The notes under the pieces are model-generated. The model saw nothing but the letters and a program-made list of their open reading frames with translations, did not search any database and was not told the origin of the DNA. DNA of 64,000 nucleotides from Microcoleus vaginatus WJT46-NPBG5 (GTDB lineage: Bacteria; Cyanobacteriota; Cyanobacteriia; Cyanobacteriales; Oscillatoriaceae): positions 1 to 64,000 of the forward strand of contig JAHHHM010000025.1 in the NCBI GenBank assembly GCA_019359355.1, written 5' to 3'. Positions 1 through 64,000 of the stretch are shown here, piece by piece. Position 1 is the first letter of the stretch. Each line of letters opens with the position of its first letter. A program made the position numbers and the translations under genes.

Positions 1-42
1 GGTTTGGCAGAAATCATCGACGCTACAGAACAGTTCTTCTAG
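1..42 (+). CDS. C-terminal end of an unidentified protein (partial)
   Basis: From base 1 one frame reads GLAEIIDATEQFF and then meets TAG at 40-42. The composition looks like a helical protein tail. The start lies outside the window and 13 residues are too few to name a family. The next feature is the insertion element about 150 bases downstream, and the spacer between them shows no further gene. Confidence 0.3.
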   Translation, partial: GLAEIIDATEQFF

Positions 43-194
43 ACTAAACATAGGGCAAGCAGAGGGATGAGAATTCAGCACTTTCAGCCTATCTGTTTTG
101 CCCCTCCCTTATCCCGAACTCACGTTAGCTTAGGCAATTTATTTTACATTTATTTGGAAGACATCTAATTATTTTGTTACCGACTCAAAAAGAC

Positions 195-208
195 CTGGGG
201 GGGTGACA
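195..208 (+). repeat. Left terminal inverted repeat of the IS
   Basis: CTGGGGGGGTGACA, the exact reverse complement of 1454-1467. It lies 8 bases beyond the transposase stop at 216. Confidence 0.8.
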
Positions 209-215
209 AAGAGGG

Positions 216-1359
216 CTAGCAAATAGACTGTATCAGGGTTTTCGCCCGCATACCCTCTTGATAAAAGCGGCGTTTATTTCGAGATAACTTCATTAACTCT
301 TGAACTGATTCATCATATTGTTCGAGATAATTAACCCACTGCTCTCCATCTAGGCCAACGCCAAATATCGTACGTCTGCGATACTTTCTTTGGGATTCTT
401 TTGGGCGAGATACATATTTTTGTACTTGCTTTTTCTGGATGTTATTTTCTTGAATTATAGCGCCACTGTAGGCAAGCGTCATTAACAAAATCATCTTAAG
501 GAGTCGGTCTCCTTTTAATCCAGTTCCTTTTAAATTATAGCCGCCTGTTTTGCAATCACGAAACATTTCTTCAATTCCCATTCGCTGTTTATAAGCCTTA
601 ATTGCTGCTGACAATGATCCTAAATCTGTGAGGATAAACCAAGCTTCATCAACGCTCCATCCCTGAAAGTTTCGTTTCCACTTACAAGCCACATCAAACC
701 CGGTCATCGGCTGAGTTTTTCTGACTCTTATTCCTTGAAAGTATAAAGAGGTTCCGGGAACTATTCCTAATTCATCTAAACGTTTTCAATTTGAATGTTC
801 TGTTTCAAGACAATGATTCTTTTTCAGCCTCAAACAAAAAGACACCCCCTTTTCTCTGAGCCAGTTTCCGCTCGTCTACAGAACAAAATTCCCGGTCTCC
901 TAAAACGATAACTTTATATTCTTTCAATAACGGGAAAACTTGTTGGAGAGCTGCGGTTTGTTCTGTGAAATTACTGTTTCCCAATTTAGGCAGCAAATTC
1001 CAGTAGAATGGAATCGCTCTTTTCTGCCAGAGCAGGCTGACCATCAACAGATTAATGTTTCCCCATTGACTGCGATCGATTGCTAGTGACAAACTTTGAC
1101 CAACTGGGCAATAAGTTGTCAACCAATAAGTTATTAATGGCAACCAAATTAGCTGGAGCGTTAATTGCGGTAAATCTAGAAATCTTTGTAATTTGCGACG
1201 CCGACTGTCAGTTGTAATTGGGTAGGGAAATACCCGTGCGAGGCGTTCTAATCTTACTTGTTTCTCTGATTGTATTAAGTTCAACAAGATTGTCAGAAAA
1301 ATTAACTGAGGCGGCGTCAGCTGTTTTTGTAAGTGAGTTTGATAGAATGTTGGTAACAT
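216..1359 (-). pseudogene. IS4-family DDE transposase, broken by a frameshift and a stop
   Basis: Read on the minus strand, the N-terminal half (1359 down to about 845) carries the first two acidic positions, in LSLAIDRSQW and VIVLGDREF. The C-terminal half (down to 216) carries the IS4-family Y(2)R(3)E(6)K signature, in YKQRMGIEEMFRDCK. The halves are in different frames. The break is in a run of five G (minus strand, 845-849): removing one G restores GVSFCLRLKKN and leads into the C-terminal frame. That joined frame is also cut by an in-frame TGA at 786-788, after which it resumes KRLDELGIVPGTS. Two independent lesions make this a real pseudogene rather than a programmed frameshift. The joined length of about 380 residues is normal for the family. 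Confidence 0.85.
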
Positions 1360-1453
1360 TTGTTTGGGATAGGTCAGCGTCTAACAATCTCGCTGCCTAT
1401 CTTTTTTAGCAGAAGTGGGCTAAATTTTGACGGCATAAGGGTTTCAGGTCGGT

Positions 1454-1467
1454 TGTCACCCCCCCAG
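1454..1467 (-). repeat. Right terminal inverted repeat of the IS
   Basis: TGTCACCCCCCCAG on the plus strand, exact partner of 195-208. It lies about 95 bases upstream of the transposase start, a normal distance for an IS promoter end. Confidence 0.8.
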
Positions 1468-1532
1468 CAAAAATACAACACTTTTCTACTCAGAACAATC
1501 CGCCCTAGCAGCCAACAACTCAACTTTAAAAC

Positions 1533-4094
1533 TTAGCCCTTCTTCCACGCCGGCAGCTTAACAGGAATTTCGATAATAAATTCCGCACCGCGATCCGGTT
1601 CCGAAACACATCCCAACTGACCACTATGTTTTTCTACAATAATTTGATAGCTAATTGACAACCCTAAACCCGTTCCTTTTCCTGGGGGTTTTGTCGTAAA
1701 AAACGGGTCAAACAACCGGCTGCGGATTTCCTCTGTCATACCTGGGCCATTATCCGCAATACTAACACGCACAAAGTATTGAGAATCCAACATTGAATTT
1801 TTATCTTCTTTTTTTGCGATCCATGATGCACTCTCAATCAGCTTAGTGCGGATCGTAATCACGCGGGGTGCCGGCTGATTTTCCAGTGCGTCTAAACAAT
1901 TGCTGAGGATATTCATAAATACTTGGTTTAGCTGCCCTGGATAGCACTCCACCGGCGGCAAAACCCCATAATCTTTAACGATTTGAATGCTGGGGTGTTC
2001 TGGCGCTGCTTTCAAACGATGTTGCAAAATCAGCAGCGTGCTATCAATTCCCTCGTGAAGATCAACCCGCTTTTTCTCCGATTGATCTAAACGGGAGAAG
2101 TTCCGCAAGCTTAGAACAATTTGACGAATGCGATCCGCCCCTACGTGCATCGAAGATAAAATTTTCGGTAAATCTTCCTGCAAAAATTCTAACTCAATTT
2201 CTCCAGCGGCTTCCGTAATTTCAGCAACCGGCTTAGGATAATTTTTAGCATAAAGTTCCAGTAAATACAGTAAGTTTTTCACATGATCTCGTGCCGGACT
2301 GACATTCGCGTAGATAAAATTAACCGGATTATTAATTTCGTGAGCAACTCCTGCCACCAATTGCCCCAGACTCACCATCTTTTCACTTTGCACTAGCTGA
2401 GTTTGTGCTTGCTGAAGATTTTTAAGCGCTTGTTCTAAAGCAAGATTTTGCTTAGCCAATTGCTGGCGCTGGCGAGTTTCTTGCTCTCTGATTTGCGCTT
2501 GAAACAAAGCAATGCTCACCTGATCTGCCAATTGTTGTAAAAGTTCAATTTCAAAGCTCGTCCATTGCCGCGTCTCCCCGCATTGATGAGCGATTAGCAA
2601 TCCCCACAACCGAGAATTAAGTCTCGCGCCATTAGAATTAACAACCTTTTCTTCATTTTTGGTGTTTAATTCTTCATTAACCAAAATAGGAACCACTAAA
2701 TTAGCTTTGACTTCAACTCTTTGTAGCAAATCAATATGGCATTGTAGCAGATCCGAGTTTTCCAAATCAGCAATCGCTCTTACCCGACCGGCAGCATACA
2801 ACTGTAAATACTTTTCTCCAAAACAAGGGTCTGAGATATTCTGTCCTAAAATCGCTTGAAAACCCGAACGCACGGCCTCTGTAACAACTGTTCCAGAGTT
2901 ATCGGGTAAAAGCCGGTAAATTAAAACCCGATCCGTTTCCAGCAGATTTAGCACTTCTGTAACCGTAGTTTGAAGAATTTCTTCTAGCTGAAGAGACTGA
3001 CGTATTTTGAGAGTAATTTCTGCTAGCAATTGCGCTCGTTGATGCTGCTTGATAAGGTCATTTTCAGCTTGTTTGCGCTCAGTAATATCTTCAAAGATTG
3101 CCAAGAGATATTGCGGAATGCCGGCATCATCAAGAATGGGAACTTTCTTTGTATGCAGCAACTTGACCCCTTGGTGGGGAGTATGAACCGGCTCGACGGG
3201 TATATCTACCAATTGGCCATTAGCTAACACTTCTCGGTCTCTTGATATAAAGAAGTCAGCTTGATCTTTTGAGAAAAAATCATAATCATTTTTGCCGATT
3301 GCTTCAGCTTTAGAATACCCGAATAATTTTTCACAGGCTTGATTCCAGCCGGTAAGCCGCAAAAATTCCGCTTCTTTAATTAATACACAATCCGGCAAAT
3401 TATCTATCACAGAATTAAGAAAAACTTGAGTTTTTTGCAATTCAGTTTCGCTATGCAGACGTTCACTAATATCACTAAAACTGCAAATTACCCGCTCAAC
3501 TTCGCCATTGGCGGCAAGCAGAGGATTCGCATTTACTTGCAACCAAATCATTGAAGTATCAGCCGTCGAAAATGCCCGATTAAAATCGGCCTTCTGTTGC
3601 TTTTTACACTCCTGTTTTAATACCTTGTTTCTCTGAATGCCTAGAACAACATTCCGCATCGGCACTTTCGTGATCAGTGCTTGCCGCACAGGTTGCAACT
3701 CGCTGGCAAACGGGGTGCCGTCTTTCTGAAACACTTGCCAGCCGCTATCAAAAGGAATTTGGCTGCGTAATTCGCCTTGGCTTAAACCCAGTAACTCTGC
3801 TGCCGCTAAATTAGCGAACTGCACCTCTAATTGCGGACTGAGGAGTAACACCCCAACTTGCATTTCATTCACAAATGTCTGCAGCAGAAACAGTGCTTGT
3901 TGCTGAGTTGACAAATGCCGGTTGAGTTGGGACGTTAAAAGAGTTACAACTAGAACTATTATTACAATGATGCAAACTGTCGCCCCTAGGAATACGGAAT
4001 TAGCCGGCAAGGCAACTAAGCTAGGATCATAAGTGCTGAGCAAGATTTCGCCGGCATGGCTTATTGGAGTCAATTTAAGGCTGATGGAAATCAC
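1533..4094 (-). CDS. Membrane sensor histidine kinase, PAS-PAS-GAF-HisKA-HATPase, possible cyanobacteriochrome
   Basis: An 853-residue kinase. One hydrophobic segment lies at about residues 34-56. PAS-like segments cover about 70-210 and 220-340, then a GAF domain (about 355-535), a short coiled coil, a HisKA box with phospho-acceptor H585 in [12 protein letters not shown], and an HATPase domain with ADNGPGM and [10 protein letters not shown]. The GAF domain has D-P-C424-F and, 28 residues later, C452-H453 followed by VKANLVVPI. These are the two cysteine motifs of DXCF-type cyanobacteriochromes, so covalent bilin binding is possible; this is inference from motifs, since some cyanobacterial GAF domains resemble this without a demonstrated chromophore. 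No receiver domain or response regulator lies next to it, so its partner must be elsewhere. Confidence 0.9.
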
Positions 4095-5426
4095 AGTTCA
4101 ACTCTATCCTTACTGAGACGTCAGAGTTTGAAAAATTTAAACCTAACCGCAGCCAATTAGTAAATTATGATAGCGGCAGCGGCTTAAATTGATTGCGGAT
4201 AATGGCAGTAAGCAGCACCGGCAAACTATAAATTGCAACCCTTAAAATTTTATTGTTTCAACAGTCGTGCAACTTCTTGCTAAACTTTCAGACAGCCAAA
4301 TTTTGAAAAACTCAAACTCCTTGAAGTTAAAAAGACCTTAAAAAAAGCCTTGACAAATAACACCCTAACTTAATCAAATGTGATTCAGCGCCTCTACCCT
4401 GCCGGCTGCAAAAAATATCATGTATGAAACCAAGGGTAGAGAGAGCAAAAGTTTGAACTGCTAAGGCTGCTTCTGGAGTATACACACCCTTATTTAAGAA
4501 ATCTGAATTTGAGTTTTTTATAGCATAGCTTAGAAATTCCGACATTGGGATTCAAAGCTAATTCGCGCTGCGACAGATGAGAAGTGCAATCAGCACCAAC
4601 TGACGATGATTTAGCGGCTAGGCAGTGAACTTTTGCAGCGATTCCAAGCAAATTAAAGGTTGACTGAGTTTTTTGTACAAAGGATGTAGGAACACTATTT
4701 TTTACTCAGAAAAACTCGTAAAGTCAGGATGATATGAGCCAAGTAGCAGCAAAATGCCAAAGCTTGCTTCACCGACTTCTCACCGGCCAGCATTTGAGAA
4801 ACGCCAATTCTTCCCCTCACTCCTCGCTAAAAAATGATGAAGATGGCATTTTTTGAGAAATGAAACGTCCCGGAATGCAGCGAAAATAATAATCATAATA
4901 ACCGAAAGATCCAGATTCTACAAAATCAACTATTAACTGAATTGATATCCCCTGCGTAACAAATGAGAAGCTGCTTTAATGTTCACTTTTTCCCAAAATT
5001 GGCAAGCGTTGAACGAAAAAACCTGTTCACTCCAGCAAAAATTCTCAAATAATTTAAAAGGCGGGACTTCACGCCAAACAGTTAACAGAAGAAAAAGCCA
5101 GCATTTAGGCGAGCTGAGCGGGAAAAGAAGTGGATTGCTTTTTTCCACAGTACAGGCCGGCTATAAAAATAATAGGCTTTTATTGACAAAATAACAATTG
5201 AGTGTTAAAAAAAATTCTAATCCCTTAAGTCTTGAAGCTTAAATTCCCGCAGCTCGCACAGGATAGATTTCACCGGCATCGAAATTCTGGGAAATAAAGG
5301 CAGTAGGACAGATAAAATTGCGGTTTGTTATTACTTGTTGAAGAACGAGGTCGTTGCAGCCCGAATTGCCGAATATTTGACTAAAGTAGAGTTATGTCCT
5401 GTATCGCCGTCAGATAGGGAAAATCT
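4095..5426. other. 1.3-kb gene-poor spacer
   Basis: This lies between the sensor kinase (minus) and the HtrA-type protease (plus). Short open frames exist on both strands but none has convincing family similarity, a clear ribosome site and steady codon use together. The best is 72 codons on the minus strand at 4327-4545 with a GVYTPEAAL stretch, possibly the relic of a lost gene. I see no RNA gene, no long repeat and no clear terminator. Confidence 0.5.
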
Positions 5427-6638
5427 ATGACTTCATTCTTAAAGCAGTTGAGCGTTTATGTCAGTTTGCTAGCCATCGGCGGCGGTGCGGGATTTTTAGG
5501 CAGTCGCTATCTGGAAGCGCAGAAAAACGCCAACAGCCCCCAAACCTTGCCGGTGGTGCTGCGAAAACCGGCACCAGCCCCCCTGCCGGCATCCAGATCA
5601 GCCTTAATTGCACGCGGAAACCCTAACTTTGTTGCCGAAGTTGCCCAAAAAGTCGGGCCGGCAGTCGTGCGGATCGACTCAGCCCGTAAAGTTGCCTCAC
5701 AAATTCCCCAAGCTTTAGATAATCCCCTCTTCCGGCAGTTTTTCGGTGAAGATGCCCCCATTCCGAAAGAACAGTTTGAGCGCGGTACGGGTTCTGGGTT
5801 CATTATCAGCAGCGACGGAGAGATGCTCACCAATGCCCACGTTGTTGCCGGCGCAGATGTTGTGGATGTCACACTCAAAGATGGGCGCACATTTAAAGGA
5901 AAAGTATTAGGCATCGATCCTCTCACAGATGTCGCTGTGGTGAAAATTGACGCCAAAGATTTACCCACCGTCCAACTCGGCAAATCTGAATCCCTCGTTC
6001 CCGGACAGTGGGCCATTGCCATTGGCAACCCCCTCGGCTTAGACAATACGGTTACCGTTGGCATTATCAGCGCCACAGATCGCTCTAGTTCTCAGGTGGG
6101 AATTCCTGATAAACGCGTTCGCTTCATTCAAACCGATGCTGCGATCAACCCCGGAAATTCAGGTGGCCCTTTATTAAACGACCAAGGGGAAGTGATTGGC
6201 ATCAATACTGCGATTCGGGCGAACGCTCAAGGTTTAGGTTTCTCGATCCCCATTGAAACCGCCAAACGCATTGCCACAGACTTAGCCACCAAAGGCCGTA
6301 CTGAACATCCCTTTTTGGGCATTAAAATGGTACAGCTCACCCCCGCGCGGCGAGAAGAAATCAACGAGCAAGCGAAAGGGAACTTCAAAATTACGCAGGA
6401 CAAGGGAGTGTTGATTTTAGGCGTTTTGAATGACTCGCCGGCACAGAAAGCCGGTTTGCGCGAGGGAGACATTATCCAAAAGATCGACGGCGCTGCCATT
6501 GAGACGACAGAAGAAGTACAAGATCGCGTCGAAGCGAGTGGCGTTGGCAGCGAACTAAATTTGGAAATTAACCGCAACGGGAAGATCCAGCGGATTGAAG
6601 TGCGGCCCGATGCCTTTCCCCTCAAACAGCTAGAATAA
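5427..6638 (+). CDS. HtrA/Deg-family serine protease with PDZ domain
   Basis: A 403-residue trypsin-like Deg protease that degrades or refolds damaged proteins in the cell envelope or thylakoid lumen. An N-terminal hydrophobic segment (about 8-26) acts as signal or anchor. The catalytic triad is visible: H138 in TNAHVVAG, D168 in DPLTDVAVV and S245 in NPGNSGGPL. A single PDZ domain fills about 300-395, with GVLILGVLNDSPAQKAGLR. One PDZ domain and this length fit the cyanobacterial HtrA/HhoA/HhoB group; I cannot tell which of the three it is. The ATG at 5427 has AGGGA about 8 bases upstream. It is monocistronic, converging with the DUF760 gene. Confidence 0.95.
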   Translation: MTSFLKQLSVYVSLLAIGGGAGFLGSRYLEAQKNANSPQTLPVVLRKPAPAPLPASRSALIARGNPNFVAEVAQKVGPAVVRIDSARKVASQIPQALDNPLFRQFFGEDAPIPKEQFERGTGSGFIISSDGEMLTNAHVVAGADVVDVTLKDGRTFKGKVLGIDPLTDVAVVKIDAKDLPTVQLGKSESLVPGQWAIAIGNPLGLDNTVTVGIISATDRSSSQVGIPDKRVRFIQTDAAINPGNSGGPLLNDQGEVIGINTAIRANAQGLGFSIPIETAKRIATDLATKGRTEHPFLGIKMVQLTPARREEINEQAKGNFKITQDKGVLILGVLNDSPAQKAGLREGDIIQKIDGAAIETTEEVQDRVEASGVGSELNLEINRNGKIQRIEVRPDAFPLKQLE

Positions 6639-6698
6639 GTTGCCGAAAGCGCTAAATTTGCGCCGGCTCACTGGCAGTGAACCGCTGGGCGCTCAACA

Positions 6699-7061
6699 TT
6701 AATCGCGCTCGGATTCTCCACCGGCAGACGAATCGCGGTGCAGGGACATACAATCTTCTAGACTTTCATCTAGTTGCATTCGCTGTTCCATCTGCCGCAG
6801 AAAATAGCCGGTCATCATGGCTGAAGCCAGCAAGCCTGCTAAGTTTTCGCGGTTGGTGGTGATGTGAACGTCAAAATGATCGGAGGGAAGCAGTCCCACC
6901 AGTCCTTTGACGTTTTGAGAAATGATTTGCTTAATTTCGGGACTGGCGGACTTGGCCACACGGGCCAAAACCTCAGGGGGTTGGTGCTGGAGATATTTCA
7001 GCAGCGGGTTAGTTTCGCTGTCGTCAGTGTCGGATTCGTTAAAGTCAGGGTTAAACACCAT
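6699..7061 (-). CDS. DUF760 domain protein
   Basis: A 120-residue acidic soluble protein of the DUF760 family, found in cyanobacteria and plastids. The pattern is clear: NPLLKYLQHQPPEVLARVA at the start, then SPEIKQIISQNVKGLVG and finally LLASAMMTGYFLRQMEQRM. The molecular function is not known to me. There is no signal peptide or membrane segment. AGAGG lies a few bases before the ATG. It follows scpB on the same strand with a gap of about 134 bases, so the two may share a transcript. Confidence 0.85.
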   Translation of the reverse strand: MVFNPDFNESDTDDSETNPLLKYLQHQPPEVLARVAKSASPEIKQIISQNVKGLVGLLPSDHFDVHITTNRENLAGLLASAMMTGYFLRQMEQRMQLDESLEDCMSLHRDSSAGGESERD

Positions 7062-7195
7062 GTGGCCTCTAAATGTCTGCCTTTCTTATTATCTACTCTA
7101 GACCATTCTGATAAAATGACGCCTCTGCAAGCTTGGCATACTCCGCTGTTGTGGATGAAAATATCCAGCCTCAGTTAATGCTAAAGACAGATGTT

Positions 7196-7714
7196 TTATT
7201 CTTCTTCCAAGTTTTCCTCACCAGTGAGGGGGAATTTCAGTTCTAGCTGCTGGGGCAATTGATCAACTTGGAAATATTGATGAAACTTATCGGTTATCTG
7301 CAACCAATAAGACCGGCCATCGGTTTGCCGGCGTCTACGAACAAAACCCAGTTCCAAAAGTTCTTGAACGTGCTGATAAGCCCCAGATCCCCGCAGTTCA
7401 ACCAATTCAGTTTGCGTAATCGGCGCTTTGAGGGCGATCACCGCCAAAGTCCGCAGTGCGCCCAGCCCTAAATCTAAGGGAATAATCGTTTGCACTAACT
7501 CTTGGAAGGTGTCTCGTAGTTGCAGGCAATATCCAGCCGGCGTCTCAACCACTTCTAAGGCGCTGTCTCGGTGCGCGTAGTCGTTCATCAATTCAATCAA
7601 AGCGTCTTCCGCGTCGTCTTTCTCACAACCGGCATATTCAATAATTTCACCAAGGGAAAGGGGTTGACCCTTTAGGTAGAGAATGGCTTCTATTTTGGTT
7701 GCTAAACGATGCAT
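7196..7714 (-). CDS. scpB: Segregation and condensation protein B
   Basis: A 172-residue ScpB, the winged-helix kleisin-binding subunit of the SMC-ScpA-ScpB complex that condenses and segregates the chromosome. It starts MHRLATKIEAILYLKGQPLS, has the first winged helix to about residue 75, and carries the second with AVIALKAPITQTELVELRGSG and FVRRRRQTDGRSYWLQIT. The length is typical. The acidic tail GEENLEEE is unstructured. It sits between the ABC ATPase gene upstream and the DUF760 gene downstream, all on the minus strand. The scpA and smc genes are not in the window. Confidence 0.93.
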   Translation of the reverse strand: MHRLATKIEAILYLKGQPLSLGEIIEYAGCEKDDAEDALIELMNDYAHRDSALEVVETPAGYCLQLRDTFQELVQTIIPLDLGLGALRTLAVIALKAPITQTELVELRGSGAYQHVQELLELGFVRRRRQTDGRSYWLQITDKFHQYFQVDQLPQQLELKFPLTGEENLEEE

Positions 7715-7718
7715 TGAG

Positions 7719-7756
7719 GATTTTAGATTTTAGATTTTAGATTTTAAATTTTAGAT
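7719..7756. repeat. Tandem heptamer repeat (ATTTTAG)n
   Basis: About five copies of a 7-bp unit GATTTTA, the last ones imperfect, in the spacer between the ABC ATPase and scpB. An opposite-strand copy, AAAATCTAAAA, follows at 7770-7780, so the transcript could fold into an A/U hairpin. A looser cluster of the same words lies at about 15387-15418. Such short heptamer arrays are common in filamentous cyanobacteria. Confidence 0.7.
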
Positions 7757-7795
7757 GAGCGAATAATCGAAAATCTAAAATGGGTAGCCGCTTGG

Positions 7796-8647
7796 TTAGT
7801 CTAACTGGCGTCCTGTGAGTTCCACAAAAATATCTTCCAAGTTGGAGGGGCGCACCATCATGCCGGTTTTATCGCTTTGCTGCTCAAGGTGGGCATTCGC
7901 TTGTTCCAAGTTCGGGAAAAACAAATATTCCCAGCGATCCCCAATTTGTTTCATCACCAGTCCTTCGCCGTGTTTCTGCCGCAGTTGTTCCAAAGTGCCC
8001 AGTTCAATCAGCTTGCCGGCATCCATAATTCCGATGCGATCGCATAAATACTCTACCTCATCCATATAGTGAGTGGTTAGCAGCATCGTCATTCCCTGCT
8101 TATTCAAATCGCGGATAATTTCCCACAGCCGGCGGCGAGTTTGCGGATCGAGTCCGACGGTTGGCTCATCGAGAAATAAAATTTTCGGTTCATGCAACAA
8201 TGCTCTAGCAATTTGCAGCCGGCGCTTCATCCCTCCAGACAAGGTTTTCACCAAGTCATCCCGCCGATCTGCAAGTTCCACATATTCCAGCCACTGATTA
8301 ATTAATTTCTGCCGGCTAGGGTTGGGAATGTGGTGCAACCGCCCGTGAAATTCCATGTTCTCCCACACAGACAAATCGTTGTCCACACTAATTTGTTGCA
8401 ACACAACGCCAATCGACTGCTTAACTTGCGCTGCTTGCCGCGTCACATCATAACCGGCGACTTCTATTTGTCCACTGGTAGGGCGCGTCAGGGTGGTGAG
8501 CATCCGAATTGTTGTCGATTTGCCGGCTCCATTTGGGCCAAGCAAACCGAACATTTCGCCGCTTTCGAGGGTAAAAGAGAGTTCGTTAACGACGGGGACG
8601 TTGTTATAAACTTTGTGAACGTTCTGGAGCGAGACGGCAGCACCCAT
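7796..8647 (-). CDS. ABC transporter ATP-binding protein (ABC-2/DrrA type)
   Basis: A 283-residue ATPase that powers an ABC-2 type exporter. Walker A is GPNGAGKST, the signature is LSGGMKRRLQIARALLH, Walker B is ILFLDEPTVGLDPQTRRRLW, and the H-loop is TTHYMDE. The C-terminal segment PSNLEDIFVELTGRQL is typical of the DrrA/NodI-like subfamily. No permease gene is next to it, so its substrate cannot be deduced here. The gene is divergent from the FGGY kinase with about 100 bases between their starts. Confidence 0.92.
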   Translation of the reverse strand: MGAAVSLQNVHKVYNNVPVVNELSFTLESGEMFGLLGPNGAGKSTTIRMLTTLTRPTSGQIEVAGYDVTRQAAQVKQSIGVVLQQISVDNDLSVWENMEFHGRLHHIPNPSRQKLINQWLEYVELADRRDDLVKTLSGGMKRRLQIARALLHEPKILFLDEPTVGLDPQTRRRLWEIIRDLNKQGMTMLLTTHYMDEVEYLCDRIGIMDAGKLIELGTLEQLRQKHGEGLVMKQIGDRWEYLFFPNLEQANAHLEQQSDKTGMMVRPSNLEDIFVELTGRQLD

Positions 8648-8751
8648 AAATGTTTAATTGAAGATGAATCAACCGTTACGGTTCTGTAGGATTATCGGCA
8701 AAAGAGGTGCCGGCTCATATTATCAACCCTAATTTGTCAAAAAACACAGCG

Positions 8752-10011
8752 ATGAACTTCTATCTTGGTATAGATTTCGGCACCACCGGCGCACGGGTTG
8801 TTGCCATTGATGCTGCCGGCACCCTTCACGCCGAGGCGCAATATCCTTTTAATACGGGCGATTTAGATAATTTGCCGGCTCTTTGGCAAACGGCGTTATT
8901 GACCTTAATTTCCCAAATTCCTCAACAAGTACGCCGCGATCTCAAGGCAATTGCGATTAATGGCACCTCTTCCACCGTCTTGTTGTGTGATGCCGGTGGC
9001 AGCCCAATTGCTGAACCGCTTCTCTACAACGATGGGCGGGGAGTGGCGGTGATGCAGGAGTTAAAAGCCATTGCCCCCCCGAATCATCCAGTAATTAGTG
9101 CCACTTCCAGTTTGGCTAAACTTCTGTGGTTCAGGCAAAACTCAAATTTGCCACTGCAAAAGCATTTTTTCCTACATCAAGCCGATTGGTTAGCCTTTTT
9201 ATTACATGGCCGGCTCGGTATCAGTGACTATCACAACGCCCTGAAGCTGGGTTATGACCCTGAGCGTTTGTGCTATCCCAACTGGTTATTAGATATAAAA
9301 TTATTACCACATTTGTCAGAAATTGTCAAGCCAGGGATGCCGGTGGGCGCAGTTACGACAGAAATTGCCGAGCGGTTTGGCTTGCCGGCAGATTGTCAGG
9401 TGTGTGCCGGCACCACTGACAGCATTGCCGCATTTTTAGCAAGCGGTGTGCAATCCCCCGGAGAAGCCGTAACCTCCCTCGGTTCCACCCTAGTGATCAA
9501 GCTGCTCAGCCGAACTCGCATTGATGATGCCCGCTATGGGATTTACAGTCACCGACTGGAGGATATGTGGCTCGTTGGCGGCGCTTCCAACACCGGCGGC
9601 GCAGTGCTGCGGCAATTTTTCACCGATACAGAGTTAGAAACTCTGAGTCGGCAGATTGATGCTGAGCAAGAAAGTCCGCTTGATTACTATCCCCTAACAA
9701 AAGCCGGTGATCGCTTTCCAATTAACGATCCCAATTTACCGCCGCGACTGGAACCTCGCCCCGATAATCCAGTAGAATTTTTGCATGGTTTGTTAGAAAG
9801 TATGGCGCGAATTGAAGCGCAAGCTTATCAACTTTTGCAGGAGTTGGGGGCGACTAAATTAACGCGTGTTTACACTGCCGGTGGCGGTGCTAAAAACCCG
9901 GTTTGGAGTGCAATTCGCGAACGTTTATTGAAGGTGCCGGTGGGGGTGCCGGTTCATACCGAAGCAGCTTATGGCACAGCATTATTAGCAATGCGCGGGC
10001 TAAATCAATAA
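8752..10011 (+). CDS. FGGY-family sugar kinase (cyanobacterial D-ribulose kinase type)
   Basis: A 419-residue two-domain FGGY kinase. It starts with the phosphate-binding GIDFGTTGAR, has a TTDSIAAFLASG catalytic-domain motif, and ends with an adenosine-binding YTAGGGAKNPVW. It closely resembles, from memory, the short Synechococcus kinase SePSK and plant XK-1, which phosphorylate D-ribulose. Their compact length of about 420 residues, against about 500 for standard xylulokinases, also matches. I chose the ATG at 8752 because GIDFGTTGAR then lies at the N-terminus as in the family; an in-frame GTG at 8707 would add 15 unconserved residues. A strong terminator follows at 10146. The in vivo substrate is inference. 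Confidence 0.88.
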   Translation: MNFYLGIDFGTTGARVVAIDAAGTLHAEAQYPFNTGDLDNLPALWQTALLTLISQIPQQVRRDLKAIAINGTSSTVLLCDAGGSPIAEPLLYNDGRGVAVMQELKAIAPPNHPVISATSSLAKLLWFRQNSNLPLQKHFFLHQADWLAFLLHGRLGISDYHNALKLGYDPERLCYPNWLLDIKLLPHLSEIVKPGMPVGAVTTEIAERFGLPADCQVCAGTTDSIAAFLASGVQSPGEAVTSLGSTLVIKLLSRTRIDDARYGIYSHRLEDMWLVGGASNTGGAVLRQFFTDTELETLSRQIDAEQESPLDYYPLTKAGDRFPINDPNLPPRLEPRPDNPVEFLHGLLESMARIEAQAYQLLQELGATKLTRVYTAGGGAKNPVWSAIRERLLKVPVGVPVHTEAAYGTALLAMRGLNQ

Positions 10012-10145
10012 AGCATTCACTCAGCAAATCTCGATTACATATTTTGAACTCATTTCAAATCACCCAACTGGATGACCTAACAGGAGGAAGTGCCGGCCAC
10101 TGCAATTGTTATAACATTAACAGTTACCTTGATTGACATACTTTG

Positions 10146-10179
10146 ATGGTTGCAGCACTTAAATGCAACCATTTTTTTT
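10146..10179 (+). terminator. Intrinsic terminator of the FGGY kinase gene
   Basis: A perfect 9-bp stem, ATGGTTGCA (10146-10154) with TGCAACCAT (10164-10172), a 9-base loop, then eight T (10172-10179). A second hairpin, GGGTGC/GCACCC at 10182-10203, follows directly and may stop transcripts coming from the convergent pcrA. Confidence 0.85.
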
Positions 10180-10268
10180 GTGGGTGCCTTGTGGAAAGCA
10201 CCCGTAACCAAGGTGAGTATTGATCGCCTTATACAACCCTAGGTGAATTGTGCTGATGAAATGATCAT

Positions 10269-12629
10269 TCATTCCAGGCGTTGCAGCGGCGCAGTCTTCG
10301 GATCGATAATCTTCACACCGGCACCGGGAAACTTTACTGCTAACGTTACTTTCTCCCCCGATCCCAAAAGATGAGTCACTTCCCCAACCCCAAAGCGCCC
10401 ATCAAGTACGCGATCACCCACTTTCCAATCTAAAACTTTAGCAGAATTTTTGAGCGTATATTTCTCCCCCGCCCCTTTACTTTTCTGCATCCCCGCGCTC
10501 TTACTTTTTGCCCCACTTCCACTCAGAAACTCTTTGGGTAATTCTGATAGAAATAAGGAAGGAATTGCCGGCTGCCGGTTTCCCCAAGTGCGCCGTTCAC
10601 TAGCATGAGTGAGAAACAGCCGTTCTTGTGCACGAGTAATCCCAACATAACAAAGCCGGCGTTCTTCCTCTAAAGAAGCCGGATCATCTAAACTGCGGAA
10701 ATGAGGCAGCAACCCTTGTTCCATTCCTACCAAAAATACCACCGGAAATTCCAAGCCTTTTGCAGCGTGCAGCGTCATCACAGAAACGCGAGATTCCTCT
10801 TCTTTCATGCTATCCATGTCAGAACTCAGCGCCGCACTTGCCACGAAATCTTCTAGTGTTGCTTCCGGATTTTCTTCTTGAAATTGCAACACTGCATTAT
10901 AAAGTTCTAAGACGTTGGCTAAGCGATCTTCCGCTTCATCCGTGCCTTGAGTTTTCAACTCTTGAATATAACCGGAATCTTCCAGAATACCTTGCACAAT
11001 TTCCGAAGCGCTTGTCGGTTTACTACCCTCTTCAAGTAGCGCTTTTGCCTGCCACCGGCACATCATTTCCACAAACTGAAGAATCGGCTTTGCAGTTCGT
11101 CCCGCTAAAGTATTCACCGATTCATCATCCGTGAGAATTTCCCATAATGGAATGGTTAATTGTTGCGCCGCATCTTGCAGCCGGTCTAAGGTTGCTTTTC
11201 CAATTCCTCGCCGAGGTGTGTTGATAATTCTCAACAAACTCAGCGTGTCTGCTGGGTTAACAATAAATCGCAAATAAGCAATCACATCTTTAACTTCTTT
11301 GCGGTCGTAAAATTTCAGTCCCCCGACCAAATTGTAAGGCACATTCCCTCGCACCAGCGACTCTTCAAACACCCGTGACTGGGAGTTCGTGCGGTAAAGA
11401 ATAGAAAAATCGCCCCATTTCAATTCCGGATGCTTACGACTTAATTTTATAATTTCACCGACCACAAATTCAGCTTCTTCAATTTCATCGCCGGCACGAT
11501 GCAAGTAAATCGGTTCCCCTTCTCCTCGCGTGGGACGCAAAACTTTATCAATCCGCTCAGTATTCTTTTGAATTAGGTGATTTGCCGCGTGCAAAATATT
11601 ATCTCTAGAGCGATAATTTTCCTCTAATTTAACCATCGTGCGCGTGTCATCATCCGGCAACCCGTCCCCAAAGTCTTGCTGAAAATCTAGCAAAATTTTG
11701 AAATCGGCCATGCGGAAAGAATAAATCGCCTGATCCACATCACCAACCACAAAAACCGAGCGATTTTGCCAGTTATTAAAAGTTTTGGGGCTTTCGTTGT
11801 TCGTCACCAACAGCCGAATTAAATCATACTGAACTCGGTTGGTATCTTGATATTCATCTACTAAAATATGAGAAAACTTTTGATGCCAATAACCTAACAC
11901 CGTCTCATTCTGCGTGAGCAATTGCACCGGCACTCGAATCAAATCATCAAAATCAAGGGCGTTATTAGCAGCAAGCGCATCTTGGTAAAGGCTATAAGCG
12001 TTAGCAATGACCCGCCCGCGCATATTCGGTTGTTCTCGCTCAAGTTCTTGCGGGTTCAATCCCTGATTTTTGGCGTTACTAATCGCATAGCGGACAGAAC
12101 GCGGCTCAAATTTCTTGTCATCTAAATTTAGCGTTTTAGTAACAATTTCTTTAACAAGACTTTGGGCATCCGATTCATCAAAAATAGAAAACGTTCGCTT
12201 CCACCGGCGACCCTTTTCGTCTTGGAATTTTTCAATATCATAGCGAAGAATCCGAGCGCATAAGCTGTGGAATGTGCCCACCCAAAGCGGTTTAATATAA
12301 GTTTTGTACGCCTTTGAACGTAGCCTGGTTTGCTCCTCGGGGACTAAGGCATCAAAAGGCTTGCCGTATCTTTCTAGTGCTTGCTGCTGCGCGAATAATT
12401 TCTCGATCCGTTCTTTCATTTCCCGCGCAGCTTTATTAGTAAATGTCACCGCCAGAATATTTTCTGGATCGACTCGGTGGGTGCGGATTAAATTTGCCAC
12501 CCGAAAAGTTAGCGCCCGTGTTTTGCCGGAACCTGCGCCGGCAACAACCAATAATGGCCCGCAGAAATGCTCAACGGCTTGGCGTTGGGAGGAGTTGAGG
12601 AGGCTGAGAAAGTCAGTGGTTTGAGTCAT
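10269..12629 (-). CDS. pcrA: UvrD/PcrA-type ATP-dependent DNA helicase
   Basis: A 786-residue superfamily 1A 3'-5' helicase used in repair and in removing protein roadblocks. Visible motifs are the Q motif LNSSQRQAV, Walker A AGAGSGKTR (about 30-38), motif Ia TFTNKAAREM, Walker B DEYQDTN, motif III GDVDQAIYSFRMAD, motif V MTLHAAKGLEFPVVF and motif VI CYVGITRAQERL. The C-terminal 60 residues (VGDRVLDGRFGVGEVTHL) form the Tudor-like domain by which PcrA/UvrD binds RNA polymerase. Before it lies a basic low-complexity linker (GAKSKSAGMQKSKGAGEK). It is monocistronic, with the start 230 bases from tRNA-His. Confidence 0.95.
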   Translation of the reverse strand: MTQTTDFLSLLNSSQRQAVEHFCGPLLVVAGAGSGKTRALTFRVANLIRTHRVDPENILAVTFTNKAAREMKERIEKLFAQQQALERYGKPFDALVPEEQTRLRSKAYKTYIKPLWVGTFHSLCARILRYDIEKFQDEKGRRWKRTFSIFDESDAQSLVKEIVTKTLNLDDKKFEPRSVRYAISNAKNQGLNPQELEREQPNMRGRVIANAYSLYQDALAANNALDFDDLIRVPVQLLTQNETVLGYWHQKFSHILVDEYQDTNRVQYDLIRLLVTNNESPKTFNNWQNRSVFVVGDVDQAIYSFRMADFKILLDFQQDFGDGLPDDDTRTMVKLEENYRSRDNILHAANHLIQKNTERIDKVLRPTRGEGEPIYLHRAGDEIEEAEFVVGEIIKLSRKHPELKWGDFSILYRTNSQSRVFEESLVRGNVPYNLVGGLKFYDRKEVKDVIAYLRFIVNPADTLSLLRIINTPRRGIGKATLDRLQDAAQQLTIPLWEILTDDESVNTLAGRTAKPILQFVEMMCRWQAKALLEEGSKPTSASEIVQGILEDSGYIQELKTQGTDEAEDRLANVLELYNAVLQFQEENPEATLEDFVASAALSSDMDSMKEEESRVSVMTLHAAKGLEFPVVFLVGMEQGLLPHFRSLDDPASLEEERRLCYVGITRAQERLFLTHASERRTWGNRQPAIPSLFLSELPKEFLSGSGAKSKSAGMQKSKGAGEKYTLKNSAKVLDWKVGDRVLDGRFGVGEVTHLLGSGEKVTLAVKFPGAGVKIIDPKTAPLQRLE

Positions 12630-12857
12630 AGCTAAGCCGGTGAAGTGCGCTCACATTGCGGGAAGATGCCCATTATATGCGCTTGAGAAGGCTATTATAG
12701 TGTAACGAAACTTGCTGACGACTCCCCAGCGTCTTAGCGTGCTTCACTCCCGCACTCGACTTTGAATGGCGAATTGACTGCAACCGCAGCAAATCTACCA
12801 TAGCGCCGTACGAATACAGCATTACGGAAAATTATTTATTACTCTACACACGAGAAG

Positions 12858-12931
12858 GGCGAACGATGGGGTTCGAACCCACGAATGGTGGAATCACAAT
12901 CCACTGCCTTAACCACTTGGCTACGCCCGCC
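12858..12931 (-). tRNA. trnH-GUG: tRNA-His (GTG anticodon)
   Basis: Read on the minus strand it folds as a full cloverleaf. The acceptor is GGCGGGCG with CGTTCGCC, including the extra G at -1 that pairs with C73, the hallmark of tRNA-His. The anticodon stem GTGGA/TCCAC encloses the loop TTGTGAT, giving anticodon GTG. The T-arm is GTGGGTTCGAACCCC. CCA is not encoded. Confidence 0.95.
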
Positions 12932-13199
12932 ATTGCGATTCTTAATATAGCACTTCTTCCGGCTTTCGATCTACCCCTGCATTCAAAATTCTTGATTTTT
13001 ATGATTAAATTTTTTAATTTCTATATTTTCCCCTTCATGCTAAAGTTGAAATCAAAAATCTGAAAGCCTTGACAGTCAAGGATTATAGCAGCTAAACTCC
13101 TCTCCCAAAATTTCAAATCCTCCTGTGCAAAATCGCTCTAATCCGTAATCGCTAAAAAAAACGGGTAGTCTTAGCTTAGAGATTCACTGCGGAAGACGT

Positions 13200-13598
13200 A
13201 TGAAGGGTTTCAAGACTGCTGCAATCGTTGGGGGAGTTGTTTTGGCAGGAGTGGGAGTGGCAATGGCTGTCACCAATCCTGCTCAAACTGCCTATGAAGA
13301 GTATGCCGTTCAGAAGTTGACGGAGTATGTGAAGGGCAACTTTTGTCAAAAAGCCGGCTTTTTTGAAAATCGGTGCGCGGCAATTGTCGATTCTGGACAA
13401 TCTGAGTTTAAGCAAGCCATCGCCCAGAACACACAACGACAAAACTTTATTTTCTTTAGTATTTATACAACGAATTTGTCTGTCACACCATTGCTGCCTT
13501 CTGGACTTACTTCTGTGCTGCCGGCATTACCCGCTTACCGCTTTGAAACTGCTGGGGTGCTGCAAAGCTTTTACACTTATCAAGCCAAGCAAAAATAA
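13200..13598 (+). CDS. DUF4359 domain protein
   Basis: A 132-residue protein that matches the cyanobacterial DUF4359 family as I remember it. It has an N-terminal hydrophobic segment (about 6-24, KTAAIVGGVVLAGVGVAMAV), then TNPAQTAYEEYAVQKL, a conserved C..C region, NTQRQNFIFFSIYTT and finally FETAGVLQSFYTY. It is probably anchored in the membrane or exported. The function is not known. GGAAG lies just before the ATG. It precedes the Ser/Thr kinase on the same strand by 88 bases; a functional link is not shown. Confidence 0.75.
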   Translation: MKGFKTAAIVGGVVLAGVGVAMAVTNPAQTAYEEYAVQKLTEYVKGNFCQKAGFFENRCAAIVDSGQSEFKQAIAQNTQRQNFIFFSIYTTNLSVTPLLPSGLTSVLPALPAYRFETAGVLQSFYTYQAKQK

Positions 13599-13686
13599 AG
13601 GAATTGGCTACTTTTCAGCTAAGCGATCGAGCTGAGGTTATCCTGGGAATATTTAAGCTTTACGCACCGGCATTGAGCAACTTCCT

Positions 13687-15207
13687 ATGACTTACTGTGT
13701 TATCCCAGGATGCCAGCAACCCCAGAACCCGGATACAGCTAAAATTTGCCAGAGTTGCGGTTCTAAACTATGGCTCAAAGATCGCTACCGCCCGATTCAA
13801 CAAATCGGTCAAGGAGGGTTTGGCAGAACATTTTTAGCCGTTGATGAAGATATCCCATCCCAACCACGCTGTGTTGTTAAACAACTGTACTTTCAGGAGG
13901 GCAGCAATAGCAACTTCCAAAAAGCAATTCAACTGTTTCACCAAGAAGCTGTCAGGTTGGAACATCTCGGTACGCATCCGCAAATCCCGTCTTTGCTGGC
14001 GCACTTTGAACAAAACAAGTGGTTGTATTTAGCTCAAGAATTAATTGAAGGGGAAACACTTTCACAGCAATTGAAGCAACAAGGTGTTTTTAGTGAAAAA
14101 CTGATTTTACAATTGCTGCAAGATTTGCTGCCGGTGTTGCAATTTATCCACGAACAACAAGTGATTCACCGTGACATCAAGCCGGCAAATATTATGCGTC
14201 GGCGCAGTGATGGCAAGTTTGTCCTGATCGATTTTGGAATTGCTAAATTGTTTGCCGGCACCAATCTTTCCCAAACCGGCACAATCATTGGCAGTTTAGA
14301 ATATATGGCACCTGAACAAACGCGAGGAAAAGCCATTCCTGCTAGTGATCTTTACAGTTTAGGCGCGACTTGCATTCACCTACTCACCGGCCTTGCTCCC
14401 TCTAACTTATACGACATGACCCGTGATCGGTGGGCGTGGCGCGATTATTTACCCACCGGCACAGATTTGGGTGGAATGACGTCCCCCACGTCTCGCATCC
14501 GCTTGGGTCAAGTTTTGGATAAATTGCTGCAAAATGCCCTCAATCAGCGATATCTTTCAGCAGATGAAGCGCTGCAAGCGCTGAATAAGCCGGTAAATCC
14601 TCCCGCTCAAGAAAGAGTTAACCCATCCTCTGTAAAAACAGCTTATGCCTCGATTAAATCCCCTCAACCTGCTGCCGTACAACCTTTACTTCCCCGGCCA
14701 AATAATTCATTTTTAAATAAACTATTTCGCCGCGCAACCCCTCAATCTCACGCTAATGATTCGCTCACCTCAGCGGTGGGGATTGACTATACAAAATTGC
14801 GCGATTTACTGGCAGCGCACAAATGGCAAGAAGCTGATCAGGAAACGAGAGCAGTTTTATTTCAGGCAGTCGGCAAGCGAGGTGGCTATATCGACACTCG
14901 TAATATTGAACAATTGCCTTGTCAGGATTTACAAACAATTGACCGACTTTGGGTAAAATACAGCGCAGGTCGCTTTGGCTTTAGTGTTCAGAAAAAAATT
15001 TATGACAGTGTTGCAGGGGACTATGCAATATTTTGTGAACACATTGGATGGCCGGCTCATAACCCAACGATTCCCAATAACAGCCTAAAATTTAAATCCT
15101 CAGCACCGGCGGGACATTTGCCTTCGCGAACTTGGGTAGGGGGAATTTCCTGGTGGCAACACGCCGGGGCGATGTCTGAAAAACTTAGCAAATGTGACAC
15201 TGTCTAG
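13687..15207 (+). CDS. Serine/threonine protein kinase fused to a GUN4-like domain
   Basis: A 506-residue fusion. Residues 4-27 form a four-cysteine zinc ribbon (CVIPGC and CQSCG). The Hanks-type kinase domain runs about 34-300, with glycine loop IGQGGFGRTF, VVKQL lysine, catalytic loop HRDIKPANIM, LIDFGIAK and APEQTRGK, so it should be active. A proline-rich linker follows. The C-terminal part (about 365-500) is a GUN4-type tetrapyrrole-binding fold: DYTKLRDLLAAHKWQEAD, then DRLWVKYSAGRFGFSVQKKI, and APAGHLPSRTW. GUN4 binds porphyrins and stimulates Mg-chelatase; here it may let tetrapyrroles control phosphorylation. That role is inference. There are no membrane segments. Confidence 0.93.
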   Translation: MTYCVIPGCQQPQNPDTAKICQSCGSKLWLKDRYRPIQQIGQGGFGRTFLAVDEDIPSQPRCVVKQLYFQEGSNSNFQKAIQLFHQEAVRLEHLGTHPQIPSLLAHFEQNKWLYLAQELIEGETLSQQLKQQGVFSEKLILQLLQDLLPVLQFIHEQQVIHRDIKPANIMRRRSDGKFVLIDFGIAKLFAGTNLSQTGTIIGSLEYMAPEQTRGKAIPASDLYSLGATCIHLLTGLAPSNLYDMTRDRWAWRDYLPTGTDLGGMTSPTSRIRLGQVLDKLLQNALNQRYLSADEALQALNKPVNPPAQERVNPSSVKTAYASIKSPQPAAVQPLLPRPNNSFLNKLFRRATPQSHANDSLTSAVGIDYTKLRDLLAAHKWQEADQETRAVLFQAVGKRGGYIDTRNIEQLPCQDLQTIDRLWVKYSAGRFGFSVQKKIYDSVAGDYAIFCEHIGWPAHNPTIPNNSLKFKSSAPAGHLPSRTWVGGISWWQHAGAMSEKLSKCDTV

Positions 15208-15591
15208 TTTTTCTAATCGGCAGTAATGCCACATTCGCAACAGCACGCTCGGTTATTGATCAAATACTCATTGATTCCAAAACGCTCAAATCGTTTGAAT
15301 ACAGAGGTTTTTAAAGTAGAGTTTGGCTGCTATTTAGATTTGATTGCTATAACATAAAGCTGCCGGTTAAATACACCGCTGTCCAATAATCTAAGATTTA
15401 AAATCTAATATCTAAATTGCTCTATCTTAAAGCAGAGATCGCATATTCTTCATTTGTTTCTGTAGATAGACGTACTCATTGCCATCAAAAAAGACAATGA
15501 ATTCAAGACAAACATTTAACGCCCGGTAGCGCTTCAAGCGGCTTTCCAGGCTTAAAACTTGCTGCACAAAAGCTCAAAGAGGTATTGAATC
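15208..15591. other. Spacer with scattered AATCTAA words
   Basis: Between the kinase-GUN4 gene and manganese catalase. Around 15387-15418 are overlapping words of the type TAATCTAAGATTT and TAATATCTAAATT, related to the heptamer array at 7719. No open frame, RNA gene or clear promoter was found. The catalase ribosome site AAAGAGG lies at its end. Confidence 0.5.
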
Positions 15592-16284
15592 GTGTTTTTT
15601 CACAAAAAAGAACTCATTAATAAAGATGTGAAAATTGAGGCACCAAATCCTCGTTTCGCTCAGTTGCTACTCGAACAATTTGGCGGGGCAACCGGCGAAC
15701 TGACCGCAGCTTTACAGTATTGGGTGCAGTCCTTCCATGTCGAAAATCCTGGCATCCGGGATATGCTTCAAGATATTGCCATCGAAGAGTTTAGCCATTT
15801 AGAAATGGTAGGCAAACTCATTGAAGCCCATACCAAAAATACAGACCAAACAGACGCGTTCAAGAGTACACTCTTTGCAATGCGGGGCATCGGGCCGCAT
15901 TTCTTAGATAGCCAAGGCAGTGCTTGGACAGCAGCTTATATTAATGAAGGCGGCGACGTGGTGCGCGATTTGCGGGCTAATATTGCCGCAGAAGGCGGGG
16001 CGCGTCAAACTTACGAACAATTGATTAAATTTGCCCCAGATCCGGGAACGAAGGATATGCTGGTTCATCTGCTGACCCGCGAAATTTCCCACACCCAGAT
16101 GTTTATGAAGGCGCTGGAGTCACTGGGTAAACTCACCGATCCTTTCTTCGGTAATATTCAGCCTGATCAAACCGTAGATATCTACTACAATTTATCTACC
16201 AATGGCGCACAGGATGAGCGCGGCCCGTGGAACTCTGAACCCGATTTCCGCTATATTGCTGATCCCTTGAACGCTAATGGTTAA
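15592..16284 (+). CDS. Manganese (non-haem) catalase
   Basis: A 230-residue dinuclear manganese catalase that disproportionates hydrogen peroxide in the cytosol. The four-helix ferritin-like fold shows the metal ligands: Glu in GATGELTAALQYW, Glu and His in IAIEEFSHLEM, Glu in NIAAEGGARQTYEQL and Glu/His in TREISHTQMF. It begins M-FFHKKEL; in the Anabaena enzyme KatB this N-terminal FFHKK strand is, from memory, important for assembly, which supports the GTG start at 15592 with AAAGAGG about 9 bases upstream. The tail is short, as in cyanobacterial members. It is monocistronic with a strong terminator at 16314. Confidence 0.95.
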   Translation: MFFHKKELINKDVKIEAPNPRFAQLLLEQFGGATGELTAALQYWVQSFHVENPGIRDMLQDIAIEEFSHLEMVGKLIEAHTKNTDQTDAFKSTLFAMRGIGPHFLDSQGSAWTAAYINEGGDVVRDLRANIAAEGGARQTYEQLIKFAPDPGTKDMLVHLLTREISHTQMFMKALESLGKLTDPFFGNIQPDQTVDIYYNLSTNGAQDERGPWNSEPDFRYIADPLNANG

Positions 16285-16313
16285 TCTGCTTTAATCGCTC
16301 CTATCTCCTTCTA

Positions 16314-16349
16314 AAATGAGTCAGAAGTAACTTTTCTTCTGGCTCATTT
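16314..16349 (+). terminator. Terminator of the Mn-catalase gene
   Basis: A 14-bp stem, AAATGAGTCAGAAG (16314-16327) with CTTCTGGCTCATTT (16336-16349), complete apart from one T-G wobble, with an 8-base loop. ATGTTTTT follows directly. Confidence 0.75.
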
Positions 16350-16395
16350 ATGTTTTTATAAGTACAATAACTGCGGATAGATTGCAAATATCTCA

Positions 16396-17196
16396 GTGAG
16401 TGTTCATTTAACGTTTACAGGCACCCTCAAGAAATTGTTATCTGCTTATCTATTGGTATTTCACGGCAGCCGCGACCGGCGCTACCAGGTTGCTGTCGAG
16501 CAATTGACTCAATTAGTCTGCGATGTTCAGACGCGCCGGGAGGCTTCTGGACGCTCAGGATCGGGGAGTTTGGTAACGCATTCGGCAGAAACCTTTGTTG
16601 GGATGGGTTTGTTAGAACTGCATCCCTTGCCTTTGCATGAGCAAATCCGAGAATTCGCTGAGCGTTCTTTTGCCGCCGGCATCCACTCTATTCAAGTGCT
16701 GCCGATATTTTTACTTCCGGGTGTTCATGTCATGGAAGATATCCCGGCAGAAGTCGCTAGAGCGCAGCAAGCTTTAGGCTCACAGACGAAAATAGAGATG
16801 CAGCCTTACTTAGGTAAACATCCGGGTCTTATCGGCTTGCTGTCGGCACAACAGGCAAATGTAGCCGTTGATGCCTGGATTTTGCTCTCTCACGGCAGCC
16901 GTCGTGCCGGTGCCAATCAACCGATTGAGGAAATGGCCATTAAGTTAGGTGCGGTGCCGGCCTATTGGTCTGTGCGATCAAGTTTGGACAAGCAACTGGA
17001 AGCACTTGTGAATGCCGGCCATCGAAAAATCGGGATTTTGCCCTATTTCTTATTTGCTGGCGCGATTACAGATGCGATCTGGCAATATGTCAGTGAGCTT
17101 TCCCAACGATTTCCCACCGTAGAATTAGAGTTAGCTGAACCTTTAGGAGCCGGTGTTGAGCTGGCGCGTTTGATTTTAGATTTGGCTGAGGAATAA
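16396..17196 (+). CDS. Sirohydrochlorin chelatase-like protein (CbiX/SirB family)
   Basis: A 266-residue chelatase with two CbiX-like halves. Each half has the metal-binding histidine motif: LLVFHGSRDRR at about residue 20 and LLSHGSRRAG at about 155. The first half also carries VLPIFLLPGVHVMEDIP and the second ILPYFLFAGAI. The family inserts Fe2+ (or Co2+) into sirohydrochlorin to make sirohaem, needed by nitrite and sulfite reductases. The GTG at 16396 gives about 15 extra residues before the conserved strand; a later start is possible. The insert QTRREASGRSGSGSLVTHS in the first half is loosely conserved. Iron rather than cobalt specificity is inference. Confidence 0.82.
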   Translation: MSVHLTFTGTLKKLLSAYLLVFHGSRDRRYQVAVEQLTQLVCDVQTRREASGRSGSGSLVTHSAETFVGMGLLELHPLPLHEQIREFAERSFAAGIHSIQVLPIFLLPGVHVMEDIPAEVARAQQALGSQTKIEMQPYLGKHPGLIGLLSAQQANVAVDAWILLSHGSRRAGANQPIEEMAIKLGAVPAYWSVRSSLDKQLEALVNAGHRKIGILPYFLFAGAITDAIWQYVSELSQRFPTVELELAEPLGAGVELARLILDLAEE

Positions 17197-17246
17197 ACTG
17201 CATAGGCTTGGAGCCGGCACCCGGCAGTATTCTTATCGAAGTCTCT

Positions 17247-17271
17247 TTTCCCTGTCATCATTTCAGGGAAA
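17247..17271 (+). terminator. Hairpin after the sirohydrochlorin chelatase-like gene
   Basis: Perfect 8-bp stem TTTCCCTG (17247-17254) and CAGGGAAA (17264-17271). The T run (CTCTTTTTC) starts about 10 bases later, so termination is likely but not textbook. Confidence 0.5.
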
Positions 17272-17841
17272 TAAACCCCTCTTTTTCTTCCATTCCAGCC
17301 TCATAGGTGAAAAGCATAGACAAGAGTTTGCCAAAGATTCGTAGTGACATACTCTTTTAAAATAAATTAAATTTAAATAAATTTTTTAATATTTATATTA
17401 ATATTTATTTATAGTAAGTTACTAGGTGTATAGCATATTTAATTTTTGATTAAGATTGATATTTTCTCTAATAAGTTTTATTAAAACGCTTGGTTTTTAG
17501 AATAAAGTGAGCAAGCCTAGCCCTTTTTTACAGCAGATGTTGCTTGGTGAATAAGGGTAGCAGACTTGAAGCTATAAGTTTAAAGTTAGATTTTGTTACA
17601 AGTAAATAGCACACACCTCTCTCAATTTACTTTCACAACTATAATAAATAAAAAACAGACAACCGAGATTGTAACCCAGTTATGGATGCCAAATTACGCT
17701 CAGATATGTTTGGTTTTCAGGGTAAGGACGTAAGCCGGTGCCGGCTTACCCTACTCGCCGATTGCCCAGGGGGCGCTACTAGCCGGTTTTGTATTATTGC
17801 TTCTTAGTTTTATTTACAATCTTAAAAAAGGGAGAAATAAA
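17272..17841. other. AT-rich spacer before the chemoreceptor cluster
   Basis: From about 17351 to 17420 the sequence is nearly pure A/T (AAATTAAATTTAAATAA and similar). It lies upstream of the first chemoreceptor and may carry its promoter, but I cannot pick a convincing -35/-10 pair. No coding frame is convincing. Confidence 0.5.
17730..17749. repeat. GC-rich inverted repeat upstream of a chemoreceptor
   Basis: GTAAGCCGG, a 2-base spacer TG, then CCGGCTTAC: a perfect 9-bp inverted repeat around the genome-wide GCCGG word, about 90 bases before the start at 17842. It has no T run, so it could be an operator, a cruciform or a REP-like unit. Confidence 0.55.
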
Positions 17842-19263
17842 ATGCACTCCAAATTTGCAACAATGAAACTCAGTAACGTCATTCCCTTAGGATTTTCCGC
17901 AATAATTGTGGTGATGGCGATCAATGGTTTAATCTCTAAATTAACGGTTAATGGTTTGGTTTCAACAGCGAGTGAGGTAATGCACAGTTATCGGGTGCAA
18001 ACAAAGCTGCAAGAGTTAGAAGAAACTTTAGTTGATGTTCAACTCGGAGAGCGAGGCTTTATTATTACTAAAAATGAAGATTTTTTACAACCTTACAAAG
18101 CGGCACAAAAAAATTTAGCCAATAATTTTAAAGAAGCTAAATCTTTGCTTAAGGACGATCCGGTTCAAAGTCGAAATCTTGAAGAAGTTCAAGAGTTATC
18201 TCAACAAGGCATAAATAGTTTAACCAAAAATATTGCTCTGATCAGAGCCGGTAAATCTCCATCCCAAGCTAACTTGCTAGAAGGTAAGCAGGGTTTGGAG
18301 ACTGTGAGAGACAAGATTAATAATATGCTGCAAGCCGAAAGTGATTTATTAGCAAGACGTCAGCAATCAGTCAGAGAAGCTGAGGAGTTTTCAACGTTTA
18401 TTACTTTAGGGGGAACAATTTTAGGTACAATTCTAGGTTTTTTAATTGTATCATTTGTTGTTCGTAGAATTGTGAAACCAATCGATGAAGTGACGAAGAT
18501 AATTACGAACTCCTCAACAGAAATTGCTGCAACCGTAGAGCAGCAGGAACGGACAGCAGCAGAGCAATCTGTCGCGGTGAATCAAACCACCGCAACCATG
18601 TATGAATTAGGTGCTTCTTCAAGAGCGACTGCTGAGCAAGCTGAGGCGGCAGCGGCTGGAGCCAAACAAGTGTTAATTTTAGTAGATAGCGACGCCGAAT
18701 TAAATAGGCAATATGGGAAATATTCAGTTTCCGAATCTAGTCTGAGAGAGCGAGTCAGACAGATTGCCAGGGAAATTCTCCGCTTAAGCGAACAAACTAA
18801 TCAGATTGGTACAATTTCAACTTTAGTGAGTAATTTAGCCAATCAAACCAATATGCTTGCCTTAAATGCAGCAGTAGAGGCGGTTCGTGCCGGCGAACAT
18901 GGAAAAGGATTTGCCGTGGTTGCCGCAGAAATTCGCAAACTTGCGGATGTAAGCCACAAATCTGCAGAAAAAATCAATAGCCTAGTTATTGAGATTCAGA
19001 AAGCCACAGATTCGACAGCAAAAGTGACAGAAGAAGGCACAAAAACCGTTGAAAGTATTGTGGATGCAATTGAAAACATTGCCGTTAACTCTCAACAAAT
19101 TTCACTCACAGCGAAGGAACAAGCGATTGCGATCCAACAAGTAGCAGAAGCCATGAATACCATTGAGCGAGGTGCAGTGCAAACAGCCAGTGGCATTACT
19201 CAAACAAAAAATGGCACCCACAAGCTGAATGAAGCGGCAACAACACTGAAAGCAGTCGTTTAA
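17842..19263 (+). CDS. Methyl-accepting chemotaxis protein with CHASE3-like sensor, no HAMP
   Basis: A 473-residue receptor. TM1 is at about 13-33. A helical sensor region (about 40-190) contains [19 protein letters not shown], the CHASE3 pattern. TM2 is at about 200-222, and the signalling domain has the conserved hairpin tip [20 protein letters not shown]. After TM2 the chain runs straight from [18 protein letters not shown] into the signalling helix, so there is no full HAMP domain. Compared with its two neighbours the C-terminal signalling arm lacks 14 residues just after TEEGTKTVE, while the N-terminal arm does not. The ATG at 17842 is chosen because GGGAG sits 8 bases upstream; an in-frame TTG at 17797 is less likely. 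Confidence 0.9.
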
Positions 19264-19323
19264 GCAATGCGGAGATAGGGAAAGATGCCGGCACCCATCC
19301 ACTCATTTCTGTTCTTTTCACCT

Positions 19324-20910
19324 TTAACGCACACCCAAACCCTTTAAGTTGTGAGCAGCTTCGTTAAGTTTTTGAGTTCCGACTTTCGTTTGAGTGATTC
19401 CACTTGCTGTTTGTTGAGAGCCGGTGTTGATCACATTCATGGCACTAACTACTTGCTGAATCGCCACAGCTTGTTGGCCGGCACTTAGCGCAATTTGTTG
19501 GTTATTGATCACCACTTGGTCAATTGCAAAAGCGACTCCTTTAAACGCATTGGCTGTTTTTTGAGCGATTTTAACGCCCTGGGTAACGGTTTTTGTTCCC
19601 TCCTCCGTCACTATTACAGTTGAGTTGATCGCCACTTGGATATCTTTGACAAGTCCGTTAATTTTCTCTGCTGATTTTTGGCTTTCATCCGCAAGTTTGC
19701 GAATTTCTGCAGCAACCACGGCAAACCCCTTTCCATGTTCGCCGGCACGTACCGCCTCCACCGCTGCATTTAAAGCCAGCATATTCGTCTTGCTGCCTAA
19801 ATCACTTACCGTACCGGAAATGCTGCGAATTTGGTTAGCTTGATCGCTCAAGCGTGTAATCGAGGCGGCAATTGCCGCCACTTTTTCTTGCAGCGTCGCC
19901 ATGCCTTTTAAAGTTAACTTCACTGCCTGAGTTCCCCCCTGAGAAAGGTTGAGTGCCTGCTGGGCACTAGCGGCTGCTGCCCCAGCTTGTTCGGCTGCTG
20001 TTCTTGAAGAAGCCTTCAACTCTTCCATCGTGGTACTCGTTTGGTTTACCAAAGCCGCCTGTTCAGAGGCAACGCGTTCCTGCTGCTCAACAGTAGCGGC
20101 AATTTCGGTGGAAGAACTGACAATCATATTGATGATGCCGCTAATCGCTTTATCCAGAGGCTTAGCAATTGCCATGCTTAAAATAATCCCTAAAACAATC
20201 GCCGTTAGGGGACCTAACACCATGCCTAAAATAATCAAGAAGTTAGTTTGAGCCACATCCCTTTGAGCCACTTTTTTGGCCGCTTCTCCAAATTCCTCGT
20301 TATATTTGATAATGTTCATCACCCCTTCTGTTGCTACATCAAACGAAGTTCTTTCTTCATTTGCCGCAAAGTCGCTGAGTTTATCAAGCAATGCATCGGC
20401 GGTTTGTGATCTTGCCATTTCTGGCGAATTTTGCTTGCGCTGACTGACTAGCTCAGCCATTCTGTTTGAGGGATCTAGAATACCTATGCGTGCGAATTCT
20501 TGATACAACCGCATAAATTCTTCATGATTTTGCTTCCATTTAGCCCAGTCTTGAAGAAATTTTTTATAGGTAACTTTTTCTGAATCAGTTTGAGGAGAAG
20601 ATGTATATTGTTGAAATCCTTCCTCAATCTGTTGCCAAGCTTCCTTGATTCGGCTCAATTCAATTTGACGTTTTTCTTGGATTAAGAGGGTGTTGAGCAA
20701 GGCTCTTTCTGAGGACTGGACTTGGGTTTGTCCTTCATTAATTTTCCACAATCCCATGACACTTGGTAAACTATTATTACCGATTGTATTAATATGCTCA
20801 CTGAGACGGGAGTTTCCATTCCATCCGATGCCGGCTACAACCAAAACAAGCAGGCCCATCATTAGAAAGGCTGCGATCAGCCGGCTTTGTAAATTCATGT
20901 TACGAAACAC
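19324..20910 (-). CDS. Methyl-accepting chemotaxis protein with four-helix-bundle sensor, no HAMP
   Basis: A 528-residue receptor. TM1 is at about 9-28, then a periplasmic four-helix bundle of the 4HB_MCP type (about 30-220) and TM2 at about 226-250 ([18 protein letters not shown]). The signalling domain has tip [24 protein letters not shown] is absent, as in its neighbours. It starts with GTG, preceded on the minus strand by AGGAGAGAGG. It is convergent with the receptor at 17842-19263, and about 310 bases downstream of the related receptor at 21220-22845. No cheA or cheW is in the window. Confidence 0.92.
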
Positions 20911-21219
20911 GATATTCCTCTCTCCTGATTTGTTTATATACTAATTAATATTAGTAGAAAAAAGTGAGATAACAGTCTGAGAGAAAAATTAAATACTACT
21001 CTTAGAAAAGAGGCAGAAAGCCTTTGACATCGTCATAATCACGTCTGAGAATGGGGCACCTAGCGTCGTAGAGTTTTTAATAGCTTAAATGAGTATAAAT
21101 TTACTTTTTTCCTCAAGAAAATGCCTAATTAAAAATAAAAAATGAGAGCAGAAACTAGAAAGAGTAAGAGCAATCAACGTTTTAAACACTCGCTCTTCAG
21201 TATTCCCTTGCTCGTGTCT
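20911..21219. other. Spacer between two tandem chemoreceptor genes
   Basis: It contains the AGGAGAGAGG ribosome site of the receptor below and AT-rich sequence. No gene, terminator or RNA was recognised. Confidence 0.5.
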
Positions 21220-22845
21220 CTACCCAACACCGAATGCCTTAATATTCTGGGCGGCTTGTTTCAGGTTGTCAATGCCCACCTTCGTTTGAGTGATGCCACT
21301 GGCAGTTTGTTTAGCGCCGGCATTGATAGTGTTCATGGCATAAATTACCTGATCGATTGCCACGGCTTGCTGCCTCGAAGTGAGGGCAATTTGCTGATTG
21401 CTTACACAGATTTGCTCAATAGCTTCAGATACACTTCTGAAAGTGTCTGCCGTTTCCTGAGCGATTTTGACGCTCTCCTCGACTGTTTTTGTCCCCTCAT
21501 CCGTTGCTAGCACCGTTGAGTTGCTAGCCGTTTCGATATTGGCGACAAGGGCGTTAATCTTATCTGCCGATTTCTTACTCTCGTCAGCCAATTTACGAAT
21601 CTCTGCTGCCAAAACGGCAAAACCCTTACCTTGTTCTCCGGCTCGCACCGCCTCCACCGCTGCATTCAACGCCAGCATATTCGTCTGGCCGGCTAAATCC
21701 CGCACTACAGACGAAATCTCGCGGATCTGAGCAGTTTGCTGACTCAATAGTACGGTCGAACCGGCAATCCCTCTGACTTTCTGTTGAAGTTCTGTCATGC
21801 CTCCGAGAGTGCGCTGTACAGCTTGGCTTCCACCCTCTGCTAGCGTCAGCGCCACAGAAGCGCCGGCAGCTGCTGCTTCAGCTTGCTCCGCTGACTGCCG
21901 GGAGGAGGCACCCAGCTCATCCATTGCAGTGGTCGTTTGGCGCACCGAAGTTGCCTGTTCCTGTGCAATCCGCTCCTGCTGCTCAACTGTGGCGCTAATC
22001 TCTGTGGAAGAACTGACAATTTCATTAATGATGCCGGTGATGGCTCTATCAAGCGGCTTAGCAATTGATCGGCTCAGAATAATGCCTAAAATCATCGCCG
22101 TCAGTGGGCCGGCAATCATGCCTAAAACAACCCAGCGCTGAGTTTGCGTCACACTCAAATCGGCTGCCTGCTTTTGATTGGCTGCAATTGTCTCGTTTAC
22201 TTTAAGGACTTTTTCCAGGTCTTGCGCTGCCGAATTAAATACTGGCCGGTTGATAGTAAAGACTTGTACATTCATTTGTTCTAATAAAACACTCGCTGCT
22301 TGAGCCGCTGCCATTTCAGGTGAATTCGCCCGATCCTGTCGCATCAAATCCAACTGCGTTGTCTGGGGAGCTAAAATGCCCAGCTGTTCAAATTTTTGAT
22401 AGAGGCGCATAAATTCTTCATGTTCTTGTGCCCACCGCTCCCATTTCGACAGAAAATTTTTCCACAACTTCTCTTCCTGCGGGGTACGGGGTAGCCGCTC
22501 ATATTTATCTCGCCCTGCCTGCATCTGTTGGAGAGCCTGCTGGATTCGCCTTACTTGATCTTCCCTAACTGTGTCACTCAATCTAGGATTGAGTAGCGCC
22601 ATTTCGCCGGCATGAGAAACCCTCAGCCCCTGATCTAACATTTGTAATCCTACGATACTTGGCAGTCTTACCTCACTAATCTCATCAAGGTATTGAGTTA
22701 GCCAAAAACTACCAAGCTGCCCTACCCAGCCAACAGCAAATACAATCAGTGCCATGAGGAGAAACGCACTAATCAGTTTCCCTTGCAGCCCCATTTTCTT
22801 AAACCAGGTACTCAGTCGATTCATTTTTACCTTCACTTTAGTCAA
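21220..22845 (-). CDS. Methyl-accepting chemotaxis protein with four-helix-bundle sensor, no HAMP
   Basis: A 541-residue receptor, clearly a paralogue of 19324-20910. TM1 is at about 22-42, then a helical periplasmic bundle with [21 protein letters not shown] matched by [21 protein letters not shown] in the neighbour. TM2 includes [21 protein letters not shown]. The signalling tip is [20 protein letters not shown]. The shared LxP..NSPEMA segment suggests both bundles bind similar ligands or the same binding protein. The start has an extra basic stretch ([10 protein letters not shown]). It is transcribed towards its paralogue and follows the substrate-binding protein gene on the same strand. 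Confidence 0.92.
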
Positions 22846-23022
22846 TTTATTTTGTTACTTTTCCGCTTTTATTAAAGTCTAAAATAAATAACCACGTAAA
22901 AAGTAAAAGTCTTACCTATTCACGTTTTCAATTTATTTCTACTTTGAATTTATGACCTATCTATTTTTTAAACAAAAATACTCCTCCTCTTACCCAATAA
23001 GGAAATTTCTGACATTCAAATC

Positions 23023-24063
23023 TTATTTGTTTAAAGAATCAAAATAAGCTTTTACAAAGCTATTATCAAATAACTGGCTGAGATCGGGCTTTTGTTTAAT
23101 GATGCCGGCGTTCAGCAAAAAATTACTGAATTCCTGAGCTGCATAAGGCAAAGATGTCAAATCCGAACCCGAATTAAAGGCTTTCAAGTTTTCTTCAACA
23201 CTAAAAAACTTGATTTCAGACTCGTAGTTTTTGAACTCACTGACCGAAACGCCCAGGTAGTCAGCCATAATCTTATAGGAATTTTCAGGATTCTGACGCA
23301 CAAAGTTTAAGGTGGCGAACCAAGTATTGACAAGCGCTTGAACATCAGAACGCCTTTCCTCAATCAATTTGCGGTCAACGACTAAATGAGAGGGAATGGC
23401 TTGAGGGAAATCTTTTGAACTCAATAGCACTTTGCTGCCGGCACGCTTGAGAGCTTCCTTCGTGTAAGGTAAATAAAGCACGACAGCATCCACCTGTCCT
23501 TCTACAAACGCTGCTACTGCGGCTCGCGGATCTAAGCTCTGTAATTGAATATCGGCTTCACTCATGCCCGCATTTTTTAGCGCTAACAATAACATAAAAT
23601 GATCAACTTCGCCTTTTTCTGTAGCTATTTTCTTATTTTTTAGATCAGAAATTTGCTTAATTTCTTTCTTGACAATAATTGCATCACCTCCATTAGAAGC
23701 ATCGGTAGTCAAAACAATAACTGGATCGAGATTTGAATTATCATCAAGCATTTTAACTGTGTCACTTAAAGCTTGAAAATTAGCCTCTACTTGTCCGTCT
23801 TTCAGAGCTTGAACAGATTTAGCATAATCATAAAATACCAAATCTGCATTAATATTACTTTTGTCAAAAATTTCCGATTCTTCAGCAACTTGCACATAAA
23901 GAAAGCTTGGCCAATTACTAAATCCCAGTCGAACCGGCTGGTTCGTTGTAACGGTCGTGGGAGAAGTGGTGGAAGTAGGAGATTGTGAGAACGTACAACT
24001 GACTGTTACGAATAATGTTATAAAAAAAACGGTTAGCCATGCGTGCAAAGTCCGAACTTTCAT
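23023..24063 (-). CDS. Periplasmic substrate-binding lipoprotein (SsuA/NrtA/TauA-like)
   Basis: A 346-residue solute-binding protein. It has a lipoprotein signal with lipobox VTVS and C23, a Thr/Ser-rich linker, and a type 2 periplasmic-binding fold: RLGFSNWPSFLYVQVAEE, then KDGQVEANFQALSDTV, ISDLKNKKIATEKGEVDHFML and AFVEGQVDAVVLYLPYT. This is the ABC aliphatic sulfonate/nitrate/taurine group. No ABC permease or ATPase is adjacent. Three chemoreceptors lie downstream, so it may instead present a ligand to them; that is inference. It starts 88 bases after the DHH-CBS-nucleotidyltransferase gene. Confidence 0.85.
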   Translation of the reverse strand: MKVRTLHAWLTVFFITLFVTVSCTFSQSPTSTTSPTTVTTNQPVRLGFSNWPSFLYVQVAEESEIFDKSNINADLVFYDYAKSVQALKDGQVEANFQALSDTVKMLDDNSNLDPVIVLTTDASNGGDAIIVKKEIKQISDLKNKKIATEKGEVDHFMLLLALKNAGMSEADIQLQSLDPRAAVAAFVEGQVDAVVLYLPYTKEALKRAGSKVLLSSKDFPQAIPSHLVVDRKLIEERRSDVQALVNTWFATLNFVRQNPENSYKIMADYLGVSVSEFKNYESEIKFFSVEENLKAFNSGSDLTSLPYAAQEFSNFLLNAGIIKQKPDLSQLFDNSFVKAYFDSLNK

Positions 24064-24150
24064 TGGGTCTCCTTTGGGTTAGAGGGAATCGTTTCCAGCA
24101 CTCATAATTTCAGAGCGGTTAGGTTAAGTTACACAACTTTTCAAATCAGA

Positions 24151-27045
24151 CTATTGATGATCACTGAGAGGGAAATGTTCTCTCAAAAAAGCGTTTGCAC
24201 CGGCACGCATTTCTTGAGAAGACACCTGGCGGTTATCAATTATTCCATCAAGCGTTGCTGCCAGTAGAGCATCTAGCATTTCCTTATACTGAGGGCCAGG
24301 TTTATAACCCAGCGCTTTCAAGTCATTGCCATTGAGAACCGGCTGCACATGAGACCATTGGGTTAAATACTGCCAAATCTGCCGACGAATGCCGCGTGAA
24401 CTTTGCACCGCAATCAGTATTAAAGTCGCTATCTCCTGGCGGCGTAGCAGCCGCACAATTTGACTGGGACGTTGGCACGAAGGCAAAGACTCTACAACCT
24501 CAATTTTAGCTTGCTCAAATTGCCGTAGCCGCTCAATACTATCTGCCGGCAGTTGCAAAGCAGTCGCCACCTGAACCCGATATTGGGCAGCCAAATACGC
24601 AATTAAAACCTCTAACCGCATCTGCCAATGATCGGGCAGTTTCTTCTTAACTTCAGCCTGAGCATTTAAGCTCAAAAACTCCAACCGTTGCAAACAACGA
24701 GTTAGCAAACGCACCTGTTTCCACAACCGCTGATCCAATTCCAGCGTGGGGTGAATACATTTTAGCGCCCCCAAATCACCCAATAACTGCAATGCCGGCT
24801 TCCAATAAGCAGCCTGCAAAATATATTTAAGCTCACTTTTAAGCCGCGTTTCCAGTGCCGGCGCACGTTGATTTTGCAGCGCAGATTCTGACCCTGAGAA
24901 ACGGTCACCCTTAGCGCGTTCATAAACACCACTTTCAATGGCATGACGAATATATCCTTCCGTCTGCGGGTCTATCTTAAATCCCAAACGCACAGCAAAG
25001 CGTACCGCTCGATAAATGCGTGTGGGATCTTCGATAAAACTATTCGCGTGTAAAACCCGAATTTGCCGGCTTTCTAAATCGACCAATCCCCCAAAAAAAT
25101 CTAACAACTCGCCGGCACGCGGCCCAGTCAGCCGCACCGCCAAAGCATTAATCGTAAAATCGCGCCGGTATAAGTCTTGACGGATGGACGATGCCTCGAC
25201 TTCCGGGTTGGCAGCAGGATAAGGATAAAATTCCGTTCTAGCCGTGGCAATATCGATCCACAGCGATTCTAAAATAGGGTCTTTGTGCCACAGCAGCGCC
25301 GCCGTTTGGAATTGCCCGTGAATATCCAAACGGGCTTGGGGATAGCGTTGCTGCAGGGCAGTTGCCAATTCCACACCGGCACCCTCTAAGGGCGTGGCAA
25401 GTTGCCGGTTTGCATCTGTGCCGATGCCATCCACTACAAGGTCAATATCACTCAACAAAATGGTGTCATCGGGGTTGGCTAACAGTAAATCTCGCACGCC
25501 GCCACCCACGAGATACAGGTGACAGCCGCGTTGTTCTGCCAGTTGGGCTGTATCACTGAGCAACTGCCACATTGGCGCAGCTAGACGTTCTCGCAATAGC
25601 TGTTGAATAGCTTGCGGCAGCGGGCAATAGCCTAATTTTCCCGTTCTGCCTCTTTCCCTATCTCTCTCTTTTCCCCGCTCTCGATCTTGGTGCAATTCTC
25701 GCAGCACATCGGTGCGGGTAACAATTCCCACCAACTGCTCATCCTGCAACACCGGCAGACGACCGATATCATAAGTCACCATCAGCGACTCAATTTCTGG
25801 CAGCAAGGTAGCCGGCGTAATTGTCTTCAAATTCACTGTCATGTAGCCTTTCACCGGCGCATGAGCAAAGCCGTGATGCAGGGCGATATCCAAATCCCGC
25901 CGGGAAATCACCCCCACCAGTTTGCCAGCCGCATTCACCACAGAAAGCCCAGAGTGACCGTAGCGTAATAAAATTCTCTGAGCTTCATAAATCGTGGTTT
26001 CTGGGCGAATGGTTCGCACCGGCGACGACATCAACTCGCCGGCAGTCAGGGGATGGGGAATTTGCGCCTTGAATTGCTCTACCAGTTCATCCAGGGTTGC
26101 CGGTGCGTCTGCACCCCGCAGACTTAAGGACGCCGCCCGTTGGTGTCCCCCGCCGCCCAGTGGGCTAAATAGCTGATTCAGATTAGTGCCGGCAATTTGG
26201 GATCGCCCAATCACACTCAAACGTTCGTCCCCGGAATCTCTGCCAGAAGATCGGTGGGCCAACAGCAGCGCATCACTTTCTGTAATATCCATCAATTGTG
26301 AGGCTAAACTCGATAGCCCCGGAACAAAGGTATCGGTTTCTAGCAACACCCAGGAAACCGTATAACCTCGAACCGTTGACTTTTGCAATTGATCTAAGGC
26401 AACCGTCAGTAAGGTTTGCAATTGGGGAGACAAACCGGGATCAGCGCACTCTGCAATCATCGGCAAACTGGCCCCTTGTTCCATCAACCAAGCCAAAGCC
26501 CTGGCATCTCGCGCCGTAGAATGGCCAAAGGTAAGAGAGCCGGTGTCCACATGGATGCCTAATGCCATCACCGTTGCCTCTGCCGGCGTGAGGAACAGTT
26601 CTGAGTCCTCAGTAGTTGTGAGTGCTGATTGGTCGCCTTTTCCCCTCTCTTCTACTACTTTTTGCAATAGCTCCACAATCAACGTCGTCGCTGCGCCCAC
26701 CGGCTCTATCTGGCTGCGAGTGGCTGGAATATCGCTTTCCATCTCTAGATGATGGTCATAAACAGCTATTTCAGTCAGATTTGGCAGATCCAACCACTCA
26801 GCCGCCTTCCCCAAGCGTTCACGCTGCTGAGTATCCACGACAGAAAGCGAGCGAATTTGGCCGGCGGGCACCGCACGGCGTTCGATCAGAGCGTACTCAT
26901 CACGATGCAAAGCTAAAAAATCTCGCACCGTTGGGTGAGATCCGCCGGTGAGTACCACTTTTGCCCCCGGCAGAAGCCGTGTCAACCCCACAGCCGCGCC
27001 AAGGGTATCAAAATCTGCAGTTGTGTGGCACAAAATTAAATCCAT
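24151..27045 (-). CDS. DHH-CBS-CBS-tRNA nucleotidyltransferase fusion (CCA/A-adding type)
   Basis: A 964-residue protein. An N-terminal DHH phosphoesterase module has DTLGAAVGL, VVDTQ and the intact AVYDHHLE motif. DHHA1 follows with GGGGHQRAASLSL (about 295-310). Two CBS domains run about 320-445 (MSSPVRTIRPETTIYEAQ and MTVNLKTITPATLLPE). After a charged linker (DRERGKERDRERGRTGK) comes a class II nucleotidyltransferase head with LVGGGVRDLLL and LSDIDLVVDG, then the RNA-binding poly(A) polymerase/CCA fold. Long forms like this occur in cyanobacteria and Aquifex, where CC- and A-addition can be split between two enzymes. Which step this one performs cannot be read from sequence. Confidence 0.9.
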   Translation of the reverse strand: MDLILCHTTADFDTLGAAVGLTRLLPGAKVVLTGGSHPTVRDFLALHRDEYALIERRAVPAGQIRSLSVVDTQQRERLGKAAEWLDLPNLTEIAVYDHHLEMESDIPATRSQIEPVGAATTLIVELLQKVVEERGKGDQSALTTTEDSELFLTPAEATVMALGIHVDTGSLTFGHSTARDARALAWLMEQGASLPMIAECADPGLSPQLQTLLTVALDQLQKSTVRGYTVSWVLLETDTFVPGLSSLASQLMDITESDALLLAHRSSGRDSGDERLSVIGRSQIAGTNLNQLFSPLGGGGHQRAASLSLRGADAPATLDELVEQFKAQIPHPLTAGELMSSPVRTIRPETTIYEAQRILLRYGHSGLSVVNAAGKLVGVISRRDLDIALHHGFAHAPVKGYMTVNLKTITPATLLPEIESLMVTYDIGRLPVLQDEQLVGIVTRTDVLRELHQDRERGKERDRERGRTGKLGYCPLPQAIQQLLRERLAAPMWQLLSDTAQLAEQRGCHLYLVGGGVRDLLLANPDDTILLSDIDLVVDGIGTDANRQLATPLEGAGVELATALQQRYPQARLDIHGQFQTAALLWHKDPILESLWIDIATARTEFYPYPAANPEVEASSIRQDLYRRDFTINALAVRLTGPRAGELLDFFGGLVDLESRQIRVLHANSFIEDPTRIYRAVRFAVRLGFKIDPQTEGYIRHAIESGVYERAKGDRFSGSESALQNQRAPALETRLKSELKYILQAAYWKPALQLLGDLGALKCIHPTLELDQRLWKQVRLLTRCLQRLEFLSLNAQAEVKKKLPDHWQMRLEVLIAYLAAQYRVQVATALQLPADSIERLRQFEQAKIEVVESLPSCQRPSQIVRLLRRQEIATLILIAVQSSRGIRRQIWQYLTQWSHVQPVLNGNDLKALGYKPGPQYKEMLDALLAATLDGIIDNRQVSSQEMRAGANAFLREHFPLSDHQ

Positions 27046-27174
27046 GTCGCTTGCTTTTTTAAGGAAATACAGAAGCTGGGAAGCCTGGGAATTGAGGAGC
27101 CGGTGAGCGGTTCTTTACCTTTGCCCCTTCTTCCTCTATGCTACGCACACAAAACGAATGCACTTGCTCACTAA

Positions 27175-27199
27175 CCTCTATCAGAGAGGGTCATTTTTT
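27175..27199. terminator. Weak hairpin with T run upstream of psbZ
   Basis: CCTCT (27175-27179) pairs with AGAGG (27185-27189) and is followed by GTCATTTTTT. The stem is only 5 bp, so this is a weak terminator or a leader attenuator. Confidence 0.3.
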
Positions 27200-27209
27200 G
27201 GTAGCTTAA

Positions 27210-27242
27210 GACTCAGGGCTGATTACTAAAGTAGCCTGAGTC
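27210..27242 (+). promoter_or_regulatory. Inverted repeat in the psbZ leader
   Basis: GACTCAGG (27210-27217) and CCTGAGTC (27235-27242) are perfect complements; with one bulged G the stem extends to 10 bp. It lies about 50 bases before the psbZ ATG. It could be an RNA stability or translation element in the 5' leader, or a protein site. The role is inference. Confidence 0.45.
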
Positions 27243-27293
27243 TGGCTGAACTGGTGCTGTCCAGTTAATTGCTGTGTTGGGAAAAAAAAGAAA

Positions 27294-27482
27294 ATGTCAA
27301 TTCTATTTCAAATCGCACTTGCCGCTCTTGTATTTCTTTCCTTCGTCATGGTCATTGGCGTTCCTGTTGCCTATGCCTCTCCCCAAAACTGGGATCAATC
27401 TAAACAGCTTATTTTCCTTGGCTCTGGTATTTGGATAGCTCTGGTATTTTTAGTGGGTGCCTTGAACTATTTGGTAGTCTGA
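27294..27482 (+). CDS. psbZ: Photosystem II reaction centre protein Z
   Basis: A 62-residue protein, the normal length of PsbZ (Ycf9). It has two transmembrane helices, [20 protein letters not shown] and the C-terminal [20 protein letters not shown], joined by the typical [15 protein letters not shown] loop. PsbZ sits at the edge of the photosystem II core next to CP43 and helps stabilise the antenna contact. A purine-rich GGGAAAAAAAAGAAA precedes the ATG. ribH follows 82 bases later, separated by a strong hairpin. Confidence 0.96.
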
Positions 27483-27500
27483 GTCTTGTTATTTGCACGG

Positions 27501-27524
27501 GTCACCGATCACTAGATCGGTGAC
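27501..27524 (+). terminator. Hairpin between psbZ and ribH
   Basis: Perfect 10-bp stem GTCACCGATC (27501-27510), ACTA loop, GATCGGTGAC (27515-27524). No T run follows, so it may cap the 3' end of psbZ mRNA after processing rather than terminate. Just downstream is a tandem GACACTT GACACTT (27534-27547). Confidence 0.5.
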
Positions 27525-27564
27525 AAAGCAAGGGACACTTGACACTTGACAAAGGATAGATAAC

Positions 27565-28149
27565 ATGGCAGTTTTCGAGGGAAATTTTACTCAGACAAGC
27601 CAGTTCAAGTTCGCCATCGTGATTGGTCGCTTTAACGATCTAATTACCGGCAAGCTGTTAGAGGGCTGTCAGGATTGCCTAAAACGTCACGGCGTTGATG
27701 TCAATCCCCAGGGGACTCAAGTTGATTATGCTTGGGTGCCCGGAAGTTTTGAGCTGCCTCTGGTGGCTCGCCAATTGGCGATGACAGGTCGTTATGATGC
27801 GGTGATTTGTCTCGGTGCAGTGATCCGGGGTCAAACGCCTCATTTTGATTATGTGGCGGCTGAAGTGTCTAAGGGAATTGCAGCGGCGGGGTTTCAAACC
27901 GGCGTGCCAGTGGTGTTTGGCGTCGTCACCACCGATACGATGCAGCAAGCCCTAGAACGAGCGGGAATTAAGAACAACCTCGGCTGGAACTACGGGATGT
28001 CAGCCCTGGAAATGGCCAGTTTGATGCAACAAGTCAAGGGAAGTGTGGCATCTGATCTTTACAGCGATCACACATCCGTTGCCCCTCAGAGTTTACCGGC
28101 TCCTATAAAAAATGCCATGCCGATACAAGAGCCGGTGGATCGGCAGTAA
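27565..28149 (+). CDS. ribH: 6,7-dimethyl-8-ribityllumazine synthase
   Basis: A 194-residue lumazine synthase, the penultimate step of riboflavin synthesis, joining 5-amino-6-ribitylaminouracil with dihydroxybutanone phosphate. Key segments are [43 protein letters not shown] (with the catalytic His in PHFDY) and [17 protein letters not shown]. The body matches the family length of about 160; the last 30 residues are a variable, probably disordered tail. AAAGGA lies a few bases before the ATG. Confidence 0.96.
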
Positions 28150-28215
28150 TCGAGCGCTCTCCGCAACGCCGGCACCGGGGTCAAAACTGCCGGCAGATAA
28201 GCTTCCAGCCGATAC

Positions 28216-28252
28216 CAACTCCCCAAGCAAAAAAAACCATCGCGGGGAGTTG
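28216..28252 (+). terminator. Hairpin between ribH and tRNA-Gly
   Basis: CAACTCCCC (28216-28224) and GGGGAGTTG (28244-28252) pair perfectly over a 19-base A-rich loop. There is no T run after the stem. It may end or protect the ribH transcript. Confidence 0.4.
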
Positions 28253-28296
28253 ACAAACTCTGAGAAATCTGGCATATTAATGATTACTGCAAATTT

Positions 28297-28368
28297 GCGG
28301 GTATAGCTCAGTGGTAGAGCGTCACCTTGCCAAGGTGAATGTCGCGCGTTCGAATCGCGTTACCCGCT
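28297..28368 (+). tRNA. trnG-GCC: tRNA-Gly (GCC anticodon)
   Basis: Full cloverleaf: acceptor GCGGGTA/TACCCGC with discriminator T, D-arm GCTCAGTGGTAGAGC, anticodon stem TCACC/GGTGA enclosing TTGCCAA (anticodon GCC), T-arm GCGCGTTCGAATCGCGT. CCA is not encoded. Confidence 0.95.
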
Positions 28369-28758
28369 TTAAAAAAAACAATCTCATTAAAACATCTGTT
28401 CGGGTTATATCCTGTTTTTCAGATGTATCGGTTGCAACAGCAGTGAGGCAGCGACCTCACACTTTGAAAGACTCTTTTCTGAGTGCCGGTGGGGTTGTCG
28501 TTGCTCAAAACGGGTGCAAACTTACAGCCGCAACGAAAAGCCAGCCAGCGAAGCCGATGTTTGAGGCAATAGCTACACTCGCTTGAAGTTGACAATGGTA
28601 AAATTAGCGTAAGTCATCAGACGCTTAGAGGGCTGTTTCCGCACTTAGCGCAGCTAAGCCATTTAGTTGGCGGCTATTGTTGAAAGCCTAATAAAAAACA
28701 TTAGTTCTCGAATTTTTAGATAAACTTTCCTTACCTACTTTTGCCTTTACGAGCGCTT
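28369..28758. other. Spacer after tRNA-Gly with two small hairpins
   Basis: ACATCTG/CAGATGT (28392-28398 with 28420-28426) lies soon after the tRNA and could end its transcript. GTGAGG/CCTCAC (28443-28448 with 28455-28460) is a second small stem. No gene was recognised. Confidence 0.45.
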
Positions 28759-29169
28759 GTGCAATCTCAAAAAGCCCAGAAGATTGACTTAAATACTGAC
28801 TACCCCTGTCCCTGCCGGCGTCGGGGGCGTCTCGTTCCCATCGTCCTGACAGAAGCATTTGGCTGCAATCGATGTCAGCAGATATTCGTTGTCGATGAAA
28901 ACGGGTATTCGATCGAGCAACTCTCCACAAACTATCCCTACAAGCAAGCTTGGCGCTGGACGGGAAATCAGTGGAGTAAAGCCTATTCTGGACTTAGGGA
29001 CAGTTACTTGCCCTTAGCACTAGGAATTATTTTAGTGCTACTGGTTATTTGGCTGCCCTCCGCACTGAGTTTACCCTTGGGATCTAATATTATTCCCTGG
29101 GCCATTATCGTAGCCGTACTGTTAGCAGTGCTGCCGGCGCTTATGGTCTGGCTGGCTTATCGGCGTTAG
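28759..29169 (+). CDS. Zinc-ribbon membrane protein of unknown function
   Basis: A 136-residue protein. The N-terminal soluble part has YPCPCRRRG and FGCNRCQQIFV, four cysteines of a zinc ribbon. The C-terminal part has two hydrophobic helices, PLALGIILVLLVIWLPSAL and IPWAIIVAVLLAVLPALMV. I chose the GTG at 28759; an in-frame TTG at 28741 adds six residues. The stop is 4 bases before the proA-like start, so the two are surely co-transcribed. The function is unknown to me; the pairing with a ProA homologue is the only clue. Confidence 0.75.
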   Translation: MQSQKAQKIDLNTDYPCPCRRRGRLVPIVLTEAFGCNRCQQIFVVDENGYSIEQLSTNYPYKQAWRWTGNQWSKAYSGLRDSYLPLALGIILVLLVIWLPSALSLPLGSNIIPWAIIVAVLLAVLPALMVWLAYRR

Positions 29170-29173
29170 CTAC

Positions 29174-30439
29174 ATGACAACTGACTCGTTACATCCTTCA
29201 CCGGCATCCGCTCAAGCTGCGCGTCGCGCTTATCAGGCTTCCCTAGAATTAGCGACTGTCAAGGGAACAGACCGCTCTCGAACCTTACAAGCAATGGCAC
29301 AAGCCCTCAAACGTGAGGCAGACCAGATTTTAGAAGCCAACACGCTGGACTTGGAAGCAAGCCGGGAAATGGCAGTACCAGAATTGATTCTGGAATGGCT
29401 GAAACTGACGCCCGAACGGCTGCAAACAACCATTCAAATATTTCAACGGCTTTCGGAACTGTCCGATCCCCTGCGGCGGGTGATGAACGCTTCCCACCAA
29501 ATCGAGCACTCCCAAATTTACTGCCAGTTAATGCCGCTGGGTGTGATCGCGCTAATCTACGAAGCCTTTCCAGAATTAGGCGCAATCGCAGCCGGCTTGT
29601 GCCTGAAAACCGGCAACACTTTAATTCTTAAAGGGGGGAGTGAGGCAAGCCACTCGAATGAAGTGATTGTGCAAGCCCTAAAGTCGGCACTGCAACAAAC
29701 AGGGTTGCCGATGGAATGCTTGCAGCTACTCCCCTCAGACCAAGGCTCATCTATCCGGGATTTAGTCACTTTAGACCAATATCTCAATTTAGTCATTCCC
29801 TATGGCCGGCCTAGTTTGGTGCAGCAAGTCGTGCGGCAGGCAACCGCGCCGGTGTTAAAATCCGCAATGGGCAACTGTTACCTCTTTTGGTCACCCACCG
29901 GCACCTTAGAAATGGCCCGTTGGGTAATTTTAGATAGCCATCAAAGCGAACCCGATCCTGTCAACGCCATCGAGAAAGTCTTAATTCACCGCGATCAAAA
30001 ACCCTCCTCCTTAACAACGCTGTGGAATAGCCTTAAAGAAAAAGGCTTTGAGATCCGGGGAGACGCTCATCTAGTCGATGATTTTCCAGAATTAAAGCCG
30101 GCTCAAACCTCAGAGTGGGGAAACGCTTATTTAACCAAAACTATTGCGTTTAAAGTCGTAGAAAATCTAGAAGCCGCAATCGCCTGGATCAATCATTACA
30201 GTAGCGGCCATGCCGACTGCATTGTGACCGAATCTTACCAAGAAAGCCGGCAATTTGCTTTAGGAATCAACAGTGCCTCTACCTACATCAATGCCTCCCC
30301 GAGATTTTCCCGCAATCCAAAACAAGGAGATGCAGTTTTTCTAGGAATGTCCAATCAAAAAGGACATCGCCGGGGCTTAATCGGTTTAGAAACCCTGACA
30401 ACCATTAAACATATTGTTCAAGGTAACGGACAATTTTAG
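29174..30439 (+). CDS. proA: ProA-like protein (gamma-glutamyl phosphate reductase homologue) lacking the catalytic cysteine
   Basis: A 421-residue member of the glutamate-5-semialdehyde dehydrogenase family, which reduces gamma-glutamyl phosphate with NADPH in proline synthesis. Family landmarks are LMPLGVIALIYEAFPE, LKGGSEASHSN, SGHADCIVTE and HRRGLIGLE. At the active site, where ProA and P5CS have PxxCNAxETLLVH, this protein has PDPVNAIEKVLIH: the nucleophilic Cys is V263, codon GTC at 29960-29962. The rest of the fold looks intact, so it is a conserved but probably non-reductase paralogue, or it works differently. A standard proA should exist elsewhere in the genome. It is co-transcribed with the zinc-ribbon membrane protein 4 bases upstream. 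Confidence 0.88.
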   Translation: MTTDSLHPSPASAQAARRAYQASLELATVKGTDRSRTLQAMAQALKREADQILEANTLDLEASREMAVPELILEWLKLTPERLQTTIQIFQRLSELSDPLRRVMNASHQIEHSQIYCQLMPLGVIALIYEAFPELGAIAAGLCLKTGNTLILKGGSEASHSNEVIVQALKSALQQTGLPMECLQLLPSDQGSSIRDLVTLDQYLNLVIPYGRPSLVQQVVRQATAPVLKSAMGNCYLFWSPTGTLEMARWVILDSHQSEPDPVNAIEKVLIHRDQKPSSLTTLWNSLKEKGFEIRGDAHLVDDFPELKPAQTSEWGNAYLTKTIAFKVVENLEAAIAWINHYSSGHADCIVTESYQESRQFALGINSASTYINASPRFSRNPKQGDAVFLGMSNQKGHRRGLIGLETLTTIKHIVQGNGQF

Positions 30440-30441
30440 TA

Positions 30442-30469
30442 ATTTTTCAGACATGAGGTCTTGAAAAAT
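30442..30469 (+). terminator. Hairpin directly after the proA-like gene
   Basis: ATTTTTCA-GAC pairs with GTC-TTGAAAAAT with one bulged base and an ATGAG loop, starting two bases after the stop codon. The A/T flanks make it a weak intrinsic terminator. Confidence 0.4.
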
Positions 30470-30553
30470 GGCTCATTGATTTACTTTTTTCGAGGACAAA
30501 TTTCAAGAGATTTTATACCCTCTGAGTTTCATCCCTCTTTGTTACTCCGCCAG

Positions 30554-30607
30554 TTTTTAACCACAGATAAATTCAGCTCGTGTTGGCTGTTCATCTGTGG
30601 TTAAAAA
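30554..30607. terminator. Bidirectional terminator between the proA-like gene and the RTX gene
   Basis: A perfect 15-bp inverted repeat, TTTTTAACCACAGAT (30554-30568) and ATCTGTGGTTAAAAA (30593-30607), with a 24-base loop. It lies between two convergent genes and gives an A/T-flanked stem in both directions. Confidence 0.75.
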
Positions 30608-30620
30608 AGCCAGTAATCAA

Positions 30621-31808
30621 TTAGCCAAATAATAATTCAGTGGTGTTGGTAGAAGAGATATTGTACTGAATATTATCCGCTGTGAAACCTTGAGTTTCTA
30701 ACATGGTAATCAGTAATTCACCGCTGCCGAAGCCGCTATTTCCTATAATGCCATCACTGAGACGGAATTCTGTGCCGTCTTCAACCGTAACAACATCAAT
30801 TGCGTAAATGCCGTTAAAGATGATGGTATCGACAACCTCACCACACCGGCATCGCTCAAAGCCAACGATAAAATCAGAGCCATCTAAAAAGTCATGAATA
30901 ACGGTATCAGAGAAGTCATCATCTCCGAGCAGAATGATGTCGTCGCCGGTGCCACCGATGATTGTATCCTTGCCATAACCGGCATCTAACGTGTCGTTAT
31001 TCGCGCCACCGATGAGAATATCATTGCCGTTAAACCCATCGACATAGTCTATGCCAAACCCACCATCGAGGTAGTCATTGCCACTCCTGCCATAGAGAAT
31101 ATCGTTGCCGGTTTCGCCAAAGAGATAGTCTTCTCCTGTTTCGCCATCAAGGTAATCTTCTCCATCCGCGCCTAATAGGGTGTCATCATTAGTCGCGCCA
31201 AAGAGCGCATCATTTTCGCTGCCGCCATCAAGGTAGTCCCTGCCAATGCCGCCATCGAGGTAGTCATTGCCTTCTTCGCCAATTAGAGAGTCATTGCCGA
31301 AGTCTCCTAAAAGGGTGTCTGCGCCGAATTCTCCCCAAAGCAAGTCATTATCATCCCCGCCATCAAGGTAGTCATCGCCATCGGCACCGAGTAAGGTATC
31401 GTCGCCAGCGTTGCCATTAAGAATGTCATCGCCAATGCCGCCATCGATGAGATCATCGCCAATGCCACCGAAAATCAGATCGTTGCCTTCTTGCCCGTCG
31501 ATATAGTCAACGCCGGCTTGCCCATAAATGGTGTCACTGCCGCCTGCGCCTACAATGATGTCAAAGTTGCTGCCGCCATAAAGTAAGTCAGAATTGGCAC
31601 CGCCATCAAGGATATCAGCGCCATATCCGCCATCAAGGATATCAGCGCCGAGTCCCCCTAAGAGCCAGTCCTCTCCTGAGTTGCCTTCGATGATATCATC
31701 GCCATCTTCGCCGGCAAGGGTGTCATTGCCGCTTCTCCCCACGATGTCTTCATCGCGGAAAGTCCCAATGTAGATGTCGCTGAAGATAGTCCCCAAGTAA
31801 GTAGGCAT
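30621..31808 (-). CDS. RTX (haemolysin-type) calcium-binding repeat protein
   Basis: A 395-residue protein consisting almost wholly of glycine- and aspartate-rich nonapeptides of the GGxGxDxLx type (for example GNDTLAGEDGDDIIEGNSG, GGANSDLLYGG). These fold into a calcium-bound parallel beta-roll outside the cell. Such proteins usually leave by a type I secretion system through an uncleaved C-terminal signal; the last 90 residues (after DFIVGFERC) are non-repetitive and hydrophobic-acidic, as expected. No enzyme domain is attached. No type I exporter is nearby. I chose the ATG at 31808 because GGAG lies about 9 bases upstream and MPTYLGTIFSDIYIG is a typical start; a longer frame to 31919 is less likely. 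Confidence 0.88.
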   Translation of the reverse strand: MPTYLGTIFSDIYIGTFRDEDIVGRSGNDTLAGEDGDDIIEGNSGEDWLLGGLGADILDGGYGADILDGGANSDLLYGGSNFDIIVGAGGSDTIYGQAGVDYIDGQEGNDLIFGGIGDDLIDGGIGDDILNGNAGDDTLLGADGDDYLDGGDDNDLLWGEFGADTLLGDFGNDSLIGEEGNDYLDGGIGRDYLDGGSENDALFGATNDDTLLGADGEDYLDGETGEDYLFGETGNDILYGRSGNDYLDGGFGIDYVDGFNGNDILIGGANNDTLDAGYGKDTIIGGTGDDIILLGDDDFSDTVIHDFLDGSDFIVGFERCRCGEVVDTIIFNGIYAIDVVTVEDGTEFRLSDGIIGNSGFGSGELLITMLETQGFTADNIQYNISSTNTTELLFG

Positions 31809-32179
31809 AATGTGCACTCCGTTTTCTAACGTCTCAGCCTGTTGCCGGCTGTCACAGGAATATATGTTTGAGATACGAGCACTTATGCAGATTTTTGACA
31901 GTTTTCTGCGGACTGCCATTGCTGAGTTAGCCCAAACTTTGAGCCGGCAAGGCGTACAGCCTCTACAGGTATGAGAAGCAGACAGCCTGGAATTGAAGAA
32001 GAAAGTTAAAAAACTCTTTTAAGTACGCTTAAAAACCGGCAATCATGGCAACCGGGTTTCAATCGCATTAAAATATAGCCACATTCAAGGGAGAGAGCTT
32101 GCAGTAGGGATTTTAGAGGATACAAGCAAGCGAAAAAAACCTTTGTGCTTTGAATTTTGAAGGGCAGCGATCGCACATT
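31809..32179. other. Divergent promoter region of the RTX and eight-PAS kinase genes
   Basis: The 371 bases hold the starts of two divergent genes. A 29-codon frame at 31885-31974 (MQIFDSFLRTAIAELAQ...) is too short to call. HIP1-like GCGATCGC occurs at 32168-32175. I see no certain promoter boxes. Confidence 0.4.
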
Positions 32180-35100
32180 ATGTCTAGGAACCTTCCACAG
32201 AGTCAGCCAGAACAGTCATTACGCCACAATGACAACTTGTACCGAGAACTTGTCCAAAATGCAAATTGCATCATTTTGCAAATGGACACTCAGGGACACA
32301 TTACTTTTATCAATCATTTCGCTCAAACTTTTTTCGGCTACTCTCAGGATGAAATTCTAGGCAGAAGTGTCGTTGGCACCATTGTGCCTCAAACAGATAC
32401 ATCCGGGCGCGATCTCGACGCCACGATCCGGGATATCATTCAACACCCGGAACAGTATCAGCGCAATGAAAACGAAAATATGTGCCGCAATGGCGATCGC
32501 CTCTGGGTTGCTTGGACGAACAAAGCGATTTTAGACGCAGACGGGCACATTGCTGAAATCCTCTGTATTGGTAACGATATGACAGCGCGAATCAAAGCTG
32601 AAGAGGAACTGCGGAAAAGTGAAGCCCGCTATCGCGCGATTATCGAAGATCAAACTGAATTGATCTGCCGATTTTTGGCAGATGGCACCCTAACTTTTGT
32701 TAATACTGCGTATTACCGTTACTTTGCTAAAGAAAGCGAAGAGTTGATCGGAAAAAATCTATTTTCTTTAATTTTAGAAGAAGAGCGAGAAACGGTTAAA
32801 GGTTATCTGACTTGCCTCAATCGGGAAGAGCCGGTGAGGATAGTTGAACACAAAGTCACATTACCAAACGGACATATTCAGTGGCACCAGTGGACGAATC
32901 GGGCACTGTTTGATGAGCAAGGTAACTTTATTGAATATCAGTGTGTGGGGCGAGATATTACCCCTCTGAAACAGGCACAAGCAGCACTGCAACTGGCAAA
33001 TGCAGAACTTGAATGCCGGGTGGAGGATCGCACCGCTGCTTTGATGAAAGCAAACAGGCACCTGCGCTTACAAATTGCTCAACGCGAGCAGGCAGAGCAA
33101 GCATTGAAACTTCAGCGCAACTTTGTTTCTACAATTCTGGATACCGCTGGCGCTTTGGTGGTGGTTCTCGACACGCAAGGGAGAATTATCCGCTTTAACC
33201 GAGCTTGTGAGCAAACCACAGGATACTTGGCTGAGGAAGTGATTGGTCAGCCTTTCTGGGATCTGTTCTTGCTGCCGGCAGAAGTCGAGCCGGTTCAAAA
33301 CGTCTTTAAAACCCTTTGTTTGACGGAACTGCCAATGCAGTATGAAAACCATTGGGTGGCGCGCGATGGCAGATGCCGGCTAATTGCTTGGTCGAATAAG
33401 GCGCTTTTAGATAGCACTGGCAAAGTTGAATATATTATCGCCAGCGGAATTGATATTACCGAACGTTCAAGAGCTGAAGAAGCGCTGCGAAAAAGTGAAG
33501 CCTTTCTGCGTACCATCGTTGCGAATGCGCCAATCACATTATGGGCAGTTGATTGTGAGGGGAAATTCACCTTTTCAGAAGGCAAAATTTTAGAAACTTT
33601 GGGACTGCGTCCTGGGCAATTGCTGGGGCAATCAATTTTTGATGTTTATCGGCAAGTGCCTCAAATTGGGGAAAACTGCCGGCGCGGTTTGGCCGGCGAA
33701 GCATTTAGCTGTACGGTAGAGCTAAACGGATTGGCATTTGAGTCTTGGTACAGTCCGCTGTTTGACGATAGTGGTAAAGTCACCGGCTTAATTGGGACAG
33801 CGTTTGACATCACAGAACGCAAACGAGCGTTAGAAGCAATTGAGCGAGAACGCCGGCTGTTTATGGGAGGGCCGGTAACGGTTTTTCGGTGGCGCGAACA
33901 AGAAAACTGGCCGGTGGAATATGTTTCACCAAATGTTAGTCAGTGGGGGTTCGATCCAGAGGAGTTAATGAGTGGCAGAGTACCCTACGACAGCATTCTG
34001 CATCCCGATGATCTTGGCAGAGCGTGTGCTGAGGTGCAAGCCCATATTGCTGCCGGTTTGACTTCTTTTGAACAGGACTACCGAATTATTTGCCCTGACG
34101 GTCAGGTACGGTGGGTTTATGACTTCACGTTTGTTGTTAGAAATGACGCCGGACAAGTGATTAATTATGAGGGGTATGTTCTCGATATCACCGACCGCAA
34201 GCGGAGTGAAGCGAACAATCGCAGCTTATTAAGCGCCATCCCCGATTTGATTTTTCGGATTGGCAGAGATGGCACTTATTTAGATGTGAAAGCGCCAAAA
34301 GATAGTTTTCTGCTGAAACCAATGCATGAGCAAATTGGCAAAAATATTTATGATATTTTGCCCGAATCTGTGGCGAAGCAGCGTATGGATTATGTTGAAC
34401 AAGCTTTAGCAACAGGTGAGTTGCAAGTTTTTGAGTTTCAGTTGCCTTTCCCCGACCTTAAAGAACATTATTATGAGGCGCGAATTGTGGTAAGCGGGGA
34501 CGATGAAGTTTTGACCATTGTGCGAGATATCACTCAACGCAAGCAGATCGAACAAGCTCTCCAGGAAGCAAAAGATCAATTGCAAGCTGTTTTAGATGCC
34601 GTGCCGGGATGTGTTTCTTGGATTGGCTCAGATTTAAAGTATCGGGGGGTCAATCGCTATTTAGCAAATATTTGTGGGCTATCACCGGCAGACTTTGTGG
34701 GCAAAGAAATGGGCTTTCTCAATATAGCCGGTGGATTTAGAAATTTTGTGGCTCAATTTTTTGCATCGCCGGCACAGGAAGCTTCTCAAGAAATTGAGAT
34801 CGCTCAGGCACCGGATGAAAATACTACGAAAAAAAGTCAAAATAAACATCATTTATTGGTGGCTCAAAAATACTTGCAAGGTCAAGCTGCTGTCTGTGTT
34901 GGTGTTGATATTACAGATCGCAAACAAGCTCAGGAGGCGCTGTTACAGTCAGAGCAAAAGTTTTCCAAAGCCTTTCGCTCTAGCCCAAGTTGTATGAGTA
35001 TCAGTACCCTGAGTGAGGGGCGATACTTGGATGTAAATGAGACTTGCTTAGGGGTTTTTGGCTATCAGCGCGACGAGGTGATCGGGCGAACTTCCCAAGA

Positions 35101-36694
35101 ACTAAATCTTTGGGTTAATCCTGAAGATCGTCAATTGATGAAACAACAATTACAAAAGGAGGGTGCGGTTTACAACCAGGAAGTTCAACTGCGAACAAAA
35201 ACAGGACAGGTGCGTGTGGGGTTGCTTTCTGCTGAAATTATTACACTAAACGGTGAGGGGTGTTTGTTATCGGTTACGAATGATATTACTGAGCGAGTTT
35301 TGGCTGAGAAACAATTGCGAGAAGCTCAAGAACGTGAACGTTTACTAGCAGAAATAGCCCTGCGCGTTCACCAGTCTTGTGATTTGGAGCAAATTCTTAA
35401 CACAACGGTTGAGGAAGTTCGGCAATTTTTGAAAGCTGATCGCGTTTATATCGGTCATTTGGATGAGAATTTAGATGGTTTAATTGTCGCAGAATCGGTG
35501 GCTGCCGGCTTTCCTTCGTCTTTAGGACACGTTACCCCGCGTGATATCTATTTTGGGGAAATTAAAATACTTTTTGACGAGGTTTCCGTTCGCGCTGTTG
35601 ATGATACGAGTTTGAAGGAAACACCGTCTGCTTATATCGCCCAGTATTATGCAGATTTTCAGGTTAAATCAAGTTTGGCAGTTCGGCTGCTTGTGGACGA
35701 TCAGATGTTTGGATTGTTAGTAGCAAATCAATGTGATCGTCCCCGTCACTGGGAACCTTTTGAGCTGCAATTTTTGGAGCGACTGGCGACGCCGGTTTCG
35801 ATGGCGATTAAACAAGCCCAGCTTTATCAAAAATTGGCAGCGAGTGCGGCGAATTTAGAATGGTTGGTGGGGGAACGCACGGCGCAGTTGCAACAGCGAA
35901 ATCAGGAATTGCAAGAAATTAACCAGTTGAAGGATTTGTTTTTACACGCAGTTACTCACGATTTACGAACGCCGGTGATGGGTTCGTTATTGGTGTTGAA
36001 TAATTTGCTTAATAATCAGCCGGCTGCCGGTGAGCCGGTTAATCACAATTTAACTTCTAAAATTGAAATTCCTCGCTCAATTTTAGAGCGGATGATTCAA
36101 GGTAGTCAGCGGCAACTGAAGATGATTAATTCGCTGCTAGAAGTTCATTCTACGGAAGTGCGAGGTATCGTCCTTGAGCGAGAGCCGGTGCAGTTGAGCC
36201 GGCTGATTGCAGCGATTGTGGCGGAGTTAGAGCCTCTGCTGGCTAAAAATCAAGCGATGCTGAGCAATTTGGTGCCGGCTGAGCTGCCGGTGGTGAGTGC
36301 GGATTCAGCGCAGTTATGGCGCGTGTTTGAAAATCTGATCACGAATGCTTTAAATCATAATCCACCAGGACTTCATTTAACGATTGCTGCAACAGTGATT
36401 AGTGAGGAAATAACAGAAACCACTGAAGGGGAAGAAGAAAATTCTGTCATTTCTGCTAATCCAAAATTGGAGATGATTCGCTGCACTGTTCAAGATAGTG
36501 GTGTGGGGATGAGTCAAGAGCAATGTAAGCAGCTTTTTGAACTTTACACGCGCGGAACTCATGCACGCCGCTCCACCGGCTTGGGTTTGGGGTTATATTT
36601 GTGCCGGCAAATTATTGCGACTCACGGCGGTAAAATTGGGGTCGATAGTGTTCCGGGTTCTGGGTCTACTTTTTGGTTTACCTTACCCCTGTAG
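32180..36694 (+). CDS. Soluble multi-PAS sensor histidine kinase (8 PAS, GAF, HisKA, HATPase)
   Basis: A kinase of 1504 residues without membrane segments. I count eight PAS units, each ending in the DIT.RK linker pattern, with a coiled coil after the second (LECRVEDRTAALMKANRHL). Then come a GAF domain (about 1060-1215), a second coiled coil, HisKA with H1260 in HAVTHDLRTPVMGS, and HATPase with ENLITNALNHN, DSGVGMS and STGLGLGLYLC. The GAF domain lacks the bilin cysteine (YIAQYYADFQ where CH would be), so it is not a photoreceptor of that kind. The ATG at 32180 is preferred to a TTG at 32150. There is no adjacent response regulator. The signal sensed is unknown. Confidence 0.92.
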   Translation: MSRNLPQSQPEQSLRHNDNLYRELVQNANCIILQMDTQGHITFINHFAQTFFGYSQDEILGRSVVGTIVPQTDTSGRDLDATIRDIIQHPEQYQRNENENMCRNGDRLWVAWTNKAILDADGHIAEILCIGNDMTARIKAEEELRKSEARYRAIIEDQTELICRFLADGTLTFVNTAYYRYFAKESEELIGKNLFSLILEEERETVKGYLTCLNREEPVRIVEHKVTLPNGHIQWHQWTNRALFDEQGNFIEYQCVGRDITPLKQAQAALQLANAELECRVEDRTAALMKANRHLRLQIAQREQAEQALKLQRNFVSTILDTAGALVVVLDTQGRIIRFNRACEQTTGYLAEEVIGQPFWDLFLLPAEVEPVQNVFKTLCLTELPMQYENHWVARDGRCRLIAWSNKALLDSTGKVEYIIASGIDITERSRAEEALRKSEAFLRTIVANAPITLWAVDCEGKFTFSEGKILETLGLRPGQLLGQSIFDVYRQVPQIGENCRRGLAGEAFSCTVELNGLAFESWYSPLFDDSGKVTGLIGTAFDITERKRALEAIERERRLFMGGPVTVFRWREQENWPVEYVSPNVSQWGFDPEELMSGRVPYDSILHPDDLGRACAEVQAHIAAGLTSFEQDYRIICPDGQVRWVYDFTFVVRNDAGQVINYEGYVLDITDRKRSEANNRSLLSAIPDLIFRIGRDGTYLDVKAPKDSFLLKPMHEQIGKNIYDILPESVAKQRMDYVEQALATGELQVFEFQLPFPDLKEHYYEARIVVSGDDEVLTIVRDITQRKQIEQALQEAKDQLQAVLDAVPGCVSWIGSDLKYRGVNRYLANICGLSPADFVGKEMGFLNIAGGFRNFVAQFFASPAQEASQEIEIAQAPDENTTKKSQNKHHLLVAQKYLQGQAAVCVGVDITDRKQAQEALLQSEQKFSKAFRSSPSCMSISTLSEGRYLDVNETCLGVFGYQRDEVIGRTSQELNLWVNPEDRQLMKQQLQKEGAVYNQEVQLRTKTGQVRVGLLSAEIITLNGEGCLLSVTNDITERVLAEKQLREAQERERLLAEIALRVHQSCDLEQILNTTVEEVRQFLKADRVYIGHLDENLDGLIVAESVAAGFPSSLGHVTPRDIYFGEIKILFDEVSVRAVDDTSLKETPSAYIAQYYADFQVKSSLAVRLLVDDQMFGLLVANQCDRPRHWEPFELQFLERLATPVSMAIKQAQLYQKLAASAANLEWLVGERTAQLQQRNQELQEINQLKDLFLHAVTHDLRTPVMGSLLVLNNLLNNQPAAGEPVNHNLTSKIEIPRSILERMIQGSQRQLKMINSLLEVHSTEVRGIVLEREPVQLSRLIAAIVAELEPLLAKNQAMLSNLVPAELPVVSADSAQLWRVFENLITNALNHNPPGLHLTIAATVISEEITETTEGEEENSVISANPKLEMIRCTVQDSGVGMSQEQCKQLFELYTRGTHARRSTGLGLGLYLCRQIIATHGGKIGVDSVPGSGSTFWFTLPL

Positions 36695-36925
36695 GCCTCA
36701 TAATTTACCTCGATTTCTAAAAGCAGTTTTTGCTAGAATACGCACAAATGCTGAGAATTGTTTCAGGCGAAAATCGGCTATTCTAAAGCCAATAAATTTC
36801 CCGGGTAGTGCAGAACCAAATCAAAGAGTAAAAACCAAAAAATATCCCTAACAGAAAGAGAAATCTGAGGCATAAAAATATTTGATTCTTCATTCCACCT
36901 AATATTGAAGCGGGATAAATTTCAC

Positions 36926-39900
36926 TCAGCGCCAATCACCCTGCACGGTAAAAGCCGCCCAATAATAAGGCGACTGCCACTGTCCAGAATTCCACATCTC
37001 CAGTTGTGCCGCCCTCAACGCCTGAACGGGATTTTGTTGTTCATTCACCATCTTCTGATAAAATTTGGTCATCAACTCGGAAGTGGCCAGATCATTAACA
37101 CTCCACAAACTTACTACCACCCGCCGCGCCCCGGCATACATAAACCCTCTGGTTAATCCGACTAATCCTTCCCCTTTCACCGCTTCACCCAAGCCGGTTT
37201 GACAAGCGCTCAACACCACCAATTCTGCCGGCAAGTTGAGGTTGAAAATATCGTGGAGACGCAAAAAGCCATCCTGGGATTTCCCTTGTTGATCAAACAG
37301 AGACAACACCACCCCCGATAACTCCGGATTCACCGGATCAAGCAAGCCATGAGTGGCTAAATGAATCATTTGATAGTCAGCTAAATTCGGGTCAGTCGCC
37401 AATTGTCGAGATGCCTTAAAATCAAAGGCTTGTAACTTTTGAGAGTCCGGAACCAAAGCCAGAATTTTCTCAGCTTCTGTGCGAGTATATTTAAGCCGGT
37501 CTAAAAGAATTCCCCCTTCCCCAATTCCCAAATTACGAGTCGCACGAGTTAGGGCCGAATTATTAATAGAAGCTGTGGGTTGAGAAGGAGTGCCGGCAAG
37601 ACGGTCATCATTGAGATTAAATACCGGATCAGCAATCACCGCCAAAGTTTTAGTGGCAATGGGCCGGTTTTCGAGTTGTCGGCGTTGAATCGCAACCGTA
37701 GAAGCCGAAGGCAGAGTGACAATTTCGTTTGAAATTAACAGTGGCGTATTAGGAGAAGAAGGCAAGGGAAGTGCCGCAAAAGGAATCCTTTGCAGTGCCC
37801 CATCTCCAACGATTAATAAACGTTTATTTTCTATTTGAGAAATGACAGGAGCTAGTAAGATTTGACTTAAAGGCAAGCCGGTGTTTATTTTTGCCGTGCT
37901 ATCCAGCGTCACTGCCTCCTGAAAGGTTTCTGCCGCTGCTTCGATTTCACTTTGTTTGGGTAAGATATAGCTGTTGATGCTATCTTTTGTAACAAGCCAT
38001 AGATAGCTTTGTTGCTCACCCAACGCATATTCCAAAAGCACCGTTTCTTCATCTAAGACCTGTTGCTGAATTTCTGGTAATGTCAAAGGCTCAGGATATT
38101 TTAAATCAGCATATCGTGGACTAGAAATTCGTATCTTAGCTTCGATTCGGTCAAGTTGGGCTAACGTTGAAGCAATGGTTTTTTGAATTTCATCCAGTTC
38201 TTTCTGACTATAGGAACCGTTCAATAATTGATATTTCTGATGCTCTAAACTATTGAGTTGTTGTTGTAAGTTTTGTTCTTGTTCGAGTAGTTTTGCGTCA
38301 ACCCCAGAACGTATATTTGCCGTGGCTTCGGTGAGTAATTCCAACAGACTTCGGGCACGGGCACGTTCACTAATATGTAGAGCTTCTGCATCATAACCTT
38401 TATTTGGGTCTTGCTGATGCAGTTGCATCAATAAATCGATGTAAAATTGATAATAATCTTGGTTGTCGGCAAAGTAAGATTGACGTAGTTCTTGAGAAGC
38501 AATTTGGGTTCGGAGATTTTCAATAATATTGATGGCGCTTTCGATGTTTGTTTTGGCAAGGGTGAGGTTGTTTTGTTGCCGGCTCAAAACCGCTTGGTTA
38601 TACAATATATTGGCTTCTTCTGTTTTGTAACCGAGTTGTTGAGATAAAGAAAAAGCTTGCTTGTAAGATTCAATTGCGGCAGATTCTTGACCTAATGCGG
38701 CTTGTATTTTTCCGATTTGGTTGAGTATTATCGTTTGTTTAACTGGGTCGTTGAGGTGCCGGCAAATCAGCAAAGCTTGGTTGTAGGCATTGAGAGCGGT
38801 TGTCCAATTCTGAGAGATCAGATAAACGTTGCCAATACCCATTAGGGCAGAGGCTTCAGCATCTAAAGTGCCGGCGGGTCGAGAAATTACCAACGCTTGG
38901 TTGTAAGATTTGAGGGCATTTTCCCATTCTTGAGAAGTTGCCTGAATCTCACCAATATTGTTGAGAGTGGCGGCAACGGCCCCTTGGTCGTTGAGTTGAT
39001 AAAATAAAGGTAATGCTTGGTTATAGTAATCGACGGCTGTTTTTGGGTCAGCTAAATCGGTGTAGAGTTGACCGAGACGGTTCAGAATACTGGCTTGTGC
39101 TGCTGTTGCCCCGGCTTGTTGTGACAAGGGTAATGCTTGATTGTAGGAATCTAGGGCAGATTGAAATTCTCCGAAATAGGCATAAATTTTACCGATTGAT
39201 AGGAGAGTCTGTGCTGCTTGGGAATAGTTTTGCTCTGCACGATAGAGTGCGAGGGCTTCTTCTAGCTTTTGAAGTGCGAGTTTTTTAGATTCGGCGGTGT
39301 CTTGGCTAGAAAGTTGATTTCCCTTTATAAATGCGACTTCAGCGGCAGAAACTTTGATGCCGGCAGCTATATCCCAAATCCTGGCAGTGTCATCACCACT
39401 AGCAGTAAGGATTTGCTGACTATCAGGGCTAAATTCTGTACTATTGATTCCATCTTCATGCCCGTGCAACACAGCCAAGAGATTGCCCTTGCTATCCCAC
39501 AGGCGGGCAGTTTTATCCCCACTAGCAGTAAGAATTTGCCGGCCATCCGGGCTAAATTCTGCACTGTTGACCGTTTCCTCATGCCCGTGCAACACAGCCA
39601 AGAGATTGCCCTTGCTATCCCACAGGCGGGCAGTTTTATCCCCACTAGCAGTAAGAATTTGCCGGCCATCCGGGCTAAATTCTGCACTACTAACCCCTGC
39701 CTCATGCCCGCGCAACACAGCTAGGACATGGCCTGAGCTATCCCACAGGCGGGCGGTGTTATCACCACTGGCAGTGAGAATGTGCCGGCCATCGGGGCTA
39801 AATTCTGCACTTGTGACCTCATCCTCATGCCCGCGCAACACAGCTAGGACATGGCCTGAGCTATCCCACAGGCGGGCGGTGTTATCATCACTGGCAGTGA

Positions 39901-42688
39901 GAATTTGCCGGCCATCTTGACTAAATACTGCACTGTTGACCTCATCCTCATGCCCGCGCAACACTGTTAGGAGATTGCCCTTGCTATCCCACAGGTGGGC
40001 GGTACGATCTAAACCGGCAGTGAGGATTTGCAGGCCACCTGGGCTAAATTCTGCACTAACGGCAGTGAGGATTTGCAGGCCACCTGGGCTAAGTTCTGCA
40101 ATTTCCTCATGCCCGCGCAACACAGCTAGGAGATTACCTTGCCTATCCCACAGGCGGGCGGTGTGATCCCAACTGGCAGTGAGGATTTGTCGGCCATCGG
40201 GGCTAAATTCTGCACTTGTGACCCCATCTTCATGACCCCGAAACACCGTTAGGAGATTGCCCTTGTTATCCCACAGACGGGCCGTGTTATCAGCACTGGC
40301 AGTGAGGATTTGCCGACCATCCGGGCTAAATTCTGCACTCATGACCCAATCCTCATGTTCCCGCAATACAACCAGTTGAGCGTTATTTTTAGACACACCT
40401 TCCTCAACGGCTTGCAGAGCAGTCATTTGCTTAGATTGGGCAGCGAGCGCATTTGATAAGTCCCATAATCGGGCCGTGTGATCTTCACTGGCAGTGAGGA
40501 TTTGCTCACCATCTGGGCTAAATACTGCACTACTAACCCCTGCCTCATGCCCGTGCAACACAGCCAGGAGATTACCTGAGCTATCCCACAGGCGGGCCGT
40601 GTTATCCCAACTAGCTGTGAGAATGTGCTGACCATCTGGACTAAATACTGCACTTGTGACCCAGTTCCCATGCCCGCGCAACACAGCCAGGAGATTACCT
40701 GAGCTATCCCACAGGCGGGCCGTGTTATCAAAACTGGCAGTGAGGATTTGCCGCCCATCTGGACTAAATACTGCACTTATGACATCATTCTCATGCCCGC
40801 GCAACACAGCTAGGACATGGCCTGAGCTATCCCACAGGCGGGCGGTGTTATCACGACTGGCAGTGAGGATTTGTCGACCATCGGGGCTAAATACTGCACT
40901 TATGACCCAGATCCCATGCCCGCGCAACACAGCCAGGAGATTACCTGAGCTATCCCACAGGCGGGCCGTGTTATCACCACTTGCAGTGAGGATTTGCTGA
41001 CCATCCGGGCCAAATACTGCACTACTAACCCCTGCCTCATGCCCGCGCAATACAGCCAGGAGATTACCTGACCTATCCCACAGGCGGGCAGTTTTATCCC
41101 AACTAGCAGTGAGAATTTGCCGACCATCTGGACTAAATACTGCACTTGTGACCCAGTTCCCATGTCCCTGAAACTGTGCCAGGACATTGCCTGAGCTATC
41201 CCACAGGCGGGCGGTGTTATCACGACTGGCAGTGAGGATTTGTCGACCATCGGGGCTAAATACTGCACTCTTGACATCATTCTCATGCCCACGCAACACA
41301 GCTAGGACATTGCCTGAGCTATCCCGCAGGCGGGCCTTATCACCATTGACAGTGAGGATTTGTCGACCATCGGGGCTAAATACTGCATTCTTGACCCAGT
41401 TCCCCTGCTCGCGCAACACAGCCAGTTGAGCGCTATTTTTAGACACGCCTTCCTCAACGGCTTGCAGAGCAGTCATTTGCTCAGATTGAGCAGCGAGCGC
41501 ATTTGATAAGTTCCATAATCGGGCCGTGTTATCCCAACTAGCAGTGAGGATTTGCTGACCATCCGGGCTAAATACTGCACTACTAACCCCTGCCTCATGC
41601 CCGCGCAACACAGCTAGGACATGGCCTGACCTATCCCACAGGCGGGCAGTTTTATCAAAACTGGCAGTGAGAATTTGCCGACCATCAGGACTAAATACTG
41701 CACTCTTGACCTGATCCTCATGCCCCTGAAACTGTGCCACGACATTGCCCTTGCTATCCCACAGGCGGGCCGGGTTATCACGGCTTGCAGTGAGGATTTG
41801 TCGACCATCGGGGCTAAATACTGCACTCATGACCCAGTTCCCCTGCCCACGCAACACAGCTAGGACATTGCCCTTGCTATCCCACAGGCGGGCCGTGTTA
41901 TCACCACTGGCAGTGAGGATTTGCTGACCATCGGGGCTAAATACTGCACTACTAACCCCTGCCTCATGCCCGCGCAACACAGCTAAGAGATTGCCCTTGC
42001 TATCCCACAGGCGGGCGGTGTTATCATCACCGGCAGTGAGAATGTGCCGACCATCGGGGCTAAATTCTGCACTCATGACATCATTCTCATGCCCCTGGAA
42101 GTGTGCCAGGAGATTGCCCTTGCTATCCCACAGGCGGGCGGTGTTATCATCACTTGCAGTGAGAATTTGCCGACCATCTGGACTAAATTCTGCACTTCTG
42201 ACTTTTTCCTCATGCCCCCGAAACACAGTTAGCAGATTGCCCTTGCTATCCCAAAGGCGAGCGGTTTGATCTTCACCGGCAGTCAAAATTTGCCGGCCAT
42301 CCGGGCTAAATACAGCAGTGAGGATTTGTCGGCCATCTAGAGTAAATACTTTTTCCTCATGACCCCGAAACACAGTTAGCAGATTGCCCTTGCTATCCCA
42401 AAGGCGAGCGGTTTGATCTGCACTGGCAGTCAAAATTTGCGTTCCATCCGGGCTAAATACCGCACTGTTAATAGATCCTTTATGTCCTAAAAATACTGCC
42501 AGTTGACCGGCGAATGCTTGTCTCGGCTCTCTATTTCCTGTTGTTCTAGAGCTTTCTGTGGCCGGCACCTGAGCAACTGCACGAATCCTTGGTTGCGCCT
42601 TGATGGGGATACTATAGGTTGTCGCAAATACCACGCCCATCAAAAGGGCAAAACCTCGATGCTGTTTTCGCGCGTTATTTGGAAACAT
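36926..42688 (-). CDS. Exported WD40(24)-TPR-CHAT protease-domain protein
   Basis: A giant 1920-residue protein. The first 32 residues look like a Sec signal peptide (KQHRGFALLMGVVFATTYSIPIKA). From about 60 to 1125 I count 24 WD40 repeats (GHE..V.SAVFSPDGRQILTAS.D.TARLWD), divided by two inserts (SNALAAQSEQMTALQAVEEG and a near copy) into three blocks of eight. Five or six 40-residue TPRs follow (about 1140-1400). A coiled coil leads to a C-terminal CHAT domain (about 1600-1920) with the catalytic dyad H1780 in HLATHGLLDP and C1829 in VVLSACQTGLGEAVKGEG. CHAT is a caspase/separase-like cysteine protease fold. It lies 81 bases after the caspase-like gene and is probably co-transcribed. Confidence 0.93.
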   Translation of the reverse strand: MFPNNARKQHRGFALLMGVVFATTYSIPIKAQPRIRAVAQVPATESSRTTGNREPRQAFAGQLAVFLGHKGSINSAVFSPDGTQILTASADQTARLWDSKGNLLTVFRGHEEKVFTLDGRQILTAVFSPDGRQILTAGEDQTARLWDSKGNLLTVFRGHEEKVRSAEFSPDGRQILTASDDNTARLWDSKGNLLAHFQGHENDVMSAEFSPDGRHILTAGDDNTARLWDSKGNLLAVLRGHEAGVSSAVFSPDGQQILTASGDNTARLWDSKGNVLAVLRGQGNWVMSAVFSPDGRQILTASRDNPARLWDSKGNVVAQFQGHEDQVKSAVFSPDGRQILTASFDKTARLWDRSGHVLAVLRGHEAGVSSAVFSPDGQQILTASWDNTARLWNLSNALAAQSEQMTALQAVEEGVSKNSAQLAVLREQGNWVKNAVFSPDGRQILTVNGDKARLRDSSGNVLAVLRGHENDVKSAVFSPDGRQILTASRDNTARLWDSSGNVLAQFQGHGNWVTSAVFSPDGRQILTASWDKTARLWDRSGNLLAVLRGHEAGVSSAVFGPDGQQILTASGDNTARLWDSSGNLLAVLRGHGIWVISAVFSPDGRQILTASRDNTARLWDSSGHVLAVLRGHENDVISAVFSPDGRQILTASFDNTARLWDSSGNLLAVLRGHGNWVTSAVFSPDGQHILTASWDNTARLWDSSGNLLAVLHGHEAGVSSAVFSPDGEQILTASEDHTARLWDLSNALAAQSKQMTALQAVEEGVSKNNAQLVVLREHEDWVMSAEFSPDGRQILTASADNTARLWDNKGNLLTVFRGHEDGVTSAEFSPDGRQILTASWDHTARLWDRQGNLLAVLRGHEEIAELSPGGLQILTAVSAEFSPGGLQILTAGLDRTAHLWDSKGNLLTVLRGHEDEVNSAVFSQDGRQILTASDDNTARLWDSSGHVLAVLRGHEDEVTSAEFSPDGRHILTASGDNTARLWDSSGHVLAVLRGHEAGVSSAEFSPDGRQILTASGDKTARLWDSKGNLLAVLHGHEETVNSAEFSPDGRQILTASGDKTARLWDSKGNLLAVLHGHEDGINSTEFSPDSQQILTASGDDTARIWDIAAGIKVSAAEVAFIKGNQLSSQDTAESKKLALQKLEEALALYRAEQNYSQAAQTLLSIGKIYAYFGEFQSALDSYNQALPLSQQAGATAAQASILNRLGQLYTDLADPKTAVDYYNQALPLFYQLNDQGAVAATLNNIGEIQATSQEWENALKSYNQALVISRPAGTLDAEASALMGIGNVYLISQNWTTALNAYNQALLICRHLNDPVKQTIILNQIGKIQAALGQESAAIESYKQAFSLSQQLGYKTEEANILYNQAVLSRQQNNLTLAKTNIESAINIIENLRTQIASQELRQSYFADNQDYYQFYIDLLMQLHQQDPNKGYDAEALHISERARARSLLELLTEATANIRSGVDAKLLEQEQNLQQQLNSLEHQKYQLLNGSYSQKELDEIQKTIASTLAQLDRIEAKIRISSPRYADLKYPEPLTLPEIQQQVLDEETVLLEYALGEQQSYLWLVTKDSINSYILPKQSEIEAAAETFQEAVTLDSTAKINTGLPLSQILLAPVISQIENKRLLIVGDGALQRIPFAALPLPSSPNTPLLISNEIVTLPSASTVAIQRRQLENRPIATKTLAVIADPVFNLNDDRLAGTPSQPTASINNSALTRATRNLGIGEGGILLDRLKYTRTEAEKILALVPDSQKLQAFDFKASRQLATDPNLADYQMIHLATHGLLDPVNPELSGVVLSLFDQQGKSQDGFLRLHDIFNLNLPAELVVLSACQTGLGEAVKGEGLVGLTRGFMYAGARRVVVSLWSVNDLATSELMTKFYQKMVNEQQNPVQALRAAQLEMWNSGQWQSPYYWAAFTVQGDWR
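39365..42500 (-). repeat. Array of 24 tandem WD40-coding repeats
   Basis: In-frame tandem units of mostly 123 bp (41 residues), highly similar at DNA level, for example the recurring stretch CTATCCCACAGGCGGGC. Two 69-bp inserts split the array 8+8+8. Two units carry an extra internal duplication; the clearest is 40016-40055 against 40061-40100, 39 of 40 bases identical. The repetition keeps other frames open on the plus strand, so several long apparent reading frames there are artefacts. Confidence 0.9.
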
Positions 42689-42769
42689 AACTATTTTTTA
42701 ATAGCCCTAAAAAAGGGGAGTTGCGTGAATCCATCATATAAACTCTTCCACACAAAAATCCATCCCCAT

Positions 42770-43963
42770 TTACTCCATCAAACGCAACAGGGTTCCTTGT
42801 CTAACGGCTTTCTCAATCTTTGCCTGTGCGACTATGCCATCGCGAGACAAAACTTTCACCTGTCCTGCCCCCTTAACTGCCGTAAATACTGTTCCCGGTT
42901 CTACTTTTCCCAGCTCCACTCCCCCTAACCACAACTGGGCATTGTTCCCCTTTACTTGTATGACCACTGCTTCAGCCGGGGAGTTGGGAGACTGGATAAA
43001 AAATGGCGGTTGCAGTTGATAGTTGCTTGCCGGTTTCACGTCATAATAGGGAGTTTGCTTAAATCTTTGGGGCATTTCTGGAATAATTTTTTGGAAGGCT
43101 TGCTCAATATTGCTATCTTCTTGCCAGAGATAATTGGTGAGTAAATAAGTAAATAAGCCACATTTAAAGCCATTGACAATCGCTTCTTGTGCCAGTTGGG
43201 TGGGAGATGTCGCCGCTAAAACGACTCCTTTTGCCACGCCTGTGCGGTAGCCTTTCACAAATTCTTCTTTCGACATATTTAACCGCGATAACCATTGTTC
43301 TTGGTAAGCTTTTTCATCGGCAGATACCAAAATATTCTTGCCACCTTCGCGGGAACGGACTCGTGCTTCTCTCGTTGCCCCGCCGGCAAAGCAACTATCT
43401 AACACCACTGTGACATTTTCAGCGTTCAGGGCAGACATCAACAGAAATAAAGTATGCCCCATAATATCTTGCACAGTTCCTCCCTCTTCAGGATATCCTG
43501 CCGGCAAGTTACCATCCACCGGCACAAAAGTTCCGTTCATCCCATCTTTCCCTGGCTCAACAATAATGGGGTTCGGATCATGAATGAGTGAACCATGTCC
43601 AGAATAGTGATAAACCACCACATCTCCCGGTTTAGCTTGTTTGATCAGATATTCTTCAAAGGCTCCTAACATTCCTTCCCTTGTGGCTTCTTTATCGGTT
43701 AATGTATAAACATCTTTGGGATTAAATCCAAACCGATGAATCAGCAAGTTTCGTTGCAATTCAATATCGTTGAGACATCCGGTCAACGGTTGTGAAGTAT
43801 ATTGATTAATTCCAACCAGTAAAGCTAGTTTGCGGGGGGTGCTTTGGGCAAGCACTTTGCCATAGCGTTGCGCTTGTTGTTGAAATAACAATTGATTCAT
43901 CCCTAATGTAGCTAGCGCAGAACCGGCAAATTTGAGAAAATGACGACGAGTGGGGGAAATCAT
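42770..43963 (-). CDS. Tat-exported caspase-like protease (orthocaspase, peptidase C14)
   Basis: A 397-residue protein. The N-terminus has a twin-arginine signal (TRRHFLKFAGSALATLG), so it is probably folded before export. The p20-like caspase fold starts KLALLVGINQYTS and has the catalytic dyad H123 in VVYHYSGHGS and C191 in VTVVLDSCFAGG, both intact. A C-terminal domain (about 320-397) is beta-rich and may bind or inhibit. Bacterial caspase homologues cut after Arg or Lys rather than Asp; the specificity here is inference. The gene directly precedes the WD40-TPR-CHAT gene, pairing two clan CD proteases. It is divergent from lysS. Confidence 0.92.
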   Translation of the reverse strand: MISPTRRHFLKFAGSALATLGMNQLLFQQQAQRYGKVLAQSTPRKLALLVGINQYTSQPLTGCLNDIELQRNLLIHRFGFNPKDVYTLTDKEATREGMLGAFEEYLIKQAKPGDVVVYHYSGHGSLIHDPNPIIVEPGKDGMNGTFVPVDGNLPAGYPEEGGTVQDIMGHTLFLLMSALNAENVTVVLDSCFAGGATREARVRSREGGKNILVSADEKAYQEQWLSRLNMSKEEFVKGYRTGVAKGVVLAATSPTQLAQEAIVNGFKCGLFTYLLTNYLWQEDSNIEQAFQKIIPEMPQRFKQTPYYDVKPASNYQLQPPFFIQSPNSPAEAVVIQVKGNNAQLWLGGVELGKVEPGTVFTAVKGAGQVKVLSRDGIVAQAKIEKAVRQGTLLRLME

Positions 43964-44147
43964 GGGGAACTCACTTTCAAGATTTAGGGTTTTCGTAGAG
44001 GGTGACTGAGAAATTAACTAAAATATCAGTTTTTCGTGATACTTATACAAATTTTCCTAGGGATTTTAGCCTTAAAGGTTATTTTGCTCAGGTTTTATGA
44101 GCAGAAAACGCAAATCTGCAAGCGTAAGACGTGCTTTAAGATTATGA

Positions 44148-44179
44148 TTGACATTAATCTTGCCTTAAGCTGCTATAAT
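44148..44179 (+). promoter_or_regulatory. Promoter candidate for lysS
   Basis: TTGACA (44148-44153) and an extended -10, TGCTATAAT (44171-44179). The -10 is consensus including the TG, but the spacing of 20 bases is longer than ideal, so the -10 may act mainly through the TG extension. The expected transcription start is about 25 bases before the lysS ATG. Confidence 0.5.
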
Positions 44180-44211
44180 CTTATGTTTGACTTAACACAG
44201 GATGCCAGGGA

Positions 44212-45768
44212 ATGACTCGGAGTGAAGCAGAAGTTCGAGCGCAAAAAGTAGATGAACTACGAGCGCAAGGGATAGAACCTTATCCCAGCCAATCTTATCA
44301 GCGGTCGCATACGACACAGCAGGTTCACGAATTATTTAATCAACCCGGAAATGAACTGCAAAACGAAGAAACTGATCCCCAAGAACGTGAACTTCGGGTT
44401 TCAGGACGCATCACTTCCAAGCGTGATAGCGGCAAAATTTGTTTTATCGATTTAACCGATGGCACCGGCAAGATTCAACTGAAGATCGAAAAGAACGAAG
44501 TCACCGGCGATCCCGGCTTATCGTTTGACCAAATTAAAAAACTGCTGGATGTTGGAGACTTCGCCGGCGCTGTGGGAATTGGCTGTCGTACAAAACGGGG
44601 AGAACTTTCAATTCAAGTTAAAGAATTGGATGTTTTGTCAAAAGCAACCATTCCATTTCCTGATGCTTATTACGGTGTAAATGACCCGGAAACTTGCCGC
44701 CGGCATCGAGAAATGGATCTGGCCGGCAACTCAGAATCCCTTAGCCGCTTCCAACTCCGTAGCCGCATCATTCAAAGCATTCGTTCTTATCTCGTTGATG
44801 CGGATTTCTACGAAATTGAAACCCCAATTCTGCAAGCCATATATGGCGGCGCTGCGGCTAGACCTTTTATCACCCATCATAACGCTCTAGATGTCGATTT
44901 ATATCTGCGAATTGCCCCAGAATTGTTTTTAAAAAGGGCAGTCTGTGGTGGTTTTGAGCGAGTTTTTGAACTCGGAAGAGTGTTTAGAAACGAAGGCGTA
45001 GACAGCACGCATAATCCTGAATTTACCGGATTAGAAGTATACCAAGCTTATGCAGATTACTTCGATATTTTAGCCGTGGTTGAAGATGTCATGTGTCATG
45101 CTGCTACGGCTGTTTTTGGGGAACAAACAGAGATTGAATATCAGGGACAAACGATTAGTTTAAACCGGCAGTACGATTACAGCGACAAATATCCGGGGTT
45201 TGCCGGCAAGCATTGGCAAGTCAAAACAATGGTGGAAGCGGTTAAAGATGAAACTGGCTTAGATTTTGATGTTTTAGATTTACCGGCAGCCATCCAAGCA
45301 GCGGAAGAACGCGGACTTAACCTTTCTAAGTTAGAAAAACAAAGCTTGGGTTATGTTCTCTATGCCGTCTTTGATAAGTTGGTCGAATCAACCTTAGTTC
45401 AACCCACATTTATCATCGATTTTCCCGTAGAAGTCAGTCCTTTAGCAAAAGGACATCGCAGCAAACCGGGTTATGTTGAGCGGTTTGAATTATTTATCGC
45501 CGGCACAGAATATTCCAACGGATTTTCTGAGTTAAACGATCCCAAAGAGCAAAGAAAGCGATTTGAAGAACAACTCGCACAAAAGAATGCCGGTGATGAT
45601 GAAGCGCATCCAATGGATGAAGATTTTATCGAAGCTTTATCTTTAGGAATGCCGAATTGTGCCGGCATGGGAATTGGGATTGATCGGCTTGTGATGCTGT
45701 TAACAAATACGCAAAGTATCCGAGATGTGGTGATGTTCCCCACGATGAGACCTGTTAAGGATTCTTAG
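44212..45768 (+). CDS. lysS: Lysyl-tRNA synthetase, class II
   Basis: A 518-residue class II enzyme charging tRNA-Lys. The N-terminal OB-fold anticodon domain has VSGRITSKRDSGKICFIDLTD. The catalytic core has motif 1 (RIIQSIRSYLVDADFYEIETP), motif 2 (FELGRVFRNEGVDSTHNPEF) and motif 3 (GMGIGIDRLVML), with YSNGFSELNDP before it. Length and motif order are normal. The ATG at 44212 follows CAGGG by a few bases. A hairpin at 45812 separates it from the convergent GH57 gene. Confidence 0.97.
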   Translation: MTRSEAEVRAQKVDELRAQGIEPYPSQSYQRSHTTQQVHELFNQPGNELQNEETDPQERELRVSGRITSKRDSGKICFIDLTDGTGKIQLKIEKNEVTGDPGLSFDQIKKLLDVGDFAGAVGIGCRTKRGELSIQVKELDVLSKATIPFPDAYYGVNDPETCRRHREMDLAGNSESLSRFQLRSRIIQSIRSYLVDADFYEIETPILQAIYGGAAARPFITHHNALDVDLYLRIAPELFLKRAVCGGFERVFELGRVFRNEGVDSTHNPEFTGLEVYQAYADYFDILAVVEDVMCHAATAVFGEQTEIEYQGQTISLNRQYDYSDKYPGFAGKHWQVKTMVEAVKDETGLDFDVLDLPAAIQAAEERGLNLSKLEKQSLGYVLYAVFDKLVESTLVQPTFIIDFPVEVSPLAKGHRSKPGYVERFELFIAGTEYSNGFSELNDPKEQRKRFEEQLAQKNAGDDEAHPMDEDFIEALSLGMPNCAGMGIGIDRLVMLLTNTQSIRDVVMFPTMRPVKDS

Positions 45769-45811
45769 GCCGGTTTAAGAATTTTACGGTGCTTTCGCTT
45801 AGCCCGTAATC

Positions 45812-45835
45812 CGCCTGGGAATCAAATCCCAGGCG
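45812..45835. terminator. Hairpin between lysS and the GH57 gene
   Basis: Perfect 9-bp stem CGCCTGGGA (45812-45820) and TCCCAGGCG (45827-45835) with a 6-base loop, followed by CTTTATT. A smaller stem, TTACGG/CCGTAA, lies just upstream. It sits between convergent genes and may stop both. Confidence 0.6.
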
Positions 45836-45859
45836 CTTTATTAGACAACAACTCAAAGG

Positions 45860-48091
45860 CTACGGTCTCTCAATCGGAATTAAGGAATTCTCCGGTACAT
45901 AATCGCAAAAATGACCGGCATCCGAAAGCATTAAAACCAATCGCAGTGACCAATCAGGATTCATGGGCAAATCGGCCCACGGAATCGCGATTTCTAAACA
46001 CTTATCTAAAGCCACCTGAGCACGACCGGCACGAGGATGCCACTTATGGTGTTCACCGGCTTCTTGAAACCAAGAGGTTTGCGTCACCAAATTAATCCCT
46101 AAATGATGGTGAAAGCTATAATTCACCGGCGCTTTATCTGGGAGACTTGCCAGTGGAGCAGGACTGTTGTGCATCGTGCGATCCGGATAGTACCATAGCA
46201 AATTCAGCTCTGAAGGACAGTCTTTGCCCGGTTGCGTGCCACTTTTGAAATCTAGCCGCAGATAGAAATTCAAGTGATCCACCCCATACCACAGCCGCTG
46301 AACCGCTGAACTGCGGTGCATCGTTCCCCGCGCACCCCCGATATCAAGCCGGCCTGCTTTATCCCAATCTTGCTCATCCCCCACCCCATCGATAACGGGA
46401 TGAATAAAGCTTTGAGGCCGGTGATCCCCCTGATTTTCGTGGATCTCTACCGCACGCATCAACTCAGTGGGAATCGGCTCATTCAGCGCTTGGTAAATCG
46501 CTGCTAAATGTTCGCGGAATAGCTGGTCAAAAATCGCATCTTGGTTCGAGGAATGGCCTTCTCCAAACCACCAGAACCAGTCAGAACCCTCGGCGGCATA
46601 CAGCGCTTCCCAGGCTTCCGGATTGTTTTCTTCGGTTGCCTCTGGATGATTGGCGAGTACCTGCCGTGCGTGTGTGAGCAAATCCCAAGCCCGATTTTTT
46701 GCGGGATCGCCGATCCACGTTGTAAAGCTGCCATCCACCCAGGAACCGCTATGCAAACGATCTGCCGGCAGTTTTTCCGTCGGGGGGAATTGCTCGATAA
46801 ACTCAGAAACCGTCACCAGTTTCAGATCCGGCGCATCACTCAAGGTTTGATAAAGCTGTTCTAAGAAGGGTTTCCCATCCTGTTGATAGAATTCCCAGCA
46901 ATTTTCCCCATCTAAGGCAATTGTCACCAACCAGGGTTGTTCTAGGCTTGTGCTGTCGCCTGGTTGCCGGTATTTCAGCGTGCGCGAAATGGCTTCCAAA
47001 TGCCCAACCAAATCGGCAGCGGCCCGTTTCGGTTCCATTGCGCTATAAGTAAAGCCGATCAAATCGGAAAGCCGGTGATCTCTAAAGACAATTGCCAGAT
47101 CCCCATGAGGCGTTTCTAAGCGATAAGGCCGGTAAAGTAACTCCGGTTCGCAGACATTCCCCACACCATCGCGGTTGAAAAAGGTCTTGAGGGTACAACC
47201 GAGCACCGCTTCATCCGAGCAAATCCAGTTAAATCCTTGCTTAGCAATATGAGGCAAAATTTGGGGACTGACAGACTGCTCTGAAGGCCATAAGCCGCGT
47301 GGCGCTTGACCGAAGCGGTCGGTATACATATCCCAAGCTTTCTGCAAGTGCCGGGGAATATCTTCTTCCCACTGAAAGCGGTGCTGCGGTAAGGTCATGT
47401 GGGGCACCGCCACCCGACCGGCATCTGTATCCGCCAGTAAGGGTAAAATCGGGTGGGTGTAGGGCGTTGTTGTTACCTCCAACTGACCGGCTTGTTGCAT
47501 CTGCCGGTGTTGCGGGACGATGCGGCGGAGAATGTCTCGCTGTTTGGAATAAATTCGCTGCCGGTCACTTAAGGTAAAGTTCTTCCCTTGCTCTAACCAC
47601 TGCGCGATTTCTGGATCATCCCAAAATAGGGGATCAATCCACGCTAAGTTATGCCAAGCAAGTAAGTCGCTATAGTCTTGCCCGTTCCAATTGTCCAAGC
47701 ACCACGGCCAGCCCTTGTCTTGTCGTTGATGGTACAGTTCGGCGTAGCGGGGGTGGGGATCAATTAAGGTGTGGTGATTGGCGTCAAAGAAATGCTCAAT
47801 GATGAATTGCTTTTGCTCGCTGTTGAGCTGTTCTGTTGGAGTCAGCGCTGCTGTCAGGTAAGGGTCAAGCGCGGTGCCGTCGATGTAATCCTCTAGCTGC
47901 AAAATCAAGGAGGGAACCAGGTTCACCGTTTGATGCAGTTTGGGATAGCGCTCTAGCAATAATACGAGATCCAGGTAATCTTTTGTCCCGTGCAGCCGTA
48001 CCCAAGGCAGCCGGTATTGACCGTTGCTGCGATTTTTGTAGAGCGGCTGATGTTGATGCCAGATAAACGCAATGTAGAGGGGATGGGGCAT
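45860..48091 (-). CDS. Glycoside hydrolase family 57 protein
   Basis: A 743-residue GH57 enzyme acting on alpha-glucans such as glycogen (amylase, branching or transferase activities occur in the family). Conserved regions are IAFIWHQHQPLYK at the start, TVNLVPSLILQLEDY, the nucleophile region GLWPSEQSVSP (Glu at about 271) and the acid/base region IALDGENCWEFY (Asp at about 394). The C-terminal part (about 560-743) is a beta-rich domain of the type often fused to GH57 amylopullulanase-like proteins. There is no signal peptide, so it works in the cytosol. The exact reaction cannot be set from sequence. It follows nfu on the same strand. Confidence 0.9.
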   Translation of the reverse strand: MPHPLYIAFIWHQHQPLYKNRSNGQYRLPWVRLHGTKDYLDLVLLLERYPKLHQTVNLVPSLILQLEDYIDGTALDPYLTAALTPTEQLNSEQKQFIIEHFFDANHHTLIDPHPRYAELYHQRQDKGWPWCLDNWNGQDYSDLLAWHNLAWIDPLFWDDPEIAQWLEQGKNFTLSDRQRIYSKQRDILRRIVPQHRQMQQAGQLEVTTTPYTHPILPLLADTDAGRVAVPHMTLPQHRFQWEEDIPRHLQKAWDMYTDRFGQAPRGLWPSEQSVSPQILPHIAKQGFNWICSDEAVLGCTLKTFFNRDGVGNVCEPELLYRPYRLETPHGDLAIVFRDHRLSDLIGFTYSAMEPKRAAADLVGHLEAISRTLKYRQPGDSTSLEQPWLVTIALDGENCWEFYQQDGKPFLEQLYQTLSDAPDLKLVTVSEFIEQFPPTEKLPADRLHSGSWVDGSFTTWIGDPAKNRAWDLLTHARQVLANHPEATEENNPEAWEALYAAEGSDWFWWFGEGHSSNQDAIFDQLFREHLAAIYQALNEPIPTELMRAVEIHENQGDHRPQSFIHPVIDGVGDEQDWDKAGRLDIGGARGTMHRSSAVQRLWYGVDHLNFYLRLDFKSGTQPGKDCPSELNLLWYYPDRTMHNSPAPLASLPDKAPVNYSFHHHLGINLVTQTSWFQEAGEHHKWHPRAGRAQVALDKCLEIAIPWADLPMNPDWSLRLVLMLSDAGHFCDYVPENSLIPIERP

Positions 48092-48103
48092 AGGTTTCAG
48101 CTT

Positions 48104-48140
48104 AAAAACAAACAGGGAAAAGCTTTTACCTCTCCCTGTT
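48104..48140 (-). terminator. Terminator of nfu
   Basis: AACAGGGA (48111-48118) and TCCCTGTT (48133-48140) form a perfect 8-bp stem with a 14-base loop. On the minus strand a TTTTT run follows at 48108-48104, giving an intrinsic terminator for nfu just before the GH57 start. Confidence 0.65.
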
Positions 48141-48224
48141 CAATGTATCAGTTTTCAGCTGTCAGTTATCTTTTATGGCTTGTCATTTGTCGTTTGCTGT
48201 TGACGAATGAGTGATGAGCGATAA

Positions 48225-48464
48225 CTAGATCACTTGCTCGACTTCGGCAATTTCTGGGATCATTTCACGCAATTTCCGCTCAATGCCCATTCTCAGGGTC
48301 ATTGTAGAGCTAGGACAGGAACCGCAGGCTCCTTGCAAGCGCAGTTTGACAATCGGCCCTTCTAATTCAACTAGCTCAACGTTGCCACCATCAGCCATCA
48401 GGTAGGGACGCAGTTCATCCAAAACAGTTTCAACGTTATCTGGTGTTAGTGCCAGTGTAGACAT
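48225..48464 (-). CDS. nfu: NifU C-terminal-like iron-sulfur scaffold protein
   Basis: A 79-residue single-domain Nfu protein. It has [19 protein letters not shown] and the cluster-binding CxxC, C47 and C50 in [12 protein letters not shown]. In cyanobacteria this short Nfu carries [4Fe-4S] or [2Fe-2S] clusters to targets including photosystem I; that role is known for the family. AAGGAGA lies a few bases before the ATG on the minus strand. It lies between DUF3386 and the GH57 gene and has its own terminator. Confidence 0.95.
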
Positions 48465-48543
48465 GGTTCTCCTTGCAAAATCTTGCTCTATTGGTCATTT
48501 TACCTTTGTTCTCCCAACGTGGGCGTAGGAAGAGTAAGAGGGC

Positions 48544-48581
48544 GAAGCAAGCGCAACCGCAACTATCTGCGCTCTTGCTTC
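48544..48581. terminator. Hairpin between the DUF3386 gene and nfu
   Basis: GAAGCAAG (48544-48551) pairs with CTTGCTTC (48574-48581), with further CGC/GCG pairing inside the loop. There is no T run, so the terminator role is uncertain. Confidence 0.35.
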
Positions 48582-48600
48582 CCCCCTAGGAAGATTTGGA

Positions 48601-49251
48601 TTAAACGGCTGCCGGTTCGAGCAGTTTCACGTTCGAGAAGTTGAACTCGGTGGTCGTTACTTGGCCATTTTCTTTGGAATGAATCACCTGACGAGTCATG
48701 ACATAGTAATTGCCAATTTTCTCGTAGGAGTCTTCAAATTGCAGTTCTTTGATGGTGTCATTCGTTTGCGGGTTCCGGAAAATGGCATCATACCGGCTTG
48801 CGGCGTAGCCTTCCCCAGTATCCAAGCTTTCGTGGGTGTCGATGGTGAACGCCATCCGTCCCATGACTCGGCTGACTTGGCAAATTTCGGTGCCTCGGAT
48901 CTTGTAATTCGATCCCATTGAGTCGCCTTTGACTAAAATTTCGAGTGCGCCGGTGTTGTCAGCTTCACCGGCACTAAAGGTGTTTTTTCCGTGAGATTGC
49001 TCGAAATTACTGCGTTTGCGGTGGGTGACGATGTCGCGCAGTTGGGTGTAGACGCTTTGTTTCACCTCGTCGTCTTCAATGCCGGTTACTTCGACACTCA
49101 TATCAGGCTTGATGGCAATCTTGCCGTGATAAACTTCATCACCCTGCTTGAGTACGATATCAGCCGTGTAGCCAGGAAAGTTCCCATCCCAGGTGTAGCG
49201 GTTTTCGTAAGCAGCTCGAAATAGCTCACGAGCATTCGTTTGCTCGGTCAT
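48601..49251 (-). CDS. DUF3386 domain protein
   Basis: A 216-residue soluble protein that matches the DUF3386 family of cyanobacteria and plants as I recall it. It opens with ARELFRAAYENRYTWDGNFPGY, followed by alternating beta strands (VLKQGDEVYHGKIAIKPDM, YASRYDAIFRN) and ends with TTTEFNFSNVKLLEP. There is no signal peptide, membrane segment or catalytic motif that I can see. The function is unknown. AGAGGAA precedes the ATG. It is upstream of nfu on the same strand, 136 bases away. Confidence 0.8.
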   Translation of the reverse strand: MTEQTNARELFRAAYENRYTWDGNFPGYTADIVLKQGDEVYHGKIAIKPDMSVEVTGIEDDEVKQSVYTQLRDIVTHRKRSNFEQSHGKNTFSAGEADNTGALEILVKGDSMGSNYKIRGTEICQVSRVMGRMAFTIDTHESLDTGEGYAASRYDAIFRNPQTNDTIKELQFEDSYEKIGNYYVMTRQVIHSKENGQVTTTEFNFSNVKLLEPAAV

Positions 49252-49917
49252 AAAATTCCTCTGTGTATCAACACTTACCAGTTTGACATCTTCCCCACCC
49301 AGGCGTACTGGCTAAGGGTGTGGATTCCCATCCTCGCTGATAGGGTTTCCTGCCTCTATGGTCGCTATTGCGTCTAAAAAGTCAAGTCATTAATAACTAA
49401 CAGTCAAATTATCTAACTCTCGCTTTATAGGTACTATCGGTGAGGTCAGGAAAAAATTACCATAAAAATCGTTTAGCAAAATTTTAGTAAAAGCTTCCTA
49501 GTCGCTGTTTAATTTTTGCTATTATCCAAGTATAAGTAGCTTTTTTATTTTGTAAAAATTAGTGTTATTTGCTACATTTTCTATGTTTACTATATGTTTC
49601 TTTGAAATATAAAGGTTCATCGTCGAATTAGGGGAAAACAACAATTACACTCCCATTAAAATTTTATCCTTCCAAAGGAGTAATATTCACCTTTGGTTTC
49701 TGCAAGAAACTTTGGTAAATTCACGAAATCGTGTTGCAGCTTTATAGAGAAGTTAATTATACTGGTTTTGATCAGCTTTTCTTTAAGTAACAGAATCTGG
49801 GAGGGATGAAGAAAGCTATAAAGTTGAGTTTGCCGGCTTCTAAGCTTTATATGCCTATCTCCAGAGCACCCTTCCATAGACTTTGATCCCTGATTAATAC
49901 TCTTTAAAAAAAATAAA
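49252..49917. other. Spacer upstream of the ethylene-receptor-like kinase
   Basis: 666 AT-rich bases between divergent genes. They must hold both promoters, but no -35/-10 pair stands out. No RNA gene, repeat or coding frame is convincing. Confidence 0.5.
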
Positions 49918-52900
49918 ATGCTGGAATTTTTCAAAAACCTTTTCGCTTGGCAACCATTTCTACCCCACGGACATTGCTATCTCTGGAAGCCAGGATTGGT
50001 GGAGCTTCATATTGTTTCCGACTCGATTATCGCCCTATCCTATTATTCAATCCTCATCACCCTGTTCTATTTTGTTCGTAAGCGACAAGATTTACCCTAC
50101 TCCTGGATGTTTCTGCTATTTAGCGCCTTCATCGTAGCTTGTGGCACCACTCACCTGATGGAGATTTGGACGCTTTGGTATCCCACCTATTGGCTGAGTG
50201 GATGCCTCAAAGCCATCACCGCCTTCGTTTCTTTCTTAACGGCTGTGGAGATGCTGCAATTGGTGCCCAAAGCGCTTGCTTTCCCTAGTCCCGCACAGTT
50301 GGAAGCAACGAACCAAAAACTGGAGCGTGAAATTAGCGAACGCAAGTTAGCAGAAGCAGCTCTGAAACAGGCTGGCGACGAGTTAGAAATTAAGGTAAAA
50401 GAACGCACGGCGCAACTGGCAACAGCTAATCAGGAGTTGCGGCAAGAGATTAGTGATCGCAAACAAACACAATTTGCCCTGCAAGCGTCGGAAGGCAGAC
50501 TGAAAGAAGTGCTTGATAACACAGGCGCTTTCATTTCTTCTGGACGTATCCATCCGGAAAAACCTTGGGAATATGACTACTATTCTCCTAATGGCGAGAA
50601 CATTTTTGGCTACAAGGGAGAAGAATTTGCTGCCGATCCGAGTCTGTGGTTTTCTCGAATTCATGCCCAAGATATTGAGACAATCATTCTGCCGGCGATG
50701 GAAGATTTGTATGCTGAACGCCAAGTAACTGTAGAATATCGATTTCGCCATAAAAATGGCAGTTGGCGCTGGTTATATAACACGTTGGTTGCCAAAAAAT
50801 ACGAATCTGAGGACTACTGGTTTCTCACCGGCATCGCTATTGACATCACTAAACGCAAACAAGCAGAAACAGCATTGCAGGAAAGCGAACAGCGCTTTGC
50901 AGCATTAGCGAAAACCGCGCCGGTTGGAATATTCCGCACCGATATTCAAGGTAATTGCGTGTACGGCAACGAACGCTGTTTTGACATGATTGGACTTGGC
51001 CCAAAGGAATGCATAGGAGCCGGCTGGACGACAGCGATACATCCGGATGATTGCGATAGCACTCTAGCCGCGTGGTTGAGTTTTGTGAAACAGGGCATTC
51101 CCTATTACTGGGAACACCGCTTTCAGCGACCGAATGGTAGCATTATCTGGGTGTTAGGACAGGCGATTGCTGAAAAAGATGCCGAGGGAAATATCATCGG
51201 TTACATCGGCACGGTTACCGAGATTACAGAGCGCAAGCAAGCAGAACAACTTTTAAAAGATTACAATCAAGTTCTCGAATTTCAGGTGCAAGAACGCACG
51301 GCTGAACTTAGCCAAACAAACACTTATTTAGAGCTTGAAATCGAAGAACGTAAGGAAATAGAAGCCAAATTGCGACGCAGCGAAGCCAAACTATCCGCTA
51401 TCTTAGATAATGCAGGGGCTTGTATTTATATCAAGGATTTGAATGGCACGTACATCTACGTCAATCGCTTAACTGAGGAGTTTTTTGGACGGAACGAATC
51501 TGAAATTATTGGAGCGAATGATCGGGATTTCTTTGTAGAAGAGTTAGCTGAAACTTACAAAGAAAATAACGATCAGGTAATAAAAACGGGTGTTGTCCAT
51601 CGTTTTGAGGAAGTCGGGATTGATCGTCAGGGAGAGCTTCATAACTATTTATCTACAAAAGTTCCTCTAAAAAATTCCGATGGCGATATTTATGCCATTT
51701 GTGGAATTTCCACAGATATTACCGAAATCAAAAAGGCAGAAGCAGCACTGCGGCAAAGTGAAGAACGAATGCAGGCACTTTTGAGGGCGATCCCCGATTT
51801 GATGTTTCGGCATCGGGTAGATGGTACTTATCTAGATATCGCGGGAAATGAAAGCTCCTTGCTGCTACCGCGCGAAGCACTCATTGGCAAAAAGATACAA
51901 GATACCCCTATTCCCGAACCCATTAAAACCGGCTTGCTGGAACGTTTTCGGGCAGCAGTGGCAACCGGAACCCTCCAAATTTACGAACACGACCTCGAAA
52001 AACCCGATGGAATGCACAGCTATGAGACGCGCATCATGAAAAGCCGTGCTGATGAGGTCGTGTGTCTCGTTCGCGATATTACCGAACGCAAGCGCTCACA
52101 AGCCGCCCTAGAAGAGAGCGAAGAACGCTACCGGACTGTAATTGCAGCGATGGCAGAGGGGATTGTCTTGCAAGATGCCGATGGTGCGATTCAAACTTGT
52201 AATCTCAGCGCCAAACGCATTTTGGGTTTGTCGCGTAAGCAAATGATGGGACGAACTTCCCTCGATCCCGGTTGGCGAGCGATTCGCGAAGATGGTTCAC
52301 CTTTCCCTGGCGAGGAACACCCGGCAATGGTGACGCTGCGAACCGGCACAGCTTGCTCTAACGTGGTGATGGGAGTTCACAAACCGGATGAGAGTTTTAC
52401 TTGGATTTCGATTAATTCTCGACCTTTATTTCGAGCCGGCGAAACGGTTCCCTATGCAGTGGTTGCCTCATTTGCAGATATTACCGCTCGCAAGCAGGCA
52501 GAAGAGGCACTGCGGCAAAGCGAAGCGCGTTATCTCGCGATTCTTCAAGATCAAACGGAACTGATCGCTCGCGCCTTGTTAGATGGAACCTTAACGTTTG
52601 TCAACGAAGCTTTCTGTCGATTCTCTGGCAAGACGCGGGAAGAACTCATCGGTTCTCGCTACGAACCTAACGTGTTTGAGGAAGACCGGGAAAATGTAAC
52701 AAGACTGATTAAGACACTTAGCGTCGATAATCCAGTCGTTGTTATCGAAAATCGGGTCATTGCGAAGGGAGAAGAGGTACGTTGGACGCAATGGATTAAT
52801 CGAGGAATATTCGACGAAGAGGGCCGGATGGTGGAGTTTCAAGGCGTTGGACGAGATATCACTGAACGCAAGGAAATTGAAGAAGTGCTTCGGGAAAGCG

Positions 52901-55900
52901 AAGCGATGCTATCAAACATTTTTGATAACGCCGGCGCTTATATTTACATGAAAGACTTAAATAGCCGGTACACCTACGTTAACCGTCCCATCTTGGAATT
53001 ATTTGACTGTAGCAAAGAAGAAATTATTGGCGCAGATAATTTCAAGTTTTTTGAGGCAGAAACCGCTCAACGCTTACGAGAAAGTGATTTGCAGGTTATT
53101 GAGAGCGGTGAGGTATCGCAATCCCAGCAAGTCACTACTGTGAAACACTCTGGGGAGGTGCATTACTATTGGGCGGTGAAAGTTCCCCTAAAACGCGCTG
53201 ATGGGAGTATTTACGCCCTTTGTGGGATTTCAACCGATATTACCGAACTGAAACGAACAGAAGAAGCGCTGCGGCACAGTGAATCAACGCTTCGCAGTTT
53301 CTTTGACAGCGGTTCGATGTTGATGGGCATTGTTGAGCTGTATGAGGATGATATTTTACATCTTTCCGATAACCTAACAGCAGCGCGGTTCTTCGGGACG
53401 ACGCCAGAACAGATGAAAAATCGGTTCGCAACTGACATAGGCGTGCCGGCAGCAAACCTACAACAGTGGCTCGATCACTACCGAGAAGCTTTACACACTC
53501 AAGCTGCCGTGCACTTTGAATATATTCACGAGGCTCCATCTGGGCAAAAATGGCTCTCTGCAAGCGTTTGCCCGATTGGAACCGGCCCTAACGGTTATCC
53601 GAGATTGTCGTACATTGTTGAGGACATCAGTGAGCGCAAATGGGCAGAAGAGGCACTGCAGTTAAGCGAAAGCCGGCTCAAACATCTAACGGCTAGCATT
53701 CCCGGAACCCTTTACTCCTATGGGCATTATCCCGATGGTTCAGGCAAGTTTGAATATCTCAGTCTCGGTTGCCAAGAAATGTTTGAGGCCGAGCCGGCAC
53801 GGGTAATCGAGGATGAAAATGTCCTTTTGAACCAAATTTCCCCCTATGACCGGCCCAAACATGAAGAGGCAGTTGCTCACGCCGTTCAAAACGTACTACC
53901 GTTTACTTCCCAATGGCACAATCTTGCCCCTTCTGGAAAACAAACCTGGCTGCGCGTCCAAGCTCAACCGGAATGTCGTGAAGATGGCTCTATAGTTTGG
54001 CATGGGGTGATATTAGATATCACAGATCGTAAACAAGTAGAAGAAAAGCTCAAACAGGCAGAGCATAAATATCGCACCTTAATTGAACAAATTCCAGGAG
54101 TTGTTTATATTTCTCCGATTGCAGCAACGACTGAGCAAGCTTATATCAGCCCTCAACTGCAACAATTATTAGAGATTTCTCCCGAAGAATGGTCTCCTGG
54201 GTTTTTTAATACTTGGGCTGAGTATGTGTATCCAGAAGATCATGAGCGCGTTTTGCAAGCCGTAAACACTGCGATTTCGACGGGAAAACCCTTGAGTGTT
54301 GAATATCGCATGATAACTCGCAGTGGCAAAATGATCTGGATTAGAGATCGTGCCCATCTTGTTTCCTCTGCCGGCGGACAGACTGAAGTGCTTCAAGGTT
54401 TAGCTTTCGATATTAGCGACCGCAAGCAAATGGAGCAAGCCTTGCAAGAAAGCAACGAACGATTTCAGCTAGCCGCATCAGCCGTTAAAGGATTTATCTA
54501 CGACTGGGATCTCAAACAGAATATTGTTCTCAGAACACAGGGATTATTTGAAGCTGTTGGATATCACCCCGAAGAAGCCGAAGCTAAAGTTGATTGGTGG
54601 AAGGAACAGGTTCACCCAGAAGATTTAGCCAACATTTCCCAGCAGTTATCCGAAGCATTTGGCAGTGAAACTCAAAATAACTACGTGCTGGAATACCGGC
54701 TTCGTCATCGAGATGGTCACTATGTTTACCTATCAGATTATGGAACCATCGCTAGAGATCCCGACGGAAAAGCCATTCGAGCAGTCGGTCACGCAATAGA
54801 TGTTAGTGATCGCCGAGAGGCAGAAGCCGCCTTGCAAAAAGCACTCCAAGCCGCCCAAGCCGCATCCATTGCTAAAAGCCGCTTTCTGTCTAACATGAGC
54901 CATGAACTGCGTACCCCTCTTAACGCCATTCTTGGTTTTAGTCAGGTGATGGTTCGCAGCAATTCTGTTTCCGTTGAACACAAAGAGCACTTACAAATCA
55001 TCAATCGCAGTGGCGAACATTTGCTCAGTTTAATTAACGATATTCTGTCAATGGCTAAAATTGAAGCCGGTCAGACTAAGCTGAATGGAACTCGCTTTGA
55101 TTTGTACCGGCTACTTGATGATTTAGAACAGATGCTTAAACTCAAGGCGACTTCTAAAGGGTTACAGCTAGTCTTTGAACGAGCATCTGATATTCCTCAA
55201 TACGTGCAAACCGATGAAAATAAGTTGCGTCAAGTTTTAATTAACCTGCTAGGAAATGCGGTTAAATTTACTGTAGCAGGTTATGTTGCATTGCGGGTGA
55301 AAAGAGGTAAGGGCCTAGAACAGCCTCATTCCCAAAACCAAAACTCCCAAACTTGTTTATTATTTGAAATTGAGGATACCGGAGCTGGTATTGCATCCGA
55401 TGAAATAGGCACTTTATTTAACCCCTTTGTCCAAACAGAAACGGGTCGGAAATCAATGCAGGGAACGGGGTTGGGTTTACCCATTAGCCGGCAGTTTGTC
55501 CAGATGATGGGGGGAATTATTACAGTTCGTAGTCAAGTTGCTAAAGGAACAATTTTTACCTTTGATGTTTTTGTGAACGAGGTTGCTGGGGCTGATGAAA
55601 AAAGTTTATCGAGTCGTCAGCGGGTAATTGGATTAGCGCCTAATCAGCAAGTTTACCGTATGCTAGTAGTTGAGGATGTGGAAGAGAACCGTCAGCTGCT
55701 ATTAAAATTGCTTGAACCTTTAGGATTTCAAGTGCGAGAAGCGGTTAACGGTGAAGAAGCTATTGCGCTGTGGTTAACCTGGAAACCGCATCTGATCTGG
55801 ATGGATATGCGGATGCCTGTTATGGACGGCTACGAAGCGACGAGAGAGATTAAAGCTTTGGAACAGAAAAGTGCGGGGTTACAAGAGAATAATAGCTCAA

Positions 55901-56325
55901 CCTTGGCCGGCAAAACTAAAATTATTGCTTTAACCGCTAGTGCTTTTGATGAACAGCAAACTAATATTTTGGCTGCCGGTTGCGACGACTTCATGCATAA
56001 ACCTTTCCGGGAGTGGCAACTGTTTGACAAGATAGCTCAACACCTCGGAGTGCGCTATATCTACGAAGAAGATGATCAAAGTGACTCACCTCAGTTAGAA
56101 GCACCCAGAAAACTGACCCCCCAAGATTTGAGCGTCATGTCTCCTGAGTGGATAGCGCAGCTACACCAAGCAATACTTTGTGCTGATGAAGCCTTAATTT
56201 TGAAGCTGATCAAACAAATTCCCGCTGCTGAATCTTCTTTGGCTCATACTCTTACAGATTTACTCAATAATTTTCGCCTGGATCTGCTTTTTGATTTAAC
56301 TCAAGAATTTAATCATGAGTCGTGA
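49918..56325 (+). CDS. Hybrid sensor kinase with ethylene-receptor-type membrane domain, 11 PAS, HisKA, HATPase, REC
   Basis: A 2135-residue hybrid kinase. Residues 1-125 form three membrane helices that closely match the ethylene-binding domain of plant ETR1 and Synechocystis Etr1: HIVSDSIIALSYYSI, then FIVACGTTHLMEIWTLW with C75 and H79 at the copper-binding positions. I count eleven PAS units, then HisKA with H1662 in NMSHELRTPLNAILGFS, an HATPase domain (DTGAGIASDE, GTGLGLPI) and a receiver domain with D1963 in LIWMDMRMPVMDGYE. A cyanobacterial C-terminal tail (LSVMSPEWIAQLHQAI) ends it. The stop overlaps the start of the diguanylate cyclase gene by 11 bases. Ethylene as ligand is inference. 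Confidence 0.93.
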   Translation: MLEFFKNLFAWQPFLPHGHCYLWKPGLVELHIVSDSIIALSYYSILITLFYFVRKRQDLPYSWMFLLFSAFIVACGTTHLMEIWTLWYPTYWLSGCLKAITAFVSFLTAVEMLQLVPKALAFPSPAQLEATNQKLEREISERKLAEAALKQAGDELEIKVKERTAQLATANQELRQEISDRKQTQFALQASEGRLKEVLDNTGAFISSGRIHPEKPWEYDYYSPNGENIFGYKGEEFAADPSLWFSRIHAQDIETIILPAMEDLYAERQVTVEYRFRHKNGSWRWLYNTLVAKKYESEDYWFLTGIAIDITKRKQAETALQESEQRFAALAKTAPVGIFRTDIQGNCVYGNERCFDMIGLGPKECIGAGWTTAIHPDDCDSTLAAWLSFVKQGIPYYWEHRFQRPNGSIIWVLGQAIAEKDAEGNIIGYIGTVTEITERKQAEQLLKDYNQVLEFQVQERTAELSQTNTYLELEIEERKEIEAKLRRSEAKLSAILDNAGACIYIKDLNGTYIYVNRLTEEFFGRNESEIIGANDRDFFVEELAETYKENNDQVIKTGVVHRFEEVGIDRQGELHNYLSTKVPLKNSDGDIYAICGISTDITEIKKAEAALRQSEERMQALLRAIPDLMFRHRVDGTYLDIAGNESSLLLPREALIGKKIQDTPIPEPIKTGLLERFRAAVATGTLQIYEHDLEKPDGMHSYETRIMKSRADEVVCLVRDITERKRSQAALEESEERYRTVIAAMAEGIVLQDADGAIQTCNLSAKRILGLSRKQMMGRTSLDPGWRAIREDGSPFPGEEHPAMVTLRTGTACSNVVMGVHKPDESFTWISINSRPLFRAGETVPYAVVASFADITARKQAEEALRQSEARYLAILQDQTELIARALLDGTLTFVNEAFCRFSGKTREELIGSRYEPNVFEEDRENVTRLIKTLSVDNPVVVIENRVIAKGEEVRWTQWINRGIFDEEGRMVEFQGVGRDITERKEIEEVLRESEAMLSNIFDNAGAYIYMKDLNSRYTYVNRPILELFDCSKEEIIGADNFKFFEAETAQRLRESDLQVIESGEVSQSQQVTTVKHSGEVHYYWAVKVPLKRADGSIYALCGISTDITELKRTEEALRHSESTLRSFFDSGSMLMGIVELYEDDILHLSDNLTAARFFGTTPEQMKNRFATDIGVPAANLQQWLDHYREALHTQAAVHFEYIHEAPSGQKWLSASVCPIGTGPNGYPRLSYIVEDISERKWAEEALQLSESRLKHLTASIPGTLYSYGHYPDGSGKFEYLSLGCQEMFEAEPARVIEDENVLLNQISPYDRPKHEEAVAHAVQNVLPFTSQWHNLAPSGKQTWLRVQAQPECREDGSIVWHGVILDITDRKQVEEKLKQAEHKYRTLIEQIPGVVYISPIAATTEQAYISPQLQQLLEISPEEWSPGFFNTWAEYVYPEDHERVLQAVNTAISTGKPLSVEYRMITRSGKMIWIRDRAHLVSSAGGQTEVLQGLAFDISDRKQMEQALQESNERFQLAASAVKGFIYDWDLKQNIVLRTQGLFEAVGYHPEEAEAKVDWWKEQVHPEDLANISQQLSEAFGSETQNNYVLEYRLRHRDGHYVYLSDYGTIARDPDGKAIRAVGHAIDVSDRREAEAALQKALQAAQAASIAKSRFLSNMSHELRTPLNAILGFSQVMVRSNSVSVEHKEHLQIINRSGEHLLSLINDILSMAKIEAGQTKLNGTRFDLYRLLDDLEQMLKLKATSKGLQLVFERASDIPQYVQTDENKLRQVLINLLGNAVKFTVAGYVALRVKRGKGLEQPHSQNQNSQTCLLFEIEDTGAGIASDEIGTLFNPFVQTETGRKSMQGTGLGLPISRQFVQMMGGIITVRSQVAKGTIFTFDVFVNEVAGADEKSLSSRQRVIGLAPNQQVYRMLVVEDVEENRQLLLKLLEPLGFQVREAVNGEEAIALWLTWKPHLIWMDMRMPVMDGYEATREIKALEQKSAGLQENNSSTLAGKTKIIALTASAFDEQQTNILAAGCDDFMHKPFREWQLFDKIAQHLGVRYIYEEDDQSDSPQLEAPRKLTPQDLSVMSPEWIAQLHQAILCADEALILKLIKQIPAAESSLAHTLTDLLNNFRLDLLFDLTQEFNHES

Positions 56326-57877
56326 CCAAACATCTACTTTTTTTGAAGATATTCTGATCGTTGATGATAGCGCAGACAACCTAAGAGTTTTGTCTACAAT
56401 ACTTGCTGAACAAGGATATAAAGTTAGAAAAGTGATTAGCGGAAAGCTGGCTTTAAGAGTCGTGCAAACCGCTCCACCGGCTCTCATTTTACTTGACATC
56501 TTGATGCCAGATTTGGATGGCTATGAAGTCTGCCGGTTGCTGAAAGAGAACCCACTAACCGCCAAAATTCCAGTAATTTTTATCAGTGCGCTTGATGATG
56601 TCTTTGATAAGGTTAAAGCCTTTGATGCCGGTGCAGTGGACTACATTGCGAAACCTTTTCAGACGGCAGAGGTTTTAGCTCGCGTTAAAAGCCAATTGAC
56701 GATTCGAGATTTTTATATTCAACTACAGCAGCAGACACAAAAACTCATTGAACAAAATAAATGCTTACAACAAGAAATTAAAAAACGCCAACGCGCTGAA
56801 GCGGAAACCAATCTCTTACTGAAGATAACGCAAGCAATTAGCGCAGCGGAGGATTTTCCCTCCGCTTTAGAAGTGACGGTTCGCCAAGTTTGCGAAACCA
56901 TAGGTTGGGATTTGGGAGAAGCTTGGATTCCTCATGAACGGGGTGAGATTTTAGAATACAGTCGAGGTTGGTATTCCGGTGAAGCGAACTTAGAACAATT
57001 TCAACTTGAGAGCAAGAAGTTGACGTATGCCCCAAATGTAGGATTGCCAGGGCGAATTTGGATATCCAAACAACCGGAGTGGATAGAAGATGTTTCTATT
57101 GCCAAAGACCCAGTTTTTTTCCGCTCTGCGCTTGCCTTAGATGCTGGACTCAAAGCAGCATTAGGTATTCCTATTGTTCTTAATAACCAAGTATTAACTG
57201 TTTTGATTTTTTTCAAGAAAGAAAAGCTTGAATCTAAACAGCGGCTGATTGAGCTATTGAAAGTGGTTGCAGCCCAATTAGGTGCGCTTGTTCAGCGTAA
57301 AAAAGCTGAAGCTGCTCTTAAAGAAGCTAACCTGAAACTGCACCGCCTTGCGACGGTGGATGAGTTGACAGGAGTTGCAAATCGTCGTTGGTTTAATGAA
57401 TACTTGAACCAAGAGTGGCGGCGGATGGCACGAGAGAGTTCACCTTTGTCTTTAATTTTGTGCGATCTAGATTATTTTAAACAATATAATGATAGCTATG
57501 GTCATTTAGTGGGAGATTTTTGCTTGCAGAAAGTTGCTCAAAAAATTAGTGAGGCGCTCAACCGACCCGCAGATTTAGTTGCTCGTTATGGAGGTGAAGA
57601 ATTTGTGATAATTTTGCCGAATACCCCTGCGGATGGAGCTTTACACATCGCTGAAGCTATACGAAATGAGGTTGAAAATCTTAATATGGAACACGCAAAA
57701 TCTGAGATTAGTCAATATGTGACTTTGAGTTTGGGCATTGTTAGCTTAGTTCCCCAAAATCCCCTGAACCCTTCAATTTTAATGGCTGTGGCGGATAAGG
57801 CACTTTATCAAGCTAAAGCTCAGGGAAGAAACCGCTCAGTTTTCAAACCTTTAGATTTAGAAAATTTAGAATTATAA
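56315..57877 (+). CDS. Response regulator diguanylate cyclase (REC-GAF-GGDEF)
   Basis: A 520-residue output protein. The receiver domain (about 12-130) has phospho-acceptor D61 in LILLDILMPDLDGYE. A short coiled coil and a GAF domain (about 165-325) follow, without bilin cysteines. The GGDEF domain has the active motif GGEEF (426-430) and, five residues before it, RPAD (417-420), a complete RxxD inhibitory site. It should make c-di-GMP and be inhibited by it. The ATG lies inside the end of the hybrid kinase gene (11-base overlap, ATGAGTCGTGA), so translation is coupled and the kinase probably phosphorylates this protein. Confidence 0.95.
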   Translation: MSRDQTSTFFEDILIVDDSADNLRVLSTILAEQGYKVRKVISGKLALRVVQTAPPALILLDILMPDLDGYEVCRLLKENPLTAKIPVIFISALDDVFDKVKAFDAGAVDYIAKPFQTAEVLARVKSQLTIRDFYIQLQQQTQKLIEQNKCLQQEIKKRQRAEAETNLLLKITQAISAAEDFPSALEVTVRQVCETIGWDLGEAWIPHERGEILEYSRGWYSGEANLEQFQLESKKLTYAPNVGLPGRIWISKQPEWIEDVSIAKDPVFFRSALALDAGLKAALGIPIVLNNQVLTVLIFFKKEKLESKQRLIELLKVVAAQLGALVQRKKAEAALKEANLKLHRLATVDELTGVANRRWFNEYLNQEWRRMARESSPLSLILCDLDYFKQYNDSYGHLVGDFCLQKVAQKISEALNRPADLVARYGGEEFVIILPNTPADGALHIAEAIRNEVENLNMEHAKSEISQYVTLSLGIVSLVPQNPLNPSILMAVADKALYQAKAQGRNRSVFKPLDLENLEL

Positions 57878-58151
57878 ATACCATTAATTTCTTAGTGGTG
57901 GAATCTTAAGCTTTATTAAGCGAATTGGATTGCTAAACTTTCGTAAAACTTCCCAAGAAGATTAAATACCTGACTGATAAAAATATTCTTTTAAAAGAAC
58001 TTAATGCTGAGTAGATAATAATTTTAGCAGCTTTTAACTTTTAAGCGATGAGCGGGGAAATTCATTTTAAAATAAATTAGCCCTGCTTTACTGCCGGCAA
58101 CAGAAACGTCAAAATAGAAATGACGATTTTTTTCTGGCGCAATTTTGACTG

Positions 58152-60170
58152 ATGGACATTCCCCGCCTACATCCAGACACGATTGAAGAAGTTAAGCAAC
58201 GCGTTGATATCATCGATGTCATCTCCGAACACGTCGTGCTACGAAAGCGCGGGAAGGATTATGTGGGTTTGTGTCCTTTCCATGAGGAAAAATCACCCAG
58301 CTTTACGGTAAGTCCTGGGAAGCAAATGTACTACTGCTTTGGCTGTAATGCCGGCGGTAATGCGATTGGATTTCTCAAGGAAGTGGGGAAGCAATCCTAT
58401 AGCGATGTGGTGTTAGATTTGGCGAAGCGCTATCAGGTGCCGATCAAAACCCTGCAAGCCGAACACCGGCAGGAATTTCAGCGCCAAATTTCTATTAGAG
58501 AGCAATTGTATGAAATTCTAGCGATTGCCTCCAGTTTTTACCAACACGCCCTGACTCAACCCCAAGGCAAATTGGCATTAGATTACCTGGAGTCTGAGCG
58601 GCAACTGAGTCCAGAAACAATTCAGCAGTTTCAACTCGGTTATGCGCCTGCCGGCTGGGATACGCTTTACCGCTATCTGGTGGAAGTTAAACAGCAGCCG
58701 GTGCAGTTGGTGGAACAAGCCGGTTTAATTGCACCCCGCAAGTCGGGAAGCGGCTATTATGACCGATTTCGGGAGCGTCTGATTATTCCTATTCACGATA
58801 TCCAAGGAAGAACGATTGGTTTTGGCGGTAGAACTTTGACGGATGAGCAACCGAAATACCTCAATTCGCCGGAAACTGAGCTATTTGACAAAGGCAGAAC
58901 CTTGTTTGCTCTCGATAAAGCACGAAATGCGATTTCTAAAGAAGATCAAGCGGTGGTAGTGGAGGGATATTTTGATGCGATCGCCCTTCACGCTGCCGGT
59001 ATTGCCAATGTTGTTGCTTCATTGGGAACCGCTCTGAGTTTAGAGCAAGTGCGTCAATTGCTACGCCACACAGAATCGAAGCAAATTGTGCTTAATTTTG
59101 ATGCAGATAAAGCCGGCACCAGTGCGGCAGACAGAGCAATTGGAGAAATCTCGGATCTGGCTTACCGGGGTGAAGTGCAACTGCGAATTCTTAATATTCC
59201 CGATGGTAAAGATGCGGATGAATTTCTAAAAACTTATTCTTCTGAGCAGTATCGAGAACTTTTAGCAAATGCTTCTCTGTGGCTTGATTGGAAAATTCAG
59301 CAAACTTTGCTTGAGCGCAACTTAACCCAAGCGGATCAATTTCAGCAAGTGGCAACGGCAATGGTGAAGTTATTGTGTAATATCTCTAACGATAACCAGT
59401 TAACTCATTATATCAATCGCTGTGCCGAACTTTTGAGCCAAGGGGATTCTCGCCGGCAACCTTTATTAGCGGATAATCTTCTTAGTCAAATTGTTCGTTA
59501 CTGCGAAGAACTTCTCAGCCATGATGAGTCATGCCGGTTTGCCCCGTTTATCGAAAGTCGCTTGCAACAAAATAAGCGCCGTTTTGTGCGTCGTGCCGGC
59601 ACCCCAAAGTCAAATCCTGCTCAAGCACTTCCACTTTCTTCTGAACGCAATCTTTTAGAAAAAGCCGAAGCTTTACTACTGCTGATTTATCTCCACTACC
59701 CCGAACATCGGCAGGCGGTTCTTGATGCTTTAGAGGAACGAGATTTAGAATTTAGTTTATCTCATCATCGATTTTTATGGCGGCAGATTTCGGAGATTCC
59801 GACTGCCAGTGTTGAGCCGACACAGCTTATTTCGACACTTCAAGATCGTTGCTTGGAGTTGTCTGAGGATATGGCTGTTATTTCTCCCCTATTTTATTTA
59901 GATGAAAGAACGAAGCAGGAAATCTTGCGAACTCCCCTGGTTATTCGCGCTGCTGCTGCTTCTATCGAGCGGGTAATGTGTGAGAAACGCTATCGTTTAT
60001 TTCTGGATTTATGGCGTAATACAGACAGTAAGACGAATCCTGATCTTTTTGAGTCTTATTTACAGCAACTTTATGCGGAACAAGCTCGCATTCAAGAATT
60101 AGATCGGCAGCGTCATACTACATTTTCTGATTTGGTGCAGTTGCCTTGGATCGGGAATTTTGTATCTTAG
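58152..60170 (+). CDS. dnaG: DNA primase
   Basis: A 672-residue bacterial primase making RNA primers at the replication fork. The CHC2 zinc finger is complete (C41, H44, C62, C65 in CPFHEEK and YYCFGCNAGG). The RNA polymerase core and TOPRIM domain follow (VVEGYFDAIALHAAG, VLNFDADKAG, IPDGKDADEFL). The C-terminal part (about 430-672) is the helicase-binding region. The length is slightly above average, as in cyanobacteria. The start MDIPRLHPDTIEEVKQR is typical of cyanobacterial DnaG. It is monocistronic and convergent with the pentapeptide gene. Confidence 0.96.
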   Translation: MDIPRLHPDTIEEVKQRVDIIDVISEHVVLRKRGKDYVGLCPFHEEKSPSFTVSPGKQMYYCFGCNAGGNAIGFLKEVGKQSYSDVVLDLAKRYQVPIKTLQAEHRQEFQRQISIREQLYEILAIASSFYQHALTQPQGKLALDYLESERQLSPETIQQFQLGYAPAGWDTLYRYLVEVKQQPVQLVEQAGLIAPRKSGSGYYDRFRERLIIPIHDIQGRTIGFGGRTLTDEQPKYLNSPETELFDKGRTLFALDKARNAISKEDQAVVVEGYFDAIALHAAGIANVVASLGTALSLEQVRQLLRHTESKQIVLNFDADKAGTSAADRAIGEISDLAYRGEVQLRILNIPDGKDADEFLKTYSSEQYRELLANASLWLDWKIQQTLLERNLTQADQFQQVATAMVKLLCNISNDNQLTHYINRCAELLSQGDSRRQPLLADNLLSQIVRYCEELLSHDESCRFAPFIESRLQQNKRRFVRRAGTPKSNPAQALPLSSERNLLEKAEALLLLIYLHYPEHRQAVLDALEERDLEFSLSHHRFLWRQISEIPTASVEPTQLISTLQDRCLELSEDMAVISPLFYLDERTKQEILRTPLVIRAAAASIERVMCEKRYRLFLDLWRNTDSKTNPDLFESYLQQLYAEQARIQELDRQRHTTFSDLVQLPWIGNFVS

Positions 60171-60265
60171 ATTGTTTGTGGGTATCGATGGGTTTTTATT
60201 TTTAACCGCAGATTTCGCAGATAAATACAGATGTTGGCGATAGCTTAATTCCGTTAATGGAGATT

Positions 60266-60310
60266 AAAAATGCCGGCACGGGTAATGTCTATGGCAGCAT
60301 CACCCGTGCC
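60266..60310 (-). terminator. Terminator of the pentapeptide repeat gene
   Basis: GGCACGGGT (60275-60283) and ACCCGTGCC (60302-60310) form a perfect 9-bp stem with an 18-base loop. On the minus strand the stem is followed by GGCATTTTT, the T run lying at 60270-60266. It may also stop dnaG transcripts from the other side. Confidence 0.65.
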
Positions 60311-60316
60311 ACATGA

Positions 60317-60826
60317 TTAATCACAGTAAAGCGTTTCACGCGTATCTCTACCCGTGACTGGATTTTTCCCAGTCGCTATCTGACAAAGCAATTTCTGGGT
60401 ATCCTCGCGCAGCAGCACATCGGTAAAATCTGCGCCGTCAATCGTGGCACCTTCAAATTTGGTATTAAAAGCGAAGGCACCTTCTAAAATTGCGTTGGAT
60501 AAATTGACTTTGGTAAAACGAGCCGTGTCTAAGGTGGCGTTTCGCATATCCGCCCCCTCAAAATTTGCTCCATCCAGATACGCTCCAAACAAGCTAACGC
60601 CCTGCAGATTGGTATGGCTGAAATTGCTACCGCGCAGGTTGGCTTTGTTAAAGCTGGAGTCTGTCAGATTTTTGCCTGAGAAATCCATGTTGACAAGGAT
60701 TTCTTTGTCGTATTCATTGGCAAACGCAGGGGTTGCTATTACTCCAACGGCTGTCAGGCACACGACAGTGCACAAGAGTGCGCTGAGGAGGATTGCTGGG
60801 ATACGCTTAATCAAGCTATGATTCAT
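60317..60826 (-). CDS. Exported (lumen-type) pentapeptide repeat protein
   Basis: A 169-residue protein with a clear signal peptide (AILLSALLCTVVCLTAVGVIATPAFA, cleavage after AFA). The mature part has about 15 A(D/N)LxX pentapeptides (NLRGSNFSHTNLQGVSLFG, then DGANFEGADMRNATL) that fold into a square right-handed beta-helix. The C-terminus has two cysteines (LLCQIATG and ETLYC) that probably form a disulfide. The pattern matches thylakoid lumen pentapeptide proteins such as plant TL17; the exact role is unknown. The lumen rather than the periplasm is inference. Confidence 0.9.
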   Translation of the reverse strand: MNHSLIKRIPAILLSALLCTVVCLTAVGVIATPAFANEYDKEILVNMDFSGKNLTDSSFNKANLRGSNFSHTNLQGVSLFGAYLDGANFEGADMRNATLDTARFTKVNLSNAILEGAFAFNTKFEGATIDGADFTDVLLREDTQKLLCQIATGKNPVTGRDTRETLYCD

Positions 60827-60976
60827 TCGGTTTTAATGTTGATAGGAAACCTTATCGTTAACAGAATAGAGCCGGCTGGCTGCCACTGTTTGATGAGGGG
60901 AATAAACGTAACGAATGTTACCGATGCTTCCTATCTCGTAATCCTACCAGTTAAATGAACGCTGTGAGTTTGCTTT

Positions 60977-61513
60977 ATGCCAAGCTTTCCTTCATCACCG
61001 TCTGCCGGCGAGAATTGCAAACCAGACACCGGCACGCTTGGGGAAAATTTGGTAGCTCACTGGTTACAGCAGCAAGGTTGGGTAATTCTACGCCGGCGGT
61101 GGCGCTGCCGGTGGGGTGAACTTGATCTCATCGCTCAGCAAGCGAGTGGATCACAGTGTCGATTGCAGGAAACAGCCTTGGCGTTTGTGGAAGTTAAGAC
61201 TCGTCGCCGGTGGAATTGGGATGCCGGCGGACTTCTGGCTATCACTGAGCAAAAGCAAGCAAAACTGAGGAAAGCTGCTGAGATGTTTTTGGCAGAGTGC
61301 CCGGATTTGGCTGATTTACCCTGCCGGTTTGATGTGGCGCTTGTTAGCTTTCAGCCCCTCGCGCCTAAGCAAATTCAAGCTAATGAAATACGGACTGATG
61401 CCGGCACCTACGCTTTGGGGCAACCAATTATATTAGGTCAACCCGTCTTCGCTCCAAGTTACCAACTCACGCTTATCGATTACATTGAGTCAGCTTTTGC
61501 TGAAGACGGTTAA
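60977..61513 (+). CDS. YraN family (UPF0102) nuclease-like protein
   Basis: A 178-residue member of the YraN/UPF0102 family, with an endonuclease-like fold. The active-site pattern is visible: Glu in LGENLVAHWLQQQG, Asp in RCRWGELDLIA, and Glu and Lys in FVEVKTRRRWN. Members are usually about 120 residues; the extra length is a 20-residue N-terminal leader (SFPSSPSAGENCKPDTG) and a C-terminal tail. The physiological role is uncertain. It is monocistronic and converges with the next gene, 22 bases away. Confidence 0.85.
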   Translation: MPSFPSSPSAGENCKPDTGTLGENLVAHWLQQQGWVILRRRWRCRWGELDLIAQQASGSQCRLQETALAFVEVKTRRRWNWDAGGLLAITEQKQAKLRKAAEMFLAECPDLADLPCRFDVALVSFQPLAPKQIQANEIRTDAGTYALGQPIILGQPVFAPSYQLTLIDYIESAFAEDG

Positions 61514-61535
61514 GTAAGCTCAACACGCACAACCC

Positions 61536-61943
61536 TTAAGCTAGTGTTTCCGGGCAGTATCCCAATCCTTTCACAAATTGCCGGCGAAATTCTTCAATTT
61601 CTCCCCGATCTGGATGTCCGTGAGAAACTACGGCTACTTGATAGCGACGCATGACATCAATCGGAGATTGTCCGTTTTCCAGGCTCCACAGCGCCATTTG
61701 CAGCCGAATTCCTGGCATATAGGAAATTCCTACTTCATTCATGAACGCTCGAAAGTCGCCATCAGTCTGGGAGTCTAACGGCTGGCTCATCTTGACCCGA
61801 ATTACCCAGCCATCTATCTGATGAATAACGCTCATGAACTCCACGGGAAGATGGCGTGCGCTGTGCAGGTACTCAGCGACTCTCAAGGTCAAGCTGGCAT
61901 TGGCAAGGTAATAAAGGTATTCCATCTTTTCGGGGGTGTGCAT
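61536..61943 (-). CDS. Conserved cyanobacterial protein of unknown function
   Basis: A 135-residue soluble protein I cannot assign. It opens MEYLYYLANASLTLRVAEYLHSA after a short leader, has a beta strand VIHQIDGWVIRVKM, and ends with VVSHGHPDRGEIEEFRRQFVKGLGYCP. Codon use is like its neighbours and the frame is clean, so it is probably a real gene. The tight convergence with the yraN-like gene supports this. No catalytic motif is obvious. Confidence 0.6.
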   Translation of the reverse strand: MHTPEKMEYLYYLANASLTLRVAEYLHSARHLPVEFMSVIHQIDGWVIRVKMSQPLDSQTDGDFRAFMNEVGISYMPGIRLQMALWSLENGQSPIDVMRRYQVAVVSHGHPDRGEIEEFRRQFVKGLGYCPETLA

Positions 61944-62910
61944 ACGCTACTTCTTATATTGTCGCGAAGTGCGAGTGCTCATGACTACGGGAAAAGCCCG
62001 ATCTTTGATGGGTAAGTTTCCCCAATTCCCTTGATAATTAAACGTTTTTGTTGCGTAAAACAATAAAATTATCTTTAGTCATCTAGCTAAAGATATATTT
62101 CTCAAAAGCGCCATTCAAGATTTTTAAGCGGTCTGTAGCGTTGAGGCTTCTCTTGGCGCTGTCGGCTTGCGATAGCTGATTTCTAAATAATTTTTTTATT
62201 TTTACAGAGAAAGACGCTCGTTTATTATTTGAAATTTTAGGGTCAATCGTAGTTAATGGTTGAAATGCAAAGGTGGCTGCGGATCTTTTCTCTCGAATCC
62301 ATGAATGACACACGCGTTTAAAGCAGGTAATTTTTTGTCTGAGTGCCGGCCTTTTCGCTCAAGGGCAAAGCAACCGCAGCAATCCTGTACTTCTAAGTTT
62401 TTTACACAAGCCTGCTATCTACTTTAAGTTTTCCCTCTTTTTTTTTAGGAAAGTAGTAGCTTTTGAAACCCTATAGCAATATCTAATCAGTCGTACAATT
62501 TAGTTACAATGATTCAATGTAACGCTATGTTAAGCTACTTGGCTTTTTGAGAATATTTTTTATTTACTCAATGAACTTACGTCATTTGGAGCCTTTTGTC
62601 TGATAAAATCAATTTTCTACAATCAAGGGAGCTGTCTGACTGACTACAAAAAAGTCTGGCACTGAACGCTTAACCTCTGATTTTATCGTGGGCTTTGTAT
62701 GCAAATAAAAAGAAAAAACAGAGTTTTTCACCGACTCAATTTCTATTCTGATAAATTTTTGTAACGCTTGCCCAGAAAGTGAATGGCAGAGTTTGACAAA
62801 AGAATAGATATACGAGATAATTGCAAGGTTTTTCGGTTAAATTTCCCCATCTTTCCCAACCCAGACGAAAACCGGGGGAAGCGAGTACAACTTTGTTAGA
62901 AGCGAATAAT
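61944..62910. other. Nearly 1-kb spacer without a recognised gene
   Basis: It lies between divergent genes. Minus-strand frames at 62083-62313 and 62736-62936 have no recognisable similarity and poor composition. T-rich runs (about 62436-62449) occur. I see no tRNA, no long repeat and no clear promoter for queA. An unannotated small RNA could be missed. Confidence 0.45.
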
Positions 62911-64000
62911 ATGGCGATCCACTCCTCCTCTGTCAATTCACTCGCAGCCGGCAGTGAGTGGGATCGGTCATTGATGGCTTATGATTACGAACTTCCAGCG
63001 GATCGAATTGCTCAAAATCCAGCTGTACCCAGAGATAGCTCCCGCTTGCTGGTGGTAGACTCCCCCACTGAACACAGCCATCGGATTTTTCGGGATTTAC
63101 CTGATCTGCTAAACCCGGCAGACTTGCTGGTACTCAACAACACCCGCGTTATCCCAGCCCGATTGTACGGACGCAAACCCACCGGCTCTGTGGTAGAAGT
63201 GCTTTTACTAGAGGAGCGGCAGGAGAACATCTGGCTGGCTTTAGTCAAACCGGGAAAGCGCTTCAAAGCCGGCTCAAAAATAGAATTTGAACCCCAAAAA
63301 TCTCTGACTTCCTCAATTTCAAGCCGGTTGAGCGCCACAGTCATCGGCACAGATGAAGCAACCGGCGGACGCTTGCTGCATTTCGAGCTTCCAGAAGGCA
63401 TCCCCCTGAGCCAGATGTTAGAAGCATTCGGCTATATGCCCCTGCCGCCCTACATCACAAACTCGGCTGCCTCACCGGCACAGTATCAAACCGTCTACGC
63501 CCAGCAACCGGGGGCAGTTGCGGCACCCACGGCTGGGCTGCACTTCACCGACGAATTATTTGGCCGGCTGGCTGAACGCGGGATCAATCACGCATTCGTG
63601 ACGCTGCACGTTGGCGTGGGGACATTTCGACCTGTAGAGGTTGAGGACGTGACAGCCCACAAGATGCATGAAGAGTGGGTAGAGGTGCCGGCAGCCACCG
63701 TAGAAGCAATCCGTCAGACGCAGCAGAAGGGAGGGCGGATTATTGCAGTGGGCACGACCGTGGTGCGATCTCTGGAGGGGGCGGCTGCGAATGGCCGGCT
63801 GCAACCATTTTGCGGCAAGACCAATTTGTTTATCTATCCCGGCTATCAGTGGCGAGTCGTCGAGGGGCTAATTACGAATTTTCATTTGCCCCGATCTAGT
63901 TTGTTGATGCTGGTAAGTGCTTTGGTGGGGCGTGAGCGCTTGCTGGATTTATATCGGGATGCAATTGAGCAAGAGTATCGCTTTTACTCTTTTGGCGATG
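62911..64000 (+). CDS. queA: S-adenosylmethionine:tRNA ribosyltransferase-isomerase (partial, 3' end outside window)
   Basis: The first 363 codons of QueA, which moves the ribosyl part of SAM to 7-aminomethyl-7-deazaguanine in tRNA to give epoxyqueuosine. Family segments are clear: [69 protein letters not shown] and GTTVVRSLE, to [15 protein letters not shown]. The frame is open to base 64000. Translation could start at ATG 62911 or at ATG 62974; the latter gives MAYDYELP, closer to the family start, while the former adds 21 residues. Confidence 0.93.

Follow-up and report, generated by a model that had tools for sequence, protein, structure and literature searches.

The window, a 64,000-nucleotide stretch of Microcoleus vaginatus WJT46-NPBG5, contains an open reading frame with an ATG start (positions 49918-56325) that encodes a hybrid histidine kinase of 2135 amino acids, and this gene is directly adjoined by a gene for a putative diguanylate cyclase. 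The features of the two genes, with the evidence on which they were assigned, are as follows.

49918..56325, + strand: hybrid histidine kinase, 2135 aa, consisting of ETR1_N, coiled linker, eleven PAS/PAC units, HisKA, HATPase_c, receiver and tail (ORF, Pfam, motifs)
49996..50280, + strand: ETR1_N domain (Pfam PF25487), aa 27-121 (Pfam, structure model)
50020..50022, + strand: D35, equivalent to ETR1 D25, conserved (alignment, motif check)
50053..50055, + strand: L46, codon CTC, equivalent to ETR1 P36, a Never-ripe-type position (alignment, ortholog comparison, literature)
50140..50142, + strand: C75, equivalent to ETR1 C65, copper ligand, conserved (alignment, motif check)
50152..50154, + strand: H79, equivalent to ETR1 H69, copper ligand, conserved (alignment, motif check)
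50485..54819, + strand: eleven PAS/PAC units, about aa 190-1634, start approximate (PAC motifs and Pfam PAS families)
54871..55569, + strand: HisKA (aa 1652-1718) and HATPase_c (aa 1765-1884) (Pfam, motifs)
55663..56034, + strand: C-terminal receiver of the kinase (aa 1916-2039) (Pfam, motifs)
56315..57877, + strand: response regulator diguanylate cyclase, REC-GAF-GGDEF, 520 aa (ORF, Pfam, motifs)

The kinase and the neighbouring cyclase

All catalytic boxes of the kinase were present, namely the H-box of HisKA, the N, G1 and G2 boxes of HATPase_c and the Asp and Lys of the receiver, as expected of the predicted hybrid histidine kinase. Within residues 305-1624, a motif scan revealed eleven PAC motifs, which supports a count of eleven PAS domains. 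Plant-type ethylene receptors have a GAF domain between the membrane domain and the kinase; the Pfam search revealed no GAF match in the present protein, which has the PAS array instead, and no GAF or phytochrome match indicative of a phytochrome-like chromophore-binding domain. The tail of approximately 95 residues after the receiver (about aa 2041-2135, window positions 56035-56322) was also without a Pfam match, and no HPt domain was found in the kinase. Such Pfam-less tails after the receiver occur in other cyanobacterial hybrid kinases. At the locus, an Rfam search gave no match, and promoter and terminator scans gave scores near chance.

The kinase and cyclase genes share an overlap of 11 nt. 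The product of the cyclase gene carries a GGEEF motif at residue 426, an RPAD sequence (RxxD, the I-site) at residue 417 and LLD around residue 61, thus showing the GG(D/E)EF motif, I-site and receiver Asp of a response regulator that is predicted to be an active diguanylate cyclase. The gene order DUF3386, kinase, regulator and dnaG was identical in both sister species, and the pairing of kinase and cyclase was conserved in both. Within positions 48601-60170, the kinase and regulator showed approximately 86% identity between sister species and the flanking DUF3386 and dnaG genes 97-99%; the whole pair therefore evolves quickly. A giant kinase bearing eleven PAS domains and a receiver and coupled to a cyclase had been proposed in the first-pass annotation. 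The PAC motifs, Pfam PAS families and receiver motifs agree with this description, and the coupling proved to consist of the adjoining, overlapping REC-GAF-GGDEF gene with its GGEEF motif.

ETR1_N was present in 33 of 40 relatives (profile search). In a phylum-wide sample of 292 genomes it occurred in 74, and a single genome held as many as nine copies. We also observed 17 surveyed loci in which an ETR1_N hybrid kinase or related protein was directly followed by a REC-GGDEF gene, as well as 15 surveyed proteins in which ETR1_N was fused directly to GGDEF. Because the domain is this widespread, and because these loci, these fusions and the published GeiEtr2 case (PMC6682694) exist, the kinase architecture represents a large member of a type already known, and novelty of the kinase-cyclase coupling was ruled out by the similar loci and GeiEtr2.

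The membrane domain and the position of ETR1 P36

The ETR1_N profile PF25487 matched with E=2.3e-40 when the whole protein was used and 2.1e-42 when the domain alone was used. The score of 143.8 bits, compared with a curated cut-off of 27, assigns the kinase to the ETR1_N proteins, and a search of 14 control genomes with this profile gave zero matches. The predicted model contained three long helices (H25-55, H62-85 and H92-120; mean pLDDT 80), and hydropathy likewise gave three hydrophobic helices at the kinase N-terminus, consistent with the three N-terminal transmembrane helices of ETR1_N proteins. A sequence search of solved structures revealed no relative of the membrane domain, and all matches in a fold search with its model had E values of 4 or higher. 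The ETR1 pattern positions were occupied as expected by D35, Y42, I45, I72, C75, H79 and K98; in particular, C75 and H79 supply the putative Cu(I) ligands that a functional ethylene receptor would need.

Seven residues are needed for ethylene binding to ETR1 (PMC11819568), and P36, I35, I62, C65 and H69 are named as essential for this binding (PMC6586836). The other two are D25 and Y32, whose inclusion among the seven reportedly goes back to Wang et al. (2006). The kinase has six of the seven, with P36 replaced by L46, and in this respect it departs from functional ethylene receptors. Alanine at P36 is one of seven changes that abolish ethylene binding to ETR1 (PMC11819568, PMC6586836), squash CpETR1A P36L is listed among the gain-of-function alleles of ethylene receptors (PMC8012379), and in tomato Never-ripe a proline of ETR3 is replaced by leucine (PMC6724093). 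Both same-genus orthologs have proline with the codon CCC, compared with CTC here, and since these sister orthologs lie in an identical gene order, the change from CCC to CTC is recent. We take the tomato Never-ripe change to affect residue 36. Plant alleles of the P36L or Never-ripe type are ethylene-insensitive.

The ETR1-type pattern in the first 125 residues and the identification of C75 and H79 as Cu(I)-ligand positions, both put forward in the first-pass annotation, were upheld by the Pfam match, the residue positions and the alignment to ETR1 C65 and H69. The same annotation overlooked L46 and regarded the input as the same as that of the ethylene-binding Synechocystis receptor; as regards the copper-site membrane domain this stands, whereas ethylene sensing is doubtful, given the leucine at P36 and the proline kept by the sisters. 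Thus, the sequence observation is confirmed, the architecture is known and the ethylene interpretation appears doubtful.

The leucine at 50053-50055 rests on a single base in one assembly, and this base separates the codon from both sisters, as would be seen if L46 were a sequencing or assembly error in an ordinary ethylene receptor of the group. We consider such an error very improbable, since the frame stays open through all 2135 codons, the assembly has a completeness of 99.6% and a contamination of 0.75%, and six of the eight ETR1_N domains of the genome depart from the seven-residue set, and do so at many positions. General decay of the membrane domain was ruled out, as the unique amino-acid changes numbered 7 here and 9 and 9 in the two sister species.

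Variation of the seven residues among paralogs and across cyanobacteria

Eight ETR1_N proteins were found in this genome and eight in each of the two other species of the genus examined. Only two of the eight here keep all seven residues: the contig C24 paralog (L077), which has PAS and kinase domains and is followed by a receiver gene, and the paralog at C26:9457 (L078), which has PAS and kinase domains. Among the others, the contig C6 paralog (L079, C6:50448-50735) is a single ETR1_N-PAS-GAF-PAS-GGDEF-EAL protein in which P36A is fixed in all three species of the genus, and the contig C7 paralog (L080, C7:19099-19386), a kinase-receiver protein, has alanine at P36 with GCG compared with CCG in both sisters. 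By this codon comparison, the C7 paralog lost the proline independently, which is a second loss in this species. The remaining variants were D25H, P36S and I62V in the C26:3750 paralog (given as L078); I35V, P36A and I62F in the contig C43 paralog (L082, C43:87002-87295); and D25E, I62L and C65G, without K91, in the contig C10 paralog (L081, C10:80687-80968), which contains a kinase, two receivers and a C-terminal Hpt and precedes a REC-GGDEF gene.

We observed that the loss of the copper cysteine (C65G), D25 and K91 in L081 is common to three species (sisters L155 and L156), with the REC-GGDEF neighbour kept and the Hpt gained. The variant site of L082, DYVAFCH, is also common to several species (sisters L171 and L172; also L170), which suggests that its bearers form a stable subfamily whose binding residues are altered. 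None of the three c-di-GMP-linked ETR1_N proteins in this genome (the window kinase and the C6 and C10 paralogs) has the full seven, and the two full-set proteins are not so linked.

The survey comprised 143 domain rows from 142 loci, as L006 and L081 are the same place counted twice; all seven residues were kept in 101 of the 143 rows. After removal of the duplicate (n=142), the P36 position was occupied by P in 114 domains, A in 12, S in 11, T in 3, G in 1 and L in 1, the sole leucine being that of the window kinase. P36 was the most variable of the seven residues in cyanobacteria, with 28 of 142 domains non-proline, and it was the only changed residue in 19 of these 28. H69 was kept in all surveyed domains and C65 in 134 of 142. 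On the domain tree, where the short alignment limits support, the non-proline state required 15 changes, at least nine of which were forced by well-supported branches. At least one of the seven residues was changed in 32 of 68 proteins of at least 1000 aa, compared with 10 of 75 shorter ones; this association is descriptive, as related proteins do not count as independent observations and part of the sample was obtained by means of the window's own sequence.

These counts bear on whether the proline is dispensable and the kinase is a working ethylene receptor, in which ethylene would bind Cu(I), switch the kinase and hence affect c-di-GMP. All copper ligands, D35, Y42, I72 and K98 are present, the non-proline state recurs in otherwise conserved domains, the C6 paralog has its non-proline residue fixed in three species with low amino-acid change, and ethylene is known from the literature to affect phototaxis and biofilm formation in cyanobacteria. 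Nevertheless, we regard a working receptor as rather unlikely, because ETR1 loses ethylene binding when P36 is replaced by alanine, and leucine, the allele of ethylene-insensitive plants, was present in no other surveyed domain.

Another explanation is that the domain still binds copper and has been retuned to some other ligand, a redox state or a membrane condition, with loss of P36 as part of this process in several lineages. The roughly 15 changes at P36 alongside the retained H69 and mostly retained C65 would fit, as would the fixed variant sites, for example DYVAFCH in three species, and the excess of changed sites in long receptors, where other inputs could dominate. However, no ligand is indicated, the change in the window kinase is recent and single, and the length association treats relatives as independent, and we judge retuning of this kinase to be quite improbable.

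Proposed function and comparison with known systems

The explanation that we favour, with modest confidence, is that the kinase has a copper-holding membrane input of the ETR1_N type with impaired ethylene binding, placed on a PAS-controlled phosphorelay to c-di-GMP. In the three-helix domain, C75 and H79 probably still bind Cu(I), and the P36-to-leucine change in helix 1, by analogy with plant P36L, has probably left this species with a domain that binds ethylene very weakly or not at all. The membrane domain would thus be left in the ethylene-free signalling state, and the eleven PAS domains would mainly set the kinase. Judging from the domains and the gene overlap, phosphate would then pass to the co-encoded REC-GAF-GGDEF protein and change c-di-GMP; this transfer is to be read with the caveat that the kinase has its own receiver and that no HPt was found in it. 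Ethylene sensing in the organism would rest with the two full-set paralogs on contigs C24 and C26. The plant result may not carry over, because cyanobacterial domains vary more at P36 than at the other six residues, and the proline may matter less in cyanobacteria than in plants; this variability is the main reason why our confidence is not higher.

Bacterial ETR1_N proteins usually go by the name of ethylene receptors. This designation is in itself no proof of ethylene sensing, since the seven-residue test fails in approximately three of ten surveyed domains and in six of eight in one genome. We tentatively propose, as a possibility that we hold to be doubtful, that the ETR1_N domain in cyanobacteria repeatedly drops the proline required for ethylene binding and yet keeps the copper ligands. 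The receptors so formed would be a class that holds copper, is blind to ethylene or retuned, and controls c-di-GMP, and the window kinase would be a very recent natural Never-ripe allele. The three sister species offer a ready natural experiment, since gene and neighbours are the same in all of them, and two have proline and one has leucine. Their comparison would show whether P36 is important beyond plants and whether a domain can hold copper without binding ethylene.

Among known systems, SynEtr1 (Etr1, slr1212) of Synechocystis sp. PCC 6803 likewise combines a three-helix ETR1_N domain and copper ligands with PAS and histidine kinase domains (PMC6508509, PMC6682694). In contrast to the window kinase, it has a phytochrome-like photosensing part, of which Pfam revealed none here, it is partnered with the transcription regulators Slr1213 and Slr1214 rather than a REC-GAF-GGDEF diguanylate cyclase, and it shows the seven binding residues in published alignments (PMC11819568), where the window kinase has leucine at P36. 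With neither a chromophore domain nor a Slr1213-type partner, the window kinase does not appear to be a photoreceptor/ethylene receptor of the SynEtr1 type. Light and ethylene act oppositely on the one SynEtr1 kinase (PMC6508509), and a multi-input protein with one input lost is therefore plausible.

GeiEtr2 of Geitlerinema sp. PCC 7105 is also composed of ETR1_N, PAS, kinase and a C-terminal receiver, with a gene for a diguanylate-cyclase-domain protein in its neighbourhood (PMC6682694); it has 1025 aa, a GAF domain and all seven residues, whereas the window kinase has 2135 aa, eleven PAS domains, no GAF and a changed P36. Squash etr1a (CpETR1A P36L) has the proline-to-leucine change at the same ETR1 position as L46 (PMC8012379), and tomato Never-ripe (ETR3) has a proline-to-leucine change as well (PMC6724093); these are plant mutants, whereas L46 occurs naturally in one bacterial species, and its kinase has further inputs. 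AzoEtr1 of Azospirillum brasilense is a bacterial ETR1_N receptor with the same D35/C75 numbering that affects biofilm, but it has the seven residues intact and shown ethylene binding, and it belongs to another genus and architecture (PMC11819568). Outside the genus, the closest membrane domains (75-79% identity) were those of the Nostoc ETR1_N-PAS-GGDEF fusions (L009-L011 and L034), which likewise have a GGDEF output, although they carry the cyclase in the same polypeptide, have no kinase relay and keep P36.
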